This document shows positions 1-64,000 of a stretch of DNA of 64,000 nucleotides, one piece after another. Every line of letters starts with the position of its first letter. Position 1 is the stretch's first letter. Under the pieces are notes generated by a model. The model did no database searches, was not told where the DNA came from, and saw only the letters and a list, made by a program, of their open reading frames with translations. This DNA comes from Nitrospirota bacterium (lineage in GTDB: Bacteria > Nitrospirota > Nitrospiria > Nitrospirales > Nitrospiraceae), in assembly GCA_026387665.1 (NCBI GenBank), contig JAPLLG010000007.1:434001-498000 (forward strand), given 5' to 3'. The translations under genes and the position numbers were made by a program.

Positions 1-233
1 GTCTTGAGCGCCGCGAGCGCATCTTGTTCCGCAGACCCAGCCTCAGACAAGGCGGACTCGGCTGCCGATGCCTGCCTGGTAATCGCGCCGGTAGTTACCC
101 GATGGACCATGCGGCAAGAACTGCACGTGAGCACCACAATGCGCTCCGGCTCGACGCGTTTGACCGTCAGACAAAGCGGATGCACCGACCAACATTGCTG
201 GAGAAAGGCTCCGCCGCGAATTGTCTCTGCCAT
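1..233 (-). CDS. Small CxxC protein, 3' end outside window
   Basis: This gene is open from an ATG at 233 to the left edge of the window, so its C-terminus is missing. The start has a good ribosome binding site (GAGGACAGG, about 3-8 bases upstream). The visible 77 residues contain a CSSC pair at about residues 40-43 inside a basic segment (LTCSSCRMVHRV), which could be half of a zinc ribbon, followed by an Ala/Ser/Glu-rich stretch. It reads in the same direction as the two small genes at 342-961 but is separated from them by a word-hairpin repeat. No family is recognised and no function is proposed. Confidence 0.5.
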   Translation of the reverse strand, partial: MAETIRGGAFLQQCWSVHPLCLTVKRVEPERIVVLTCSSCRMVHRVTTGAITRQASAAESALSEAGSAEQDALAALK

Positions 234-260
234 TACCTGTCCTCGCGCCCAAGCAGGTTA

Positions 261-332
261 GTCTGGTTGATCTGGTTCATTTGGTTAGTTTCGTTCAAGC
301 AAAAACCAGACAAACCAGATAGACCAAATGAA
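261..332. repeat. Word-hairpin repeat, CTGGTT type
   Basis: Degenerate tandem words of the form CTGGTT(G/C)AT on the left (261-286) are mirrored by ACCAGA(C/T) words on the right (304-332). GTTCATTTGGT and ACCAAATGAAC are exact reverse complements. The same type occurs at 9553-9660. It fills the gap between two minus-strand genes. Confidence 0.7.
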
Positions 333-341
333 CAAAACGGG

Positions 342-677
342 CTACAGAGCCCAAAGGATCAGCATCACCAGCAGGCCAAGCCCATAGGGGAGCACGCAAG
401 AATAGAGCAATGCCGACCTGGCTCGGTCCGTCGACCCGTTGCGCGACAGTTGCTCCTTGTAGACGAATTCACGGGAGAGAATCAGCACGGTGAGAGTCAG
501 CGCCAAGGTCCGGCTTGTTCGCGGCCAGGTGTAGGCGCCGCTGGCAATGAAGTTCGCCGTGAAAAATCCACTGAAGAAGAGAATCAACGGCGCCAGAACG
601 AAGCGGACTGAGTCGGAAAAAAAGGCATGCCAGCCCGGACGGGTTTCCACTGGACTGGACTGTGAGCTGGGAGTCAC
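342..677 (-). CDS. Small membrane protein of unknown function
   Basis: About 111 residues. Three hydrophobic segments are visible: VLAPLILFFSGFF, a mid-protein TLALTLTVLIL, and a C-terminal LGLLVMLIL ending at the stop, so this is probably an inner-membrane protein with about three helices. The GTG start at 677 is chosen because it overlaps the stop of the upstream gene as GTGA, the usual sign of translational coupling. A longer reading from 755 would only add out-of-frame sequence of that upstream gene. The family is not recognised; function is unknown. Confidence 0.55.
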   Translation of the reverse strand: MTPSSQSSPVETRPGWHAFFSDSVRFVLAPLILFFSGFFTANFIASGAYTWPRTSRTLALTLTVLILSREFVYKEQLSRNGSTDRARSALLYSCVLPYGLGLLVMLILWAL

Positions 678-961
678 GACCCGACGGCCACGGGAGTCTC
701 TTCCTTCGGCGAAAGAGAGGGACTGCCCTCTTGGGCGGCGCGGCAGGCCTTGCATACGCGGGGACGAACTTTCAGGAATGTCACTTTGCCGCTGGCCAGG
801 CAGCTGTAATGGACGAACTCGTCACACAGGGTGCAGCGAGACCACCCGCCGGAGAAAAACGTTTTGTTGCGGTAGAGCCCTTCCTTGCAGACCTTGCAGT
901 TGCGGGGCTCAATCCCCAACAACATCGGCTCCCAATCTCCACCCGCTTTCCTGATACTCAT
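674..961 (-). CDS. Small zinc-ribbon-like protein
   Basis: 95 residues with eight cysteines in pairs: CKVC (about 23-26), CTLC (about 43-46), a single C in HYSC (about 54) and CKAC (about 70-73), plus a histidine in the third cluster (FVHYSCL). This arrangement suggests a treble-clef or zinc-ribbon fold binding two metal ions. The C-terminal tail is acidic and Ser/Pro-rich. It is coupled by a GTGA overlap to the small membrane protein at 342-677, so the two are probably made together. The partner or nucleic acid it binds cannot be told from sequence. Confidence 0.5.
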   Translation of the reverse strand: MSIRKAGGDWEPMLLGIEPRNCKVCKEGLYRNKTFFSGGWSRCTLCDEFVHYSCLASGKVTFLKVRPRVCKACRAAQEGSPSLSPKEETPVAVGS

Positions 962-1030
962 GGTGCGGAGTATAGCGAAGGCAAGCAGCGAGAGGCAAGG
1001 GGCGCAGAAGCCGTGACACTTCTTGCTTCT

Positions 1031-1071
1031 GACCTTTCACGTTTCACCTTTTACGTCTCACGCCTCACGGT
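1031..1071. repeat. Word repeat, CGTGA type (one strong arm)
   Basis: Five TCACG/TCACC words in a row (TTTCACG, TTTCACC, TCTCACG, CCTCACG) just upstream of the prenyl synthase gene. The complementary left arm is weak here, unlike the matching repeats at 49738-49817 and 63091-63197. Confidence 0.5.
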
Positions 1072-1149
1072 TTGACAGCCCCCAGCCTGTTTGTTACTCT
1101 CCCCAGCCGACTCTCATTACCAGACACCACAACCTCCATCTTCACGCTC

Positions 1150-2040
1150 ATGAACATCAAAGACTACCTTGAACAGAAGCGAAACGACGTGGATCGGTTC
1201 CTCGATTCCGTCATGCCCAGCGCCACCACGCCGCCCGCCACGCTCCACGAGAGCATGAGATACAGTCTCATGGCGGGAGGAAAGCGCGTCCGCCCGATCC
1301 TGGCCATGGCCGCGGCAGAAGCGGTGGGGCAGCCGGCGCCTGGATTGATGCCGGTCGCCTGCTCGCTGGAGCTGATCCATACCTACTCCCTGATTCACGA
1401 CGACCTGCCCGCGATGGACAACGACGACTTCCGCCGCGGGAAACCGACGAACCACAAGGTCTATGGCGACGCCATGGCGATCCTGGCCGGCGATGCCCTG
1501 CTGACGATGGCCTTCGATCTCTGCAGCCGTCCTGATCTCATGAAAGGCTGCGACCCGGCTCGCCAAGTGCGGCTGATTCAAGAGCTGGCCTATGGATCGG
1601 GAAACGTGGGGATGGTGGGAGGGCAGGTCTTCGATATCCAAGCCGAGAACAAAGACATCGATCTCGCAACGCTCCAGAACATTCATAAACATAAAACCGG
1701 CATGTTGATCCGCGCCGCGGTGCGGATGGGCGCCATTGCCGCCGGCGCAACCGACCGCCAACTGGACGACCTCACGAGCTATGCCGAGGATGTCGGACTG
1801 GCCTTTCAAATTGCGGACGATGTGCTCAACGTGACGGGGACGCGCGAGGAACTGGGCAAGAATCCCAACACCGACGCGGAACGGGGCAAGAAAACCTACC
1901 CGACGTTCTACGGAGCCGAGGGAGCCAGGAAACTGGCGGACGACTGTGTGGCCCGCGCCATCGCGCGCCTTTCCTCGTTCGGCCCAGCCGCCGAGCCGCT
2001 CAGTGAAATCGCGCGCTATATCACGTCACGGAAAAATTAG
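1150..2040 (+). CDS. ispA: Farnesyl/geranylgeranyl diphosphate synthase
   Basis: A 296-residue trans-prenyltransferase of the IspA family. It condenses isopentenyl diphosphate with allylic diphosphates to make C15 or C20 prenyl diphosphates in the cytoplasm. Visible motifs: GGKRVRP (substrate diphosphate binding), the first Asp-rich motif DDLPAMDND, and the second Asp-rich region DDVLNVTG followed by the K in GKKTYP. The start at 1150 (MNIKDYLEQ) is preferred to the upstream in-frame start at 1072, whose extra 26 residues are unlike the family. The HpnA-type epimerase and DUF422 protein follow on the same strand, so the product probably feeds hopanoid or carotenoid synthesis. Chain length cannot be fixed by eye. 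Confidence 0.93.
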   Translation: MNIKDYLEQKRNDVDRFLDSVMPSATTPPATLHESMRYSLMAGGKRVRPILAMAAAEAVGQPAPGLMPVACSLELIHTYSLIHDDLPAMDNDDFRRGKPTNHKVYGDAMAILAGDALLTMAFDLCSRPDLMKGCDPARQVRLIQELAYGSGNVGMVGGQVFDIQAENKDIDLATLQNIHKHKTGMLIRAAVRMGAIAAGATDRQLDDLTSYAEDVGLAFQIADDVLNVTGTREELGKNPNTDAERGKKTYPTFYGAEGARKLADDCVARAIARLSSFGPAAEPLSEIARYITSRKN

Positions 2041-2166
2041 TGCTGAGTGCTGAGACATGGGTGCTGAGTCAATGACAAGACCACTTATGTTTATGGACTA
2101 CTCCTATCCGCTTCAACGCATCTCGCCTCTCCCCATTCAACTCTCAGCACTCAGCACTCAGCACTT
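2041..2166. repeat. Word-hairpin repeat, TGCTGAG type
   Basis: Left arm 2041-2072 is made of TGCTGAG words starting at the base after the ispA stop. Right arm 2140-2166 is CTCAGCACTCAGCACTCAGC and ends three bases before the hpnA ATG. The repeat therefore occupies essentially the whole intergenic gap. The same type occurs between nuoA and nuoB. Confidence 0.8.
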
Positions 2167-2169
2167 CTT

Positions 2170-3153
2170 ATGAAGGCGCTCGTTACAGGGGCAACTGGCT
2201 TTATCGGAGGCGCGGTCACACGCGCGCTGGTGAGCCGAGGCATCGACGTCCGGGTCCTGACCCGCGGAGAATCCGACCTCCAAAATCTTCAAGATTTGAC
2301 CGTCGAACGGGTCGAGGGCGACCTGCGCGATCAGGCTTCGTTGCGCAAGGCCCTCACCGGCTGCCAGCAGCTCTACCATGTGGCAGCGCACTATGCGCTC
2401 TGGGCCAAAGATCCCTCGATCTTCTACGACGTCAACGTCACCGGCACAAAAAATCTCATGGAAGCGGCCCGTGCCATCGGCACAGACAGGATCGTCTACT
2501 GCAGCACCATCGGCGCCATCGGCCTCCCACCAGGCGGAGGGCTCGGGACGGAAGAGACGCCCGTCTCGCTCGATCAGATGGCGGGCCACTACAAACGGTC
2601 GAAGTACCTGGCCGAGCAAGAGGTCTTGACGCTCGCGAAGGCGGGGCTGCCGGTCGTCATCGTAAACCCCAGCGCCCCGGTCGGCGCAGGCGATGTGAAG
2701 CCGACCCCGACCGGGCAGATCATCGTGGATTTCATGAAGGGCCGCATGCCCGCCTATATCGAAACCGGGATGAACATTGTGGACGTCGATGACGTGGCAG
2801 CCGGCCATCTGCTAGCGATGGAGAAGGGCCGGATCGGCGAGCGCTACATTCTGGGCAACAAAAACTTGATGTTGCGCGAGGTATTCGAGATTTTGAGCCG
2901 CCTGACCGGCGTCAAGGCGCCCACGATCAAAGTGCCGCGCCTGGCGATTCTCCCCCTGGCCTACCTCAATCAATGGATCGCCAACCTCACAGGCCAGCCA
3001 CCCCGCATTCCGCTCGAAGGGGTGAAGATGGCCAAGTACAAGATGCACTACGATTGCAGCAAGGCGATCAGAGAGCTCGGCATCCCGCAGACGCCGCCGG
3101 AAGTCGCGCTTGGGAAAGCCGTCCAATGGTTCCGAGATCATAAATATGTGTAA
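2170..3153 (+). CDS. hpnA: Hopanoid-associated sugar epimerase HpnA
   Basis: A 327-residue short-chain dehydrogenase/epimerase of the extended SDR type. The N-terminus has the NAD(P)-binding GATGFIGG, the catalytic Tyr-Lys pair is in HYKRSKYLAE, and the Ser is in CSTIGAIG. The segments VNPSAPVGAGDVKPTPTG and NIVDVDDVAAGH are characteristic of HpnA, which is encoded near hopanoid genes and thought to act on a sugar nucleotide for the hopanoid side chain. No squalene-hopene cyclase lies in this window, so the hopanoid link rests on family similarity plus the upstream prenyl diphosphate synthase. It is separated from ispA by a word-hairpin that leaves no clear Shine-Dalgarno. Confidence 0.85.
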   Translation: MKALVTGATGFIGGAVTRALVSRGIDVRVLTRGESDLQNLQDLTVERVEGDLRDQASLRKALTGCQQLYHVAAHYALWAKDPSIFYDVNVTGTKNLMEAARAIGTDRIVYCSTIGAIGLPPGGGLGTEETPVSLDQMAGHYKRSKYLAEQEVLTLAKAGLPVVIVNPSAPVGAGDVKPTPTGQIIVDFMKGRMPAYIETGMNIVDVDDVAAGHLLAMEKGRIGERYILGNKNLMLREVFEILSRLTGVKAPTIKVPRLAILPLAYLNQWIANLTGQPPRIPLEGVKMAKYKMHYDCSKAIRELGIPQTPPEVALGKAVQWFRDHKYV

Positions 3154-3163
3154 CAAAAGCAGT

Positions 3164-3225
3164 GAGCCATCAGCTCTCAGCTTTCAGGTCTGAGCTGACG
3201 GCTGATTGCTGAAAGCTGAAGGCTC
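3164..3225. repeat. Word-hairpin repeat, CTGATAGC/CAGCT type
   Basis: Left arm 3164-3187 (GAGCCATCAGCTCTCAGCTT plus TCAG) pairs with right arm 3202-3225, with four mismatches over 24 bases. It fills the hpnA-DUF422 gap almost completely. Confidence 0.8.
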
Positions 3226-3231
3226 TTCTCT

Positions 3232-4044
3232 ATGGACCTCCTGGCTCTCTTTTTCAAAACCGTCCTCCTCCGCCCCTACGTCTTCGTCTTTCTGGCGGCG
3301 TTCCTCTTCGCCGCGATCAAGCTGATCGGCTGGCCCAGGACCTGGCGGTTCTGGCTGATTAGCTGGGCCACGGCCTTCGTCTGCGAATTTTCATCCACGC
3401 GCAATGGAATTCCCTTCGGCTGGTACCATTACAACGGGTCAACCGTGGGGCAGGAGCTCTACTTCTCCAACATCCCCTTCATGGACTCGATCTCGTTCAG
3501 CTTTCTTCTCTACGCGGCCTACTGCCTGACACTCTGCTTTCTGCTCCCGGTCCGTCCTTCCTCTGACCGCTCCAGAAGCTGGCTCACCCAGCTCCGCTTC
3601 GATCGCGCCACCCGCACCGGCTGGGCAGCCCTCCTCGTCACAGCGTTGTTTTATGCCTTCATCGACATGGCCATCGATCCGGTCGCCTTGCGAGGCGACC
3701 GCTGGTTCCTGGGCAAGATCTACTATTACCCGGACCCCGGCACCCACTTCGGCGTGCCCCTCGCGAACTATGTCGGCTGGGCCGTGGTCGGACTGATTTC
3801 CCTTTCCATCTACTTTCGATTCGACCGGCGGCTCCCGAAACCAGCCTTCCCTGCCAGCGACTCCGTCACCGCCAGGCTCCTCCTCGGCGTCGGTCTGTAC
3901 TATGGAGTGCTGGCCTTTAACCTCGGCGTGACCTTCTGGATCGGCGAATCGCTGCTCGGCATGACAGGCCTGCTGATGTACGTTCCCGTAACCGTCTTGC
4001 TCCTGCTCCGGCTTCTCAAACCGCTCGAACCCGGCAATCCCTAG
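3232..4044 (+). CDS. DUF422/CruF-like carotenoid biosynthesis membrane protein
   Basis: A 270-residue polytopic membrane protein with about seven hydrophobic segments. The conserved patches FSSTRNGIPFGWYHY and NIPFMDSISFSFL, and later DMAIDPVALRGDRW, YPDPGTHFGVPLANYVGW, match the DUF422 family. Characterised members are carotenoid 1,2-hydratases (CruF, bisanhydrobacterioruberin hydratase). The inferred role is hydration of a C30-C50 carotenoid end in the inner membrane. No other carotenoid gene is visible here except the prenyl synthase two genes upstream. Substrate is unknown. Confidence 0.75.
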   Translation: MDLLALFFKTVLLRPYVFVFLAAFLFAAIKLIGWPRTWRFWLISWATAFVCEFSSTRNGIPFGWYHYNGSTVGQELYFSNIPFMDSISFSFLLYAAYCLTLCFLLPVRPSSDRSRSWLTQLRFDRATRTGWAALLVTALFYAFIDMAIDPVALRGDRWFLGKIYYYPDPGTHFGVPLANYVGWAVVGLISLSIYFRFDRRLPKPAFPASDSVTARLLLGVGLYYGVLAFNLGVTFWIGESLLGMTGLLMYVPVTVLLLLRLLKPLEPGNP

Positions 4045-4060
4045 CCATTGGGCCTGCTGG

Positions 4061-4090
4061 TGGCAATAACTCGGAATAATTTTGTATAGT
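4061..4090 (+). promoter_or_regulatory. Possible promoter for the cytochrome c gene
   Basis: TGGCAA at 4061-4066 and TATAGT at 4085-4090 with an 18-base spacer, 19 bases upstream of the cytochrome start. The -35 box is poor. Confidence 0.3.
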
Positions 4091-4108
4091 GCAGTCCGAG
4101 GCGATACG

Positions 4109-4729
4109 ATGCGAACCAAGCTCCTGATAGTCATCCTTCTTGTAGTACTGGCCGGCGCGACGACGTTCGGCTGGCTGGGCTATCGATTGTTCACCACCGG
4201 CTTTAGCGCGAAGACGGAACCCCAGGCGATCGAGATATTTATGGCGCGCCAGATTCGGCATCTCGCCATCCCGCTCGAGCAACGGAACAGCCCCAACCCT
4301 GTCCCGCTCAGCCCGGATCTCTTGCAGGAAGGATTGGCCCACTTCGCCGACCATTGCGCGGTCTGCCATGCCAACGACGGGAGCGGCCAGACGCCTATCG
4401 GCAAGAATGTGTACCCCAAGGCGCCGGACCTCCGGTTGCCCGAGACACAATCGATGTCCGACGGGGAACTCTTCTGGGTCATTCACAACGGCATTCGCTT
4501 CACCGCCATGCCGGCCTGGGGCGGAGGCGACCCGGCCCAGGACCTGGGCAGCTGGAAGCTGGTCCACTTCCTTCGCCACCTCCCGCAACTGACAACAGAA
4601 GAGCTCGACCAGATGAAGGCCCTCAATCCCAAAACGAAGAAAGACCTGGAAGAGGAAGCCGCGTTCGACCAATTCCTCCAGGGCAACGACTCTGCGGCGA
4701 TACAGCCGGAGAGCGGCCATCAGCATTAA
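4109..4729 (+). CDS. Membrane-anchored monohaem cytochrome c
   Basis: 206 residues. An N-terminal hydrophobic helix (residues about 4-24) serves as signal or anchor, followed by a single class I cytochrome domain with the haem motif CAVCH (about residues 88-92). The distal Met ligand is probably in FTAMPAWGGG. The C-terminal tail is charged and ends in GHQH. It should act as a periplasmic electron carrier. The start at 4109 places a Lys/Arg n-region in front of the hydrophobic core, as expected for a signal anchor. Its redox partner is not evident from the neighbours, which are small envelope proteins. Confidence 0.85.
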   Translation: MRTKLLIVILLVVLAGATTFGWLGYRLFTTGFSAKTEPQAIEIFMARQIRHLAIPLEQRNSPNPVPLSPDLLQEGLAHFADHCAVCHANDGSGQTPIGKNVYPKAPDLRLPETQSMSDGELFWVIHNGIRFTAMPAWGGGDPAQDLGSWKLVHFLRHLPQLTTEELDQMKALNPKTKKDLEEEAAFDQFLQGNDSAAIQPESGHQH

Positions 4730-4741
4730 GCGACCGCTTGT

Positions 4742-5104
4742 ATGAAAAAGGACCGATTCAACATGATGTACCGGAGTCTTCTCGCTTGCGCCCTGTGCCT
4801 CATCTCCGCCACCGCCTTTGCCCACGGCAGCGGGCAACATGTACTCGGCACGGTGACGGCCATTGACGCAACGCACCTCGAAATCAAAACGCCCAAAGGC
4901 CAGACCGTTGACGTGCACGTCAACAAACAAACCCGGTTCAGAGAGAAGGGCAATCCGAAAGGCGCCAATATGCCTTCGGTGGGAGATCGCGTCGTCATCG
5001 AAGCGACCAAGACCAACAAGATCCTGACCGCAACCGAAGTCCATTACGCATCAGGCAAACGTATGCCAAGCCCGGCACAACCGGCGCCCACTCAAGCAAG
5101 GTGA
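4742..5104 (+). CDS. Small exported protein, OB-like (DUF5666-type)
   Basis: 120 residues with a clear signal peptide (basic n-region, hydrophobic core about 9-21, AFA cleavage site). The mature part (GTVTAIDATHLEIKTP ... VGDRVVIEATK) has the beta-rich pattern of DUF5666/OB-fold periplasmic domains. A His pair near the mature N-terminus (HGSGQH) could bind metal. It starts 12 bases after the cytochrome stop, so the two are probably co-transcribed. An alternative ATG at 4763 lies 10 bases after AAGGA and would also leave a valid signal peptide. Function unknown. Confidence 0.6.
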   Translation: MKKDRFNMMYRSLLACALCLISATAFAHGSGQHVLGTVTAIDATHLEIKTPKGQTVDVHVNKQTRFREKGNPKGANMPSVGDRVVIEATKTNKILTATEVHYASGKRMPSPAQPAPTQAR

Positions 5105-5107
5105 TTT

Positions 5108-5569
5108 ATGCCAACCGTTCGTGTGACGCGAGAAATTCATAACTACCTCTTTCACGGCGGGCTTCAGGCCGTCACCACCCGCGTGCTGGTCACGGGAATC
5201 GCGGTCTTCCTGGCCGTCATGACCGTGCCAGGCATTGAGGTCGACTCGATCCCTGCCGGAATCGCCGCCATCCTCGTGCTCATGTTTCTCAATCTCCTGG
5301 TCCGGCCCATTCTCTTTGTGCTGACCCTCCCCTTGATCGTCCTCTCGTTGGGACTCTTTCTCATTGTGGTCAACGCCCTGCTACTGGAATTCACCGCCTA
5401 TCTCGTCAAGGGATTCACCGTCACGGGATTCTGGCCGGCCGTCGGCGGCGCGGTGGTGATCAGTCTGGTCACCACGATCCTCAATGCCTGGACCGCTGAA
5501 CCGCGCCAACCGGAGCCGCAGTCCTTCCCCCAACAACGTCCACCTAAAATCATCAACCCAGACGAATAA
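5108..5569 (+). CDS. Phage_holin_4_2 family membrane protein
   Basis: 153 residues, four hydrophobic helices (about 24-45, 49-71, 74-97 and 103-122) and a Pro/Gln-rich cytoplasmic tail. The pattern GIEV...GIAAILVLMFLNLLVRPILFVLTLPL is typical of this widespread bacterial membrane family (also called DUF360/YvlD type). Despite the name, most members are chromosomal and unrelated to lysis, and no phage gene is nearby. It starts three bases after the previous gene ends, so it belongs to the same operon. Role in the envelope is unknown. Confidence 0.75.
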   Translation: MPTVRVTREIHNYLFHGGLQAVTTRVLVTGIAVFLAVMTVPGIEVDSIPAGIAAILVLMFLNLLVRPILFVLTLPLIVLSLGLFLIVVNALLLEFTAYLVKGFTVTGFWPAVGGAVVISLVTTILNAWTAEPRQPEPQSFPQQRPPKIINPDE

Positions 5570-5587
5570 CAAGCCCATTCCTTTTCA

Positions 5588-5616
5588 TTGAATTGCTCGG
5601 CGCACGTTGTTACAAT
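5588..5616 (+). promoter_or_regulatory. Sigma-70 type promoter for the GAF kinase-like gene
   Basis: TTGAAT at 5588-5593 and TACAAT at 5611-5616 with a 17-base spacer. A promoter here requires a start codon downstream, which supports ATG 5645 for the next gene. Confidence 0.55.
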
Positions 5617-5644
5617 GTGTGCGCTAGTCCACCCAAACTCACGA

Positions 5645-7462
5645 ATGACACCCACAGCCCCACACAGCAAACCAATTCCCGAGACGCAGCTTCAGCGGAC
5701 CTTGACGGCCGTGCTGAACGATTTGCCGGTCGACGCCGCGCTGGCCGCCGTATTCCACCGGGAACAAGGCCCGCTGGTCGGCCATGCGGCACGGGGCTTC
5801 ACCCCGCGCGACACGCAAGCGATCCTCCGGACACTCTCAGCTCCCGCCGTCGCGGCCGCAGCGGCCTCGAACAATCAGGAGGATGGACGCACCATTCGCC
5901 TCCGCCTGATTACGCCGGGCGCGAAATCGATGCTCGCTGTGCCCCTCCGGTATCGCAATAAAACCTACGGCTTCCTCGTCATCGGGCGCAAAGAGAGCGC
6001 CACGTTCGCGAAAAAAGAGAAGAGCTTGATGGAGCAGGCCAGCGACGAGGTCACGAAAGCGCTGGAGCGCGACGGCCTGTTCGATATGAACGTCGTGCTC
6101 AGCCGACCCTTCGTCGCGCACGAGCCGGTCCCTCCGCCACCCTCTCCCGCAGAGCTGTTTGCGGCGCCGGTGTCGCAGCTCACGCCGGAACTCCAGGATA
6201 AAATTATCGCCGCCTTGACGGATGCCAACCAATACGTCGCCTACGATCGCATCTGGGCCTGCCACTACGACCCCCTCGCGGGCAACGTCGAAGTCCTGGG
6301 CATGGCCGGCGATCTGAAGAGCGAACAGAAAGACGGGAAGAAAGATCTGAAGCCGGGCCACCGCCTCACGCTCGACAGCTCCGCCTCCGGCTGGGCGGTT
6401 CGCCATCGCAAGCCGCGCGTGGATCACGACCTCGCCTCCACACAAGGGCGATTCCTCGATCACAAATATCTGTTCAAGGACCGGCTGCTCTCCTCGCTCG
6501 TCGTGCCCTTCTTCGTCCGGGGACAAGTGGGCGGCACCATCACCCTGGCCTCGAAAGAAGCCGGACGGTACCAACAGACGGATGCCCGTACGCTCGAACC
6601 GATCATCGTCAAGATTGCAGAAATCCTCCAGGCCCCGGTATCAGTACCGGCCAGCCAGGCCCAGGCCACTGGCCAAGAAGGCGCGCCAGGAGAGGCCACA
6701 GCTCCGGACTCTTCTGAGCCCATCATCAGAAAGCAGGAGCGACAGGCCGCCATCGGCGAGTTCAGCATGTTCCTCGCGACAGAAGTGCGGGAGCCCCTCG
6801 CCTCGATCCGCGCGCAACTGGAAGAAGTCACGGGTGAAGGCATCCTCGACTTCGACCCCCAGACACGCGTCGAGAACGCGATGCGCGACTTGATCCGCGT
6901 CGAAGCCATCCTGAACGAGATTTTGGACTTTGCGAAACCGCTCGAACTGAATCGACGGCTCCTCCGCATCCCCGAAGTCATCGAAAGCGCGCTCACGGTG
7001 GTCGCAACCGACCTCGAAGTTACAAGAATCCAGGTGACCAAGGACTATGCGACGATGATCGCGCCGGTCCGCGGCGACGAATCCAAACTCCAGCAAGTCT
7101 TTTTGAGTATTTTCAAGAACGCCGGCGAGGCGATGAGCCCGGGGGGCCATCTCCATATCCAGATCACCCAGCATCGCGCGGGGCGCGGCGTGGAGGATCA
7201 GATCCTCATCAAGAACGACGGAGCGCCCATTCCGGCAGAAATCGTCGACAAGGTTTTTGAACCGTTCTTCACCACGAAGCGGGCTGGCACAGGCCTGGGT
7301 CTCGCCACGGTCAAGAAGATCGTCGAAGAACATGGCGGCTCGATTGCCATCGGCAGCGCGCCAGGCGAAGGCACCACCGTCACCATCCGTCTCCCAGGTC
7401 TCAGCCGCGGACCGTCCTACCGAGGACGAGGACGCAGACCGCCCACACGCCGCCCGGCCTAA
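5645..7462 (+). CDS. GAF-GAF-histidine-kinase-like protein lacking the phospho-accepting His
   Basis: 605 residues, no membrane segment. Two GAF-type sensory domains (about 15-150 and 175-330) precede a dimerisation helix and a HATPase_c domain (about 470-590). The H-box, normally AHEIRNPL, reads ATEVREPLASI, so the phosphorylated histidine is Thr (about residue 379). The N-box (KNAGEAM), F-box (FEPFFTTK) and G2 box (GTGLGLATVKKI) are intact, but the G1 box is IKNDGAPIP instead of DNGxGI. It is therefore probably not a conventional autokinase; it may act as a scaffold, an ATP-binding sensor or an allosteric partner. It stands alone, with its own promoter and a palindromic repeat four bases after the stop. 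Confidence 0.8.
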   Translation: MTPTAPHSKPIPETQLQRTLTAVLNDLPVDAALAAVFHREQGPLVGHAARGFTPRDTQAILRTLSAPAVAAAAASNNQEDGRTIRLRLITPGAKSMLAVPLRYRNKTYGFLVIGRKESATFAKKEKSLMEQASDEVTKALERDGLFDMNVVLSRPFVAHEPVPPPPSPAELFAAPVSQLTPELQDKIIAALTDANQYVAYDRIWACHYDPLAGNVEVLGMAGDLKSEQKDGKKDLKPGHRLTLDSSASGWAVRHRKPRVDHDLASTQGRFLDHKYLFKDRLLSSLVVPFFVRGQVGGTITLASKEAGRYQQTDARTLEPIIVKIAEILQAPVSVPASQAQATGQEGAPGEATAPDSSEPIIRKQERQAAIGEFSMFLATEVREPLASIRAQLEEVTGEGILDFDPQTRVENAMRDLIRVEAILNEILDFAKPLELNRRLLRIPEVIESALTVVATDLEVTRIQVTKDYATMIAPVRGDESKLQQVFLSIFKNAGEAMSPGGHLHIQITQHRAGRGVEDQILIKNDGAPIPAEIVDKVFEPFFTTKRAGTGLGLATVKKIVEEHGGSIAIGSAPGEGTTVTIRLPGLSRGPSYRGRGRRPPTRRPA

Positions 7463-7466
7463 CCGG

Positions 7467-7593
7467 GCAGGACGCTGAAAAATCCCGCCAACATCGTTCT
7501 CGTCTCGAACGCATCCTCAACGTAGCCCAAGGCTACGCCTCCGGTGCGCTCATCGACTGCGGCCTTGATGGACAGGCTTTTTGAGCGTCCTGC
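7467..7593. repeat. Dispersed palindromic element F1, copy A
   Basis: 127 bp with near-perfect ends: GCAGGACGCTGAAAAA at the left and CTTTTTGAGCGTCCTGC at the right. An internal GTAGCC-CAA-GGCTAC palindrome and a CTGCGGCCTTG block are shared with the copies at 10486, 11248 and 51002. It begins four bases after the stop of the kinase-like gene. Confidence 0.8.
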
Positions 7594-7823
7594 GGGAATA
7601 CTCGCCTGCTACACCACTCGTGCGATCCATCGAAGCCTTAACCCGCATCGCTCCGTATCCGGCTCCAAAGCTGCCAGTTCCGATGGTTATGTACGTTTCG
7701 TTGAGTAGCTCAGGAAGGAGAAAGCCTCACTCGGCTTCAGCGTGAACGATCGCATACAGACCACGAGACGTAGATCTGTGGGAAGTGAATCCGTTGGTCT
7801 TTTCCAAATAATATGACTGATGC
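7594..7823. other. Non-coding stretch, nothing recognised
   Basis: Between F1 copy A and the first attC site I see no convincing reading frame, promoter or repeat. This is the chromosomal flank on the distal side of the cassette array. Confidence 0.4.
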
Positions 7824-7914
7824 CAGCTAACGTTATGGTCATCGGCAGGTGCGCGGGGCAGTTGCGAAGACGCTCAAGACTGCTTTCGCCTGTCCGCTGC
7901 GCCTAAAGTTAGAA
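7824..7914 (-). other. attC recombination site 2 (integron cassette end)
   Basis: On the minus strand the site begins at the stop of the DUF2971 gene with TTCTAAC and ends with the core CGTTAGC. The arms TCTAACTTTAGGCGCAGCGG and GCTAACGTTATGGTCATCGG (reverse complement of the 3' arm) pair imperfectly over about 25 bases around a 40-base centre. Length (91 bp), position and core match integron attC sites. Confidence 0.65.
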
Positions 7915-8640
7915 CTACTTGTTTCCGAACAAGCCCCGTTTGACTTCCGCATGAACTGCATAGCGTTTGGTAATTGAATTTACGACGTCCACAAACCAAT
8001 CAGAACTATCGGGATGAACATAGATAGACTCTACTAAGACGTTTATTAGAGCTGGCAAACCATAGCCGTAAGGAGTGCCCTTGGTGGGGTTCGTGCGTGA
8101 ATAAGTATCAAGAGAAATCCTCACCTCTTCCTCGAATGCAAAGTGTGGACGCTTCCTGAAGAAGCACTCTTCGTAGTTTAATACTCCCTGCACATCTTCG
8201 GATTTTTCGTAGACCACAGGCTTGAGAAGAAGGGAATGACCACTAAGCCTGGACGAGTCGATACTGTCGTTTATGCGACCTACGGTCGTTTGAACCGCAA
8301 TTGCATTGGTGTCTCGTCCGTAGATTTCCCACATCACCATGTTCTCGTCGATGTTTTTGTGCCAACAGCTAACGAAAGTATTTTTGAGTAAATAGTCTTG
8401 GAAGTCGTCAGCATCCTTGACTGGAGAAGGATCGTCAGCTGAAAAGCTTTCGTAAGCCTTTTCTGTCCACCTTCGCATCTCATCAGGAAAGCGGCCTTCA
8501 TGGCGGTCCTTAAACGTATCCGCCCTTGCGAGCCAAATCTCTTCCGTTTCGAGTAACGAGATCAATTTGGCCAAGTCCATATAACGCCAAAGCCTTAGGC
8601 TTTCTTTCAGGGCGTCATCGATTTCGAGGTAAACGTTCAC
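7915..8640 (-). CDS. DUF2971 protein, integron cassette gene 2
   Basis: 241 residues, start GTG at 8640. The N-terminal LWRYMDLAKLISLLETEEIWLARADTFKDRHEG is diagnostic of DUF2971, a cytosolic family of unknown biochemistry common in accessory regions. Later Trp/Cys-containing segments (FVSCWHKN, MVMWEIYG) also fit. GC content is visibly lower than in flanking genes, indicating foreign origin. The gene lies between two attC sites, in the orientation expected for an integron cassette: the start codon follows the upstream core by about 15 bases, and the stop codon touches the next attC. Function unknown; a defence or stress role is only a guess. Confidence 0.8.
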   Translation of the reverse strand: MNVYLEIDDALKESLRLWRYMDLAKLISLLETEEIWLARADTFKDRHEGRFPDEMRRWTEKAYESFSADDPSPVKDADDFQDYLLKNTFVSCWHKNIDENMVMWEIYGRDTNAIAVQTTVGRINDSIDSSRLSGHSLLLKPVVYEKSEDVQGVLNYEECFFRKRPHFAFEEEVRISLDTYSRTNPTKGTPYGYGLPALINVLVESIYVHPDSSDWFVDVVNSITKRYAVHAEVKRGLFGNK

Positions 8641-8654
8641 GATGCCTGTTGTGG

Positions 8655-8728
8655 TTCTAGCGTTTGAGTTGAGGGGTCTCGCAAAAGCGCAGCTTTTGAC
8701 CAGTCCCCCTCGAACGATAAGTTAGCGC
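8655..8728 (-). other. attC recombination site 1 (between cassettes)
   Basis: Minus-strand order: GCGCTAAC, TTATCGTTCGAGGGG, a CAAAAGC-TGC-GCTTTTG hairpin, then CCCCTCAACTCAAACGCTAG. This is a close match to the classic attC layout (TAACaattCgttCaag ... cTtAActCaagCGTTAG); only one base of the 3' core deviates (GCTAGAA for GTTRRRY). 74 bp, located 53 bases after the stop of the cassette 1 gene. Confidence 0.8.
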
Positions 8729-8780
8729 CATCATTGTATAAACGTAGCGAAATTTGGCGCTGTCTTTAGTAGCGTGGCCG

Positions 8781-9350
8781 TTAGCACTCACAGAACCTCG
8801 CGGGGTTAACCACAATGTCACGGAGCACGCCTGTAATTTCGTAATTAAACGACAGAAACGAGAATATAACGTCAATCGCCTCGTCGCCATCGATTGCTTC
8901 TATTGCGCTGACTTGTGCGTCTATATCGCTATCGTAATGACCAGTCGACTTATTTCGCAATGTGGTAAACGACTCGATAGCTTTGAGCTTTTTGCTCCAT
9001 TCTTTCGAAATCTTGCTGATCTCACCCTTGACATGCGAAACACCTCGCATCGCGGCATAGTCGAGTATTTTCTTTATATGGCTGCCTCGCAATGTTCGAT
9101 CATACTCAACTATTTTGTGAAGGATATCTTTCAGGGCTACTTGAGCAGCGAAACCGCTCGGTGGGCGACGAATGACCTGCTCGAATTCAGAGGCGACTTC
9201 AAATTGCAGGATGGTTATTTGCAGTTTGAGTGCATGGAACCGCAACTCATCCTCTGTCTTTGATTCGCGAAAATGTTGGTAAGAATCATTGAGAAGTCGT
9301 TCCGACGCAATCACAGCCTTTTCAATTTTCTCCAGTGTTTCCATCTGCAT
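8781..9350 (-). CDS. HEPN-like helical protein, integron cassette gene 1
   Basis: 189 residues, predicted mostly helical and cytosolic. Near residue 132 there is LRNKSTGHYD, which fits the R-x4-6-H motif of HEPN ribonucleases (R132, H138), in a helical C-terminal half typical of that fold. The match is from motif and helix pattern only, so HEPN is a hypothesis. Base composition is AT-richer than the chromosome. The ATG at 9350 lies three bases after an attI-like core and the gene is followed by attC 1, so it is the first cassette of a small array. A role in phage defence or as a toxin would be consistent but is unproven. Confidence 0.6.
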   Translation of the reverse strand: MQMETLEKIEKAVIASERLLNDSYQHFRESKTEDELRFHALKLQITILQFEVASEFEQVIRRPPSGFAAQVALKDILHKIVEYDRTLRGSHIKKILDYAAMRGVSHVKGEISKISKEWSKKLKAIESFTTLRNKSTGHYDSDIDAQVSAIEAIDGDEAIDVIFSFLSFNYEITGVLRDIVVNPARFCEC

Positions 9351-9390
9351 CGCTAACTATGTTTAGGCGGATCCGCGTAACAGTACCTCC
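9351..9390 (-). other. attI-like integron attachment site
   Basis: Minus strand: CTGTTACGC, then GGATCCGCCTAAACATAG ending in the core GTTAGCG. This resembles the end of class 1 attI (GTTACGC ... CGCCCTAAAACAAAGTTAG). Unlike an attC it has no pairing partner arm within 130 bases upstream. No integrase gene is visible on its far side. Confidence 0.5.
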
Positions 9391-9552
9391 GTACAGGGGT
9401 CCAAAATCCGTCCAGCGGACTGCAAACACTACCAGAGCCGCAGTTGAGGCCATGACTGTACATCATTGCTGTCGTAACGTCACTAGGGAGCTCTCCATGT
9501 CTTTCTTTAGGGGAATGGCCGAGGCTGCCTTTTACTGCGCACGGCGAACGGA

Positions 9553-9660
9553 GGTTGGTTCATCTGGTCTATCTCGTCTATCAGGTTTGTCTGGTTGGTC
9601 GGACCGAAAATTCATCCAGAAGAACCAGATAGACCAGAAAGACCATCCAACCAGACAGAC
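9553..9660. repeat. Word-hairpin repeat, CTGGTT type
   Basis: Left arm 9553-9599 (GGTTGGTTCATCTGGTCTAT...) and right arm 9614-9660 (...AACCAGATAGACCAGAAAGA...) are imperfect reverse complements made of CTGGT(C/T)TATC words. Same type as 261-332. Confidence 0.75.
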
Positions 9661-9743
9661 GAGCCCCTGCGCGTTGCGCGAGCACAGGAGGCCAACAGGC
9701 CACCCTCCCCTCCCATCCTTCTCATTTCCCCAACCTTACCCTA

Positions 9744-9843
9744 GGGGGGCGCAGTCAGATGGTCCTTCACTGCGCGCATCGGACGAGCACAGCTTCATCG
9801 TGCGCGTTCTGCGAGCAAGAAGGACCGCCTGACTACGCCCCCC
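9744..9843. repeat. Nested element F2, copy a
   Basis: Outer stem GGGGGGCGCAGTCAGATGGT...ACCGCCTGACTACGCCCCC encloses a core beginning ACTGCGCGCATCGGACGAGC and ending CGTGCGCGTTCTGCGAGCAA. The core recurs at 14039-14134 and 18185-18276, while the outer stem is unrelated in sequence. Confidence 0.7.
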
Positions 9844-9853
9844 TTCTTCGCCC

Positions 9854-9883
9854 TTGACAGACCCACCCCCCCCTGGCTATGAT
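9854..9883 (+). promoter_or_regulatory. Strong sigma-70 type promoter
   Basis: TTGACA at 9854-9859 and TATGAT at 9878-9883, 18-base spacer, 73 bases upstream of the small exported protein gene at 9957. Only one box base differs from consensus. Confidence 0.7.
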
Positions 9884-9956
9884 TCCCGCCACTTGATTTG
9901 AACTTGTAGTCTAAAACGCATTTTCTCCGGCCACCATTATTCAAAGGAGTAGGCTC

Positions 9957-10322
9957 ATGAAGATCGTAATCGGTACTGTTGCGACCGTCTCCGGCGTCCT
10001 GTTTGCCTTGTCGATGGCCTCTGCGAATCCTTCGCTCCTCCCCAAGCACGAAGGCTATCCGATGAAGAACAGCGGAAGCCCTGTGACGGGACAGCCAACC
10101 GCCAACGATCCCGGCCAATCCGATGCGCGTGGCGAATCCACGTTGCTCAAGTCCACGGACTCCATCAAGCACAGCGAACAGCACCTGAACAAGTCTGATA
10201 ATGCTCGGATCACGGAAGGACAGGGCGCAGGCCGTCTTCCGAACGTCCAGGGTCCGCAGATCAAGATCGCTCCCCCGGTCACGTCTGCCACGAAGATCAC
10301 CGGCGATCGCAAGATCAACTAG
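9957..10322 (+). CDS. Small exported protein of unknown function
   Basis: 121 residues with a clear signal peptide (MKIVIGTVATVSGVLFALSM, cleavage near ASA-NP). The mature part is short, hydrophilic, rich in Ser, Gly, Asn and Pro, has no cysteine and no recognisable fold. Expression signals are strong: a near-consensus promoter at 9854-9883, a Shine-Dalgarno AAAGGAG nine bases before the ATG, and a perfect intrinsic terminator 25 bases after the stop. It is therefore a monocistronic, probably abundant secreted or periplasmic protein, perhaps intrinsically disordered. Family not recognised. Confidence 0.8.
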   Translation: MKIVIGTVATVSGVLFALSMASANPSLLPKHEGYPMKNSGSPVTGQPTANDPGQSDARGESTLLKSTDSIKHSEQHLNKSDNARITEGQGAGRLPNVQGPQIKIAPPVTSATKITGDRKIN

Positions 10323-10346
10323 TCAAGTCGTTCCGCAAAAGACAGA

Positions 10347-10387
10347 CAGGGGGGTGCCGGGTCTATCCGGCGCCCCCCTGTTTTTTT
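10347..10387 (+). terminator. Rho-independent terminator
   Basis: CAGGGGGGTGCCGG, loop, CCGGCGCCCCCCTG, then seven T. Stem of about 14 bp directly downstream of the small exported protein gene. Confidence 0.9.
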
Positions 10388-10485
10388 GTGCGGCGGGCTC
10401 ACGTCTGGCAGGCTGCGGAAAAACTCGGTGGATACGGAAAACATGGCGAAAATATTCCGTACGGTGCTGGGGCCAGAATCACCTC

Positions 10486-10684
10486 AGGATGCTCAAAAAG
10501 GCCGTCCAGCAAGGCCGCAGCGAGCGAAGAGGCGAGGAGGTACAAACCGCACTTCGTGTGAGCCGTTCGCCTTTATCATGAATCTTGGCGAACGGAAAGT
10601 CCCCTCCAGTATTTCCGACCTCCGACAGCGTTGAGCCTCTTCGTGAAGCGAGAACGCCGCTGGCAGACTTTTTCAGCATCCTGC
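10486..10684. repeat. Dispersed palindromic element F1, copy B (long form)
   Basis: Ends AGGATGCTCAAAAAGGCCGT and (reverse complement of right end) AGGATGCTGAAAAAGTCTGC. The centre carries its own CCGTTCGCC/GGCGAACGG hairpin in place of the short GTACC palindrome, giving about 200 bp. The right end touches the stop codon of the glycosylase gene. A related fragment (GGCTGCGGAAAAACTC) lies at 10408. Short reading frames inside it are not credible genes. Confidence 0.7.
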
Positions 10685-11232
10685 TAGGCTGAAACGCTCC
10701 GCAGCCGGAATCGCCAGGGTTTCTTCGCCCACTCGCCCGCGTAATCGACCCCGACTCGTGGATGGGCCTCTATCGATCCACGCCTCACCGATTCGCCTCG
10801 ATCCTCGAACCAGAGAGATTCGCCGGACGTGAGGTTTGCGCGGTTGAGACTACGATCGATCTGCAGCGCGCGGCAAAGCTTCCCTGGTCCATCGATCAAT
10901 TCTCCATCAAGTTCAATCGCCCTGATCAAGACGGCTGAAGGAAACCCCTCCCGCTCCGTCACCACGTTCAAACAATGGTACATCCCGTAAATGAGATAGA
11001 TGTAGGCGATCCCTCCGCCGCCGAACATCACGTCCGTCCGTAACGTTCTCCCTTTCGACGCATGGCAGGCCTTGTCCTCCGGCCCGACATAGGCCTCGAC
11101 TTCGACGATCTTCCCCTCAAGACGACGCCCATCGTTGACCCGCACGAGATACTTGCCGATGAGCGAGCGCGCCACCGTGACCGTTGGGCGGTTGAAATAG
11201 GTACGTGAAAGGATCTTGTGCTTAGACTTCAT
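10684..11232 (-). CDS. mpg: DNA-3-methyladenine glycosylase (AAG/Mpg family)
   Basis: 182 residues, close to the usual length for bacterial AAG-type enzymes. It excises alkylated and deaminated purines in base excision repair. Family signatures: RSLIGKYLVR, the catalytic glutamate region VEVEAYVGPEDKACHASKGRT, FGGGGIAYIYLIYGMYHCLNVV, and GPGKLCRAL. No signal or membrane segment. It is transcribed away from the exported protein gene and its 3' end touches F1 copy B. F1 copy C and the end of the receptor gene lie just upstream, so it could be read through from the nikR-receptor operon unless copy C terminates transcription. Confidence 0.92.
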   Translation of the reverse strand: MKSKHKILSRTYFNRPTVTVARSLIGKYLVRVNDGRRLEGKIVEVEAYVGPEDKACHASKGRTLRTDVMFGGGGIAYIYLIYGMYHCLNVVTEREGFPSAVLIRAIELDGELIDGPGKLCRALQIDRSLNRANLTSGESLWFEDRGESVRRGSIEAHPRVGVDYAGEWAKKPWRFRLRSVSA

Positions 11233-11247
11233 GGAGGCCTCACTATA

Positions 11248-11369
11248 GACCGCTCAAAACGATCTTCCAACAAGGCCGCAGGCGAAGAAAGCACCGGAAG
11301 CGTACCCTCAGGGGTACGTTGAGGATGCTTTCGAGACGAGAACGAAGTTGGAAGTCGTTTTCAGCGGTC
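11248..11369. repeat. Dispersed palindromic element F1, copy C
   Basis: 122 bp. Left end GACCGCTCAAAACGATCTTC and right end (reverse complement) GACCGCTGAAAACGACTTCC; internal GTACCCTCAGGGGTAC and a GGCCGCAG block as in the other copies. The right end is three bases from the stop codon of the TonB-dependent receptor. Confidence 0.8.
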
Positions 11370-11371
11370 GA

Positions 11372-13411
11372 CTAGAAATACCATGCCACGCCACCCATAA
11401 AAAACCGCGGACTCCCTGGCACGAAATGGATATCCCTGGCCCCGCTGGCCGGCTCACCGGCCAAACGGGAACGGAACCCAAAAGTCGCTTGCTCCCACTT
11501 CGTATCGAGGAGGTTCTGCACAAACAGGAAGGCTTCCATCCTGCCATGCGGGAGCGTGATCGGAAGCCGGTATCGTTCGGACAGATCGATATCCACCCAT
11601 GCAGGAGCCTTCAGATTCTCGTCCAACGACCGGCCCCCCAAATAGGTCGCCTGGATTTGCGACGTCAGCCCTTCCGGCCAACGGAGCAACAGGGCTCCAT
11701 AGGCTGTCAGCTCCGGCGCATTAGGCACAGACGCTCCATCCTCAAACCTGGCGCGGCTCCAGGTCAGGCTGCCGTTGAATGACAGGGGACCCCAGACTTG
11801 CCCTCGCGCGGCAACCTCCAGGCCCCGACGTGTCGTCGCGCCACGGATTCTGGTCGTTCCATCGTCGCCGGCAAACACCAGCTCGGATTGCAGATCAATC
11901 GCCCACAAGGTCGCAGTCAGTTCAACTCCATCCGGCCCCCAAGGCCTCGAACGGACTCCCACCTCATAGGTTCTCGCGCGGGCTAATGGAACCGAACCAG
12001 GGGCGACTGCCGAGCGGGCATCGTTGCTATGGTACCCCTCGCCATAATTCGCAAAGAGCTCTGTCCCCAGCCAGGGTCCGAAAATCATGTTGGCCTTTGG
12101 CAGGACCAACCCTGACGTGGTACGGCCGGCCGCCTGCTCCGCACAGGTCGGGCAACGATTGCGCACGTCGAACGTGAAAAATTCCCCCCGCACCCCTCCG
12201 ACCAGTCGCATCCAGGAGACCGGCTGGATCTCCGCTTTCACGAAAGGCGAATAGGACGCCTCCATCACATCGCTATCGGTCGTCGTGCCGAGCGGATTCC
12301 GTTTCACCTGCGTCCCCAATCGCGCATGGATGTCATCCACCCTCGTTTGGACGCCAACCGTCACGGCGCTCTCAGCATCCATGAAGGTTCCCGTTTGGCG
12401 ATAGCCGACATCCCCGCCATAGACGACGCGCCGGTCGGACTGTTGAATACCGTCTCCCTTGGCCGGGTCGTTGAGCAGGAAGGTGAAATTCGTATAGAGA
12501 TCGAACCTGTAATATTGTCCGTAGGCATCGGCGAAGAAGCGGCCGCCGGATGGCGTATCGTAATGATAGTTCAGGCGAGCAGTCGAACGAGTCGTGTTGC
12601 CGCCTTCCGATGGATCAAGCGACCCGAAACGGTCCAGGGTTCCGTCCGTCACCGCTCGCAGAGGAACTTCTCCCGATGCATTCCACTGGGCCTTGTGAAA
12701 GGTCCCCGTCACGCCGAGCTCGGAGCGGCCTGTCGGATTCATCGTCATCTTGCCTAGCAGATTCGCGCGGAAGTACCGGTTGTCGTTCTGGAACGGCCCG
12801 TTCGTGTAATAGCCTTCCGCCGCGATCAGGCTTCGAACCTTGTCTGTGGTGGGAGAGAACATCAAGAGATGGCGCTGGGTATCGAACTGACCGCTCGACA
12901 GCTGCATGACGCCTTCCTTCACCACCTCCCGGGTACGAAAATTCACCGCCCCGGCTGTGGCGAAGTCTCCGAACTCTGGGAGATAGGCCCCCTTGGAGAC
13001 ATCGAGTCCCTCGATGGTTTCAGGAATGATGAAGTTGAGATCCGTATAGCCCTGTCCGTGTGCATGGGAACGAAGGTTGATCGGCATGCCATCGGCAAAG
13101 AAGGCCACATCGGTGCCGTGATCGGCATCGAACCCGCGCAGGAAATATTGATCGGCCTTACCTGCTCCGCCGGAATGCTCCATCGTAATCATCCCTGGGA
13201 TCAGCCGCAACACCTGGGCTGGCCGGCCCTGGGGCTGGAGAAGATATTCCTTATCGGGAATGAACTGTTGCGAGGACGCGGCCACCGGGCGAGCGCCGAC
13301 GATAGACACCTCTGACACCTCCACGATCTCAGCGTCAGGATCGTGGGCGAGAGCAGAGGAGACAAGGAACAACAATGCAGTGAGATGGAGGAAGAGGCTA
13401 CGAAGACTCAC
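11372..13411 (-). CDS. TonB-dependent receptor in a nikR operon
   Basis: 679 residues: signal peptide (about 1-22), TonB-box-like EVSIVGAR (about 34-41), plug domain (about 48-160, RPAQVLRLIPGM, YFLRGFDADHGTDVAFFADG), then a 22-strand-type beta-barrel ending in an aromatic residue (GGVAWYF). It should sit in the outer membrane and import a ligand using TonB-ExbBD energy. It starts 8 bases after nikR ends, so the substrate is probably nickel, cobalt or a metal complex. A HSHAHGQGH-like His-rich plug loop (NLRSHAHGQGY) agrees with metal binding. The substrate assignment is inferred from the neighbour. Confidence 0.88.
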   Translation of the reverse strand: MSLRSLFLHLTALLFLVSSALAHDPDAEIVEVSEVSIVGARPVAASSQQFIPDKEYLLQPQGRPAQVLRLIPGMITMEHSGGAGKADQYFLRGFDADHGTDVAFFADGMPINLRSHAHGQGYTDLNFIIPETIEGLDVSKGAYLPEFGDFATAGAVNFRTREVVKEGVMQLSSGQFDTQRHLLMFSPTTDKVRSLIAAEGYYTNGPFQNDNRYFRANLLGKMTMNPTGRSELGVTGTFHKAQWNASGEVPLRAVTDGTLDRFGSLDPSEGGNTTRSTARLNYHYDTPSGGRFFADAYGQYYRFDLYTNFTFLLNDPAKGDGIQQSDRRVVYGGDVGYRQTGTFMDAESAVTVGVQTRVDDIHARLGTQVKRNPLGTTTDSDVMEASYSPFVKAEIQPVSWMRLVGGVRGEFFTFDVRNRCPTCAEQAAGRTTSGLVLPKANMIFGPWLGTELFANYGEGYHSNDARSAVAPGSVPLARARTYEVGVRSRPWGPDGVELTATLWAIDLQSELVFAGDDGTTRIRGATTRRGLEVAARGQVWGPLSFNGSLTWSRARFEDGASVPNAPELTAYGALLLRWPEGLTSQIQATYLGGRSLDENLKAPAWVDIDLSERYRLPITLPHGRMEAFLFVQNLLDTKWEQATFGFRSRLAGEPASGARDIHFVPGSPRFFMGGVAWYF

Positions 13412-13419
13412 AAGGACGC

Positions 13420-13836
13420 TCAGCTCAAATCTTTTCCCGTGGTGGTCGTTGCCAGCTTCCCGTGCTTAACTCCCTTGGTCCCGATGAGAGTATCGGCAAC
13501 CTTCCTGATGGCAGAGCCCTTGCCTTTCACGACCAACACTTCCAAGCAATGGTCATGATCGAGATGCACATGCATCCCGGACACAATAAGGGGCTGGTAG
13601 CGGTGCTGAATGTCGGTGAGCTTCCTGCTCAAGTCGCGCACATGATGGTCGTAGACGAACGTGATCGTCCCGATCGTCTCTTTGTCGTCATCCCACTCCT
13701 GCCCGACCAGATTGTCCCGAATCAGGTCCCGCAACGCCTCCGAGCGATTCGTATATTTTCGCTTCTTGATGTGCCGATCAAAACTGTCGAGCAGATGCTG
13801 GTCCAGCGACACGCCGAATCGAATCAGTTTCTTCAT
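13420..13836 (-). CDS. nikR: Nickel-responsive transcriptional regulator NikR
   Basis: 138 residues: an N-terminal ribbon-helix-helix DNA-binding domain (1-50) and a C-terminal ACT-type metal domain. The high-affinity nickel ligands are all present, at H78, H89, H91 and C97 (spacing 11, 2 and 6 as in E. coli NikR). Nickel binding should let it bind operator DNA and repress uptake genes. The ATG at 13836 is chosen because the RHH domain begins there; an upstream start would add 21 unrelated residues. It heads an operon with the TonB-dependent receptor, which it presumably controls together with itself. Confidence 0.93.
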   Translation of the reverse strand: MKKLIRFGVSLDQHLLDSFDRHIKKRKYTNRSEALRDLIRDNLVGQEWDDDKETIGTITFVYDHHVRDLSRKLTDIQHRYQPLIVSGMHVHLDHDHCLEVLVVKGKGSAIRKVADTLIGTKGVKHGKLATTTTGKDLS

Positions 13837-13852
13837 GGTACCCCCCCCCGCA

Positions 13853-13881
13853 AGTAGCACGTCTTTTAAAAACGTAGCATC
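13853..13881 (-). promoter_or_regulatory. Candidate NikR operator/promoter region
   Basis: The 17-base inverted repeat ACGTCTTTTAAAAACGT (13859-13875) is flanked by GTAGCAC and GTAGCAT direct repeats, starting 17 bases upstream of the nikR ATG. It does not match the E. coli NikR consensus, so assignment rests on position and symmetry. Confidence 0.3.
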
Positions 13882-14038
13882 ATGTGAGGCGCAAATCAAC
13901 GACGAATCGCCACAGTCAAGCGGAGCGCAGTTGGCGGAAATCTATTTCTTCAACAGGGGGCTGTTAACTTGGGCTGAGGGTGTCTAGCGGGCAGAACTTC
14001 ATCGTGCGCCTTCGCTTTGGATTTTTTCTCTCCCAAAG

Positions 14039-14134
14039 CGGGGCGGCCAGGCCGCCTCAGACTGCGCGCGTCCAACGAGCACCTTCTGAGCGTGCGCGTT
14101 GCGCGAGCACGTGAGGCGGCCTGGCCGCCCCGCG
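14039..14134. repeat. Nested element F2, copy b
   Basis: Outer stem GGGGCGGCCAGGCCGCCTCA ... TGAGGCGGCCTGGCCGCCCC (perfect) encloses a core beginning ACTGCGCGCGTCCAACGAGC and ending CGTGCGCGTTGCGCGAGCA. The right end lies 6 bases from the stop of the Do protease gene, so it may also act as its terminator. A separate small hairpin (CGCTTTGG/CCAAAGCG) lies at 14013-14040. Confidence 0.75.
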
Positions 14135-14139
14135 CACGC

Positions 14140-15567
14140 TTATTCTGATTGAATCGGGATGTAGAGAACGCTCCCCTGCCGGTTGACCAGCAGGAGCGCA
14201 AGATCGGAGGGTTTCATCGGATCGGCTAGCCGCTGAAATACAGCGAAGCTGGAAATATGCTGACGATTAAGCTCCAGCACCACATCGCCGGGCTGAAGGC
14301 CTGACGATTCGGCCAGACTGCCTTCCTCAATATCAGTCACCACTACTCCGCTGGTGACGGCCAGATCCATCTGCCGGGCCAGCGGCACGGTCACATCGTC
14401 GAAGACCACGCCGGCGAGAGGATGCACCGTGGAGACTGCGGCCGATGGGGTCTGGCTCTTCTTGGTCCGTTCACGCGGCGCCTCCTGCACCACCAGGTCA
14501 GCCTGGTACGGTTTGCTCTCGCGCAGGAGATCCAACCGGTGCTTACTCCCGATCGTCGAGGCGGCCACGAGGTTCCGGAGATGTCCGCTGTCCATCACGT
14601 CATGCCCGTCGAATCGCACCACCACATCACCGCGTTTGAGGCCGGCTTTTTCGGCCGACCCCTTGGCCTGCACATCGGTCACGATTGCGCCCTTCACATC
14701 GGGTAGGCGAAAAATCTTGCCGAGCAGAGGCGTGACATCCTGCGTCGAAGCGCCGAGAAATCCTCGGACCACACGCCCGGTCTTGAGCAGGCTCTGCATG
14801 GCAGCCCTGGCCATATTGCTCGGAATGGCAAAGCCCACGCCGACGCTCCCGCCGGTCGGACTGGCGATGGCCGTATTGATCCCCACCAACTCTCCGTTGA
14901 TGGTCACCAAGGCTCCGCCAGAGTTGCCGGGATTGATCGGCGCATCGGTCTGAATGAAATCTTCGAAGTCGGCGACTCCGACATCGGCGCGGCCGACGGC
15001 GCTGACAATGCCGAACGTCACACTGCGACTCAACCCCAATGGATTGCCGATCGCGAGCACAAATTCTCCGACGGCAAGCGTGCTCGAATCCCCCCAGGTC
15101 ACGGTCGGGAGATTCGTCGCCTGAATTTTCACGACAGCCACGTCGGTCTTCGGATCGGTGGCCACCACTCGTCCTTTATATTGCCGCCGGTCTGCGAGAA
15201 TCACTTCCACATCGACCGCATCGGCAATGACATGGTTATTCGTCAGAATGTACCCGTCCGGCGACACAATCACGCCGGAACCCTGGCCATATTGACGGCG
15301 CGGCGGGGCGTCCTTGAACAGGCCGAACGGGAGCCCTTCGTCGCTGAAAGCTTGATCCCGCACCATCACCGTTGACCCGATGCTGACGACAGCGGGAGTC
15401 ACTTTGGTTGCGGTCGCCTTGACCTGCGCCTGGAGATCGCCTCCGCCCGCCACAGGGATCGCACGGGCGCCGGCCAGAACAGTCCCGGTCACGATCGAGC
15501 TCCCCAGACAGAGTCCGATCACGAGTCGCAAAAGAAAATTTACTCGAAACATGCCACGATCCTTCAT
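14140..15567 (-). CDS. Do/DegQ-type periplasmic serine protease
   Basis: About 475 residues: N-terminal signal peptide or anchor, trypsin-like domain with the full triad (His in TNNHVIA, Asp in KTDVAVVK, Ser in NPGNSGGAL), then two PDZ domains (about 265-355 and 380-470). It degrades or refolds damaged envelope proteins. The start at 15567 has GGAG nine bases upstream; an alternative ATG at 15552 has GAAGGA upstream and also leaves an intact signal peptide. It is preceded by the P-type ATPase gene on the same strand with a 66-base gap, so metal or envelope stress may induce both. Confidence 0.9.
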   Translation of the reverse strand: MKDRGMFRVNFLLRLVIGLCLGSSIVTGTVLAGARAIPVAGGGDLQAQVKATATKVTPAVVSIGSTVMVRDQAFSDEGLPFGLFKDAPPRRQYGQGSGVIVSPDGYILTNNHVIADAVDVEVILADRRQYKGRVVATDPKTDVAVVKIQATNLPTVTWGDSSTLAVGEFVLAIGNPLGLSRSVTFGIVSAVGRADVGVADFEDFIQTDAPINPGNSGGALVTINGELVGINTAIASPTGGSVGVGFAIPSNMARAAMQSLLKTGRVVRGFLGASTQDVTPLLGKIFRLPDVKGAIVTDVQAKGSAEKAGLKRGDVVVRFDGHDVMDSGHLRNLVAASTIGSKHRLDLLRESKPYQADLVVQEAPRERTKKSQTPSAAVSTVHPLAGVVFDDVTVPLARQMDLAVTSGVVVTDIEEGSLAESSGLQPGDVVLELNRQHISSFAVFQRLADPMKPSDLALLLVNRQGSVLYIPIQSE

Positions 15568-15633
15568 GAAATTTGTCTCCGCTCGATCACCGACAAACGA
15601 CCGTAGCCTAGCATGCATGCGTCGAAGGCGCAC

Positions 15634-18168
15634 TTACAATTCCACATGGCGCAGCCGGAGTGCGTTGGAGATAACGGACACGGAGCTAAACGTCATCGCA
15701 GCACTGGCGATCATGGGGCTCAAGAGGATGCCCCAGACCGGATAGAGCGCGCCTGCCGCAACCGGCACCCCGATCACATTATAGAGAAAGGCGAACAGGA
15801 GATTTTGCCGGATGTTCCGCATCGTGGCCTGGCTCAGCCTCCGCGCACGGAGCAGTCCGCGCAGATCCCCCTTTACCAGCGTCATCCCCGCGCTCTCGAT
15901 GGCCGTGTCCGCCCCGGTTCCCATCGCAATCCCGACATCGGCCAACGCCAAGGCCGGCGCATCGTTAACGCCGTCTCCCGCCATCGCCACCACACGGCCT
16001 TGCGACTTGAGACGGGCGATGATTTGGCCCTTTTGCTCCGGCAGGACATCCGCCAGAACCTCCTCAATGCCGAGTTGCCTGGCCACTGCCTCAGCCGTAT
16101 CGTGATGATCACCCGTCAGCATGACGATGCGGATACCTTCGGCCTTGAGTTCCTGCACAGCGGCATGAGTAGAAGCCTTGATCGGATCTGCCACGCCCAG
16201 AATGCCGGCAGCCTGCCCATCGACAGCCACAAACAGGACCGTCTGCCCTTCATGACGAAGCGCAGCCGCGTCGTCGTCCAACTGCGTGAGGCTCTGGCCG
16301 GACAGGCCGATGTCATCGCGTAAAAATGCCACCGTCCCGATGGCCACGCGACGACCGGCCACAGTCCCGGTCACGCCCTTCCCCGTCACAGAGCGAAAGT
16401 CTTCGACCGGGACAACAGCGATCCCTCGCCCTTCCGCCCCCGCCACCACCGCCGCTGCCAACGGATGCTCACTGCTTCGTTCAAGGCTCGCGGCGAGACG
16501 CAACAGCTCAGCCTCGGACCAGGGCGTCACGACATGCACTGACAGCAATTTCGGTTTCCCCTCCGTGAGGGTCCCGGTCTTATCGATTACGAGCGTATCC
16601 ACCTTGCCGAAAATCTCCAGCGCCTCCGCCTTCTTCACCAAGACGCCGACCGTCGCGCCGCGCCCGGTCCCCACCATGATCGACATCGGCGTCGCCAATC
16701 CCAACGCGCAGGGACAGGCGATAATCAAAACCGCCACGGCATTGACCAGCGCATAGGCCAGCTTCGGCTCAGGCCCCCAGATCGCCCAAGCCACTGCCGT
16801 GATCAACGAAGCAGCCACAACCAGCGGGACAAAATAGGCCGCGGTCACATCCGCAATGCGCTGGATCGGCGCCCGGCTCCGCTGCGCCTCGCTGACCATC
16901 TGCACAATCCTGGCGAGCATCGTATCTCGCCCGACCCGTTCCGCCACCATCACTATTCCGCCAGTTCCGTTAATGGTCCCGCCGGTCACCGAATCTCCAA
17001 CGGTTTTCTCGATAGGAATCGATTCCCCCGTGATCATGGATTCATCTACAGACGTCGAACCTTCCTGGACCATCCCATCGACCGGCACTCGTTCTCCCGG
17101 CCTGACGCGCAATCGATAGCCCACCTGGATCTGTTCGAGCGGCACGTCTTCTTCCTGCCCGTCCGATTTGATGAGCCTGGCGGTTTTTGGCGCCAGCCGG
17201 AGCAGGGCGCGAATCGCGGAGCTCGTCTGGCTCCTAGCCTTCAGCTCAAGCACCTGGCCGAGCAAGACGAGCACCGTAATAATGGCCGCCGCCTCGAAAT
17301 AGACCGCGATCGACCCGTCATGCAGCCGGAAGGAAGCGGGAAGCAGCGCCGGAGCCACAGTGGCCACCGTGCTGTAGCCATAGGCAGCGCCAGTTCCAAT
17401 GGCAATGAGCGTGAACATATTGGAGGCCCGATTCACCACCGAGATCCAGCCTCGCTGGAAAAACGGCCAGCCGCCCCAGAGCACCACCGGCGTCGCCAGC
17501 AGCCATTGCACCCAGTTCTTCGAGGAGCCGGTGAAGGCCTGTGGTAGCGACAGGCCAGGAATCATCTCGGCCATGGCTAAGAACATAACGACGAGGGCAG
17601 GCCCGAGGCAGATCCAAAACCGCCGGCTCATCTCTTCAAGCTCCGGATTCCCTTCCTCTTCGAGCGAGACGACTTTGGGCTCCAGCGCCATCCCGCAAAT
17701 CCGGCAGGCCCCCGGCTTGTTCTCAAGCACCTCCGGGTCCATCGGACAGATGTACTCGACCACCCCACCGGATGGAATCGGCATCGAGCGAAGCACGCGC
17801 TGCTCAGGAGGAGTCAGATAATGGATCGGGTCCGCCCGAAACTTGGCAAGGCAACTCGTGGCACAGAAGTAGTAGGTCTTCCCCTGATACTCAGAGGAGC
17901 CGGCAGCCGTGGCCTGCTGGACCCTCATCCCGCAGACGGGATCGATGGCTCCTGTCAGGATCGGAGCTTGCTGCATCATCGGAAGGGGTTTTCTTGTGGT
18001 TGGCTTCGCAGCACTGACCGGCTGTGGCTGCAACGCCAACTCCGGATCGGCCTTGAATCGTTCCAGGCAGGACAGACCACAAAAGTAATAGCGCTGACCG
18101 CGATGGTCATGATGGCCGGCCGCCCTAGCCGGATCGACCGTCATCCCGCAAATTGGATCGATTTCCAC
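15634..18168 (-). CDS. Copper-type P1B ATPase with two YHS domains and a HMBD
   Basis: About 844 residues. In order: YHS domain 1 (IDPICGMTV...YYFCGLSCL), YHS domain 2 (IDPVCGMRV...YYFCATSCL), a heavy-metal binding segment (YICPMDPEV ... [10 protein letters not shown]), eight membrane helices, the CPC metal site (IACPCALG), the phosphorylation motif DKTGTLTEG, and the hinge [10 protein letters not shown]. This is a CopA/CopF-like exporter pumping Cu(I) or a similar soft metal out of the cytoplasm. The GTG at 18168 follows GGGGG by six bases and opens directly on the first YHS domain; a longer in-frame start at 18216 would read into repeat sequence. Two tandem YHS domains are less common than one. 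Confidence 0.88.
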
Positions 18169-18184
18169 ACCAACCCCCAACCGT

Positions 18185-18276
18185 GGCCACAGACAGATGA
18201 TCTCGACTGCGCCCATCGAGCGAGCACAGTTTCATCGTGTGCGCTCTGGGAGCAAAGAGATCGTCTGCCTGCGGCC
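18185..18276. repeat. Nested element F2, copy c
   Basis: Outer stem GGCCACAGACAGATGATCTC ... GAGATCGTCTGCCTGCGGCC (three mismatches) around a core beginning ACTGCGCCCATCGAGCGAGC and ending CGTGTGCGCTCTGGGAGCAA. It lies directly after the stop of the DsbA-like gene. Confidence 0.7.
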
Positions 18277-18284
18277 GCTCTTCA

Positions 18285-18929
18285 TCACTTCTTCTTATCT
18301 CCATCCAGAATGCTCTGGATGATCAACCTGATATTCTCCGGATCGATCGTCTCCGTCTTGATATTTCCATCGAGGAGCACGGTCGGGGTCTGCTGCACCT
18401 TGATGCGCTCGCCCCACTTGCGTCCGTCCTCGAATAACTTAGCCGGCTTCCCGCTGGCCATCCCCTCTTCAAAGGCTTTCGGGTCGAGCCCGACTTCCTT
18501 GATCAAGACTTCCCGCAACGAACGGTCCAGCACGCCGGTGATCTTGTCTTTATGGATGGTGCGAAAGAGGACCGCTTTGATTTCTTTCCCCTTGCCCATC
18601 ATCTTCGCCTGCTCATACATGTCGAAGGGGGTCGGTAATTTCCCATGAATCACCGGGAACCCCACCATCGTCGCCTCAAGCTTGCTCCCGAACTCTTTTT
18701 CCAGCAGGGCCAAACCTTCCCCGTCGAACCGGTGACAATGGGGACAGTAGAAATCGGCGAACTCAATTAACTTCACCTTGCCAGGCGTATGGGTAGACAC
18801 TTCGCCCTGGAGGATTTCGAACTTCCCCTTCAACTCGGGGGATGCGGCTGCGGCAACTGTGCCCCACAAGACCACGACCCCTACCATCGCCCATACCGCG
18901 GCCCATTGCGCACCCTGTCTCTTCACCAT
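18285..18929 (-). CDS. DsbA-family periplasmic thiol oxidoreductase
   Basis: 214 residues: signal peptide with hydrophobic core (about 9-28), thioredoxin fold with inserted helical domain, active site CPHC (C62, C65) in FADFYCPHCHRF and the cis-Pro loop QQTPTVLLDG. CPHC is the strongly oxidising DsbA pair, so it probably introduces disulfides into exported proteins. The start at 18929 is backed by AAAGGAG eight bases upstream. It lies between a TPR protein and the P-type ATPase on the same strand, near several other thioredoxin-fold proteins. Confidence 0.88.
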   Translation of the reverse strand: MVKRQGAQWAAVWAMVGVVVLWGTVAAAASPELKGKFEILQGEVSTHTPGKVKLIEFADFYCPHCHRFDGEGLALLEKEFGSKLEATMVGFPVIHGKLPTPFDMYEQAKMMGKGKEIKAVLFRTIHKDKITGVLDRSLREVLIKEVGLDPKAFEEGMASGKPAKLFEDGRKWGERIKVQQTPTVLLDGNIKTETIDPENIRLIIQSILDGDKKK

Positions 18930-19114
18930 ACGCGACTCCTTTCCTGAATCAACCTGCTCGTTCATGATAGCCAATGTGCCGAGAAAACACTCTCTGCTGT
19001 ATCGATGTACGCCCGCCGGAAATAACAACGCCTCGGGCACCGGCCAGGCTCCGAGGCGATCACGCTGTCGTCCATGATCACTGCGACCATCCGCCCGTCA
19101 CAACATCGAACGGG

Positions 19115-20179
19115 TCATCGACTCCCCAGCCCGACGATACGCTCCACGCGATCGTCGCGCCCGCCGAGGTTCCGGTATTTGTGATATTGCGCCAGCGCTT
19201 TCGCCAAGTCTTTCCGATGCAACTCATAGAAGACCCCCAAGTTGTAATGGGCCTCCGCATAGTCCGGCTTCAACTCGACAGCTCGCTCGTAGGACTGTTC
19301 CGCCTCTTCAAGCCTGTTCAGCCCGGTATAGATCACGCCTAAGTTCATGTGGGCTTCGGCATACTCGGGGCGGTACCGCAGGACCTCCAGAAATTCCCGC
19401 TCCGCATCGGCCGGCTTGCCCTGGCTTCGCAGGATGAATCCCAGATTATAGTGGGCATCGACCAGATCCGGCTTGGCCGCGACAGCTTGCTTATAGGCGT
19501 AGGCTGCTTCCAGCAAATCGTTCCCCCGCTCCGCTAAGCGCCCAATGTGATACCAGGCATCGGCATGTTTGGGATTCGCCTTCGTCAACCGCATCAACAA
19601 ATCGTGAGCCGACTTGTTCTCCCCCTGGCCCTCATGCAACATCGCCAGCCCGAAGAGCGCGTCGGGATGGGCGGGACGAAACGCCAGCAGACTCTGATAG
19701 GTTTTTGCCGCGGCAGCCACATCACGCCGGCCCTCATAGAGCTTCGCCAAATCCACATAGGAATCATCGTGCCTGGGGTCGATCTCGATGGCCCGCCTGA
19801 GCGCCTGTTCCGCCTCCGCAGACTTCCCCTGTGCCAGATACACTTCCGCCAGATCGTTCAACGCTTCGGGATAGGCAGGCTTCAGCTTGAGCGCATGCAA
19901 GAACGCGTCAGTGGCCTCGTGTGGCTTTTTCTTACCGTGAAAATACACCCGCCCGAGGAGGTGGTAGGCCTCGGCAGAGGAGGGATTGAGCTCCGTGGCC
20001 TTCGTCAACAGGGCAATCGCGCCATCGGTATCGCCGGACTTGAACAGCTCAGCGGCCCGTTCGACCGGACGTTTATTGGAATCGCTAGGAGGAGAAGCGT
20101 GAATCGGACCGACGATGGGATAACCCCAAACACATATTCCGAAAACGATGAGGAGGCGGTATCGTGCAAAAGAAATCAA
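19115..20179 (-). CDS. Exported tetratricopeptide-repeat protein
   Basis: About 354 residues. A hydrophobic N-terminal signal (YRLLIVFGICVWGYPIVGPIHA) is followed by nine consecutive TPR units of 34 residues covering almost the whole mature protein (for example AEAYHLLGRVYFHGKKKPHE, AEAHYNLGVFYELHRKD). The proposed start is TTG at 20179, because it has AGGAG six bases upstream and begins right before the signal peptide. A longer reading from 20437 would add an arginine-rich, non-family extension. It is probably a periplasmic scaffold or assembly factor; the client is unknown. It follows the exbBD genes after a 405-base gap. Confidence 0.8.
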   Translation of the reverse strand: MISFARYRLLIVFGICVWGYPIVGPIHASPPSDSNKRPVERAAELFKSGDTDGAIALLTKATELNPSSAEAYHLLGRVYFHGKKKPHEATDAFLHALKLKPAYPEALNDLAEVYLAQGKSAEAEQALRRAIEIDPRHDDSYVDLAKLYEGRRDVAAAAKTYQSLLAFRPAHPDALFGLAMLHEGQGENKSAHDLLMRLTKANPKHADAWYHIGRLAERGNDLLEAAYAYKQAVAAKPDLVDAHYNLGFILRSQGKPADAEREFLEVLRYRPEYAEAHMNLGVIYTGLNRLEEAEQSYERAVELKPDYAEAHYNLGVFYELHRKDLAKALAQYHKYRNLGGRDDRVERIVGLGSR

Positions 20180-20316
20180 CGTCGCGCTCCTGGCAAATCG
20201 GGCAGACCGTTCAACTATACGGTGGACCACCCGCGAAATCAACGAGCGGAGCGCGGAACGGAGGCCCAGGTGACCCGAGCCTCCGCCTGTCGAGCGATCG
20301 AGGGGACGGGCCGGCG

Positions 20317-20377
20317 CTAGACTTTCCCGCCCAGCTGAAAATACTTCGTCACGCCGAACGTATAGCTCGTCCGACAA
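20317..20377 (-). pseudogene. Remnant of an outer-membrane protein C-terminus
   Basis: One minus-strand frame reads TSYTFGVTKYFQLGGKV then stop, which closely parallels the last residues of the beta-barrel protein at 27694-28830 (TSFIFGVTKSFQLVKPS, stop). No start or upstream barrel sequence remains. The 20180-20584 gap is therefore probably the scar of a deleted barrel gene between exbD and the TPR gene. Confidence 0.4.
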
Positions 20378-20584
20378 GAACGAAGAAAACCGTCGGAAAC
20401 GCACGAGAACGCGTTTCTGGGCTCTCCATGTTGTCACTTCTATGCGCGACAGCCGTCCGCCTATCTATTGACGCCTGCTCACGGATGCTACAAGTCTCAC
20501 GATGGGACGAGCTGTCGTGATCTCTGAGGTCGGTGAAAATCTTGATCACAAATCCGTCGAGTCTCCAGGCGAGAATAATCGGGA

Positions 20585-20959
20585 TCACATGCGAATGACC
20601 TCCAGACTGACCTGTCGGAAGCCGAGCCCACGAACGCGATCGACGATAGTAACAAACCGCTCAAGTCGCGTAGCTTTGTCGGCACGAACCAGAACCAGCG
20701 ACTCGCGGGGATGGGTGAGGAGCGTGGCGTCGAGTTGCTCGTCGGTGACCGAGCGATCGTTCACGAACAATTCACCCTCCGCCGTGACGGTCATAATGAG
20801 CGGGGTATCCTGCCGGTCTCCGGCCGTGGCAACTTTGGCCAGATTGACTGGAATCTGGCCGGCTGTAATGAATGTGGCTGTCGTCAAGACGATGACAAGA
20901 AGGACGAGCATCACATCCACGAGTGGAATAACATTGATTTGATTCAGCTCACGATCCAT
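20585..20959 (-). CDS. exbD: Biopolymer transport protein ExbD/TolR
   Basis: 124 residues: short cytoplasmic N-terminus, one membrane helix (about 10-30) carrying the proton-path Asp in INVIPLVDVMLVLLVI, and a periplasmic ExbD domain (about 45-124, LFVNDRSV, VRADKAT). With ExbB it forms the proton channel that energises TonB. Its start overlaps the end of exbB by 11 bases, so the two are translationally coupled. They belong to the block with two TonB-dependent receptors and a TonB gene. Confidence 0.92.
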   Translation of the reverse strand: MDRELNQINVIPLVDVMLVLLVIVLTTATFITAGQIPVNLAKVATAGDRQDTPLIMTVTAEGELFVNDRSVTDEQLDATLLTHPRESLVLVRADKATRLERFVTIVDRVRGLGFRQVSLEVIRM

Positions 20960-21374
20960 GCTGCACCTTGTACTGCGCGAGGAGTTCGCTGACGCGGCGC
21001 CGGAGGACGTTGTTCATGACCACGCAAGGAATGGCGACCAGCAGTCCCGCCGCTGTGGCCTTGAGCGCAAGGCTCAGGCCGATCATGATCGTCGTCACCG
21101 CCAACGCACCTGACGTACCCATCGTGTGAAACGTCAGCATAATGCCGAGGACCGTCCCGAGCAAACCGATGTAGGGCGCATTGGCCGCCACGGTGCCGAT
21201 CACCACCAGCCGCCTGGTCAACGCGACCTCGCACAGGTCCAGCGTGGGAAACTGACGGACATCCACCCGCCGGTAGAACAGCCAGCGCTCCACCGCCACC
21301 CCGATAGCCCAGACACTCAGCCCCAGCAAGAGCCCGATGACACCGTACTCGACGAGTTCCTTCAGAAACTCCAT
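20949..21374 (-). CDS. exbB: Biopolymer transport protein ExbB/TolQ
   Basis: 141 residues, a compact MotA/TolQ/ExbB-family protein with three membrane helices (about 10-30, 64-85 and 95-120). The conserved GLLGTVLGIMLTFHTMG and the Ala-rich ALKATAAGLLVAIPCVVMNN are present. It forms the pentameric channel around ExbD and TonB. It is shorter than E. coli ExbB because it lacks most of the cytoplasmic loop, as in many compact ExbB proteins. It lies 124 bases downstream of the receptor gene on the same strand. Confidence 0.92.
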   Translation of the reverse strand: MEFLKELVEYGVIGLLLGLSVWAIGVAVERWLFYRRVDVRQFPTLDLCEVALTRRLVVIGTVAANAPYIGLLGTVLGIMLTFHTMGTSGALAVTTIMIGLSLALKATAAGLLVAIPCVVMNNVLRRRVSELLAQYKVQHGS

Positions 21375-21498
21375 AAGTCCATCCTCCGTCTGTCAGCCAG
21401 TCTGTCCCCAGCCGCCTCATGAACCCGCAAGAGTGTCTTTTCCATGATTGACTCCCCTTCAACGTGAGAGACTCGTTTCCCCTCACGCAGAACGACCA

Positions 21499-23742
21499 TT
21501 AGAACCCTAACGTAACCCCGGCATAGGCGGATCGCCCATAGCCGGCGAAGTAGAGCTGCGTCGAATTGGAAACCATACTATTTGCCGATGTCACCTGACC
21601 CGACGCCGCATATTTCGTATCAGCAATGTTATTCACCTCGACATACATCTTCGCGAAGCGGAACCAGGCATTATTGGCCAAGGGCTGCTCATAGTGAATA
21701 TTCGCATTCCCGATGAGATAGGCCGGAATGCCGATCGTGTTGGCATTGTTCAGCAGGTAGCTGTTCATCCAACTCCCTTGTATCCACGCGCCCCACCCGG
21801 CTGGCTTGTGCCCATAGGCCACTTGGTCATATTCGACTTTGGCGTTCAGATAATCGACCGGCACATTCGGCACCTTCTTGCCATCCCGTGACGTGGGAAC
21901 ACTGGCCGATACATCCTGAAAATTGACGTAGTTGGCAATGGTATGGGTATAGGCCCCTGCGAACCTCCAGGCCTCGATGGGCCGCCAATCATAGGCCAGC
22001 TCCACCCCTCGATACTGCGACAGATCGGCATTGACTGTCGCCGTATTGCTCGCGGTGCCAATCGACTGGCTGATGAACTCGTTGTGGACGAAGACCCAAA
22101 ACCCCACCAACTCGATAGACAGCGTCTTGCTCAACTGTGACGCGGTCCCGATTTCCATGTTGTAATTCTTCTGGGGCTTCAGCTGGAAGTTTTCCCCAGG
22201 AAGTCCCGTGGTGGGATTTCTCGTGAGTTGAGAGATCTGTGGGATGGCGTAGCCCGTCGAGGCGCGAATCCAATGCCGATAGCCTTCCGCCGGCTTCCAG
22301 GTCAGCGACATCTCCGGCGCCCAATTGTCAAAATCGCGCGTCACGGCTTGATTGGAATTACTAGCGCCGCTATTGAGCACGACGGCATGGACATTCAGAT
22401 GCGACCGCTCATACCCCAGCCCTGCTGCCAAGGTCCATTTGGGCACAAATTCCAGCTCTTCACGAAAACGGATCCCCATGTTTTGGATCCATCCTTGATT
22501 GTCCTGAATCTTGAGCCCTTTGGTGCCGATACCATCGGCCATATTCTGGAAGGTCTCTCCGTCCTGTTTCATGCGGTTGAAAAAGACTCCCGCATAGCTC
22601 TTGAGCGGCATGTCCCCGATGCGGCCATTGTGCCGCAAATCCGTGTAGTGATAAAAATTCTGGTTGATGTTGTCCGTGACCTGAGAGAAGTACTGGTTGA
22701 TGTCTTTTTCGTCGTAGGCCCCATGCACCGTCAACACGGTGCTTGCGTCGATCTCTCGTTCATAGATAGCCCCTACATTGGTTCGTCGATCGGTCCGTTT
22801 TTGGCCCAACATATTCGCGTCAGCGCAATTGGCATTATAGGTATTCCTCGTGCACGAAGTTTGAGAGCCTCCCGCCTGGCGATCATTGGCATTGAACTGC
22901 GCTTCGGTGAGACGGGTGGGGACTTTCGCGTCCAGCCAGTTGCTGATGGCTTTAAAATAGAGCGTCTGGCGATCATCGATACTGTACCGAGCGTTAAAAT
23001 TGACTGTTTGCGTCTCATAGTTACTGTGCCGGACATACCCATCTTCTCGAACATTACTGCCAAAGAACGAAAGATCCAGCTTGTCCGTATGCTGCCCGAA
23101 GGCTATGCCCTGCTTGTTATACCCATAGGACCCTCCGGCCAGGAGCGTTTCCACTCCATTGATATCGCTTCCACGACGGGTCCGAAACTGCACCATCCCA
23201 CCGAGTGCATAATTCCCGTACAAGGAAGAGGAGGCCCCGCGTGTGACATCGACGCTCCGCATAAACCAGGGATCGTGCATGTCCAATCGGGACAAACCAT
23301 CGGATTGGGTTTGCATGAATCCATCTTCGTACACCATGAAGTCTCGAATGGCGAACGACGTCTTCACCCCGGACCCTCGAACGCTGAGGGAGAAGTCGCG
23401 TGGGCCGTTCGCTTGCCGCAAGATCACCCCTGGCATCGAATCGAAGGACTCTTTCATGTGACGACCGGGACGCAACTCTATCTCCTGAGAAGTCACAGTG
23501 GACAGGGTCACCCCTTCCGGCCGTTTCTGAACGCGCTGGCTCACAATGCTCACATCGGCCAGATCGATCTCCGGCACAGGTAAATCGCCGGCCGGCTGCA
23601 GAGGTTCCATCGGTTGTCCCCCCACAGCAGCTCCCTGTTCTCCTGATTGGTCTGGAGTTTGAGCCTCAACCTGTCCTCCCCCGATCGTTCCAAGAACGAC
23701 GATCATCACACACCCCATCACCATCCCTTTACACATCATCAT
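21499..23742 (-). CDS. TonB-dependent outer-membrane receptor
   Basis: 747 residues: signal peptide (about 1-27), a linker, a TonB-box-like DLADVSIVSQR (about 61-71), plug domain (about 75-200, VTSQEIELRPGRHMKESFDSMPGV..., SVRGSG) and a large beta-barrel ending in F (YAGVTLGF). Two Cys in an extracellular loop (SCTRNTYNANC) probably form a disulfide. It shares a locus with ExbB, ExbD, TonB and several thiol-disulfide proteins. The substrate is unknown; a metal or metal complex is suggested by the neighbouring His/Cys-rich exported proteins. Confidence 0.9.
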   Translation of the reverse strand: MMMCKGMVMGCVMIVVLGTIGGGQVEAQTPDQSGEQGAAVGGQPMEPLQPAGDLPVPEIDLADVSIVSQRVQKRPEGVTLSTVTSQEIELRPGRHMKESFDSMPGVILRQANGPRDFSLSVRGSGVKTSFAIRDFMVYEDGFMQTQSDGLSRLDMHDPWFMRSVDVTRGASSSLYGNYALGGMVQFRTRRGSDINGVETLLAGGSYGYNKQGIAFGQHTDKLDLSFFGSNVREDGYVRHSNYETQTVNFNARYSIDDRQTLYFKAISNWLDAKVPTRLTEAQFNANDRQAGGSQTSCTRNTYNANCADANMLGQKRTDRRTNVGAIYEREIDASTVLTVHGAYDEKDINQYFSQVTDNINQNFYHYTDLRHNGRIGDMPLKSYAGVFFNRMKQDGETFQNMADGIGTKGLKIQDNQGWIQNMGIRFREELEFVPKWTLAAGLGYERSHLNVHAVVLNSGASNSNQAVTRDFDNWAPEMSLTWKPAEGYRHWIRASTGYAIPQISQLTRNPTTGLPGENFQLKPQKNYNMEIGTASQLSKTLSIELVGFWVFVHNEFISQSIGTASNTATVNADLSQYRGVELAYDWRPIEAWRFAGAYTHTIANYVNFQDVSASVPTSRDGKKVPNVPVDYLNAKVEYDQVAYGHKPAGWGAWIQGSWMNSYLLNNANTIGIPAYLIGNANIHYEQPLANNAWFRFAKMYVEVNNIADTKYAASGQVTSANSMVSNSTQLYFAGYGRSAYAGVTLGF

Positions 23743-23881
23743 CGTCGCGCACCTTTCTCATCAATACGAAGTCATGAATCGGTTATCACGCAGTTTAGGG
23801 CGTAGGCCTCCAGCCAAGTCGTCACGCGACTCGTGCTGGGGCATTCCCTGAAAAATGGAGTCTTGCTAAAAGAAGATTGGA

Positions 23882-24187
23882 TCAGTGGAGGGGAGGACCA
23901 CGGGATGAGAATCCATCCGATACAGAACGTGCCGGACGTTCCACATTGACCGCCACACCCATTGCGACAACGTACAGGAGCTGTGCCGATGGAATAGCTG
24001 GAGGCACAGCCGCGGTCGGATTAGCGTGGCAGGCCCAGACACAGAGAGAAGAATGCGTCACGCCGCCTGTATGATGAGCCGAGCCTGGCTGGCTCTCGTG
24101 CGCAAAGAGACAGGCCATGGCACTGACCGATAGCGTCAGGTACAGGGCTGCAATGGCCAGGGCCAGCGGGACGAAACACTTCCTCAT
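23882..24187 (-). CDS. Small exported His/Cys protein (DUF2946-like)
   Basis: 101 residues with a signal peptide (LALAIAALYLTLSVSAMA). The mature part carries HESQPGSAHHTGG followed by LCVWACHANP and a second hydrophobic stretch (QLLYVVAMGVAV). The pattern of a His cluster then CxWxC is shared with the small protein at 28948-29259 and with copper-related DUF2946 proteins. It overlaps the thioredoxin gene upstream as ATGA, so they are co-translated. A metal-binding or redox-relay role is inferred only. Confidence 0.6.
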   Translation of the reverse strand: MRKCFVPLALAIAALYLTLSVSAMACLFAHESQPGSAHHTGGVTHSSLCVWACHANPTAAVPPAIPSAQLLYVVAMGVAVNVERPARSVSDGFSSRGPPLH

Positions 24188-24732
24188 TTCCCGCTCCCCA
24201 TGACCTGCCGCATCACCGCCACTGCCTCGAGACTATCCCAGACGCGAGGCCCGACCGCGCGCCCGACGAGCGTACCATCCCGCGCGATCATGATCGTGGT
24301 CGGGAGACCGCGCACCATGAAAGACCGTGACACGTCCTGATCTTCATCGAAGAGCACTGGCAAACTGACTCCCATCTGAGACAGAAAGTGTGCGATGCCC
24401 TGGCGCTGCGGATCCGTGGTGACCGTCAGGAGGGTAAATTGTGCTGGATCCAATTGCTTCTGCAAGCGGGCAAGTGAGGGCATTTCCTCTTTGCAGGGCC
24501 CGCACCAGGTGGCCCAAAAATTCACCAGCACGACCTTCCCCGCCAACTCACTCGACTTCACAACCTTGCCGTCCAGCGTCGTGAGTTCAAATGGCGGAAC
24601 CAGGCTCCCGGCCGGCCACCGGCTCATCTTGAGCGAGACGAAGGGGTCGCTCGCAAGCGCGGCATCAGCCGAGACGATGCTCAGGAGAGAGAGCATCGCG
24701 GCAAGCAAGATCTGCTTCAATGACACAGGCAC
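24184..24732 (-). CDS. TlpA-family thiol-disulfide oxidoreductase
   Basis: 182 residues: signal peptide, then a TlpA/ResA-type thioredoxin domain with active site WCGPCKEEMPSL and the cis-Pro loop GLPTTIMI. It should reduce or exchange disulfides in the periplasm, as in cytochrome c or metal-centre maturation. Start chosen at GTG 24732, which has AGGAG seven bases upstream and lies one base after the stop of the preceding gene. An ATG further upstream would overlap that gene by 80 bases. ATGA overlap with the downstream His/Cys protein. Confidence 0.88.
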   Translation of the reverse strand: MPVSLKQILLAAMLSLLSIVSADAALASDPFVSLKMSRWPAGSLVPPFELTTLDGKVVKSSELAGKVVLVNFWATWCGPCKEEMPSLARLQKQLDPAQFTLLTVTTDPQRQGIAHFLSQMGVSLPVLFDEDQDVSRSFMVRGLPTTIMIARDGTLVGRAVGPRVWDSLEAVAVMRQVMGSGK

Positions 24733-24733
24733 G

Positions 24734-26020
24734 TTATGGCTCCTGCCTCGCGAGGGCCGTCGCAGCCGGTAGCTGGATGGTCTGGACGACCATCCGATGA
24801 ACGGGCATGGCATGTTCCATCCAAGCTAATGCAGCAAGCCCTTTCGCATTCATCGAGAGGGAAGGCGTCTGACCTTTCTTCTCATTTAATTTCTGCGGCG
24901 TGCTGAAGGTCTGGCCCCGATCAAGGGACAGGCTCATCACAACTTCACGCCGGACCGGCGACTGCTCTTCCCAGACGATAACGAGACGCCCCTCCGGATC
25001 GACCGCCAGCTGCGGATGGTCCGGGAAGGTTCCCTTGGAAACGTTCAGTTTCTGCTTGGGTGAGAAGGTCTCCCCATGATCATCCGAATAGGCCAGGAAC
25101 ACAGCCGGAGTCTCATCGACGCCTTCGGTATACCAGACCACATAGAGCCGCCCGAGCCGGTCCGTCCCGATCGAAGCGGGCCGATGCGGACAACCGGGAA
25201 ACACCCAGCGATCCTGTCCGACGATCACCGGAGTCGTAAAGGTCTGCCCGCCGTCCGTGGAACGAGCGACCACTGTTTCGCGGAGATCGCCAGGAAGAAT
25301 CTTGCGCCAGGCCACATAGAGCGTCCCGTCCGGCCCGGTCGTAAGCGACGTCCGGCAACAGACACAGGTGTTCTCATCCACCTTAAGGTTCTTCGCGACG
25401 GTACGACCGTGATCGAGCGAGCGGGTCACGAAGGTCCCGGATTCCTTCTTGCCTTCCCGCCCATCGATCCAAGCCACATGCACGACGCCATCAGGGGCGA
25501 CGTGGATCGAGTCGAAACTATGGCCGATGACCTGCTCGTCGTCATTTACCAGGATGGAGGGCAGAAATGTTTTGCCGCCGTCCGTTGACCGGCTCAACCT
25601 CAGTTCGTTCGAAAACGGCTTGTCCGTTGTCAGTTTCGGATGGGTCAAGGCCCAGGTCAGGAACACGTCGTCTCCGGCCACGGCCAGCGCCGGCGCTTCC
25701 TGCCGCATGTAGGGTGCCTCGGTCGGCTGATTCACGGTGACCGAAGCCCCGATCGGTCCTCCCGACTTCTCAGTTCTGGCATAGAGGACCCTGCGTAGGT
25801 CCTTGTCCTCCTCCATCCAGGCGAGCGAGATACGGCCTTCGTCGTCAATCCGGACAGAAGGACCGACCACCGCCCTGACCGGACGATCAGTCGTCAGTTT
25901 CGGACCAAACCGCAACGGTTGATCCGGCTCGGCCAGCGCCATTGACGCAAGCGAAGCGGCGCTGATCGCCATCCCGACCATCCATGCCAATCTCTTGGTT
26001 TTGAATTTCCGTTCGATCAT
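24734..26020 (-). CDS. Exported BNR/Asp-box beta-propeller protein
   Basis: 428 residues with a signal peptide (about 10-32). Five Asp-box repeats are visible (STDGGKTF, SLDHGRTV, STDGGQTF, SDDHGETF, SLDRGQTF), predicting a six-bladed sialidase-like propeller. The catalytic arginine triad of true sialidases is not evident. A cysteine cluster ENTCVCC and a later PGCPH in neighbouring blades could bind metal or form disulfides. Start at ATG 26020, with GAGG six bases upstream. It is tightly linked to the TlpA gene (1-base gap) and to tonB upstream, so it probably works in the same uptake or maturation process, not in glycan cleavage. Confidence 0.75.
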   Translation of the reverse strand: MIERKFKTKRLAWMVGMAISAASLASMALAEPDQPLRFGPKLTTDRPVRAVVGPSVRIDDEGRISLAWMEEDKDLRRVLYARTEKSGGPIGASVTVNQPTEAPYMRQEAPALAVAGDDVFLTWALTHPKLTTDKPFSNELRLSRSTDGGKTFLPSILVNDDEQVIGHSFDSIHVAPDGVVHVAWIDGREGKKESGTFVTRSLDHGRTVAKNLKVDENTCVCCRTSLTTGPDGTLYVAWRKILPGDLRETVVARSTDGGQTFTTPVIVGQDRWVFPGCPHRPASIGTDRLGRLYVVWYTEGVDETPAVFLAYSDDHGETFSPKQKLNVSKGTFPDHPQLAVDPEGRLVIVWEEQSPVRREVVMSLSLDRGQTFSTPQKLNEKKGQTPSLSMNAKGLAALAWMEHAMPVHRMVVQTIQLPAATALARQEP

Positions 26021-26124
26021 GGCGCGCCTCACTTCGATCCACAAATGGAGAAGAATTGCACGTCGCGGCGCATGCACCTTGGCACGCACTCACCCCAGGC
26101 ACCGACTCAAGCGATTCCTCTCGA

Positions 26125-27096
26125 CTAACCCCCAAGGCTATAGACAATCGGCACATACACCGCGACTTCGGCAGCGCCCATCGCATTCGCCATATGCAGC
26201 GGACAGACCAACCGGATGGCCTCCATAGCCGCGTTATCGAGCACCTCATGGCCGGAACTTCTATGCACCTTCACCTCCGACAGATGGCCATCGGCTCGAA
26301 TGACTGCCCGCAGCACGACCTTGCCCTCCCAGCCATTGAGCCGCGCGGCGCTGGGATAGCGTTTGATTTCAGCTAGTCTCCGCCTCAACGATTCGGCTAG
26401 CCAACCATAATCGGCTTTGACTGCGGGGTTCGGACGGGTGGCCATCGCCACTTGCGAGGCAGACTCCTGCGCGACAAATTCAGCCGGCTTCGCATCGCTC
26501 GCGGCAGCAGCCGCCGGCGCAGAGGCTGGCGGCTGGTCGGAATCCCGCGTCACGGAAGCAGTCTCAACAGTGCGTGTTCCGACCGGATGAATAGGGGCTT
26601 CAGTTGTCACGGGCTGAGTCACGGCTTCATGTCGAACGGCAGGGGCAGCCGACTCGACTACGGCCTGCTTAGCCTGCTGCACCTCTGCCGGTTGTTGTTC
26701 CCTGACTTGCGTGACCGCCTCAGTTCTCGTTTGTACCGCCTCCGTCGATTGAATCGGCTGACTCGTCTCGACCGCCTGGCGGATCTCGCGCGGCACAACC
26801 GATGTCACCTCACGGGGCTGCACGTCCTGCGTAACCGTCTGAGGCTGACTGGGGGCTGGGACTGCCGGACGCGGAGCCGACTGAGTAGGCTCCAGCGTTG
26901 GCTTGTTGTCAGCTTGACGCGTTTCTTGAATCAATTGTGGTTCGACCAATGCGACGTCCCAAGTGAACACCTCTTTCGGCACGACCGGTTTGACCTGTGC
27001 CATGAGCCCGAGGGCCACGGTCAGCGCAAGGCTGTGAAAGAGTCCGGACACCACCCATCCTTGCAAGCGATACTGTCCGTCCGTACGGAACATCAC
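26125..27096 (-). CDS. tonB: Energy transducer TonB
   Basis: 323 residues: one N-terminal membrane helix (about 15-35, LFHSLALTVALGLM), a long Pro/Gln/Thr/Val-rich periplasmic spacer (about 60-230) and a C-terminal TonB domain (about 235-323, YPSAARLNGWEGKVVLRAVI, SSGHEVLDNAAMEAIR). It couples ExbBD to the outer-membrane receptors. The start overlaps the stop of the upstream thioredoxin-like gene as ATGA. The final residues VPIVYSLGG are conserved barrel-contact sequence. Confidence 0.92.
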   Translation of the reverse strand: MMFRTDGQYRLQGWVVSGLFHSLALTVALGLMAQVKPVVPKEVFTWDVALVEPQLIQETRQADNKPTLEPTQSAPRPAVPAPSQPQTVTQDVQPREVTSVVPREIRQAVETSQPIQSTEAVQTRTEAVTQVREQQPAEVQQAKQAVVESAAPAVRHEAVTQPVTTEAPIHPVGTRTVETASVTRDSDQPPASAPAAAAASDAKPAEFVAQESASQVAMATRPNPAVKADYGWLAESLRRRLAEIKRYPSAARLNGWEGKVVLRAVIRADGHLSEVKVHRSSGHEVLDNAAMEAIRLVCPLHMANAMGAAEVAVYVPIVYSLGG

Positions 27097-27662
27097 TTGC
27101 TCACCACCTTCGCGAATGTTTTCTCGGCTTTGGACTCGGCCTGCGCCATCGGTGTCGTAAGAAGCCGATCAACTACCTCCCGGATCTTTTGTTCGGTGAG
27201 CAATCCGCCCTTGATATATTCCCGGATGACGCCCTGCTGATCGATGAACACACTTACGGGTAGCCCGAACACCCCGAACTGGTTGGCGACTTTGTTGTCG
27301 CGATCCATGAGGACCGGAAACGTATGGCCGTTCTGCTTGACGTGCTCGCGCACTTTCGCCTCATCTTCCAACTCATTGATCGCGAGCACCACGAACCCCC
27401 TGTCTCGAAGCTTGTCGAGGCTGGCTTGCATGGCCGGCATTTCGGTCGTGCAGGGCTTGCACCAGGTGGCCCAGAAGTTCAGCAACACGATTTTGCCGCG
27501 ATACTGGCTGAGGCTCTGGACGCTGCCCTCCAAATCTGTCAGGCGAAAATCTTCCGCCTGCATCCCGACCGCGGGGACTCGGGAGCCCATGCTCCACCCA
27601 TCGAAGACGGAGAGTCCGAGCACCGCGACCAGAACACTAACCCCAATAATGGCTCTTCTCAT
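27093..27662 (-). CDS. ResA/TlpA-type thiol-disulfide oxidoreductase
   Basis: 189 residues: signal peptide or anchor (about 3-22), thioredoxin domain with WCKPCTTEMPAM active site, cis-Pro GLPVSVFID, and a charged C-terminal extension. The CKPC pair and domain organisation resemble ResA-like reductants of the periplasm. It is co-translated with tonB (ATGA overlap) and preceded by the barrel protein gene with a 31-base gap. Together with the TlpA protein at 24184 this is the second CxxC reductase of the locus. Confidence 0.88.
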   Translation of the reverse strand: MRRAIIGVSVLVAVLGLSVFDGWSMGSRVPAVGMQAEDFRLTDLEGSVQSLSQYRGKIVLLNFWATWCKPCTTEMPAMQASLDKLRDRGFVVLAINELEDEAKVREHVKQNGHTFPVLMDRDNKVANQFGVFGLPVSVFIDQQGVIREYIKGGLLTEQKIREVVDRLLTTPMAQAESKAEKTFAKVVSK

Positions 27663-27693
27663 CGTCGTCTCCCCGATTTTTGAAACGTCCCGC

Positions 27694-28830
27694 TCACGAT
27701 GGCTTCACCAACTGAAACGACTTCGTCACCCCGAAGATGAAGCTCGTGCTCTGCGCCAAGTTCCCGTTGAAATCGCGGGCCACCGGAATCTGCGCATAGA
27801 AATAGGCGGACATCCCCTCGGTCAATGACGACTTGACCAGTTCCCCTAACCCAATTTGAAATCCCGGCGAATAGGCGAAGTAGGTCGAACCGGTCGTCGG
27901 AACGGCGCGGTTCTTAATGGCCGGATCCAGCACGGTTGCCTCGCCGGGGAACCCCGGATCATTTGAAGTCAATGATTGCGCAAGCGACCCCCTGAACGAA
28001 TCATGCACCATGTAGCGATAGTTGAATTGATTGACGAGCACCAGCCACGAGAGCGACTCGCTCGGCACAAGGCTGGCTCCAAAACTGAAATCGAATTGAT
28101 CCCCGAATTGATACCCGACGTTATTCCGGAAGGTATGGCGATAGCTGCCGGACGTGAACTGACTCACCCGATGGGGGATGATTTCGTAGGTCTGATAGAA
28201 CGAGCCTTGCAGCCCGAATTGTCCCCGCCCCAGTTGGGCCGACGGCTCCATTGTCTCGGCAGTCGTCCCCACGCCGGCAGTTCTTTGCTTGTGATCGCCG
28301 GTGGGCACATAGACCCCGAAGCCCGTCACCAGCATGCTGCTCAACGATGGGAGCACGTTGTACTTGGCATTGATGAAGATATCGCCGATGCCATTGTCTG
28401 AAAAGCTGGTCAGGGCTCCGTCGCCATTATTGACCTCGCCCAGCCCATCGAGATGCTGGTGCTTCCGCCTGAGGTAGGGCACGGCGACCTCGATCCCCAA
28501 ACGATCCGTCACTCCATAGTTCAAATCGAGCGTAAAGGTCTGAGAGATCGTCTTGAGCTCGCGGTGATGGCCCAGGATCAGCTGTCGATTATCGACATTG
28601 ACCGCTGGGATGACCCCGCTGGTTCCGTTCAAGAGGGTGCCCTGGCGCGTGTAATTGTAAAACCCGTTGACCGTGAGGACTCCTGCCGGCGACACCTGCT
28701 GCTGCGACCCGATCACGACGAAACAGGTGACGGACCCGCACGAGGCCTGAACGGGCTGGGCTCCGGGCCACGAAAAGACAACGAGGACAAGACTAAGAAT
28801 GAATCCGACGATGAACCGTTTCCCTGCCAT
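27694..28830 (-). CDS. Outer-membrane beta-barrel protein, MetA-pathway transporter-like
   Basis: About 378 residues: signal peptide (about 5-28), an early Cys pair (SCGSVTC), then an amphipathic beta-barrel with alternating strands (LDLNYGVTDRLGIEVAVPY, IGDIFINAKYNVLP, GFGVYVPTGDHK) ending in TKSFQLVKPS. The pattern matches the Phenol_MetA_deg/transporter family of outer-membrane proteins, whose substrates are mostly unknown. The start at 28830 is chosen because the signal peptide begins there. It is the first large gene of the tonB-containing operon. A decayed relative of its C-terminus is seen at 20317-20377. Confidence 0.75.
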   Translation of the reverse strand: MAGKRFIVGFILSLVLVVFSWPGAQPVQASCGSVTCFVVIGSQQQVSPAGVLTVNGFYNYTRQGTLLNGTSGVIPAVNVDNRQLILGHHRELKTISQTFTLDLNYGVTDRLGIEVAVPYLRRKHQHLDGLGEVNNGDGALTSFSDNGIGDIFINAKYNVLPSLSSMLVTGFGVYVPTGDHKQRTAGVGTTAETMEPSAQLGRGQFGLQGSFYQTYEIIPHRVSQFTSGSYRHTFRNNVGYQFGDQFDFSFGASLVPSESLSWLVLVNQFNYRYMVHDSFRGSLAQSLTSNDPGFPGEATVLDPAIKNRAVPTTGSTYFAYSPGFQIGLGELVKSSLTEGMSAYFYAQIPVARDFNGNLAQSTSFIFGVTKSFQLVKPS

Positions 28831-28947
28831 GATGATGCTGGTCCTTTTCTCTCGATAAGAAATCGCGATCCGCTTACGCTTCAACCCACGCAATGGGTCG
28901 TGCGAAACACGGATACGGCCCAGCTGCGAGCCGATGAGCCACGAAAG

Positions 28948-29259
28948 CTACAGAGAAAAAGAGGGAGGGGCGCGGCTGGAAGAAATCTGGCACAGCTCGA
29001 TCGAGGGCTGCGCCAAATCGGGAAGTGTGACGAGCGCAATCAGGCTGAGTTCGGCTTGAAAGGGAACCACCGCACTGTCGAACAGCGTCCCTGCGGCGCA
29101 CATCCAGGAGCAGAGCACGGTGCCATGGGTGGCAGCCTGGTGATGGGCATGGTGCCCGGCATGTTCGACCGACTGAGCCTGCGCCAATCCGCCGACGGAC
29201 AGGACACAGCACACCAGGAGGATCGAGACGAATTTGAGGGCAGTGTGGTTCATGGACAT
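28948..29259 (-). CDS. Small exported His/Cys protein, paralogue of 23882-24187
   Basis: 103 residues: signal peptide (about 8-29), then EHAGHHAHHQAATHG and LCSWMCAAG, followed by a hydrophobic stretch and a Ser/Pro tail. The order of a His cluster followed by CxWxC is the same as in the protein at 23882-24187, though sequence identity is otherwise low. The His cluster would bind Cu, Ni or Zn. It heads the minus-strand operon that contains the barrel protein, ResA-like protein and TonB, and is divergent from secA. Confidence 0.65.
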   Translation of the reverse strand: MSMNHTALKFVSILLVCCVLSVGGLAQAQSVEHAGHHAHHQAATHGTVLCSWMCAAGTLFDSAVVPFQAELSLIALVTLPDLAQPSIELCQISSSRAPPSFSL

Positions 29260-29369
29260 TAGACCGAACGTGAATCGGGCGAATCCTAATGGACCGCCTC
29301 TGGGCTTGTCAAGCCGAAGACCCGATGCAACGCCCGTCGCTTATTATAGGATTCACGGAAAAGATCCTG

Positions 29370-29375
29370 TATACT
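29370..29375 (+). promoter_or_regulatory. Possible -10 element of the secA promoter
   Basis: TATACT 50 bases upstream of the secA ATG, preceded by TG. No good -35 at the usual distance. Confidence 0.3.
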
Positions 29376-29424
29376 GCGCGGATTCATTTCTGGGACATCC
29401 GCATCCCTTCCGAACGAGAGCACT

Positions 29425-32142
<2,718 letters not shown>

Positions 32143-32276
32143 GAACGCGACGCTGACACTCTCGCTCCCCTACCTCCTAAGCGACCTTTCCAGTCAAGCC
32201 TGGAGAAGAAAGTAAAATAGGGTTATGGCGAGGCCATGAACGGGGATATTTACCTGAATTTCCAATACTCTTCGCC

Positions 32277-32306
32277 TTGACTTAGCTGCAACCGGAAAGT
32301 TAATCT
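32277..32306 (+). promoter_or_regulatory. Candidate promoter of the midA-nuo operon
   Basis: TTGACT at 32277-32282 and TAATCT at 32301-32306, 18-base spacer, 94 bases upstream of the midA start in the gap after secA. Confidence 0.45.
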
Positions 32307-32399
32307 AGCCCACTTTTCCCCCTCCCTGAGGTTCAGGCAAAGACTGCCCGTTTTCTCGGGCTGGGTCGCGCTGTCTTCACAGAGACGAAGGAGTGGTTT

Positions 32400-33590
32400 G
32401 TGTCGTTGGGGCATCCTGAACTCATTGCTGCTATTTCGTCCGAGATCACCCAAAACGGACCGATTCCCTTCGTCCGCTTCATGGAACTGGCCCTCTACCA
32501 TCCCCAATACGGCTATTACATGCGCCAATCGGACGGGGCGCAGGCTGAACGCATCGGCTGGTCCGGCGATTTCTACACCAGCTCCGATGTGCATCCGATC
32601 CTCGGCCGCGCCATTGCCGCGCAGGCCAGGCAAATGGACGAATTGTTGGGCCACCCCCTCCCCTTCACGATCATTGAAATGGGCGCAGGCAAGGGCCTGC
32701 TCGCCAGAGATTGCCTGGCCGCAATCCATGCCAGGCAAGACGACTTCGCTTCGCGGGTGCGCTATGTGCTGATCGAACGGAGCCCTGCCATGCAGGCACT
32801 CCAGAGACAAAACCTGGCTCCTTGGCTGAGTCAACCGGGGCTCGTGACCTGGGTCGAAGGATTGGATGCCCTCGGCCCCCAGAGCGTGACCGGTCTGTTC
32901 TTCAGCAATGAACTCGTAGATGCCTTTCCGGTTCATCGCATTCAAATAGCCGGCGGTCAGGCGCAAGAACTCTTCGTGGACTATCGGAATGGGCGCTTTG
33001 AGGAATGCCTGAAGCCCCTGTCGACTCCTGCGCTCGCTCACTATCTCCAGCGGCTGAACCAGACCTGGCCGGAGGGATACAAAACCGAGCTGAACCTCCT
33101 GGCCCTGGAATGGATGGAACAAGTCGCCCAGCGGATCGATCGCGGATTCGTGCTGACCATCGACTATGGCCACACGGCGCAAGACCTGTACGGACCGGAG
33201 CGGAAGAACGGCACCTTCCTCTGCTACTACCAGCAACTGACCGGCGACGTGCCCTATGAGCGGATCGGGCAGCAAGACATGACCGCTCATGTGGACTTCA
33301 CCAGTCTGGCCACCGCCGGAGCAGCAGCGGGTTTGAACGTGACCGGCTTTACCAATCAGATGAGTTTTCTCATGGGGCTCGGAGTGGAAGAGATGATCGG
33401 CCAACTCGATCCGGAAAGTCCGGAGTTCGGTGCGGCCATCCATCTCCTCAAACCGGACGGAATGGGACGGACCTTTAAGATCCTCGTGCAACATCGAGGG
33501 GTCGAACGGCCGGATCTCGACGGTTTGAAGTTCAAACCGTTTTTCAGCGCGGCGTTGACACAGAGCGAGTCGCACGTCCTCGCGTCATAA
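32400..33590 (+). CDS. midA: MidA/NDUFAF7-type SAM-dependent methyltransferase
   Basis: 396 residues, GTG start with AAGGAG seven bases upstream. Conserved N-terminal block FMELALYHPQYGYYM and FYTSSDVHPILGRAIAAQ, SAM-binding IEMGAGKGLLARD, and the FFSNELVDAFPVHRI motif identify the DUF185 family. In mitochondria NDUFAF7 methylates an arginine of the complex I subunit NDUFS2, the NuoD homologue, during early assembly. Here the gene sits immediately upstream of nuoA-N, on the same strand and 61 bases from nuoA. This strongly suggests the same role acting on NuoCD. The bacterial substrate has not been shown by this sequence. Confidence 0.88.
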   Translation: MSLGHPELIAAISSEITQNGPIPFVRFMELALYHPQYGYYMRQSDGAQAERIGWSGDFYTSSDVHPILGRAIAAQARQMDELLGHPLPFTIIEMGAGKGLLARDCLAAIHARQDDFASRVRYVLIERSPAMQALQRQNLAPWLSQPGLVTWVEGLDALGPQSVTGLFFSNELVDAFPVHRIQIAGGQAQELFVDYRNGRFEECLKPLSTPALAHYLQRLNQTWPEGYKTELNLLALEWMEQVAQRIDRGFVLTIDYGHTAQDLYGPERKNGTFLCYYQQLTGDVPYERIGQQDMTAHVDFTSLATAGAAAGLNVTGFTNQMSFLMGLGVEEMIGQLDPESPEFGAAIHLLKPDGMGRTFKILVQHRGVERPDLDGLKFKPFFSAALTQSESHVLAS

Positions 33591-33651
33591 CGGCATCAAG
33601 TCTTTCGACTTGAAGACGTTCGGACTTTTTAACGTTTTGGCTGATTGAAAC

Positions 33652-34023
33652 ATGGGTAACACCGCCATTCCAGAAAACTATCTGCCGATCCTCCTCTTCA
33701 TCGGCATTGCCATTGTCTTTGCCGCTGTCCAGCTTGGCGCCGGCTGGCTGGTCCGACCGAGCCGCCCCTATCGAGCCAAGCTGGCCCCCTATGAGAGCGG
33801 CAGCCCGTTGTTTTCTGATGCGCGCATCCAGTTTCCGATGCGCTACTACGTCATCGCGATGCTGTTCGTCATTTTCGACATCGAGATCATTTTCATGATC
33901 CCCTGGGCCGTCCGGTATCAGTCGCTCGGCCTCCTGGGACTCGCCGAGATGCTCGTGTTTCTTGGCATCCTCCTGGTCGGATTCTGGTACGCCTGGAAGA
34001 AGGGGGCGCTCGAATGGGACTGA
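33652..34023 (+). CDS. nuoA: NADH-quinone oxidoreductase subunit A
   Basis: 123 residues, three membrane helices (about 8-30, 60-82 and 88-110), with the conserved YESGSPLFSDARIQFPMRYY loop. It forms part of the hinge between the membrane arm and the quinone site of complex I. First gene of a nuoA-B-CD-E-F-G-H-I-J-K-L-M-N operon. It is followed by a word-hairpin of the TGCTGAG type in the gap to nuoB. Confidence 0.95.
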   Translation: MGNTAIPENYLPILLFIGIAIVFAAVQLGAGWLVRPSRPYRAKLAPYESGSPLFSDARIQFPMRYYVIAMLFVIFDIEIIFMIPWAVRYQSLGLLGLAEMLVFLGILLVGFWYAWKKGALEWD

Positions 34024-34030
34024 CGCGTGA

Positions 34031-34094
34031 AGTGCTGAGCTGTGAGTTCTGAGTTGTGTCCGAAAACTCAGCACTCAGAACTCAGCACTCAGAA
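34031..34094. repeat. Word-hairpin repeat, TGCTGAG type (nuoA-nuoB gap)
   Basis: Left arm AGTGCTGAGCTGTGAGTTCT (34031-) and right arm CTCAGCACTCAGAACTCAGC (to 34094) pair with a loop of about 8 bases. The nuoB ribosome binding site follows immediately. Confidence 0.8.
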
Positions 34095-34109
34095 CCGGAG
34101 CAAAGCGAC

Positions 34110-34589
34110 ATGAGTTTCTTAGAGAGACAGTTTGAGGCGAATATTCTGACGACCAATTTGGATGCGGTCGTGAATTGGTCGCGGAAGTCGGCTTTGTGGC
34201 CGATGACCTTTGGCCTAGCCTGCTGCGCCATCGAAATGATTGCGAGCGTGTCGTCGCGCTACGACCTGGACCGATTCGGCGCAGGGGTCTTTCGGGCCTC
34301 GCCGCGGCAGTCCGATCTCATGATCATCGCCGGCACCGTGACGCGCAAGATGGCGCCGGTGATCCGCCGCATCTATGACCAGATGCCGGAACCGCGCTAC
34401 GTCATTTCCATGGGCTCCTGCGCCACCTCCGGCAACCACTACAACAGCTATGCCGTGGTCCAGGGCGTCGACCAGATTATTCCGGTCGATGTCTATGTGC
34501 CGGGCTGTCCACCCCGTCCGGAAGCGTTGCTCGACGGCCTATTGAAATTGCAGGAAAAGATTCAGCGGGAAAAGGTGTTCGTGAAATAG
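34110..34589 (+). CDS. nuoB: NADH-quinone oxidoreductase subunit B
   Basis: 159 residues. Carries the terminal [4Fe-4S] cluster N2 ligands: the tandem CC in LACCAIEM, C in MGSCATSG and C in PGCPPRPEA. It sits at the quinone-binding site next to NuoD. The ATG at 34110 is preferred since GGAGC precedes it and since an upstream in-frame start at 34056 would lie inside the word-hairpin. Confidence 0.95.
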
Positions 34590-34590
34590 G

Positions 34591-34676
34591 CGTCAATCGT
34601 CAAGGGTCATGCGTCAACCGGAAGAGCATGAACTGATCCGAGTCGATTGACGAATGACGACTGACGTTTGACGACA
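34591..34676. repeat. Word-hairpin repeat, CGTCA type (nuoB-nuoCD gap)
   Basis: Left arm GTCAATCGTCAAGGGTCATG... (34591-34618) and right arm TTGACGAATGACGACTGACG... (34645-34675). It fills the gap from the nuoB stop to four bases before nuoCD. Same type as at dapF-uvrC. Confidence 0.8.
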
Positions 34677-34681
34677 GAACT

Positions 34682-36433
34682 ATGCAAGCTCTACTCGACA
34701 ACCTGAAGGCGAAATTCCCGGACGCGATCCTCGCGGTCCACGTCGACGCGGCACGCGCCGAGACTTCTGTCTCCGTGGCCGCCGCGCGTCTGCTGGACCT
34801 TGCGCGCTATTTGCACGATGCGCCGGAAGCAGCCTTTGACCAGCTCACCGATATTTGCTCGGTCGACTACCCCGAAGATCAACTGCGGTTCGAAGTCGTC
34901 TACCACCTCCACTCGCTCTCCCTTGGACAACGCCTGCGTCTCAAGGCCCGCATCACCGAGGACGATCCAACGATTGCGTCAGTCACCGGCATCTGGAAGG
35001 GAGCCGAGTTCCTGGAGCGGGAAGTCTACGACATGATGGGCATTCGCTTCTCCGGCCATCCCGATCTCCGGCGCATTTTGATGCCGGAGGACTATGCCGA
35101 GGGCTACCCCTTGCGAAAAGATTTCCCGACCGAAGGGCGCGGCTGGCGCAGCGAGTTCGACTTCATCCCGAGAATGGACGATGCCCTGCTCGACGTCGCG
35201 GAAAGCGAAATCCCCGAGGAACAGAAAAACGCCTTTCGCGCTGAGCCAGGCCTGCCCAGCTCCCGGCGGAAAGAAGAATTGCTCTTGAACATGGGGCCGC
35301 AACATCCCAGCACTCACGGCGTGTTGCGGGTCGTGCTGGAGTTGGACGGCGAACGGATCGTCAAGGCCACGCCGGATCTCGGCTACCTGCATCGCGGTGT
35401 CGAGAAATTGGCCGAGGGCCTGACCTACATGCAGATCATCCCCCACACGGACCGGCTCGACTATGTCTGTGCCATGGCCAACAACTACGCCTACGTGCGG
35501 GCCGTGGAAAAACTCCTCAAGATCACGGTGCCGATCCGGGCCGAATACATCAGGACCATCGTGGCCGAGATGCAGCGCATCATCGGGCATCTCTTTTGGC
35601 TCGGCACACAAGCCCTCGATATCGGCGCCATGACCGTGTTCTTCTGGACCTTCCGTGAACGCGAGATCCTATTGGACATGTTCGAAAAACTCTGCGGGGC
35701 CCGCCTGACCCTGAACTACTATCGCATTGGCGGTGTCGATAGTGACTTCACCTCCGAACTGGTCCAACGGATGAAAGTCTTCCTCGAGACCTTTCCCGAG
35801 AAGGTCAAGGAATACGATTCGCTCATCGCGTCGAATCGCATCTTTCTTGGCCGCACGAAGAACGTGGCCGTGCTCTCGGCAGAGGACGCGATCAACTTCG
35901 GCTGCACCGGGCCGGTCTTGCGAGGATCGGGCGTTGCCTACGATATCCGCAAGGTCGAGCCCTACGGCGTCTACGACAAAGTCGATTGGGAAGTGCCGAT
36001 CGGCAAGAACGGCGACACCTACGACCGATACTGGATCCGCATGGAAGAGATGCGGCAAAGCGCCAGGATCATCGCGCAATGTCTCGATCAGCTGCCGTCC
36101 GGGCCGATCATGGCCGATGCGCCGCAATATATCCCGCCGCCTAAGGAGCTGGTCATGCGGGAAATGGAAAGCTTGATCCATCATTTCATCATTTATACCC
36201 AGGGCATCAAGCCGCCGAAGGCCGAGACCTACTGCGCGACCGAAGCCCCGAAGGGCGAATTGGGATTTTTCATCGTCAGCGACGGCAGCCCCCGTCCTTA
36301 CCGAATGAAGATTCGCTCACCGTCGTTTGTGCACATGGGCGCCTTCGACCATATGGCGCGGGGCTATTTGATTTCCGACATCATCACGATCTTCGGCACG
36401 TACGACATCGTCATGGGAGAATGTGACAGATAA
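34682..36433 (+). CDS. nuoCD: NADH-quinone oxidoreductase fused subunit C/D
   Basis: 583 residues: NuoC (30 kDa) domain at about 1-175 (FEVVYHLHSL, EREVYDMMGIRFSGHPDLRRI) joined by a short linker to NuoD (49 kDa) at about 195-583 (MGPQHPSTHGVLRVVLELDGE, DRLDYVCAM, GCTGPVLRGSGVAYD, terminal YDIVMGECDR). NuoD forms the quinone pocket; its conserved arginine is the residue methylated by NDUFAF7 in mitochondria, relevant to midA just upstream. The fusion is known from E. coli and others. The start codon lies five bases after the right arm of a word-hairpin, with no clear Shine-Dalgarno. Confidence 0.96.
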   Translation: MQALLDNLKAKFPDAILAVHVDAARAETSVSVAAARLLDLARYLHDAPEAAFDQLTDICSVDYPEDQLRFEVVYHLHSLSLGQRLRLKARITEDDPTIASVTGIWKGAEFLEREVYDMMGIRFSGHPDLRRILMPEDYAEGYPLRKDFPTEGRGWRSEFDFIPRMDDALLDVAESEIPEEQKNAFRAEPGLPSSRRKEELLLNMGPQHPSTHGVLRVVLELDGERIVKATPDLGYLHRGVEKLAEGLTYMQIIPHTDRLDYVCAMANNYAYVRAVEKLLKITVPIRAEYIRTIVAEMQRIIGHLFWLGTQALDIGAMTVFFWTFREREILLDMFEKLCGARLTLNYYRIGGVDSDFTSELVQRMKVFLETFPEKVKEYDSLIASNRIFLGRTKNVAVLSAEDAINFGCTGPVLRGSGVAYDIRKVEPYGVYDKVDWEVPIGKNGDTYDRYWIRMEEMRQSARIIAQCLDQLPSGPIMADAPQYIPPPKELVMREMESLIHHFIIYTQGIKPPKAETYCATEAPKGELGFFIVSDGSPRPYRMKIRSPSFVHMGAFDHMARGYLISDIITIFGTYDIVMGECDR

Positions 36434-36436
36434 GGT

Positions 36437-36516
36437 GAAAGTCAAAATGTAAAAGTCAAAAGTAATGAGGGGACCATTCCCAACATTTTTCATTTTGCCT
36501 TTTTACTTTTGAGTTT
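36437..36516. repeat. Word-hairpin repeat, AAAAGT type (nuoCD-nuoE gap)
   Basis: Left arm AAAGTCAAAATGTAAAAGTC (36437-36463) and right arm ATTTTGCCTTTTTACTTTTG (36488-36516). Same type as at 37062-37128 and 52326-52391. Confidence 0.75.
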
Positions 36517-36531
36517 GGCGCGAGCACGAAC

Positions 36532-37065
36532 ATGTTGAAAGAGAAATACGGGACGGAAATAGCCGAAATCCTCAGCCATTATCCGGTGAAACGCTCGGCG
36601 TTGATTCCGTTGCTCTACCTGGCGCAACAGGATGAAGGCTATGTGTCAGAAGCGGCGATGAAAGAGATCGCCCAGATGCTGAGACTCACGCCGCCCCAGG
36701 TCTATGAGACAGCCACGTTCTACACGATGCTCAATCTCAAGCCCGTGGGGAAGTTCCATCTCCAAATCTGCAAGTCCCTGATGTGTGCGCTGGTCGGATC
36801 GGATACGGTCATCGGCTGGGTCAAGACGAAACTCGGCATCAAGCCTGGCGAGACGACGGCCGACGGGCTCTTTACCCTCAGCGCAGTCGAATGCCTCGCC
36901 GCCTGCGGCACCGCGCCGATGATGCAGGTCAACGAAGACTATTACGAACGGCTCACGGAAGAAAAATTCGACCGCATCCTGGCCGACCTGAAAAAAGACG
37001 GAACCTGTTCCCTGAAGACCGGCCCGTTCATGTGGCCGGAGGCGCGTAGCGCCAAGGAGAAATGA
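36532..37065 (+). CDS. nuoE: NADH-quinone oxidoreductase subunit E
   Basis: 177 residues, thioredoxin-like fold with the [2Fe-2S] cluster N1a ligands C80, C85, C121 and C125 (CKSLMC and ECLAACG). Part of the NADH-oxidising module with NuoF and NuoG. The N-terminal helical bundle (EILSHYPVKRSALIPLLYLAQ) is typical. Separate nuoE, nuoF and nuoG genes show a full-length NADH-accepting complex I. Confidence 0.95.
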   Translation: MLKEKYGTEIAEILSHYPVKRSALIPLLYLAQQDEGYVSEAAMKEIAQMLRLTPPQVYETATFYTMLNLKPVGKFHLQICKSLMCALVGSDTVIGWVKTKLGIKPGETTADGLFTLSAVECLAACGTAPMMQVNEDYYERLTEEKFDRILADLKKDGTCSLKTGPFMWPEARSAKEK

Positions 37066-37128
37066 AAAAGTACCATGCTGACCGGCACGCATCCCATTTT
37101 TGCCTTTTTACTTTTACATTTTTACTTG
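37062..37128. repeat. Word repeat, AAAAGT type (nuoE-nuoF gap)
   Basis: Short left arm GAAAAAGTAC overlapping the nuoE stop, and long right arm of TTTTTAC/TTTTAC words (37095-37128). Asymmetric version of the type at 36437 and 52326. Confidence 0.65.
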
Positions 37129-37147
37129 CGGTAGCCTTGCGGTAACT

Positions 37148-38455
37148 ATGTCAAAGCACGAACCAGTCCTCTTGAAAAACATGTTGCAGCCCGGCTACAC
37201 CGGCTCGCTGCAAGACTATGAGCGAGCGGGCGGCTATCAGGCGCTCCGCAAGGTCGTGGGGAAAATGCCGCCGGCCGAGGTCACCACCACGGTGATGAAA
37301 TCGGGGCTTCGGGGACGAGGCGGCGCAGGCTTTCCAACCGGCGTGAAATGGGGATTCCTCCCCAAAGACTATCAAGGCCCGCGCTATCTCTGCTGCAACG
37401 CGGACGAGAGCGAGCCTGGCACATTCAAGGACCGCCAACTCATCGAGCGAGACCCCCATCAAATCCTGGAAGGCATCCTGCTCGCCTGCTACGCCATCGG
37501 AGCGGAGTCCGCGTACATTTATATACGGGGAGAATTCGTCCTCGGAGCCAGAATTTTAGAGGCGGCCATCGCCGAAGCGCGGACCGCCGGCTACGTCGGC
37601 GCGAACATCCTGGGCACAGGGATCACCGCCAATGTATGGGTGCACCGGGGTGCCGGCGCCTATATCTGCGGAGAAGAAACGGCATTGCTGGAGTCGCTCG
37701 AAGGGAAGCGAGGGCTGCCGCGCGTCAAGCCGCCCTTCCCGGCAACACATGGCCTCTACAACAAACCGACCGTGGTAAACAACGTCGAGACTCTCGCGAA
37801 CCTGCCCCACATCATCAGCCGGGGCCCCGAATGGTTCGCGTCGATCGGCTCCCCGCCGAAGAGCACCGGGACCAGAATCTTCTGCGTAAGCGGCCATGTG
37901 AAACGGCCGGGCAACTATGAAGTGCCCATGGGGGTCACCTTCCGCGAATTGATCTACGAGGAAGCCGGAGGCATGCGCTCCGACAAGCCGCTCAAGGCCT
38001 TCATCCCGGGCGGAGCGTCAGCCCCGTTCCTCACGCCGGACAGCCTCGACGTCAAATTGGATTTCGAATCCGTCGCCGCCGCCGGCTCCATGCTCGGCTC
38101 CGGCGGAGTCACCGTGATGGAAGAGGGCACGGACATGGTCTGGGCCGCGCTCCGCCTCATGGAATTTTTCTATCATGAGTCCTGCGGCAAGTGCAGTCCC
38201 TGCCGCGAAGGCAGCTCCTGGCTGGTCCAAACCATGCGCCGGATCGTGGCGAAGCGCGGGCGGATGGAGGACCTTGAAACCTTGGTCGATCTATGCAAGA
38301 ACATCGCGGGCCGCACGGTCTGCGCCTTCGGAGACGCGGAAATCTCGCCGATTATGAGCACGCTCAAACATTGGCGGCCCGAGTACGTCATGCTAATCCA
38401 TGAAGCGGAAGCGGCCAATCTCATCAACCTGAAACGGACCGTGGCGCGGCCTTAA
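37148..38455 (+). CDS. nuoF: NADH-quinone oxidoreductase subunit F
   Basis: 435 residues. FMN/NADH-binding region GRGGAGFPTGVKWGF and CNADESEPGTFKDR, the YIRGEF segment, and the [4Fe-4S] cluster N3 ligands in ESCGKCSPCREG plus the distal Cys in TVCAFGDAE. It is the NADH dehydrogenase subunit. The start at 37148 is chosen because MSKHEPVLLKNM begins the family alignment; an earlier in-frame start at 37100 falls within the word repeat. Confidence 0.96.
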   Translation: MSKHEPVLLKNMLQPGYTGSLQDYERAGGYQALRKVVGKMPPAEVTTTVMKSGLRGRGGAGFPTGVKWGFLPKDYQGPRYLCCNADESEPGTFKDRQLIERDPHQILEGILLACYAIGAESAYIYIRGEFVLGARILEAAIAEARTAGYVGANILGTGITANVWVHRGAGAYICGEETALLESLEGKRGLPRVKPPFPATHGLYNKPTVVNNVETLANLPHIISRGPEWFASIGSPPKSTGTRIFCVSGHVKRPGNYEVPMGVTFRELIYEEAGGMRSDKPLKAFIPGGASAPFLTPDSLDVKLDFESVAAAGSMLGSGGVTVMEEGTDMVWAALRLMEFFYHESCGKCSPCREGSSWLVQTMRRIVAKRGRMEDLETLVDLCKNIAGRTVCAFGDAEISPIMSTLKHWRPEYVMLIHEAEAANLINLKRTVARP

Positions 38456-38457
38456 CG

Positions 38458-41124
38458 ATGGCACCGACAACCGACACCGTTCGCGTAACGATCGACGGCA
38501 TTCCCATCTCGGTGCCCAAAGGCACCCTGGTGATCGAAGCCGCTCGCCGGGTCGGCGTGATGATTCCGCACTTCTGCTACCATCCGAAGCTCAAGCCGGA
38601 TGCGAACTGCCGCATGTGCCTGGTCGAAGTCGAAAAGATGCCGAAGCTCCAGACCTCCTGCAGCACGGTCGCGACCGAAGGCATGTCCATTCGCACCGCC
38701 ACGACGGTCGTCCACGACGCCCACAAGTCGGTGCTCGAATTCATCCTGGCCAATCACCCGCTGGATTGTCCTGTCTGCGATCAGGGCGGCAAGTGCGACC
38801 TGCAGGATTTCTCTCATCAATACACCGCGACCACCAGCCGCTTCGCGGAGACCAAGCGCATTTTCCAAAAAGAATATTTCAGCCCCCTCATCGAAACGCA
38901 GATGAATCGCTGCGTGCAATGTCTGCGTTGCGTCCGCTACTGCGACGAAGTGATGGACGTCAAAGCCCTCGCCCCGGTCGGACGAGGCACGATGACCGAG
39001 ATCAAATCGTTTGGCGCCCATCCGTTGGACTGCGAATTCTGCGGAGGCTGCGTACAGATTTGCCCGGTCGGCGCCATCACCAGCCGGCTCTCGATGTACG
39101 AATACCGGCCCTGGATGCTCAAACGAGCCGACACGGTCTGTACCTTTTGCGGCGACGGCTGCCAGATCACGGTCCAAACCAAGGGCCAGGAATTAATCGA
39201 AGTGAACAGCGCTCAGGGGGCCGGCCGAAACAACGGCGACCTCTGCGCCCGTGGCTTCTTTGGATTTCACGCCACCAGCCATCCCAGCCGAATCACCGCC
39301 CCCTTAATCAGGCGGAACGGTACGCTGGTCGAAGTCACCTGGGAAGAGGCCTTGCTGTTCGTGGCGGAACAGACCAACCGGCTCAAGCTGGCCCATGGCC
39401 CTCAGGCCTTCGGCGGACTGATTTCCGGCCGCTGCACCAACGAAGAGCTCTATCTGTTCCAGAAATTCATGCGCCTCACAATCGGGACCAACAATCTCGA
39501 CAGCAGCGCCCGCTACGGCCATCTCAACGGCGTGCAGGCCATGAAGCGGGTGCAAGGCACCCATCGTTGGACCGTGACCTTCGAAGACATTGTGCAGGCG
39601 GATGTGCTCCTCCTGGTCGGCACCAATATCACCGAAACCAATCCGATCACAGGGTTGAAAGTCAAAGAAGCCGTCAAGAAACATGACGCGACCTTGCTGA
39701 CGATCGAAGCGCTCCAGCCTGCAATCGGCACGATCAGCAACATCACCAACCTGTCGCAGCAACATTTCTCTGTCGCGCCGGCCCAGTTCGGCGCCGCAGT
39801 CCTCGGCCTGCTCAAGGCGGTGATCGAGGGAAACCATGTCGAGGGGACGCTCCAACAGCGGGCCTCAGACTATGTGTCATCCGTCTCGCAAGCAGTCCAA
39901 CAACTTTCCTGGGACGAACTGGCCCTGAGCACAGGGGTCTCGCGGGAGTCCTTCGCGCAGATGGCCGCCTCCGTGGCACAAGGCCGCCGCGTCGTCGTAC
40001 TGGCAGGCCAAACCCTGCTCCGCAGCCAAGGAGGCTACGGCATCTGCCTCAATCTCCTCGACCTGCTGCTCTTGACCGGGAAATTGACCGATACCGGCTG
40101 CGGCTTCGCCCCCTTGGCGGAAGAGAATAACGATCAAGGGGCGGTTGAAATGGGAGCGGTTGCGGAACTGTTGCCTGGCGCGCTCGACCTCACCGATCAG
40201 GACGCGCGGGCCCAGATGGCTCGTGCCTGGAAAGAAGAAGTCCCTCTGGCGCCAGGAGCCACACTCCTCGAGATGATCGACCGGGCGCAGGCTGGGACGA
40301 TCAAAGCCCTCTTTGTCGTCGGAGAGAATCCCGTCGGAAGCCTTCCGCCCCAGACCAGAGTCAAAGAAGCCTTGGACAAACTGGAGTTCCTCGTCTGTCA
40401 GGAACTATTCCTCACAGAAACGGCCCTGCTCGCCCATGTGGTGCTGCCGGCCGCCTCTGCCATGGAAAAAGCCGGAACCTTCACCAACACGGAAGGCCAT
40501 GTCCAATCCGTGCGGCCTGCGATCAATCCGGTGGGTGATAGCCGCCCGGACTGGGAAATCCTCTCGGCCTTCTCGGTGTTCCTCAACGCGCCATTGGAAT
40601 ACGGCGATGCCAAGGAGATCCTGAAAGAAATCCGATCGGCCGTTCCCGGATACGGATCGCTTGGCCCAACGCCGATCCCTCCCGCCGTCGATCGAGCCAC
40701 CGTCGAGCGATACGTGGCGGGGGGATATCGCCGGGACCTTGCGACTCGGTATACTCTGCCCACGCGGACCAAGCGCCCGGAAGGAACGGTTCAGTTGGGC
40801 CTCGCCCAGAGCCTGTTCCATTCGGGAAAACTGTCGACCCATTCGAAGGGGTTACTCCAGATCGAACCGAGCGGGTTCTTGCAGATGAACCCCCTGGATG
40901 CAGCCAGATTCGCTATCGCGACGGGGGATCGAGTCAGCCTCTCGAACAGCCTGGGCGAATGCACGACGACAGTCAAAGTGCTCGATCGCGTGCCGGAAGG
41001 ATTGGCCTGGCTCCCCGATCACTTCGCGCAGGAGGCCCTGCAACTTTTCGACTGTGCCATCGATCCGGACACGAAGGTCCCATCCTATCGGACGGCCTCC
41101 GTATCGGTGAGGAAAACGACGTGA
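38458..41124 (+). CDS. nuoG: NADH-quinone oxidoreductase subunit G
   Basis: 888 residues, starting two bases after nuoF. N-terminal ferredoxin-like [2Fe-2S] (CYHPKL, CRMCLVEV, C in QTSC), the His-containing N5 motif in HPLDCPVCDQGGKCDLQD, two further [4Fe-4S] motifs (CVQCLRCVRYC, CEFCGGCVQICP), and a CTFCGDGC motif at the start of a molybdopterin-oxidoreductase-like domain (about 215-700) with a C-terminal MopB-binding-like region. It conducts electrons from NuoF/E to NuoI. CTFCGDGC may hold the extra N7 cluster found in some bacteria. Confidence 0.95.
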   Translation: MAPTTDTVRVTIDGIPISVPKGTLVIEAARRVGVMIPHFCYHPKLKPDANCRMCLVEVEKMPKLQTSCSTVATEGMSIRTATTVVHDAHKSVLEFILANHPLDCPVCDQGGKCDLQDFSHQYTATTSRFAETKRIFQKEYFSPLIETQMNRCVQCLRCVRYCDEVMDVKALAPVGRGTMTEIKSFGAHPLDCEFCGGCVQICPVGAITSRLSMYEYRPWMLKRADTVCTFCGDGCQITVQTKGQELIEVNSAQGAGRNNGDLCARGFFGFHATSHPSRITAPLIRRNGTLVEVTWEEALLFVAEQTNRLKLAHGPQAFGGLISGRCTNEELYLFQKFMRLTIGTNNLDSSARYGHLNGVQAMKRVQGTHRWTVTFEDIVQADVLLLVGTNITETNPITGLKVKEAVKKHDATLLTIEALQPAIGTISNITNLSQQHFSVAPAQFGAAVLGLLKAVIEGNHVEGTLQQRASDYVSSVSQAVQQLSWDELALSTGVSRESFAQMAASVAQGRRVVVLAGQTLLRSQGGYGICLNLLDLLLLTGKLTDTGCGFAPLAEENNDQGAVEMGAVAELLPGALDLTDQDARAQMARAWKEEVPLAPGATLLEMIDRAQAGTIKALFVVGENPVGSLPPQTRVKEALDKLEFLVCQELFLTETALLAHVVLPAASAMEKAGTFTNTEGHVQSVRPAINPVGDSRPDWEILSAFSVFLNAPLEYGDAKEILKEIRSAVPGYGSLGPTPIPPAVDRATVERYVAGGYRRDLATRYTLPTRTKRPEGTVQLGLAQSLFHSGKLSTHSKGLLQIEPSGFLQMNPLDAARFAIATGDRVSLSNSLGECTTTVKVLDRVPEGLAWLPDHFAQEALQLFDCAIDPDTKVPSYRTASVSVRKTT

Positions 41125-41172
41125 GCCAACGAACATGCATTGCTTTTTCACTTGTCATCCAGGAGTGCTGTC

Positions 41173-42264
41173 GTGACTGAACTAAGCCTGCGACTTGCGG
41201 TATCGCTCGCCCAAATAGCGGCGGTGATGGGCATCGTGATGTTGACGGTCATGATCCTGACCCTGGCCGAGCGGAAAGTGCTCGGCTGGATGCAGGATCG
41301 CATGGGCCCGATGGAAGTCGGTCCTTACGGCATCCTTCAGCCGATCGCCGACGGACTCAAACTATTCTTCAAGGAAGACATCGTGCCGGCCGGCGCGAAC
41401 AAAGCCATGTTCACCCTGGCGCCGATCCTGGCCATGGTACCGGCCATGATCGGGTTCGCCGTCATCCCCTTCGGCCCGAACGTGACCGTGGACGTCTTTG
41501 GCATTACGATTAAACCCTTCGTCATCAGCGACATCAACATCGGCGTCTTGTACATCCTGGCCTTTGCCTCGATCGGCGCCTACGGGATCATCCTGGGCGG
41601 CTGGTCCTCCAACAGTAAATACTCGCTCCTGGGAGGCTTGCGCTCCGCGGCCCAGGTCATCAGCTACGAGCTGAACGTCGGGCTGGCCATCGTCGGCGTG
41701 CTCTTGCTGTCCGGCTCTCTGAGCCTCGTCACGATCACGGAGGCCCAGGCAGGCGGCTTCTGGCATTGGTTCATCTGGGGCGCCAGGCCGGATGGATTCT
41801 TCCCGATCCATACCCAAATCTTCGCCTTCGTCGTCTTCGTCATCTCCGCCGTGGCCGAAACCAATCGCGTCCCCTTCGACCTGCCGGAAGCGGAAAGCGA
41901 GCTCGTGGCCGGATTCTTCACGGAATATAGCGGCATGCGCTTCGCGTTCTTCTTCATCGCGGAATATGCCAACATGGTGCTCGTGTCCTGCGTCGCCGCC
42001 TCGCTCTTCCTGGGCGGCTGGAACGCCCCCTACCCCGGCACGATCCTCGGCTATGCCGGCCTCGAACAGCTGGCCTGGATCGAAAACGTCGCCTGGTTTA
42101 CGTTGAAAGTCTACATGTTCCTCTTCCTGTTCTTCTGGTTGCGCGCCACGTTGCCCCGGCTGCGCTACGACCAGTTAATGCGGTTCGGCTGGAAAGTCAT
42201 GTTGCCGATCGCGTTGGCCAACATCGTCATCACGGCGATCACCGCGTATTTTTTCCCGCGGTGA
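41173..42264 (+). CDS. nuoH: NADH-quinone oxidoreductase subunit H
   Basis: 363 residues, eight membrane helices; conserved [31 protein letters not shown] and the [22 protein letters not shown] loop that lines the quinone channel. GTG at 41173 is chosen as start since AGGAG lies seven bases upstream. The earlier in-frame start at 41140 adds 11 residues not seen in the family. This corrects the gap to nuoG to 48 bases. Confidence 0.94.
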
Positions 42265-42334
42265 CGCGCCAGGCTGTCAGCCTTGGATTTGAATCTCGAT
42301 GAAGCGAACGACTGATCGCTGAGAGCTCGCAAGC

Positions 42335-42874
42335 ATGAATCTCAAGACCTGGATTAAAACCATCACCTTCTACGACCTCCTGGTCGGCATGAAGGCGACC
42401 ATGTCGCACCTGCTGCATTACCGCCCGATCACCCTGCAGTACCCGCATGAAAAGCGGACGCTGCCGGACAATTATCGCGGGATGCTGGCCCTGTTGCGCT
42501 ATGACGACGGCACGGAAAAATGTGTCGGCTGCGATCTCTGCGAAGCCGCCTGCCCCTCGCGGGTGATTCGCGTCGTCAGCGCGGAAGTGCCGGGCCAGCC
42601 GACGAAGCGCTACTCCAAAGAATATTACATGGACATGACCCGCTGTCTGTTTTGCGGGATGTGCGTCGATGCCTGTCCGGTGGATGCCCTCGGCATGACG
42701 CGCGAGTTCGAATGGGCGGTGTACGACAAGCGGCAGCTGCACCTGAATAAGGAACAATTGCTCGCCATCGGCGACCGGTCGTTCCCGGTGCGCGAAAAGC
42801 AGCTGGAGCTCCAACACCAGAATGTGGCGTTCTTCAACGTCGCCTTCAAGCACTTACCGCAAAAACCGTCGTAA
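42335..42874 (+). CDS. nuoI: NADH-quinone oxidoreductase subunit I
   Basis: 179 residues with two [4Fe-4S] ferredoxin motifs, CVGCDLCEAACP and CLFCGMCVDACP (clusters N6a and N6b), and an amphipathic N-terminal helix (WIKTITFYDLLVGM) resting on the membrane arm. It relays electrons from NuoG to cluster N2 in NuoB. Confidence 0.95.
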   Translation: MNLKTWIKTITFYDLLVGMKATMSHLLHYRPITLQYPHEKRTLPDNYRGMLALLRYDDGTEKCVGCDLCEAACPSRVIRVVSAEVPGQPTKRYSKEYYMDMTRCLFCGMCVDACPVDALGMTREFEWAVYDKRQLHLNKEQLLAIGDRSFPVREKQLELQHQNVAFFNVAFKHLPQKPS

Positions 42875-42886
42875 CAGGCCAGATTG

Positions 42887-43405
42887 ATGGAACAGATATT
42901 TTTCTTTTATTTTGCCTTCGTCATCGCCGCGACTTCGATGCTCGTCGTCGCGATGCGCAACCCCGTCTACAGTGCCCTGGCGCTACTGATCATGTTTTTC
43001 CACGTGGCGGGACTCTACGTCACGCTCCATGCGGAATTCCTCGCAGCCGTGCAGATCATCGTCTATGCCGGCGCCATCCTGGTCCTCTATCTCTTCGTCG
43101 TGATGTTGCTGAACCTTCGACAGGATGACCGGTACCATCGGCAATGGCCCATGGCTGTCGGGGTGGGGGTGACGCTGTTCGTCGAGGCCATCCTTCTCAC
43201 GGTCATGAAGGGCTGGACGGCCCCCGTCGTGGCAACCGGCAGGGAAACCACCGTTGGGGAGGCAGGCAATACCGAAGCGATCGGCGACGTCCTCTACTCC
43301 ACCTATCTGTTTCCCTTTGAGGTGGCGTCCTTGATTCTGCTCGTCGCGATGATCGGCGCCATCATCCTGGCCAAAAAAGACCTGGGGGAGCCTACTGAAT
43401 CATGA
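42887..43405 (+). CDS. nuoJ: NADH-quinone oxidoreductase subunit J
   Basis: 172 residues, five membrane helices, conserved [21 protein letters not shown] and [26 protein letters not shown] 42887 is preferred over the adjacent TTG at 42884. The stop overlaps the nuoK start as ATGA. Part of the proton-conducting membrane arm. Confidence 0.94.
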
Positions 43406-43707
43406 CAGTCCCCTTGTCCTACTATCTCGTGCTCAGCGGCATCGTGTTCCTGACCGGCGTCATGGGCGTCCTGCTGCGCCGGAACATCATCATCATCCTC
43501 CTGTCGGTCGAGTTGATGTTGAATGCGACGAACATTAACTTCGTCGCCTTTTCGCAGTACTTCCATGATGTGGCAGGGCAGGTCTTCGTCTTCTTCGCCC
43601 TGACGGTTGCCGCAGCGGAAGTTGCAGTCGGATTGGCCATCATCGTCGCCTTGTATCGGGCCAAGTCCACAATCAACGTCGACGAATTTCAGTTACTGAA
43701 ATGGTAG
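43402..43707 (+). CDS. nuoK: NADH-quinone oxidoreductase subunit K
   Basis: 101 residues, three membrane helices with the conserved acidic residues in [18 protein letters not shown] and [18 protein letters not shown]. An antiporter-like MrpC homologue in the membrane arm. Translationally coupled to nuoJ. Confidence 0.95.
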
Positions 43708-43718
43708 AGCAGATCGCA

Positions 43719-43858
43719 GAGCTGATGGCAGATAGCGTATGGCTAATAGCAGGAGAACAATCCCGAACGCTTCGGAGAGGATCGAAGCTAAGCCACAACA
43801 CGCCTCCCGTCCGCCAACGGCTCTTCGCTATCGGCCATATGCCATCGGCTATTAGCTC
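43719..43858. repeat. Word-hairpin repeat, GCTGATAGC type (nuoK-nuoL gap)
   Basis: Left arm GAGCTGATGGCAGATAGCGT... (43719-43750) and right arm GCTATCGGCCATATGCCATC... (43827-43858) pair over 32 bases around a 76-base loop. The right arm ends six bases before the nuoL start. Confidence 0.8.
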
Positions 43859-43864
43859 TTTATT

Positions 43865-45763
43865 ATGACCTACGAACTCATTCCACTCCTTCCATTGGCG
43901 TCGTTCCTGATCCTCGGGCTCTTCGGCCGTTGGATCAAGGACCAGGCCCATCTCGTCGCAGTGCCGGCGGTTGTCGTGTCATGGCTGCTTTCACTCTTAG
44001 TCTTCTTCGATGTGGCCAACGGCCACCAGACCAGCTTCCCCCTCTACACCTGGCTGACCTCCGGCACGCTCGATATTCATATCGGCTTCTCCATCGACCG
44101 GCTGACCGCCGTGATGCTGCTCCTGGTCACGACCGTCAGTTCGCTCGTCCACATCTATACCATCGGGTACATGCACAAAGACCCGGGCTATGCCCGCTTC
44201 TTCAGCTACATCGCCCTCTTCACCTTCTCGATGCTGATGCTGGTCATGGCGGACAACCTGCTGCAACTCTTCATCTTCTGGGAAGCGGTCGGACTCTGTT
44301 CCTATCTGCTCATCGGCCATTGGTACGATCGTCCCGCCGCCTGTTCCGCCGCCACCAAAGCGTTTCTCGTCAATCGCGTCGGCGATTTCGGTTTCATGCT
44401 CGGCCTGCTCCTGGTCTGGTACAGCTTCGGCTCGCTGGACTACCACGAAATATTTGCCAGAGCGCATGAGTCGGCGGGCGACATGATGAATATCCTCGGG
44501 CCGTTCGGCGGCACCTGGGATGTGTCAGTGCTGACGCTGATCTGTCTCCTCCTCTTCACCGGCGCCATCGGCAAATCGGCCCAAGTGCCGCTCCACGTCT
44601 GGCTGCCGGACGCAATGGAAGGCCCCACCCCTATCTCGGCGCTCATCCATGCGGCGACGATGGTCACGGCCGGGGTCTTCATGGTCGCGCGCTTGGCGCC
44701 GATCTACAACCTGTCTCCCACCGCCATGACGGTAGTGGCGCTCACAGGCGGACTGACCATGGTCGTCGGGGCCACCATCGCCATGACCCAAACCGATATC
44801 AAACGCATCGTAGCCTATTCAACGGTCAGCCAACTCGGCTACATGGTGATGGCCTGCGGTCTCGGCGCCTATGCGGCGGGCATGTACCATCTCCTGACCC
44901 ACGGAGCTTTCAAGGCGCTCCTGTTTCTCGGGTGCGGATCCGTCATCATCGCCCTGCATCACGAGCAGGACATGCGACGCATGGGCGGACTAAAAGACAA
45001 ATTGCCAGTCACCTATTGGACGTTCCTGATTGGCTCGCTCGCGCTGGCAGGATTTCCCCTCACGTCTGGGTTCTTCAGCAAGGACGAATTACTCGTGGCT
45101 GCCTGGTCGGCGGGACCTCTCGGTCAGTTCCTGACCCTACTCGGCCTCGTGACGGCCTTGATGACGGCCTTCTATAGTTTCCGTCTGGTCTTCGTCACAT
45201 TTTGGGGGCCGTCGCATGTCGATCCCCACCATGCAGACCATATCCATGAACCGTCGCACACCATGACTATGCCGCTCATCGTCCTGGCCATCTTGAGCAT
45301 CGCCACAGGTTATCTGGGCATTCCTGAATTTCTTGGGCCGATGTTCGAGACGGGCACAGGAACCGCCGCTCACGGAGGGGCAGCCTCGATCGTCATCATG
45401 GTGTTGGCCACGAGCATGGGCTTGGTCGGAATCGCCGGAGCCTATTACGTCTATGTGCTCAACCCGACCCTCCCGGATCAGTTCGCGCAGAAGTGGCAAG
45501 CGCTGTATCAGGGCTCACTGAACAAATGGTATGTCGACGAGGCCTACGATCGAGCGATCGTCCGCCCCACCTTTTCCGCCGCCTCCGAACTCTGGAAACG
45601 CGTGGACGTGGCCGTGATCGACGGAGCTGTGAACGGTGTGGCCCGCGCGATCGCCTGGGGCGGCTGGGTCTTGCGGCTCACGCAAAGCGGACAGGTACAG
45701 CATTACGCGCTCGGTATGGCGCTCGGGGTCGTCGTGATCCTGACCGTCTTTTTGATGTTCTGA
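43865..45763 (+). CDS. nuoL: NADH-quinone oxidoreductase subunit L
   Basis: 632 residues, antiporter-like subunit with about 14 core helices plus the long lateral helix and final helix at the C-terminus (HYALGMALGVVVILTVFLMF). Conserved Glu in FIFWEAVGLCSYLLIG, Lys in GAIGKSAQVPLHVWLPDAMEGPTPISALIHAATMV and Lys in TQTDIKRIVAYSTVSQLGYM are present. It is the distal proton pump of complex I. Confidence 0.96.
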   Translation: MTYELIPLLPLASFLILGLFGRWIKDQAHLVAVPAVVVSWLLSLLVFFDVANGHQTSFPLYTWLTSGTLDIHIGFSIDRLTAVMLLLVTTVSSLVHIYTIGYMHKDPGYARFFSYIALFTFSMLMLVMADNLLQLFIFWEAVGLCSYLLIGHWYDRPAACSAATKAFLVNRVGDFGFMLGLLLVWYSFGSLDYHEIFARAHESAGDMMNILGPFGGTWDVSVLTLICLLLFTGAIGKSAQVPLHVWLPDAMEGPTPISALIHAATMVTAGVFMVARLAPIYNLSPTAMTVVALTGGLTMVVGATIAMTQTDIKRIVAYSTVSQLGYMVMACGLGAYAAGMYHLLTHGAFKALLFLGCGSVIIALHHEQDMRRMGGLKDKLPVTYWTFLIGSLALAGFPLTSGFFSKDELLVAAWSAGPLGQFLTLLGLVTALMTAFYSFRLVFVTFWGPSHVDPHHADHIHEPSHTMTMPLIVLAILSIATGYLGIPEFLGPMFETGTGTAAHGGAASIVIMVLATSMGLVGIAGAYYVYVLNPTLPDQFAQKWQALYQGSLNKWYVDEAYDRAIVRPTFSAASELWKRVDVAVIDGAVNGVARAIAWGGWVLRLTQSGQVQHYALGMALGVVVILTVFLMF

Positions 45764-45769
45764 GGATCT

Positions 45770-47332
45770 ATGCATAGCGGCGGAATTCCCTGGCTCACAT
45801 TGCTCCTCCTGATTCCCCTTGCGGGGGCTGTCGCGATGTATTTCGTGACGGAATCGACCGCTCGCTGGATTGCGCTGGCCACAACCCTGGCGGACCTCTT
45901 CGTTGCGCTCCCGCTCTGGTGGCTCTTCGATCCGCAGACCAGCCAGATGCAGTTCGCGGAACATGTCGCCTGGATCACGGCCCCGCCCATTTATTACAGC
46001 CTGGGCCTCGACGGGATCAGCCTCCCGCTCGTCCTGATGACCGCCGGGATCATGCCCCTCTGCGTCCTGGCCTCCTGGACGGCGATCACCACAAGAGTCC
46101 AGAGCTTCATGGCCATGCTGCTAATCATGGAAACCGCCATGATCGGGGTGTTCGTCGCCTTGGATTTCGTCTTGTTCTATGTCTTCTGGGAAGCCATGTT
46201 GATTCCGATGTACCTCCTCATCGGCGTCTGGGGAGGACCCAATCGGTTGTATGCGGCGATCAAGTTCTTCCTGTATACCCTCGCAGGGAGCGTGCTGTTA
46301 CTCGTCGCCATCTTCGCCCTCTACTTTTACGGAGGCCACACGTTCGACATCCTTGCCTTGAGCCAGGGCACCTACCCGGCGTCGCTGCAAATGTGGCTCT
46401 TCCTGGCCTTCTTCGCCGCCTTCGCCGTGAAGGTCCCCATGTTTCCCTTTCACACCTGGCTCCCGGACGCCCACGTGGAGGCTCCGACCGCCGGCAGCGT
46501 CATCCTCGCCAGTATTCTCTTGAAAATGGGCACCTACGGCTTTCTGCGATTCAGCTTGCCGATGCTGCCGGACGCCAGCCATGCCTTCACGCCCATGATG
46601 GTCGGCCTCTCCATCGTCGCCATCATCTACGGCGCCTATATGGCGCTGGCCCAGGTCGATCTCAAGAAGCTGATCGCCTATTCGAGCGTGAGCCACATGG
46701 GATTCGTGACCCTCGGCATCTTTGTCTTGAATCAACAGGGCATCGAGGGAGCGGTCCTGCAAATGGTCAACCATGGCATTACGACCGGCGCCCTGTTCCT
46801 CTGCGTCGGCATGATCTATGAGCGGACCCACAGCCGGCTGATCGCCGACAATGTCGGGCTGGCCTCGCCAATGCCGCAATATGCCACGCTGCTCATGATT
46901 TTCGCCTTGTCCTCGCTCGGCCTCCCAGGCACCAATAGTTTCGTCGGCGAATTCCTCGTGCTCATCGGCACGTTCCTCTGGAGCAAAGTCGCCACCGCCT
47001 TTGCCTCGCTGGGCATCATCCTGGCCGCCGCCTATATTCTCTGGATGGTTCAGCGAGTGGTCTTCGGGGTCCCGCTCCCGCACCAACTCCCGAAACTCAA
47101 GGACCTCAACAAACGGGAACTCGCCACCCTCGTGCCGCTGGCCCTATTGGTGTTTTGGATCGGGCTCTTCCCCAATCCGCTCGTGAGCAAGATGCACCAG
47201 AGTGTGAACAACGTAATCGCCTCCATGTCCCGCACGAAGGTCGCGCCGACGGCCCAGCCCTCTGCCGGAGAGGCAGCGCCATTGCTGGCTGACAGTAGCG
47301 AGCCACTAAAGACCGAGGAAATTTCGCGATGA
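45770..47332 (+). CDS. nuoM: NADH-quinone oxidoreductase subunit M
   Basis: 520 residues, 14 membrane helices. Conserved Glu in FYVFWEAMLIPMYLLIG and Lys in FAVKVPMFPFHTWLPDAHVEAPTAGSVILA and in QVDLKKLIAYSSVSHMGF. Only one nuoM is present, so this is the ordinary complex I and not a variant with a duplicated NuoM. It starts six bases after nuoL, and its stop overlaps nuoN as ATGA. Confidence 0.96.
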   Translation: MHSGGIPWLTLLLLIPLAGAVAMYFVTESTARWIALATTLADLFVALPLWWLFDPQTSQMQFAEHVAWITAPPIYYSLGLDGISLPLVLMTAGIMPLCVLASWTAITTRVQSFMAMLLIMETAMIGVFVALDFVLFYVFWEAMLIPMYLLIGVWGGPNRLYAAIKFFLYTLAGSVLLLVAIFALYFYGGHTFDILALSQGTYPASLQMWLFLAFFAAFAVKVPMFPFHTWLPDAHVEAPTAGSVILASILLKMGTYGFLRFSLPMLPDASHAFTPMMVGLSIVAIIYGAYMALAQVDLKKLIAYSSVSHMGFVTLGIFVLNQQGIEGAVLQMVNHGITTGALFLCVGMIYERTHSRLIADNVGLASPMPQYATLLMIFALSSLGLPGTNSFVGEFLVLIGTFLWSKVATAFASLGIILAAAYILWMVQRVVFGVPLPHQLPKLKDLNKRELATLVPLALLVFWIGLFPNPLVSKMHQSVNNVIASMSRTKVAPTAQPSAGEAAPLLADSSEPLKTEEISR

Positions 47333-48813
47333 GTTTGTATGGCACCGACCTCTTAGCCCTGCTTCCGGAACTCATCATCGTCGTGACGGCCTGCCTTGTC
47401 ATTGCGCTGGACCCGGTCACGCCTGCCTCGCGACGGGATCTCCTGGCCTGGCTGAGTCTTAGTTCCCTCGCCCTCTGTCTTGGCCTGACGATGGGACAGA
47501 TCGGGGTGCTGAATATCCGGGTCTCTGCCTTCAGCGACCTGGTGGTGGTCGATGCCTATGCCAGATTCTGGAAAGTGCTCCTCTATGGCGTGACCGGCCT
47601 GACCATTTTGCTCTCACTGCCCTATCTGAAGGCGGAACGCATCCACCTGGGCGAATACTATGGCTTCATCCTCCTATCCCTCTCCGGGATGATGGTCATG
47701 GTCTCCGGCGCAGACCTGCTCACGATTTACCTCGGCACCGAACTCATGTCCCTCTCGCTCTATGTGATGACCGGGCTGAACCGGTCGAAACCCCGTTCGC
47801 TGGAAGCCGCGGCCAAATACTTCGTCCTCGGCGCCTTCTCCTCCGGAATTCTCCTGTACGGCATCTCGCTACTCTACGGCATGGCCGGCAGCACCAAGCT
47901 GGCGTCGATCGCGGCCGCCATTGGAACGCACGGAGCGAACGATCCGCTCTTGCTGATCGCGGTCATTCTCGTGGCAGTCGGCTTCAGCTTTAAACTCGCC
48001 GCCGTGCCATTCCACATGTGGACGCCGGACGTCTATGAGGGGGCTCCGACCTCCGTCACAGCCTTTATGGCGGTGGCGGCAAAAGCCGCCAGCTTTGCCG
48101 CGTTCATGCGTGTCTTCGTCGAAGGACTCGGCGGACTCAAAGCCGATTGGTCGCTCCTGTTCCTGCTCATCGCCCTGGTCACCCTGGTGCTCGGCAATCT
48201 CGTCGCGATCGTGCAAACGAATATTAAGCGGATGCTGGCCTATTCCAGCATTGCGCACGCAGGCTACGCCTTGATCGGCTTTGTCGCGGCGGGCCGCGCG
48301 ACCGGCGCGTCCGGTGGCACGCCGGGCCTCGCCAGCGTCATGATCTATCTCGCCCTCTATGCATTTATGACGCTCGGCGCCTTCGCGGTCATCGGCATGC
48401 TGAGGAAAGGCGGAATCGAGGGGGAAGAGATCGAGGATTTCACGGGGCTCGCGAAACGCCAGCCGATTGCGGCCTTTCTCATGCTGCTCTTCATGGCCTC
48501 GCTGGCCGGCATTCCTCCGACCGCCGGCTTCATCGGAAAATTCTACGTGTTCATGGCGGCCGTCGAATCCGGCTTGGCCTGGCTCGCCGCCATCGCCCTG
48601 ATCTTTGCCGCCGTGTCAGCCTACTACTACATGCGGGTCGTGATGGTCATGTATATGCGCGAGCCTGATCCCTCGTCCATCGCGCCACGCCTCGTGACGT
48701 CGCCGGCCCTGTCCTTCGTGCTGGCCTTCGCCGTCGCCGGCGTGATTCTATTCGGTCTCTTCCCAGACCCTCTCGTCAGCTTCGCGCTCCAATCGGTCCT
48801 GACACTCAAGTAG
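47329..48813 (+). CDS. nuoN: NADH-quinone oxidoreductase subunit N
   Basis: 494 residues, 14 membrane helices, antiporter-like. Lys in GFSFKLAAVPFHMWTPDVYEGAPTSVTAFM and in QTNIKRMLAYSSIAHAGYALIG are conserved. Last gene of the operon; the next gene has a different function, 71 bases on. Confidence 0.95.
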   Translation: MSLYGTDLLALLPELIIVVTACLVIALDPVTPASRRDLLAWLSLSSLALCLGLTMGQIGVLNIRVSAFSDLVVVDAYARFWKVLLYGVTGLTILLSLPYLKAERIHLGEYYGFILLSLSGMMVMVSGADLLTIYLGTELMSLSLYVMTGLNRSKPRSLEAAAKYFVLGAFSSGILLYGISLLYGMAGSTKLASIAAAIGTHGANDPLLLIAVILVAVGFSFKLAAVPFHMWTPDVYEGAPTSVTAFMAVAAKAASFAAFMRVFVEGLGGLKADWSLLFLLIALVTLVLGNLVAIVQTNIKRMLAYSSIAHAGYALIGFVAAGRATGASGGTPGLASVMIYLALYAFMTLGAFAVIGMLRKGGIEGEEIEDFTGLAKRQPIAAFLMLLFMASLAGIPPTAGFIGKFYVFMAAVESGLAWLAAIALIFAAVSAYYYMRVVMVMYMREPDPSSIAPRLVTSPALSFVLAFAVAGVILFGLFPDPLVSFALQSVLTLK

Positions 48814-48884
48814 TCCTTCTTCCGACTGAGCAGGTGCAGGATCGGGCGACTCGTGCTACCCTGTCGAACGTTCGGACCGCACCT

Positions 48885-49745
48885 ATGCAAGCTTTGCGCT
48901 TCCTCCTGAGCCTTCTCCGATCATTTCGACGGCATGGCTGCGCCAGCCTCGCGGCATCCCTCGCCTTTTTCTCCCTACTCTCTCTCTTCCCCCTCGTCTT
49001 CCTCCTGCTCTACGGCCTGAGCTTTGTGGTCAGTCACGAGGTGATCGGGGAGCAGGTCCTGCTCAGCTTTCTCAAGGGGTTTCTCCCCTCGCTGGGCGAA
49101 CATGTCGCAGCAGAACTACATCGGGTGAGCGCCATGGAAACCGTCAGGTGGGCGGTCTTTCTGGCCTTCGCTTGGTTCGGCGCGCTGGTGTTTTATGAAC
49201 TCGACTATGCGCTGAATGTCGTATTCGAGAGTACCAGGCGCCGCCATCCCCTCATCTCCACCGCCATCGCGGTGGCCTCGCTCGCCGTGAGCGGACTCGT
49301 CCTGATTCTTTCCTACGTCGCAACGCAAACCATCAACTTCTTAACGGGCTATGCGCCGAAACTCTGGGGGCTGGATCTCCTGGCCCTCGCGGCCCATGAC
49401 TGGTTTCTTACCTATACGCTCCCCTTCGCGCTGGCCTTCCTCACGGTCACGATCTTGTATCGGCTCGTACCGCGACGGAGTCCGCAATGGCGTGAATCCA
49501 TGATCGGCGCCCTGACATTTAGCCTGCTCTGGGTGGCTGCGAAACTCCTGTTCGTGACCTATGGCACCTACGCGACCCTCTATACGAACCTCTATGGGTC
49601 CCTCTTGGAAGTGGTCCTGCTGCTGCTCTGGGTCTATTACTCCTCGGTCCTCTTGCTGATTGGCGCAGAAGTCGTCCACCTCCTGCAGCAACAGGCGCAG
49701 GCCCTGTCAGCAGCAACCACGAGAACGACTGAGCGTAAGACGTAA
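48885..49745 (+). CDS. YihY/BrkB-family inner-membrane protein
   Basis: 286 residues, six membrane helices. N-terminal FRRHGCASLAASLAFFSLLSLFPLVFLLLYG, later FELDYALNVVF-like segment (VFYELDYALNVVFES), and the C-terminal YASLYGSLLEVVLLLLWVYYSS-like motif identify the family. Members are general membrane proteins of unclear activity. Start ATG 48885 places the first helix correctly; an in-frame GTG at 48834 is less likely. Its final codons lie inside the left arm of a word-hairpin shared with the convergent M50 gene. Confidence 0.85.
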   Translation: MQALRFLLSLLRSFRRHGCASLAASLAFFSLLSLFPLVFLLLYGLSFVVSHEVIGEQVLLSFLKGFLPSLGEHVAAELHRVSAMETVRWAVFLAFAWFGALVFYELDYALNVVFESTRRRHPLISTAIAVASLAVSGLVLILSYVATQTINFLTGYAPKLWGLDLLALAAHDWFLTYTLPFALAFLTVTILYRLVPRRSPQWRESMIGALTFSLLWVAAKLLFVTYGTYATLYTNLYGSLLEVVLLLLWVYYSSVLLLIGAEVVHLLQQQAQALSAATTRTTERKT

Positions 49746-49817
49746 AAGGAGAGACGTGAGAGGTCAGAGGTGACAAAAGGCAGGCATTCAATCCCTGTAC
49801 CGTTTCACGCTTCAGAC
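49738..49817. repeat. Word-hairpin repeat, CGTGA type
   Basis: Left arm with GACGTAAAAGG, GACGTGAGAGG, CAGAGGTGA words (49738-49774) and right arm GTTTCACGCTTCAGAC (49802-49817). It overlaps the last codons of both convergent genes. Confidence 0.65.
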
Positions 49818-50962
49818 TGATGCAACTGTAAGAACTGGGCGATAGCCGATCTGGTGATGAGCCCCACGATCGCTCCGTCCTCCACCACCACGAGACGGTC
49901 CCATCCTCCATGAGCCATACGCTCCATCGCCTGCATGACAGACCAGTCCGGAGGAATGCAGAAGGCCTGTGGCACCGGACACATGATGTCTCGTACGCGA
50001 CGCCAAGGCCAGAGCGCCGTAGCAATGGCTTGCACATCGCCCACCGTGACCACCCCGACCACTTGCCCCTCCTCGCAAACGGGGAACCCACCGAACCCAT
50101 GCGCGACAAAGTATTGATCGACCGCATCCTGCACGGCCATGTCAGGCGGCACCGTCACGACCGGGTGGACCATCACCTGGCGCACCGTCACTGCTGCCAA
50201 CGAGCTCCTCATCGCTGCTTGCCGCTTGCTCGACAGAGCGGCAGAAAACAGAAATGAACCGATCAAGATGAGCCAGCCGCCGTTCGCCGCGATGGAATGG
50301 CCCAGGGCTCCGGACCAGGCCCCTGCCAGCACGACCGCGCCGATCACCCCAAGGGCCACGCCGAATCCTATTCCCGTCAGCGCCGCCTGGCTGGTCGCCC
50401 GGTTGAAATCCTTGTTCCAGGCCCAAAGCCCGGCCCGTAAAGCCCGCCCACCATCCAAGGGAAACCCCGGGATCAGATTGAAGAGTCCGAGCTGCACATT
50501 CACCATGCCGAGCAGTCCCCCCAGGACGACGAATCCCTGAAGCCCTAATCCTGAGAATAAGGAATCCACCGCCATGGCGCCGCCGAGACAACCGACCCCC
50601 AAAAGCAAACTCACGAGCGGTCCTGCCAGCGCAATTAAAAACTCGGCCCTCGGACTGGGCGGCTCCTTCCCCATGTGCGCCATGCCACCGAAAATGAACA
50701 GAGTAATCTGGCTGATCGGAATCCGATAATGCAGCGCCACATAGGAATGCCCCAGCTCATGCAGGAGAACGGACAGGAACAGCAAGAGGGAGGAAATCCC
50801 GCCCATGCCCCAATAGCGTAACTCGGATAGACCCGGCAAGGTCTCAGGCAAATAGCCTGTCGCCAGCGACCAGGTCACAAAGAAAAATACTGCGAACCAG
50901 GAGGCATGGACGTGAATCGGGATGCCGAGCACACGGCCGATTTTCCAATGAGGCACAAACAT
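49805..50962 (-). CDS. Site-2 protease (M50) with CBS domain pair
   Basis: 385 residues. Six-helix zinc metalloprotease core with HELGH (H68, E69, H72) and the third ligand region NLIPGFPLDGGRALRA, then a C-terminal CBS pair (about 255-380: VRQVMVHPVVTV, VVGVVTVGDVQ, VRDIMCPV, AIVGLITRSA). Such S2P/CBS proteins cleave membrane-bound anti-sigma factors or other substrates under control of an adenine nucleotide ligand. Start at ATG 50962 is chosen since the family begins with WKIGRVLGIPIHVHASW. No substrate gene is adjacent. Confidence 0.92.
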   Translation of the reverse strand: MFVPHWKIGRVLGIPIHVHASWFAVFFFVTWSLATGYLPETLPGLSELRYWGMGGISSLLLFLSVLLHELGHSYVALHYRIPISQITLFIFGGMAHMGKEPPSPRAEFLIALAGPLVSLLLGVGCLGGAMAVDSLFSGLGLQGFVVLGGLLGMVNVQLGLFNLIPGFPLDGGRALRAGLWAWNKDFNRATSQAALTGIGFGVALGVIGAVVLAGAWSGALGHSIAANGGWLILIGSFLFSAALSSKRQAAMRSSLAAVTVRQVMVHPVVTVPPDMAVQDAVDQYFVAHGFGGFPVCEEGQVVGVVTVGDVQAIATALWPWRRVRDIMCPVPQAFCIPPDWSVMQAMERMAHGGWDRLVVVEDGAIVGLITRSAIAQFLQLHQSEA

Positions 50963-51001
50963 GGTTCCACCGTAGCAGTGTGAGATTTGAAGCGTCAACG
51001 G

Positions 51002-51127
51002 CAGGCTGCTGAAAAAGTCCGCCAGCGTCGTTCTCGCATCGTTCAGGCCCTCAACGTACCCTAAAGGGTACGCCTCGGGCCTTCACTCGCTGCGGCCTTG
51101 CTGGACGGCCATTTTGAGCAACCTGCG
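51002..51127. repeat. Dispersed palindromic element F1, copy D
   Basis: 126 bp. Left end GCAGGCTGCTGAAAAAGTCC and right end (reverse complement) GCAGGTTGCTCAAAATGGCC; internal GTACCCTAAAGGGTAC followed by CTGCGGCCTTGCTGGACGGC. It lies between divergent genes and its right end carries TTGAGC, a candidate -35 box for the deacetylase gene. Confidence 0.8.
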
Positions 51128-51141
51128 GGATCAGGTATACT
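51115..51141 (+). promoter_or_regulatory. Candidate promoter formed by an F1 end
   Basis: TTGAGC inside the right end of F1 copy D and TATACT about 16 bases further, just upstream of the deacetylase start. Confidence 0.4.
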
Positions 51142-51148
51142 GGCCACC

Positions 51149-51862
51149 ATGCCGCGCTACTTTCCACACATGCTGTGCCTTATCCTCGCAGTGCTGCTTA
51201 TCCTAGCAATGCCGCCTCTCACGCAGGCCCAGGTGATCAAGTCAGGTCCGCCTTCCTGCCCAGGAGTGGCGCTGACCTTCGACCTCTGCCCGGTGCGGAA
51301 AGGCACAGGCTACGATCAGGCCTTAATCGACTATTTGATCGAACAGAAAATCCCCGCGACATTCTTTATGTCGGGGAAATGGATGGCACGGCACGAACAG
51401 CAAGTCCAAGCCCTCCTCCACGTTCCCTTCTTTGAAGTCGGCACCCATGGGGAAGTCCATGCCCATCTGCCGCTCCATTCCCCGGAGGAACAAAAACAGG
51501 AAATCCTCGGCCCGGTCCGTCTCCTCAAAACCAAATACAGTCACAGCGCGACCCTGTTCCGACCTCCCTATGGAGAATTCAACGACGACACGGTCAACGT
51601 GGTCCGTGCCCTTGGCCTCCAGTTTATTCTCTGGAATGTGGTGTCAGGCGATCCAGACCAGACGATTACCGCTGGCCAGATCGAAGACCGGCTGAAACGA
51701 TCCGTCCGCAAGGGCAGTGTCATCGTGATGCATGCCAACGGCAAGGGCAAACATACCCGCGAAGTTGTGCAGGATCTCCATGAACAGCTCTTGCCCGAAC
51801 GAAACCTCACGCCCATGACCATGAGCGATCTCCTAACCTGTAATGGTAAGGTTGCTCCATGA
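51149..51862 (+). CDS. Polysaccharide deacetylase (NodB domain), exported
   Basis: 237 residues: signal peptide (about 8-28, AQA cleavage), then a NodB-type domain. Motif 1 is ALTFDLCP, where the usual TFDDGP second Asp, a metal ligand, is Leu. Motif 2 HGEVHAHLP and motif 3 FRPPYGEFN are present, and MHANGKGKH near the end resembles motif 5. TFDLC variants form a recognised subgroup, so activity is possible but may use different metal ligands. The substrate is presumably a cell-wall or exopolysaccharide N-acetyl sugar. Stop overlaps the next gene as ATGA. Confidence 0.8.
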   Translation: MPRYFPHMLCLILAVLLILAMPPLTQAQVIKSGPPSCPGVALTFDLCPVRKGTGYDQALIDYLIEQKIPATFFMSGKWMARHEQQVQALLHVPFFEVGTHGEVHAHLPLHSPEEQKQEILGPVRLLKTKYSHSATLFRPPYGEFNDDTVNVVRALGLQFILWNVVSGDPDQTITAGQIEDRLKRSVRKGSVIVMHANGKGKHTREVVQDLHEQLLPERNLTPMTMSDLLTCNGKVAP

Positions 51863-52338
51863 CCGATCCACTCGTTCGCCCCATGACGGAACAAGATCGA
51901 GTCGCCGTGATGGAACTGCTCGCCGACTCCGATCCATGGAAGAGGCTGGGTTATCAAGCCAAAGACTGGGGCAGCTATTTCCTGCCGCTCCCCCAGGGGC
52001 GCGATAGTTACGTCATGGAAGAAAACGGAAAAGTGGCCGGCATCGCGGTCGTTCGTCGGAAATTTCTGCTCGGTGACTATTTAGAACTATTTGGCGTGGC
52101 GGACTGGGCGAGAGGCAAGGGGCTCGGGAGACAGTTGCTGGCCCACATCGAGACGCTGGTCTTCGCGAGGGCACAGAATCTGTTCGCCTGCGTATCAGAC
52201 TTCAACGAGCAAGGCCGGCACTTCTACAAGAAGCAGGGCTATCAGGAAGTCGGCCCCATTCCGAATCTTCTGATCCAGGACAGCGCAGAAATCCTGCTGC
52301 GCAAAACCAGCGGACCGGCGAGAATAAGTAAAAAGTAA
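51859..52338 (+). CDS. GNAT-family N-acetyltransferase
   Basis: 159 residues, single GNAT domain. Acetyl-CoA pyrophosphate loop in VADWARGKGLGRQLL (R/Q-x-x-G-x-G/A pattern) and C-terminal FNEQGRHFYKKQGYQEVG typical of the family. Substrate unknown. ATGA-coupled to the deacetylase upstream. The last codons (ISKK, stop) are part of the left arm of an AAAAGT word-hairpin. Confidence 0.85.
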   Translation: MTDPLVRPMTEQDRVAVMELLADSDPWKRLGYQAKDWGSYFLPLPQGRDSYVMEENGKVAGIAVVRRKFLLGDYLELFGVADWARGKGLGRQLLAHIETLVFARAQNLFACVSDFNEQGRHFYKKQGYQEVGPIPNLLIQDSAEILLRKTSGPARISKK

Positions 52339-52391
52339 AAAGTGCGGGATCCCACTACCCCGTTTTTGCCTTTTCACTTTTGAACTTTTCA
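52326..52391. repeat. Word-hairpin repeat, AAAAGT type
   Basis: Left arm AAGTAAAAAGTAAAAAGTGC (52326-) and right arm GTTTTTGCCTTTTCACTTTT (52362-52391). The left arm supplies the end of the acetyltransferase coding sequence. Confidence 0.8.
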
Positions 52392-52403
52392 TTGGAACGA
52401 GCC

Positions 52404-52802
52404 ATGCGAGTGATCAAGCTTCTCCATACCCGTATGAGGGTCAGCGACATGGACCAGACGATCGCCTTCTACCGAGATGTCCTCGGACTGGAGGTGCTGG
52501 AGCGTAAGGTCTCGCCGCGGGGCTCCCATCTGGCCTTCCTCAAGATACCCCAGAGTGAGGAACTCATCGAACTCTGCAGCTTCCCCCCGAGCGGACCGGT
52601 GACGGTCCAGGAGGATCTGGTTCACCTGGCCTTTCAAGTCGAAAGCCTGGACGAGACCATCGCATCCCTCACGGAGCAGGGCATTCAGATTACAGACGGG
52701 CCGACCGCAACCTCATCCGGCAGCCGGTTTATTTTCATCGATGCCCCGGACGGGTATGAAGTCGAACTGATCGAACGGCCGCATGGTGTGAAGATCGTAT
52801 GA
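52404..52802 (+). CDS. VOC-superfamily protein, glyoxalase I-like
   Basis: 132 residues. Two beta-alpha-beta-beta-beta modules with the four glyoxalase I metal positions all present: H8 (LLHTRMRV), E in ELIELC, H in LVHLAFQV and E in GYEVELIE. Related to lactoylglutathione lyase, which detoxifies methylglyoxal hemithioacetal. It could also be another VOC isomerase or lyase. Start ATG 52404 (MRVIKLLHTRMRV) fits the family; an upstream TTG would lie in repeat sequence. Confidence 0.85.
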   Translation: MRVIKLLHTRMRVSDMDQTIAFYRDVLGLEVLERKVSPRGSHLAFLKIPQSEELIELCSFPPSGPVTVQEDLVHLAFQVESLDETIASLTEQGIQITDGPTATSSGSRFIFIDAPDGYEVELIERPHGVKIV

Positions 52803-52804
52803 AC

Positions 52805-52928
52805 CTCGTGAAGCGTCGTTCGTCGCTCGTGAAGAGTCCGCCACCGATTTCAGATCCTAGCCCCCACTCGCCCCATTGACGATTCCGGGCCAGCCACAGT
52901 ATTGTTCCTCCGCTTCACGAACGACGAG
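52805..52928. repeat. Word-hairpin repeat, CGTGAAG/CGTCGTT type
   Basis: Left arm CTCGTGAAGCGTCGTTCGTC... (52805-52834) and right arm CTTCACGAACGACGAG (52913-52928), flanking a 78-base non-repeat centre, between the VOC and DapF-like genes. Confidence 0.65.
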
Positions 52929-52946
52929 ATACCAAAGGAGCCAGAC

Positions 52947-53816
52947 ATGAAGAACGGATTCTTTCGCGGACATGGGCTGGGCAATGACTACATCGTCATG
53001 GACCCCAAGGAACTGTCGTTTTCGCTGAGCCCATCGAGGATCAAAGCTATCTGCGATCGTAATTGGGGACTGGGCAGCGACGGGATCCTGGCGCTGGTGC
53101 CGACGAAAAAAGCGGACTTCGGTCTGCGCATCTACAATCCTGACGGCAGCGAAGCGGAAAAGTCCGGCAACGGCCTGCGCATCTTCGCCCGCTATCTCCA
53201 CGCAACCGGCAAAACGAAGAAAAAACACTTTACCGTCGAAACCAAGGGCGGGCTGGTGACGATCGAGCTGCATCTGGACCGGCATGGGGATGCGAGTTCC
53301 GTCACAGTCGAAATGGGCAAGGCTTCATTCCAGCCTGCCTCACTCCCCTGCAGCCTCATAGTCAACGAACTGATCACACAGCCCATCAAGGCGGCAGGCC
53401 AGCCACTTATGTTTACCGGAGTCAGCGTCGGCAATCCCCATTGCGTCGTGTTCAAACCGGCAGGCCAGTCCTGGTCGCGAGAGGATCTCCTCAAGCTGGG
53501 GCCTGCGCTGGAAAACCATGCCCTCTTCCCGAAACGCACGAACGTGCAGCTCGCCGTGCCAACCGGCCCGAAGGAACTCTTCATCCTGATCTGGGAGCGC
53601 GGAGCCGGTGAAACCCAGGCCTCCGGGTCCTCCTCCTGCGCCGCAGCAAGCGCGGCCGTCAAACTCAGACTGGTCAAGAGCCCCGTCACGGTGAAAATGC
53701 CGGGAGGCCAGCTCAATATCCAGGTCGCCGAAGACTTCAGCCTCACGATGAAGGGACCGGTCGCGGAAGTCGCGCGCGGAAGCCTGAGCCCCTCGTTCGT
53801 GCGCGGGCTCAGGTAA
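52947..53816 (+). CDS. dapF: Diaminopimelate epimerase-like protein, catalytic Cys to Ser
   Basis: 289 residues, two DapF lobes, start ATG 52947 with AAAGGAG eight bases upstream. Family landmarks: HGLGNDYIV, GLGSDGIL, NPDGSEAEKSGNGLR, VGNPHCVVF, ERGAGETQASG. DapF catalyses two-base epimerisation of LL- to meso-diaminopimelate with a Cys pair at positions equivalent to C73 and C217. Here both are Ser: S73 in KSGNGLR (TCC) and S226 in QASGSSSC (TCC). The rest of the fold looks intact, so this is a specialised subgroup, possibly still an epimerase, possibly another isomerase. The gene lies between a VOC gene and uvrC; no other lysine or cell-wall gene is adjacent. Confidence 0.75.
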   Translation: MKNGFFRGHGLGNDYIVMDPKELSFSLSPSRIKAICDRNWGLGSDGILALVPTKKADFGLRIYNPDGSEAEKSGNGLRIFARYLHATGKTKKKHFTVETKGGLVTIELHLDRHGDASSVTVEMGKASFQPASLPCSLIVNELITQPIKAAGQPLMFTGVSVGNPHCVVFKPAGQSWSREDLLKLGPALENHALFPKRTNVQLAVPTGPKELFILIWERGAGETQASGSSSCAAASAAVKLRLVKSPVTVKMPGGQLNIQVAEDFSLTMKGPVAEVARGSLSPSFVRGLR

Positions 53817-53820
53817 CCTT

Positions 53821-53907
53821 CGTCAGACGTCATTCGTCAATCGAGAAGAAAGATACAGGGGTTTCCTGTTATTCTTACGGGTGACGGATGACCTATGACG
53901 ATTGACG
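53821..53907. repeat. Word-hairpin repeat, CGTCA type (dapF-uvrC gap)
   Basis: Left arm CGTCAGACGTCATTCGTCAA (53821-) and right arm GGTGACGGATGACCTATGAC... (53880-53907). The right arm contains the uvrC start codon and encodes its first residues (MTIDV). Confidence 0.8.
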
Positions 53908-55718
53908 TTCTCCAATCCAAACTCGACCACCTGCCGGACCAGCCTGGCTGCTATCTTTTCAAAGACGGGCAGGGCGAAGTCCTCTATGTCGGGAAGGCCT
54001 CGGTCCTGTCCAACCGGGTGAAGTCCTACTTTCAAAAAGGGACCGACCACTCCCCGAAAAATATCGTCCTGATCGGCAAGATCGCGGATCTCGACACGAT
54101 CGTCACCCGTTCAGAGCTCGAAGCCCTCATCCTCGAAAACAACCTGATCAAGAGGCACAGGCCCCGCTTCAACATCCTCTTGCGGGACGACAAGCAGTAT
54201 CCCTACCTGCGTCTGCCGATCAAAGAAGACTTCCCGCGCCTCACCGTCGTCCGCCGCGTGCAAAAAGACGGCGCCCTCTACTATGGCCCCTACCCGCCGG
54301 CCGGCGCCTTGAGGGAGACGTTGAAGGTCATCAAGAAAACCTTCCCCCTGGCCACCTGCACCATCGCGATCGACGGCAAGGCGGACCGGGCCTGCATCGA
54401 ATTCGAAATCAAACGGTGCATGGCGCCCTGCACCGGCAACCAATCGAAAGAGGACTACCACCGCATCGTCGCGCAGGTCCGCCAGTTTCTCGAAGGGCGC
54501 GACCATGAATTGCTGGACAACTTGCGCGCCCAGATGGAGCTGGCGGCGGAACGCGAGGAATTCGAGGAAGCGGCGCGGCTGCGCGATCGGCTCTTCAACA
54601 TCGAACGCACGCTCGAAAAGCAACGGATCACCCAAACGACGACGACCGATCAGGACGTGATCGGCCTGGCGCGGCAAGGCACGGCCGTCGATCTCCAGAT
54701 CCTCTTCGTGCGCGGCGGCCTCCTGATCGGACGCAAGGACTACTTCTGGCCCCAGTTAGCCGACACCGGCGACGAGGAACTCGTTCGATCCGCCATCGAA
54801 CAGTTCTACAACAAAGACGGGCAACCGCCCAAAGAGCTGCTCATCCCCACCGATCTGGACAACGCCAAGGTCATTGAAGAATGGCTCTCGGGGAAGCGGG
54901 GAAACACCGTCCGCGTGGTGACGCCGGAGCGGGGCGTGAAACACCAATTGGTCCTCCTCGCGGAGGAAAACGCCGCAGCCTCCGTCGCCAATCACCTGCG
55001 CGACGAAGAAGTCGGCCGCCAAGCCGTGGAAGAGCTGAAGCGACTCATCCGGCTGGACGTCGTGCCCAAACGCATCGAGGGGTTCGACATTTCGAATACC
55101 ATGGGCAACCAGTCCGTCGCCTCCATGGTCGTCTGGGAAGACGGCCAGATGAAGAAAGCCGACTACCGACGGTTCACCATCAAAACCGTCACAGGCGCCA
55201 ACGACTTTGCCAGCATGCAGGAAGTCGTCACGCGCCGCTATGGAGAGAGCGAACATCTCGCGCGCCCGGATCTCATCCTCATTGATGGAGGATTGGGCCA
55301 GCTCGCCGCAGCCATGGAAGGGCTGAAACAGGTCGGGCAGCAAGACCTGCCCATTATTGGATTGGCCAAGGCGCGAGGCGAAAAGGAAGAGCGGATTTTC
55401 CTGCCGGGCCGGAAGAACCCCATCGTACTGCGCGCGAACTCCCCGGCCACCCATCTCGTGCAGCGCATTCGCGATGAGGCCCATCGATTTGCGATCACGT
55501 TCCATCGCAAGCTGCGAAGCAAAGCCCTGATGGTCTCGCAACTGGATCAGGTGAGCGGCATCGGCGAGATCACCAGAACCCGGCTGCTCAAAGAATATGG
55601 CAGCCTGACAAACATCGCAGCCGCCACGGATGACGAACTATCGGCATCCGGTCTCGATGCAAATACGGTCGCGGCCATGAGAAAAGCGCTCGCAAACACG
55701 GCTCCGTCGCACAATTGA
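53895..55718 (+). CDS. uvrC: Excinuclease ABC subunit C
   Basis: 607 residues, usual length. GIY-YIG nuclease domain (about 10-95; GCYLFKDGQGEVLYVGKA), UVR/UvrB-binding motif (about 200-235; LAAEREEFEEAARLRDRL), RNase H-like nuclease (GFDISNTMGNQSVASMVVW, DLILIDGGLGQL) and C-terminal helix-hairpin-helix (QVSGIGEITRTRLLKEYGS). It makes the dual incisions of nucleotide excision repair with UvrAB. Start codon lies within a word-hairpin arm. Confidence 0.96.
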   Translation: MTIDVLQSKLDHLPDQPGCYLFKDGQGEVLYVGKASVLSNRVKSYFQKGTDHSPKNIVLIGKIADLDTIVTRSELEALILENNLIKRHRPRFNILLRDDKQYPYLRLPIKEDFPRLTVVRRVQKDGALYYGPYPPAGALRETLKVIKKTFPLATCTIAIDGKADRACIEFEIKRCMAPCTGNQSKEDYHRIVAQVRQFLEGRDHELLDNLRAQMELAAEREEFEEAARLRDRLFNIERTLEKQRITQTTTTDQDVIGLARQGTAVDLQILFVRGGLLIGRKDYFWPQLADTGDEELVRSAIEQFYNKDGQPPKELLIPTDLDNAKVIEEWLSGKRGNTVRVVTPERGVKHQLVLLAEENAAASVANHLRDEEVGRQAVEELKRLIRLDVVPKRIEGFDISNTMGNQSVASMVVWEDGQMKKADYRRFTIKTVTGANDFASMQEVVTRRYGESEHLARPDLILIDGGLGQLAAAMEGLKQVGQQDLPIIGLAKARGEKEERIFLPGRKNPIVLRANSPATHLVQRIRDEAHRFAITFHRKLRSKALMVSQLDQVSGIGEITRTRLLKEYGSLTNIAAATDDELSASGLDANTVAAMRKALANTAPSHN

Positions 55719-56216
55719 ACGCAGTCATCCCCGAGCGACTGAGCAGCACCCCTCGCATACAAGCTCCCACAAGCCGACAGACACAACCGAGCCCTCTCTT
55801 CAAAACATAAATTTGAGACTGGCGGTCCCCAAGTGGACATAGGCATGGCACCTCCCGTCGACGGTAGGGTTGCGATTCCCGGTAATAGTCCGCGGCTCAT
55901 AGAACCATAAACAAAAAGCCCGAGCTTTTAGGATAGTCGGGGCACCTTGCCTATCGGCGGGGAGCTCCAGGGTGACAACGCAAGAAACAAGGACCAAACA
56001 ACGATCAATATGGGTCAACTCGGCACTATTTTTAAATATGTGATTTTATGACCACGCGCCCTTGCTGACTTCTTCAAAGAAAGTAGGTAGAATGGTCATC
56101 TGTCTTTCAGGAAGAATCCAAGGCCCTCATTACGATGTCACGGCAGTCCCTACCGATAGTTAGGGGGGGCAATTGCTGAGGCATTCTGGAGAATGCAGAG
56201 GGAAGGAGGGAATTCC
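55719..56216. other. Non-coding region between uvrC and luxR
   Basis: No credible gene. A hairpin read on the minus strand (GCCCCGA ... TCGGGC then CTTTTTG) at about 55913-55942 could terminate transcription coming from the right. A short palindrome GCATTCT-GG-AGAATGC at about 56181-56196 lies just before the luxR Shine-Dalgarno and may influence translation or bind a regulator. AT-rich sequence at 56030-56055 may contain the luxR promoter. Confidence 0.4.
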
Positions 56217-57218
56217 ATGGCAGTGCCTAGAAAAGTCGCAGCCGCCAACACCCTCACCGTTTCCGGTGAGATTCAAGATAGATGCTCAGCGCATAGTCAA
56301 GCGCATCTCGTCTCGGACGATGTACTGTATGGGGAATTTCCTTTTATCCAGCGAGAGAGGGAATTGTCTCATTCATTAGGGGTGCATGAGAGTGCTGATC
56401 GCAGCCCCTCTCACATATCGAGGGTGAAAGGCCCAGGCGAATCGCGACGTCCGTTTCCTTCCAAGACGTTTTCTAACCTGACGAAATCGGAGATACATCA
56501 AGTCCTAGAAATCCTCCACTACTCAATGGACGCCAGGACAGGGGATGATGTGCAACATATTCTCCAACTTCTCCAACGCACAGTGGCTTGCCCTAGAGTG
56601 ATAGGTGGTGTTGCACGCCTCACCACAAAAGGTAGCTTTAAAGAATTCACCAGTATGCTCAATGTAAGTTATTCGAACGACTGGGTATATGCCTATTGCA
56701 AGAACGAGTACGCAACCGTCGACCCGGTATTGAAATCTCTCCTCTCTACGTTCCAAACGCAAACCTGGAAGCAGACATACTCAACAGCCAGCTCTCGAAA
56801 GCAGCTAGAATTTGTCGAAGAAGCTCGCTCGTTCGGACTGACCCACGGAATAACCACTGGAGTCCTTGAGCAAAACCAGGGATTCGCAACCTTCTTTTCA
56901 TTTGCCGGAGGCGATGCGAACGGCACAGCCCGCTATAGAGGGCTATTGGAATATCTCATCCCCTATCTGCACCGCGTCCTGATCGCGAACACCCATATGC
57001 CATTGTCCACCCAAGCCAAGGGCCTTTCGCCTCGAGAAATGACAGTATTGTTCTGGATGAAGGAAGGAAAAACAAACTGGGAAATCGCTCGTATTGTGGG
57101 GGTGACCGAACGGACTGTGCGCTTTCACGTTGAAGGCATTTTCATGAAGCTTGATGCCAGTTCCCGCACTCAGGCAGTGGCAGTTGCCATGGAGCATGGC
57201 CTGCTTCAGGCAGGGTAA
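56217..57218 (+). CDS. luxR: LuxR-type quorum-sensing regulator
   Basis: 333 residues, ATG 56217 with AAGGAGG eight bases upstream. After an N-terminal extension of about 90 residues comes an autoinducer-binding domain (about 95-250) with the conserved W and Y in NDWVYAYCKNEYATVDPVL, the W in TQTWKQ and the G in SFGLTHGITTGV. A LuxR helix-turn-helix (about 265-333; GLSPREMTVLFWMKEGKTNWEIARIVGVTERTVRFHVEGIFMKL) follows. It should bind an acyl-homoserine lactone and then a lux box. The luxI gene is convergent, 34 bases away. The long N-terminal extension is unusual for the family. Confidence 0.88.
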   Translation: MAVPRKVAAANTLTVSGEIQDRCSAHSQAHLVSDDVLYGEFPFIQRERELSHSLGVHESADRSPSHISRVKGPGESRRPFPSKTFSNLTKSEIHQVLEILHYSMDARTGDDVQHILQLLQRTVACPRVIGGVARLTTKGSFKEFTSMLNVSYSNDWVYAYCKNEYATVDPVLKSLLSTFQTQTWKQTYSTASSRKQLEFVEEARSFGLTHGITTGVLEQNQGFATFFSFAGGDANGTARYRGLLEYLIPYLHRVLIANTHMPLSTQAKGLSPREMTVLFWMKEGKTNWEIARIVGVTERTVRFHVEGIFMKLDASSRTQAVAVAMEHGLLQAG

Positions 57219-57252
57219 GCTACCCACCCTGGCGATTGAAATCTTTCTTCAC

Positions 57253-58032
57253 TCAGGCTGCGGCCAATTTTCTTCCTCTCTCGCCTAACAACTGCTGATC
57301 TTGCCGCCAAATCTGGGTTGCGTCTGACTCGACAAACTGCTGCCTAGGCTCCCTGGCAAAGAATCCGCTTTTCTCAAACGAGGTCGAACCGTCTACCGCA
57401 TTCATCCACTGGAAAAACGACGGCTGTTTGAGCGGACAGGTTTCGTAAAACAGCTTCCAGTCAAGAACGGCAGCAATTGACAGCGCCCCAGCTGGGGGAA
57501 GAGATACGGCCGGGCTAATGGCCTCGCACGAAAGCCCTATCCCCCGAAGCACCCGGAGAAATCTTTTCTCAACCACCATATACATATAGGGGACCTCGTT
57601 CTGCCTTGACCATTGATACACCCCCTTAATGAGAATCAGCATTAGACGACTCGAAAGTCCTTTGTCCGTCAACGTTGGGTCTAATGCCAGCCTCGTAATC
57701 TCTGCAGTATCGGGCTCCTTCCGAATTTCACAGTCCGCGAGTAAACAGGGACGAAATTCTTTCTCTATCATGAATGGGTAAGGGGATCGCACCATCCGAA
57801 AGACGCCACGGAGCTTCCGTTCGTCGTCAAACAGCCCAACCGACGTGGCAAATGTATCGTAGGCATCAACTTCAAGCCCATCGTCGCTTTTCGCAACCCA
57901 TTGAAGCCGGTCAGCAAACACCTGGTGGCGCAGATGATACGACGCGCTGAGATCTTGCTCATCTGACAATGTTTTTACAAGTAATCTGTCCTCCCGAAAC
58001 TCGATCGGTCGACTCTCCTCCAACACCAGCAT
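57253..58032 (-). CDS. luxI: Acyl-homoserine-lactone synthase (LuxI family)
   Basis: 259 residues, ATG 58032 with AAGGAGG six bases upstream. Conserved LuxI residues are in place: R35, F39 and W45 (LRHQVFADRLQW), D56 and D59 (EVDAYD), R82 region (FRMVRS), E111 and R114 (AEITRL). It makes an N-acyl-homoserine lactone from S-adenosylmethionine and an acyl-ACP. About 50 residues longer than E. coli-type LuxI proteins at the C-terminus. A perfect lux-box palindrome lies 75 bases upstream of the start, suggesting positive feedback by the neighbouring LuxR. Confidence 0.87.
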   Translation of the reverse strand: MLVLEESRPIEFREDRLLVKTLSDEQDLSASYHLRHQVFADRLQWVAKSDDGLEVDAYDTFATSVGLFDDERKLRGVFRMVRSPYPFMIEKEFRPCLLADCEIRKEPDTAEITRLALDPTLTDKGLSSRLMLILIKGVYQWSRQNEVPYMYMVVEKRFLRVLRGIGLSCEAISPAVSLPPAGALSIAAVLDWKLFYETCPLKQPSFFQWMNAVDGSTSFEKSGFFAREPRQQFVESDATQIWRQDQQLLGERGRKLAAA

Positions 58033-58106
58033 GAGCACCTCCTTCTTCCTTCTACAGACCACTCGCTACCATGCGAGGAAAATGCATCAATTCATGGCGC
58101 CACGTC

Positions 58107-58126
58107 ACCTGGCGGATCCGCCAGGT
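58107..58126. promoter_or_regulatory. lux box (perfect palindrome)
   Basis: ACCTGGCGGATCCGCCAGGT, a perfect 20-base inverted repeat with the canonical ACCTG...CAGGT ends; symmetry extends to 26 bases (58104-58129). It lies between divergent luxI (start 58032) and the histidine kinase operon (start 58194 or 58242), so it may control both. Confidence 0.8.
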
Positions 58127-58241
58127 GACGGGATGAGCGCAGCCTCGTACTAGTAGTGCTCGAACTGATGAGTCCGGACGAGGAAGAGCTCCATTGACGT
58201 TCGTGTGTTGCGCGATTGGAAAGAAGGGGGTGTTCCAACTG

Positions 58242-59060
58242 ATGAAAGATCGACGAGAGTTCCGAGTTGTCGACGGGTTTCGACAAGATCCTGGCAGGCT
58301 GGCACAACAGACAGATGATTTAAACCTAGGTATTTTATCTGCAACCAATCGATTACGCCCCTGCTCACCGCACGAGCAGATCGAGGACAGCATCGCCTCC
58401 GCCCTCAAAGCATCTGAGCAGCGGCTGAGTGCCTTGCTTCACGATCGCAGCCGCATCGGACGAGAGTTGCACGACTCCGTACTGCAAGCTCTCCATGCAA
58501 TCGGGATGAGTCTTGCGCAAGCCCGTCGATTACAGAAGGGCATGCCATACACCGCGCAGTTGCCCTGCGATCAAGCAGCCAATCAGGTCAGCACACTCAT
58601 CCAAGACATCCGACGAATGATTTTGTCCGTGGAGGCTAACGACATTGCGCCTTATAGTCTGACCTCAGAGCTGCGATTCCTCACCCAGACATTTGAGCGG
58701 GTGAGTGAGTTGCGGATTCGTATGGAGATCGACCAGGAGGCAGAAGAAATTCTGACCGGCGAAGAAGCCCGTGAACTCGTCACAATCACCAGAGAGGCCC
58801 TGAGTAATTGCATCCGTCATGCCCGCGCCACACGAACCGTGATCGCCCTTCGAAAAATCGGCCCACGAGTACGGCTGAGCATTCGCGACAATGGGGCTGG
58901 CTTTGAAGTCGGCCAGGAAGAAGGAAAGGGCATTGGATTCGCACAGATGGAAGCACGAGTCCGGAAGATCGGTGGTCGCCTGAAGATCCAATCCACTGTG
59001 GGTCACGGCACCTGTATCACCGCTGACGTCTACCTTGAACCGGCACTCACAACAGTATGA
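58242..59060 (+). CDS. Soluble NarL-type histidine kinase
   Basis: 272 residues from ATG 58242; a TTG at 58194 with AGGA upstream is an alternative. No membrane segment. Short N-terminal region, then a HisKA_3 dimerisation domain with phospho-acceptor His in RIGRELHDSVLQAL and a HATPase_c domain (EALSNCIRHARATRT, IRDNGAGFEV, GKGIGFAQMEARV). It lacks a recognisable sensor domain, so the signal may come from a partner protein. First gene of a plus-strand operon that diverges from luxI across the lux box. The stop overlaps the next kinase as ATGA. Confidence 0.85.
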   Translation: MKDRREFRVVDGFRQDPGRLAQQTDDLNLGILSATNRLRPCSPHEQIEDSIASALKASEQRLSALLHDRSRIGRELHDSVLQALHAIGMSLAQARRLQKGMPYTAQLPCDQAANQVSTLIQDIRRMILSVEANDIAPYSLTSELRFLTQTFERVSELRIRMEIDQEAEEILTGEEARELVTITREALSNCIRHARATRTVIALRKIGPRVRLSIRDNGAGFEVGQEEGKGIGFAQMEARVRKIGGRLKIQSTVGHGTCITADVYLEPALTTV

Positions 59061-60256
59061 AACACTCACGCACCCATTTTGCCACAGCCCCGCCGCCCCA
59101 GGCTCCCAGTCGAGGCATGAGCAACAACACCAGAGCCAAGGCGCTCCGTTCGTCAAAGCAGGCCGATCGCCCAGGAGAGCCGATTGAGGATTGCTATCGC
59201 ACGCTTCTGGAAACTTCAAACAGTGCAATTCTGCTTCTTTCGCCTAAGTCCATCATTCTGGGATGGAACCGCGCAGCGGAAATGCTCTCTGGCTGGAGCG
59301 CCGATAAAACGCTGGGACAGAGCTATGTGGCTCTCTGTCTCCCGGTGGAGACGCGCAAGTCATTCCTGGCTATGCTCGCGCAAGTCACCGCAGGGAGTGA
59401 GGCGCGAGGCTTCGAAAGCCCTCTTCTCACCCACACGAACTCGCAGTCGATGCTCTCCTGGAATATTTCGCGGGTGCTAAGCGCTCGCGGGAACCTGATT
59501 GGTCTCATGGCTATCGGCACAACCCTCCCCCCGCACAACGAGACGGAAAATACGCTCCGGCTCACCCACGCCAGCCTGAGCGAGGAGGCTCGCCGAATAC
59601 AGATGGCCACAGAAGAGGAACGACGCAGAATCGCGCGGGAGATCCACGACGAGTTCGGGCAGGCCTTGACCGGCTTAAAGTTTGACCTGGCCTGGCTCAG
59701 TACAAAGCTGATGCCATCGCCCACTCCGTCATCCGTCACAGATCTGACGAGTAAAGTCCGGGCCATGTCCGGATCGGTCGACGCGCTCCTGGAATCCGTT
59801 CGTGCAACAGCGGCAGCCCTGCGCCCCGCGATGCTGGATGATCTCGGATTGGTCCCAGCGCTGGAATGCCTCGCCACGACATTTCAGCGTCGCACGGGCG
59901 CTCGCTGTACGGTGGAGGCAACGCCAGGATTCTCATCCCCAGCGCTCCCCCCTGAGGTATCGACGGCATTATTTCGCATCGCGCAGGAACTGCTGACGAA
60001 TATACTGCGTCATGCCGGCGCCTCGCAGGTGCGTATGCGTCTGCACCGGAGCCATCACCTCGCAACCCTGGAAGTGGCTGACAATGGGAGGGGCATCACC
60101 AACGAGAGAATGGCCGCTCCTCGCTCATTCGGACTTCGGGGAATGCAGGAACGAACCTCCCTCCTAGGCGGCCACTTTCGCATTGTGGGGACGCCAGGGG
60201 TCGGCACGACAGCCATCGCCTCCATGCCTGTTGCGGAGTGCGTCGCCCATGATTGA
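59057..60256 (+). CDS. PAS-domain NarL-type histidine kinase
   Basis: 399 residues, soluble. PAS domain (about 45-165; LLETSNSAILLLSPKSIILGWNRAAEMLSGW), HisKA_3 domain with the His in RRRIAREIHDEFGQAL, and HATPase_c (ELLTNILRHAGASQV, VADNGRGI, SFGLRGMQERTSLLGG). ATGA-coupled to the kinase upstream and overlapping the response regulator downstream. Two kinases of the same class in one operon may form heterodimers or feed one regulator. Confidence 0.88.
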   Translation: MKHSRTHFATAPPPQAPSRGMSNNTRAKALRSSKQADRPGEPIEDCYRTLLETSNSAILLLSPKSIILGWNRAAEMLSGWSADKTLGQSYVALCLPVETRKSFLAMLAQVTAGSEARGFESPLLTHTNSQSMLSWNISRVLSARGNLIGLMAIGTTLPPHNETENTLRLTHASLSEEARRIQMATEEERRRIAREIHDEFGQALTGLKFDLAWLSTKLMPSPTPSSVTDLTSKVRAMSGSVDALLESVRATAAALRPAMLDDLGLVPALECLATTFQRRTGARCTVEATPGFSSPALPPEVSTALFRIAQELLTNILRHAGASQVRMRLHRSHHLATLEVADNGRGITNERMAAPRSFGLRGMQERTSLLGGHFRIVGTPGVGTTAIASMPVAECVAHD

Positions 60257-60896
60257 GACGCAGCTGATGAAAATTCTCGTGATCGACGATCACGTGGTCG
60301 TGCGACGGGGCGTGAGACAAATCCTTGAGGAGACCTTCCCTCACGTCAAAGTCGGCGAAGCCAATACAGGCCAGAAAGGAATGGACGCGGTGCAGCAGGA
60401 ACCGTGGGATCTGGCAATCGTGGATATCAGCCTTCCTGATCAGAGCGGACTGGAACTGCTGGGCAAATTACACTGCATCGCACCCGAGCTTCCGCTGATG
60501 GTCTTGAGCCTGCACCCGGAGGAGCAATATGCCGTGCGGGCCTTTCGTGCCGGAGCAATGGCCTATCTCACCAAACAGACCGCCTCAGAAGAGCTGGCCA
60601 TGGCAGTCACACAAGTCCTGGCAGGACGCAGATATGTCACCGCCTCCCTCGGAGAACGTATGGCCGGCAACCTGAGCAAGCATCCCACCGGTCCCCCCCA
60701 CCACACATTGTCCAAGCGAGAATTCGAAGTCCTCGTCTTGCTCGCGCAGGGCCAGTCTGTCAAAAGCATCGCCCAGGCCCTCACGCTCAACGTCAAAACC
60801 ATCAGCACCTATCGCGCAAGGCTCCTGGACAAGCTCCAGCTCTCAACTACCGCCGAGCTCATCCGCTACGCTCTCGACCATCATCTTGTTGAATAA
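60249..60896 (+). CDS. NarL/FixJ-type response regulator
   Basis: 215 residues: REC domain (about 7-122) with acidic pair in VIDDHVVVRRG, phospho-acceptor Asp in LAIVDISLPDQSG and Lys in AYLTKQT; LuxR helix-turn-helix (about 150-212; LSKREFEVLVLLAQGQSVKSIAQALTLNVKTISTYRARLLDKL). Start ATG 60249 overlaps the kinase stop by eight bases; ATG 60267 is also possible. It is the obvious output of the two upstream kinases. Confidence 0.92.
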   Translation: MIETQLMKILVIDDHVVVRRGVRQILEETFPHVKVGEANTGQKGMDAVQQEPWDLAIVDISLPDQSGLELLGKLHCIAPELPLMVLSLHPEEQYAVRAFRAGAMAYLTKQTASEELAMAVTQVLAGRRYVTASLGERMAGNLSKHPTGPPHHTLSKREFEVLVLLAQGQSVKSIAQALTLNVKTISTYRARLLDKLQLSTTAELIRYALDHHLVE

Positions 60897-61037
60897 AGCT
60901 GGCGCCTGTTGCTCGCCCCTGCGCTGTAAGCATCTTCCTACGTCACAGCACGCGTTCATCTGATTGTCTCCGTCTTCCGTTCACGCTACCTTTCAACGAA
61001 TGATTCAACCATGTACTCATCCGTTCGGAGCCATCCC

Positions 61038-61517
61038 ATGACGATCGTCCTAGCCGACACGGACAGCAACTTTCTCCACAGACTCAAGCGGCGCCTTGAG
61101 AGAATCGCCAGCGTGAAAATAGTGGGAGAATCGTCGGATTCGGAAGAAGCGACCGCGATGATTCTGAACCGCAAACCGGACATCGCGATTCTCAACTCCT
61201 CGCTCCATGATGGCCGGGCCATCGAAGTCCTCCGCCAGGTCAAACGATTGATGGTCCCGCCAACCATCATCATCGTCACAGACAATCCCTCTCCTGACAA
61301 CCAGACCTCCTGCTTTCTCGCCGGAGCTGACTTCTTTTTTGACAAGGCTACGGAAGAGCACCTGACGGTCAACGCCGTGCGCTTCCTCTCCGCACCCCAG
61401 AACCGGCTCAAGCCGTCGGACTCCCCCGTCGCCACGCTCAATGAGCAACCAGCGTCACGCCCTCCCCTGAACTCCGATCTGTCACTCGAATTGACAGAGC
61501 ACCCCCTCCTTGACTAG
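61038..61517 (+). CDS. Pseudo-receiver domain protein (Asp to Asn)
   Basis: 159 residues: a single REC-like domain (about 1-120) and a flexible Pro/Ser tail. The acidic pair D7/D9 (LADTDSN), T81 (IIIVTDNP) and K103 (FFFDKATE) are present, but the phospho-acceptor position reads KPDIAILNSSL, with Asn53 in place of Asp. It should not be phosphorylated in the usual way. Start ATG 61038 has GGAG eight bases upstream. Following the kinase-kinase-regulator genes, it may act as a decoy, dimer partner or constitutive on/off adaptor. Confidence 0.75.
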   Translation: MTIVLADTDSNFLHRLKRRLERIASVKIVGESSDSEEATAMILNRKPDIAILNSSLHDGRAIEVLRQVKRLMVPPTIIIVTDNPSPDNQTSCFLAGADFFFDKATEEHLTVNAVRFLSAPQNRLKPSDSPVATLNEQPASRPPLNSDLSLELTEHPLLD

Positions 61518-61527
61518 GATACGCGCC

Positions 61528-62094
61528 GTGAGCCACCCCGATCATTCAACCTCCACAACCGTGAAACATACCCAATCTCCCATCGTGAGCCGCATCGAGC
61601 ACGTGTTCGAAACTATCGTGTTCGCGAGCCGATGGATTCAAGCTCCGCTCTACGGCGGCTTGATCGTGGCCGAACTGCTCTATGCCTACAAATTTCTTGT
61701 GGAGCTGTGGGAGATGGTCCGGCACATCAACCAGCAGGAAGAGACCATCTTCATGCTGGGGATCCTGGGGCTGATCGACGTCACGATGGTGGCGAACTTG
61801 CTCACCATGGTGATCATCGGCGGCTATGCCACCTTCGTCAGCAAATTGGATCTCGAAGGCCATCCAGACCGGCCCGATTGGCTGACCCACATCGACCCAG
61901 GCACCATCAAGATCAAACTTGCCGCTTCGCTGATCGGCATCTCCAGCATTCATCTGCTGAAATCCTTCGTCAACATCGCGAACGAAGATCTTGAACAGAT
62001 CAAGTGGAAGATCTTCATCCACCTGACCTTCATCGGCTCCGCCATCCTCCTCGCCTGGACAGACAAGATCATGCAGAAAGACCGGAAACACTGA
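61528..62094 (+). CDS. UPF0114 (YqhA) family membrane protein
   Basis: 188 residues, four membrane helices, with conserved FETIVFASRWIQAPLYGGLIVAELLY, IDVTMVANLLTMVIIGGYATFVSKLD and KIKLAASLIGISSIHLLKSF. Function is not established in any organism; the family is widespread and often annotated TIGR00645. GTG at 61528 with AGGA nine bases upstream is favoured; a TTG at 61510 overlaps the previous gene. Probably the last gene of the operon that starts with the histidine kinases. Confidence 0.85.
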   Translation: MSHPDHSTSTTVKHTQSPIVSRIEHVFETIVFASRWIQAPLYGGLIVAELLYAYKFLVELWEMVRHINQQEETIFMLGILGLIDVTMVANLLTMVIIGGYATFVSKLDLEGHPDRPDWLTHIDPGTIKIKLAASLIGISSIHLLKSFVNIANEDLEQIKWKIFIHLTFIGSAILLAWTDKIMQKDRKH

Positions 62095-62143
62095 CGGAGC
62101 GCATCAGCTGTCCTTCGATTCTCGCATTTCACAAACGACGACG

Positions 62144-64000
62144 TTACTCCCAAGCAGAGGTCAACCCGCCCCCGGCATCCTGCCACTGAGGCACCCAGGC
62201 CAGCGCGACGAGCTTCACGGCGATATTGCTCTTGGTGGGCTTGAGGGAGACGATCTCTAGTTTTTCGGTGAGTGGATCGATGGATGCGATCAATGCGTCT
62301 GTCTCGGTCTTAAATTGCGCTTCGAGGTCGGAAAGCTGCTGCTGCAGCGCTTCTCTATTCTCCTCAGCTTGCCCCACATCCTGCGACTCCTTGATCGCCC
62401 GCCCTGCTCCGCGAATCGCCGTCGTCGCCTTGCCAATAGTGCTCGCGCTAATCGTCTTCCGTCCCATGACGGCGCCCAAAATCGTCGCGCCAACCGAAAT
62501 CGCTGCCTGAAGCTGGCTGGTGCGAGACTCAATCTGCTGCCGTTCGACCATCTGCTGAGCCCGGCGGATACGGTCTTGGAGCGAAGTCATCTTCGGCATG
62601 TACTTCTGCCTCAAACTTTCTAATTGCGCGTCTCGTTGCTCCCGCCCTGACTGCTGGAGCCTGACACGGAAATCCCGCTCCGACTCGCCAGGCCTGGAGA
62701 TCTCTTTCGTCCCGGGACTTCTCAAGAGATCGACTTTCTCGTTCCGAAAAAGCCAACCGGAGAAATCTTTCCCCCAGGCCTCATAGCTCTTGGCCTTCCC
62801 TGCAGCGACGGGAAGACTCGCAAACTGCGCGCCCTCCGCCGGCGCTTGCTCCAGATCCGGCAGAGCCAACGCTGCCTCTGCCGCATGGTCCCAATCCACC
62901 GGCACAGCCCCCTCTGCGATCGGCGCGAGCACCGTGACATCCTGCGCCACATCCACCCCGGCCTTACCATCGGAGAACCGGACTTGCGCCCCTCCCAGCA
63001 ACATCGGCTGATAGACCAATCGACTGCCGCTCGGCTGCACGCCGCGAATAGGAACGAATTGTTGCGGCACATCGGGAGGGAGCAGAGGGCGTGAGACGTG
63101 AGACGTGAAAGGTGAAACGTGGGCCATGTCAGCTGAAAATTCCGGCTGCGCGCTCACTACCTTACCTTTCACGTCTAACGTTTCACGTTTCACGGGATCC
63201 ATGAGTGCCTTGATCTGCGTCCTCGTCAAGGGCCCACGTAGATAGGACAGAGTCCAGCGTGACTGAAAAACCTCCGGCGCATCTTCATGCACATTGTTCA
63301 AGAGAAAGACTCTGCTCCCCAATCCTGCAAGAAGCTGTTCCATCTGTTGCTTGTCGAATTTCTTGCCGGAGCTGGCGGCAGCGCCTTCAAGTCCTTCAAG
63401 CACCCGCGCCTTATCTCGCTCTGTCTGAAGTCGTCCGATGAGCCAGGTGCCGGTGTTGGCCAACCCCCTATAATCCAGATCGACCGGGTTCTGCGTGGCC
63501 AGCACAACTCCAAGCCCATAGGCCCGCGCCTGCTTGAGGAGAGTCATCAACGGCGCTTTCGACGGAGGATTCGCCACAGGAGGGAAGTAGCCGAAGATCT
63601 CATCCATGTAGAGGATGGCGCGCAGACTGGTCGTCCCGGATTGCCCCCTGACCCAACCAAGGGTCTGGCTCAAGAGGAGGGTCACAAAGAACATCCGCTC
63701 CGCGTCGCTTAAATGCGCAATAGAGAAAATGGCGATCCTCGGTTTGCCAGACGGGCTATGCAGCATCTGGCCGACATCCAGCGCTTCCCCTTCGAGCCAG
63801 GCGGAAAAACCTGGCGCAGCAAGCAGATTATTGAGCTGCATCGCCAAGGCAAATCGCTCTTTCGAGGGATAGAACGAATCGAGATCGAGCACGCCGACTT
63901 TCGACAGAGGCGGGGTTTGAATCTGCTGGATGAGCGAAGCCAGATCGAGATCTTGCCCCTTCCGCCAAGACTGGTCCAGGATCGTCGAGAGCAGGATATG
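62144..64000 (-). CDS. HerA-like ATPase, N-terminal part outside window
   Basis: Open from the right edge to the stop at 62144, so at least 618 residues; the N-terminal Walker A region is not in the window. Visible: FSIAHLSDAERMFFVTLLLSQ, Walker B-like LRAILYMDEIFGYFPP, and TLLKQARAYGLGVVLATQNPVDLDYRGLANTGTWLIGRLQTE..., typical of HerA/VirB4-type hexameric ATPases (DUF87 family). The C-terminal half has a coiled coil (about residues 410-560 of the visible part) and a Gly/Ala-rich membrane-like patch. About 35 residues (roughly 63091-63197) are encoded by a CGTGA-type word-hairpin inserted in frame. Probable role in DNA processing or translocation, unproven. Confidence 0.82.
   Translation of the reverse strand, partial: HILLSTILDQSWRKGQDLDLASLIQQIQTPPLSKVGVLDLDSFYPSKERFALAMQLNNLLAAPGFSAWLEGEALDVGQMLHSPSGKPRIAIFSIAHLSDAERMFFVTLLLSQTLGWVRGQSGTTSLRAILYMDEIFGYFPPVANPPSKAPLMTLLKQARAYGLGVVLATQNPVDLDYRGLANTGTWLIGRLQTERDKARVLEGLEGAAASSGKKFDKQQMEQLLAGLGSRVFLLNNVHEDAPEVFQSRWTLSYLRGPLTRTQIKALMDPVKRETLDVKGKVVSAQPEFSADMAHVSPFTSHVSRPLLPPDVPQQFVPIRGVQPSGSRLVYQPMLLGGAQVRFSDGKAGVDVAQDVTVLAPIAEGAVPVDWDHAAEAALALPDLEQAPAEGAQFASLPVAAGKAKSYEAWGKDFSGWLFRNEKVDLLRSPGTKEISRPGESERDFRVRLQQSGREQRDAQLESLRQKYMPKMTSLQDRIRRAQQMVERQQIESRTSQLQAAISVGATILGAVMGRKTISASTIGKATTAIRGAGRAIKESQDVGQAEENREALQQQLSDLEAQFKTETDALIASIDPLTEKLEIVSLKPTKSNIAVKLVALAWVPQWQDAGGGLTSAWE
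63091..63197. repeat. Word-hairpin repeat, CGTGA type, inside a coding sequence
   Basis: Left arm GCGTGAGACGTGAGACGTGA... (63091-63123) and right arm CTTTCACGTCTAACGTTTCA... (63167-63197), read in frame within the HerA-like gene (protein words HVSPFTSHVSRP and VKRETLDVKGKV). Confidence 0.75.

Follow-up and report, generated by a model that had tools for sequence, protein, structure and literature searches.

Among racemases, diaminopimelate epimerase (DapF) is the textbook example of a two-cysteine enzyme; it is also a target for antibacterials, and its known covalent inhibitors react with the thiols. The LL-DAP aminotransferase DapL yields LL-DAP, so that the DapL route still requires an epimerase, and LysA is established to decarboxylate the D-centre of meso-DAP. 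The side-chain pKa of serine is much higher than that of cysteine, which argues against serine as a replacement in this chemistry. Mutational studies point in the same direction: C83A and C221A variants of Corynebacterium glutamicum DapF are almost inactive (PMC5296763), the activity of HisR C67S and C209S is greatly reduced (PMC11602996), and mutation to serine has been said to hinder catalysis (PMC12039745). Precedent for serine as an acid/base residue is provided by a natural Ser/Cys 4-hydroxyproline epimerase of the superfamily (PMC4113996). No Ser/Ser epimerase is described in the literature searched, in which subscription journals are little covered; searches on Nitrospira DapF and on serine variants of DapF gave no published account of such a protein.

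A DapF homologue with serine at both catalytic positions

The window, that is, the whole 64,000-nucleotide stretch of Nitrospirota DNA analysed here, contains an open reading frame that begins with ATG at 52947, ends with a stop codon at 53814-53816 and encodes a full-length DapF homologue (Table 1). Among NCBIfam models, the DapF equivalog TIGR00652 is the sole match exceeding its curated cut-off (230.9 bits against 114.65, covering profile positions 3-268 of 270), and a Pfam scan returned PF01678 only, at 182.8 bits, with no match to the proline racemase/hydroxyproline epimerase family PF05544. The model for the bifunctional DapF/glutamate racemase (NF038284) gave 55.5 bits, far under its cut-off of 350.

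Table 1. Coordinates of the Ser-Ser dapF gene, its putative ribosome-binding site and the codons discussed in the text.
Feature	Position in window	Strand	Basis
Ser-Ser DapF homologue, 289 aa; sole DapF-family gene of the genome	52947..53816	+	TIGR00652, PF01678
Putative ribosome-binding site AAAGGAG, 6 bases 5' of the ATG	52934..52940	+	sequence
Ser73 codon TCC, first catalytic Cys position, N-terminal end of helix 74-86	53163..53165	+	alignment, AF2
Ser226 codon TCC, second catalytic Cys position, N-terminal end of helix 227-239	53622..53624	+	alignment, AF2
Lys72, flanks Ser73; invariant in Ser-Ser proteins, Met/Phe/Gln/Ala/Leu in others sampled	53160..53162	+	alignment
Ser229, flanks Ser226; never varies among Ser-Ser proteins; the others sampled have Gly (or Ala)	53631..53633	+	alignment

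The original prediction placed S73 and S226 at the positions of the two acid/base cysteines, both encoded by TCC, and held that the other DapF motifs are retained. Alignment to solved DapF structures (8qzy, 3ejx, 4ik0) bears out both statements. S73 aligns exactly with the cysteine of 'EQCGNG' and S226 with that of 'GETQACG', and no gaps occur around either active-site motif, so that the cysteines are not offset by one or two residues. The respective codon pairs are AAG-TCC for K72-S73 (53160-53165) and GCC-TCC for A225-S226 (53619-53624). Every canonical DAP-binding residue (N13, N64, N163 and H165 of the Asn-Pro-His motif, N199, E217 and R218) is invariant, and residues close to the catalytic positions that are diagnostic of the Ser-Ser group include K72, I79, Q224 and S229.

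Four cysteines remain in the protein (36, 135, 166 and 231), and all four are invariant in Ser-Ser DapF, which rules out a general loss of cysteine. The possibility that the catalytic cysteines had moved elsewhere in the active site, which the earlier analysis had named as grounds for abandoning its claim, can be dismissed for C36, C166 and C231, because ordinary Cys-Cys DapFs carry cysteine at the equivalent positions. C135 is specific to the Ser-Ser group and could be such a displaced cysteine.

In an AlphaFold2 (AF2) model of the protein (mean pLDDT 90.3, pTM 0.85), the two domains are folded as in DapF, and the N-termini of the two helices that bear the catalytic positions face each other. 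Helices 74-86 and 227-239, which follow directly on residues 73 and 226, correspond to those bearing the cysteines in DapF. The best match in the PDB by Foldseek is Pseudomonas aeruginosa DapF (8qzy; TM 0.84/0.88, 38% identity), and the C73S and C217S mutants of Haemophilus influenzae DapF are within the top ten. The equivalog score, binding residues and fold are therefore those of DapF, and the two catalytic cysteines are missing. Since the sequence, fold and binding site agree with DapF and the catalytic dyad does not, these proteins are named here a Ser-Ser variant lineage of DapF; the lineage probably works like DapF, and its membership in the two-cysteine enzyme family is unconfirmed.

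Distribution, conservation and descent of the serine pair

Across Nitrospirota and outgroups, 131 DapF sequences were read at the catalytic positions, giving 55 Ser-Ser, 18 Ser-Cys and 58 Cys-Cys pairs. Ser-Ser proteins are spread over the window's genus, many further genera of the same family and a second family of the order, f4. Ser-Cys proteins come from some ten other genera of the window's family and, elsewhere in the class, from family f8. Cys-Cys proteins were found in all remaining families of the class and in the other classes sampled, for which the sequences were drawn from the best-scoring genomes and are hence not an unbiased sample. Whole-genome searches detected DapF in nearly all genomes of the family and nearly always in single copy (140/147). 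Where present, the Ser-Cys protein is the sole DapF of its genome (L003, L005, L008, L013, L024, L112-L116, L133 and L139). Nitrospira sp. CG24C (L018 = G051; L161) carries two tandem Ser-Ser dapF copies about 0.5 kb apart, and a scan of viral contigs yielded two DapFs, both Cys-Cys.

Conservation of the pair was assessed with a search pattern that left both catalytic residues free, every retrieved gene of the type being counted. Serine occupies both positions in all 117 distinct genes of the Ser-Ser type, and its codons have drifted synonymously, both at position 73 (TCC 67, TCA 32, TCG 11, TCT 6, AGC 1) and at position 226 (TCC 90, TCA 16, TCG 7, TCT 4). The median pairwise dN/dS is 0.064, which together with the conserved pair indicates strong purifying selection and fixation of both serines; the claim that the paired change was selected rather than random is thereby upheld. 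The window belongs to a Nitrospira, and the closest named loci are Nitrospirota MAGs, with identities up to 96%, and the complete genome of Nitrospira moscoviensis (L173), at 87%. Both serine codons of the window's gene are one base away from cysteine (TGC to TCC), as would be expected of a sequencing error, a recoding event or a decaying pseudogene. Such an artefact is nevertheless refuted, and its probability is negligible, given the identical pair across many independent assemblies, including that of N. moscoviensis, the low dN/dS and a reading frame without internal stops.

In Cys-Cys relatives (G189 = L135 and G177 = L136), dapF lies in the gene order argG-argH-lysA-dapF-dapA-dapB (DISPLACEMENT). 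The same order is present in a Ser-Cys genome of the window's family (G011 = L133), and in a genome of f8 (G170 = L139) the Ser-Cys dapF follows lysA, dapA and dapB not being found within the stretch fetched. In the Ser-Ser genomes L132 (the genome of the window) and G202 = L134 (f4), lysA directly abuts dapA and dapF is missing between them. The Ser-Ser gene is located at another site: most f1 genomes have it next to uvrC and a glyoxalase-like gene, and its context in f4 is different. With this slot empty and the Ser-Ser gene at another locus, the native dapF has been displaced by the Ser-Ser gene in the two Ser-Ser genomes examined. Just downstream of uvrC, the window also encodes (56193-58062) a LuxR-type regulator that binds autoinducer and, convergent to it, an autoinducer synthase of the LuxI type; the two are likely a quorum-sensing pair.

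The Ser-Ser clade is monophyletic in two trees (support 100/99 and 100/100). A tree that joins Ser-Ser and Ser-Cys proteins in one clade was rejected (delta lnL 70, AU p = 2.7e-6), implying that Ser73 arose at least twice in DapFs now found within one class, and that the first-position serine in the native dapF genes of relatives is of independent origin. In a first tree the Ser-Ser clade seemed to lie outside the Nitrospiria DapFs; with long branches removed, its grouping with all Nitrospiria DapFs was not rejected (AU p = 0.296), so that the gene may have come from within Nitrospiria or from outside. Two MAG contigs, L219 (labelled Gemmatimonadetes) and L220 (labelled 'bacterium'), encode Ser-Ser DapFs that are 76-77% identical to that of the window and branch next to f4, and their neighbouring genes (peptidase M19, Zn-dehydrogenase and SprT-like) are non-Nitrospira. 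These record titles and neighbourhoods suggest that Ser-Ser dapF has been transferred between lineages.

Pathway context and possible functions

The window's genome (G000) comprises 2.64 Mb and is 99.83% complete. A whole-genome family search of it recovered no second DapF, with or without cysteines, so that the conditional concern that this might be the only DapF in the genome proved justified. The genome encodes DapL (617.8 bits against a cut-off of 593.25), LysA, and a MurE that scores 592.6 bits with the meso-DAP ligase equivalog NF001126 (cut-off 373) and contains a DNPR motif. No DAP dehydrogenase was detected above cut-off in the 21 genomes searched, which rules out a bypass through this enzyme; weak sub-threshold matches occur in some relatives, and the window's genome has not even one of these. 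The suggestion that lysine and peptidoglycan synthesis might rely on LL-DAP aminotransferase chemistry with a separate epimerase thus stands for the aminotransferase and fails for a separate DapF or DAP dehydrogenase. As DapL forms LL-DAP and LysA uses meso-DAP, an epimerase is expected, and Ser-Ser DapF is the only candidate of known families and the only evident source of meso-DAP.

Other genes were considered as well. The VOC-family gene upstream of dapF (52380-52802), examined as a stand-in epimerase, is glyoxalase-like and scores below every epimerase cut-off; it is not adjacent to the Ser-Ser dapF in L138. The lone weak Pro_racemase match in the genome belongs to a PhzF-family isomerase (L233:961-1890, minus strand), a cofactor-independent protein with a DapF-like fold. 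The glutamate racemase MurI was not found above cut-off in 136 genomes of class Nitrospiria, Cys-Cys genomes included, and the window's genome has no match to the Asp/Glu racemase family. It does encode a class IV aminotransferase resembling D-amino-acid transaminase (L237), which may supply D-Glu. A bifunctional DapF/glutamate racemase, a reading prompted by the missing MurI, does not hold as a specific explanation: MurI is lacking across the class irrespective of the DapF type, the NF038284 score is far too low, and the transaminase-like gene is present.

Nitrospira probably relies on Ser-Ser DapF as its functional diaminopimelate epimerase. The substrate would be the LL-DAP formed by DapL and the product the meso-DAP that LysA needs for lysine and MurE for peptidoglycan; Ser73 and Ser226 would act as a Ser/Ser acid-base pair in a two-base proton transfer, with helper roles that may also contribute to the mechanism. 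The original prediction had left a serine epimerase, another isomerase and a binding protein side by side; gene displacement, pathway context and the intact substrate-binding residues favour the serine epimerase as the candidate. Counted against an epimerase are some near-complete genomes without any DapF match (G050, G127, G191, G198 and G199, 90-99% complete), which may reflect assembly gaps or true losses. The protein could be no epimerase at all but a DAP binder or another isomerase, with meso-DAP supplied by a different enzyme; for instance, a D-specific transaminase such as the one encoded by L237 could aminate tetrahydrodipicolinate directly, as DAP dehydrogenase does. The severe loss of activity in Cys-to-Ser and Cys-to-Ala mutants of ordinary family members would fit this explanation, which is nonetheless unlikely: all DAP-contact residues are conserved, the disappearance of the native dapF from its operon in the two genomes examined points to replacement more than to a new role, the genome has no DAP dehydrogenase, and the transaminase is already expected to be needed for D-Glu supply because the class lacks MurI. 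The laboratory mutants, moreover, lack the accompanying changes present in Ser-Ser DapF.

A functional DAP epimerase might also employ a proton-transferring residue other than serine on one or both faces, e.g., Lys72 or Cys135. Both residues are invariant in the 55 Ser-Ser proteins and absent from these positions in Cys-Cys and Ser-Cys proteins, yet neither S73 nor S226 varies either, and both occupy helix N-termini like the catalytic cysteines, which makes this variant rather improbable, slightly more so than a protein without epimerase activity. Returning to the serine epimerase, a reasonably probable interpretation is a natural two-serine, cofactor-independent amino-acid epimerase, in which Ser/Ser has taken over throughout a bacterial lineage from the Cys/Cys proton relay regarded as essential for DapF; the native gene would have been displaced, the native gene of relatives would have partly converged (Ser-Cys), and the Ser-Ser gene would have moved between lineages.

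H2O2 inactivates C. glutamicum DapF, and its two catalytic cysteines form a disulfide under oxidation (PMC5296763). An enzyme without this switch would suit aerobic nitrite oxidisers, and freedom from the inactivating disulfide is one speculative candidate for the selective benefit of the Ser/Ser pair. If the proposal is true, the meso-DAP step of Nitrospira, a group of nitrite and complete ammonia oxidisers, is predicted to be insensitive to oxidative inactivation, and these organisms to thiol-directed DapF inhibitors. A natural two-hydroxyl enzyme would also make the removal of an alpha-proton by a weak base without a cofactor testable, and the Cys-Cys, Ser-Cys and Ser-Ser enzymes of one bacterial class allow a comparison of cofactor-free proton removal.

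Comparison with known systems

Ser-Ser DapF resembles ordinary DapF (TIGR00652, PF01678; 8qzy and H. influenzae 1gqz) in its full-length homology, fold, DAP-binding residues and pathway. It differs in having serine for both cysteines, in the fixation of K72 and S229 alongside them and in a locus away from lysA-dapA. The engineered C73S and C217S DapFs (2q9h, 2q9j), which are among its best fold matches, carry serine at one catalytic position; they derive from a Cys-Cys enzyme altered at one site in the laboratory, with catalysis reportedly hindered, whereas Ser-Ser DapF has both serines naturally and in a co-adapted background.

Within the same superfamily fold, the Ser/Cys 4-hydroxyproline 2-epimerase and the Ser/Thr t3Hyp dehydratase (PMC4113996) have a natural serine at the first acid/base position. 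These enzymes act on other substrates and belong to another family, and at the second position the epimerase has Cys and the dehydratase Thr. The chlamydial bifunctional DapF/glutamate racemase (NF038284; PMC5885031) has the DapF fold and occurs in an organism without recognisable MurI; however, it keeps both cysteines, and Nitrospira instead has a D-amino-acid-transaminase-like protein for D-Glu. The Ser-Cys DapFs of other Nitrospiria (e.g., L003, L005, L133 and L139) have likewise replaced the first cysteine by serine as the single-copy, sole DapF of their genomes. In contrast to the Ser-Ser type, they are native genes (adjoining lysA and dapA in L133) that retain the second cysteine, and the two types are about 29% identical and of separate origin.
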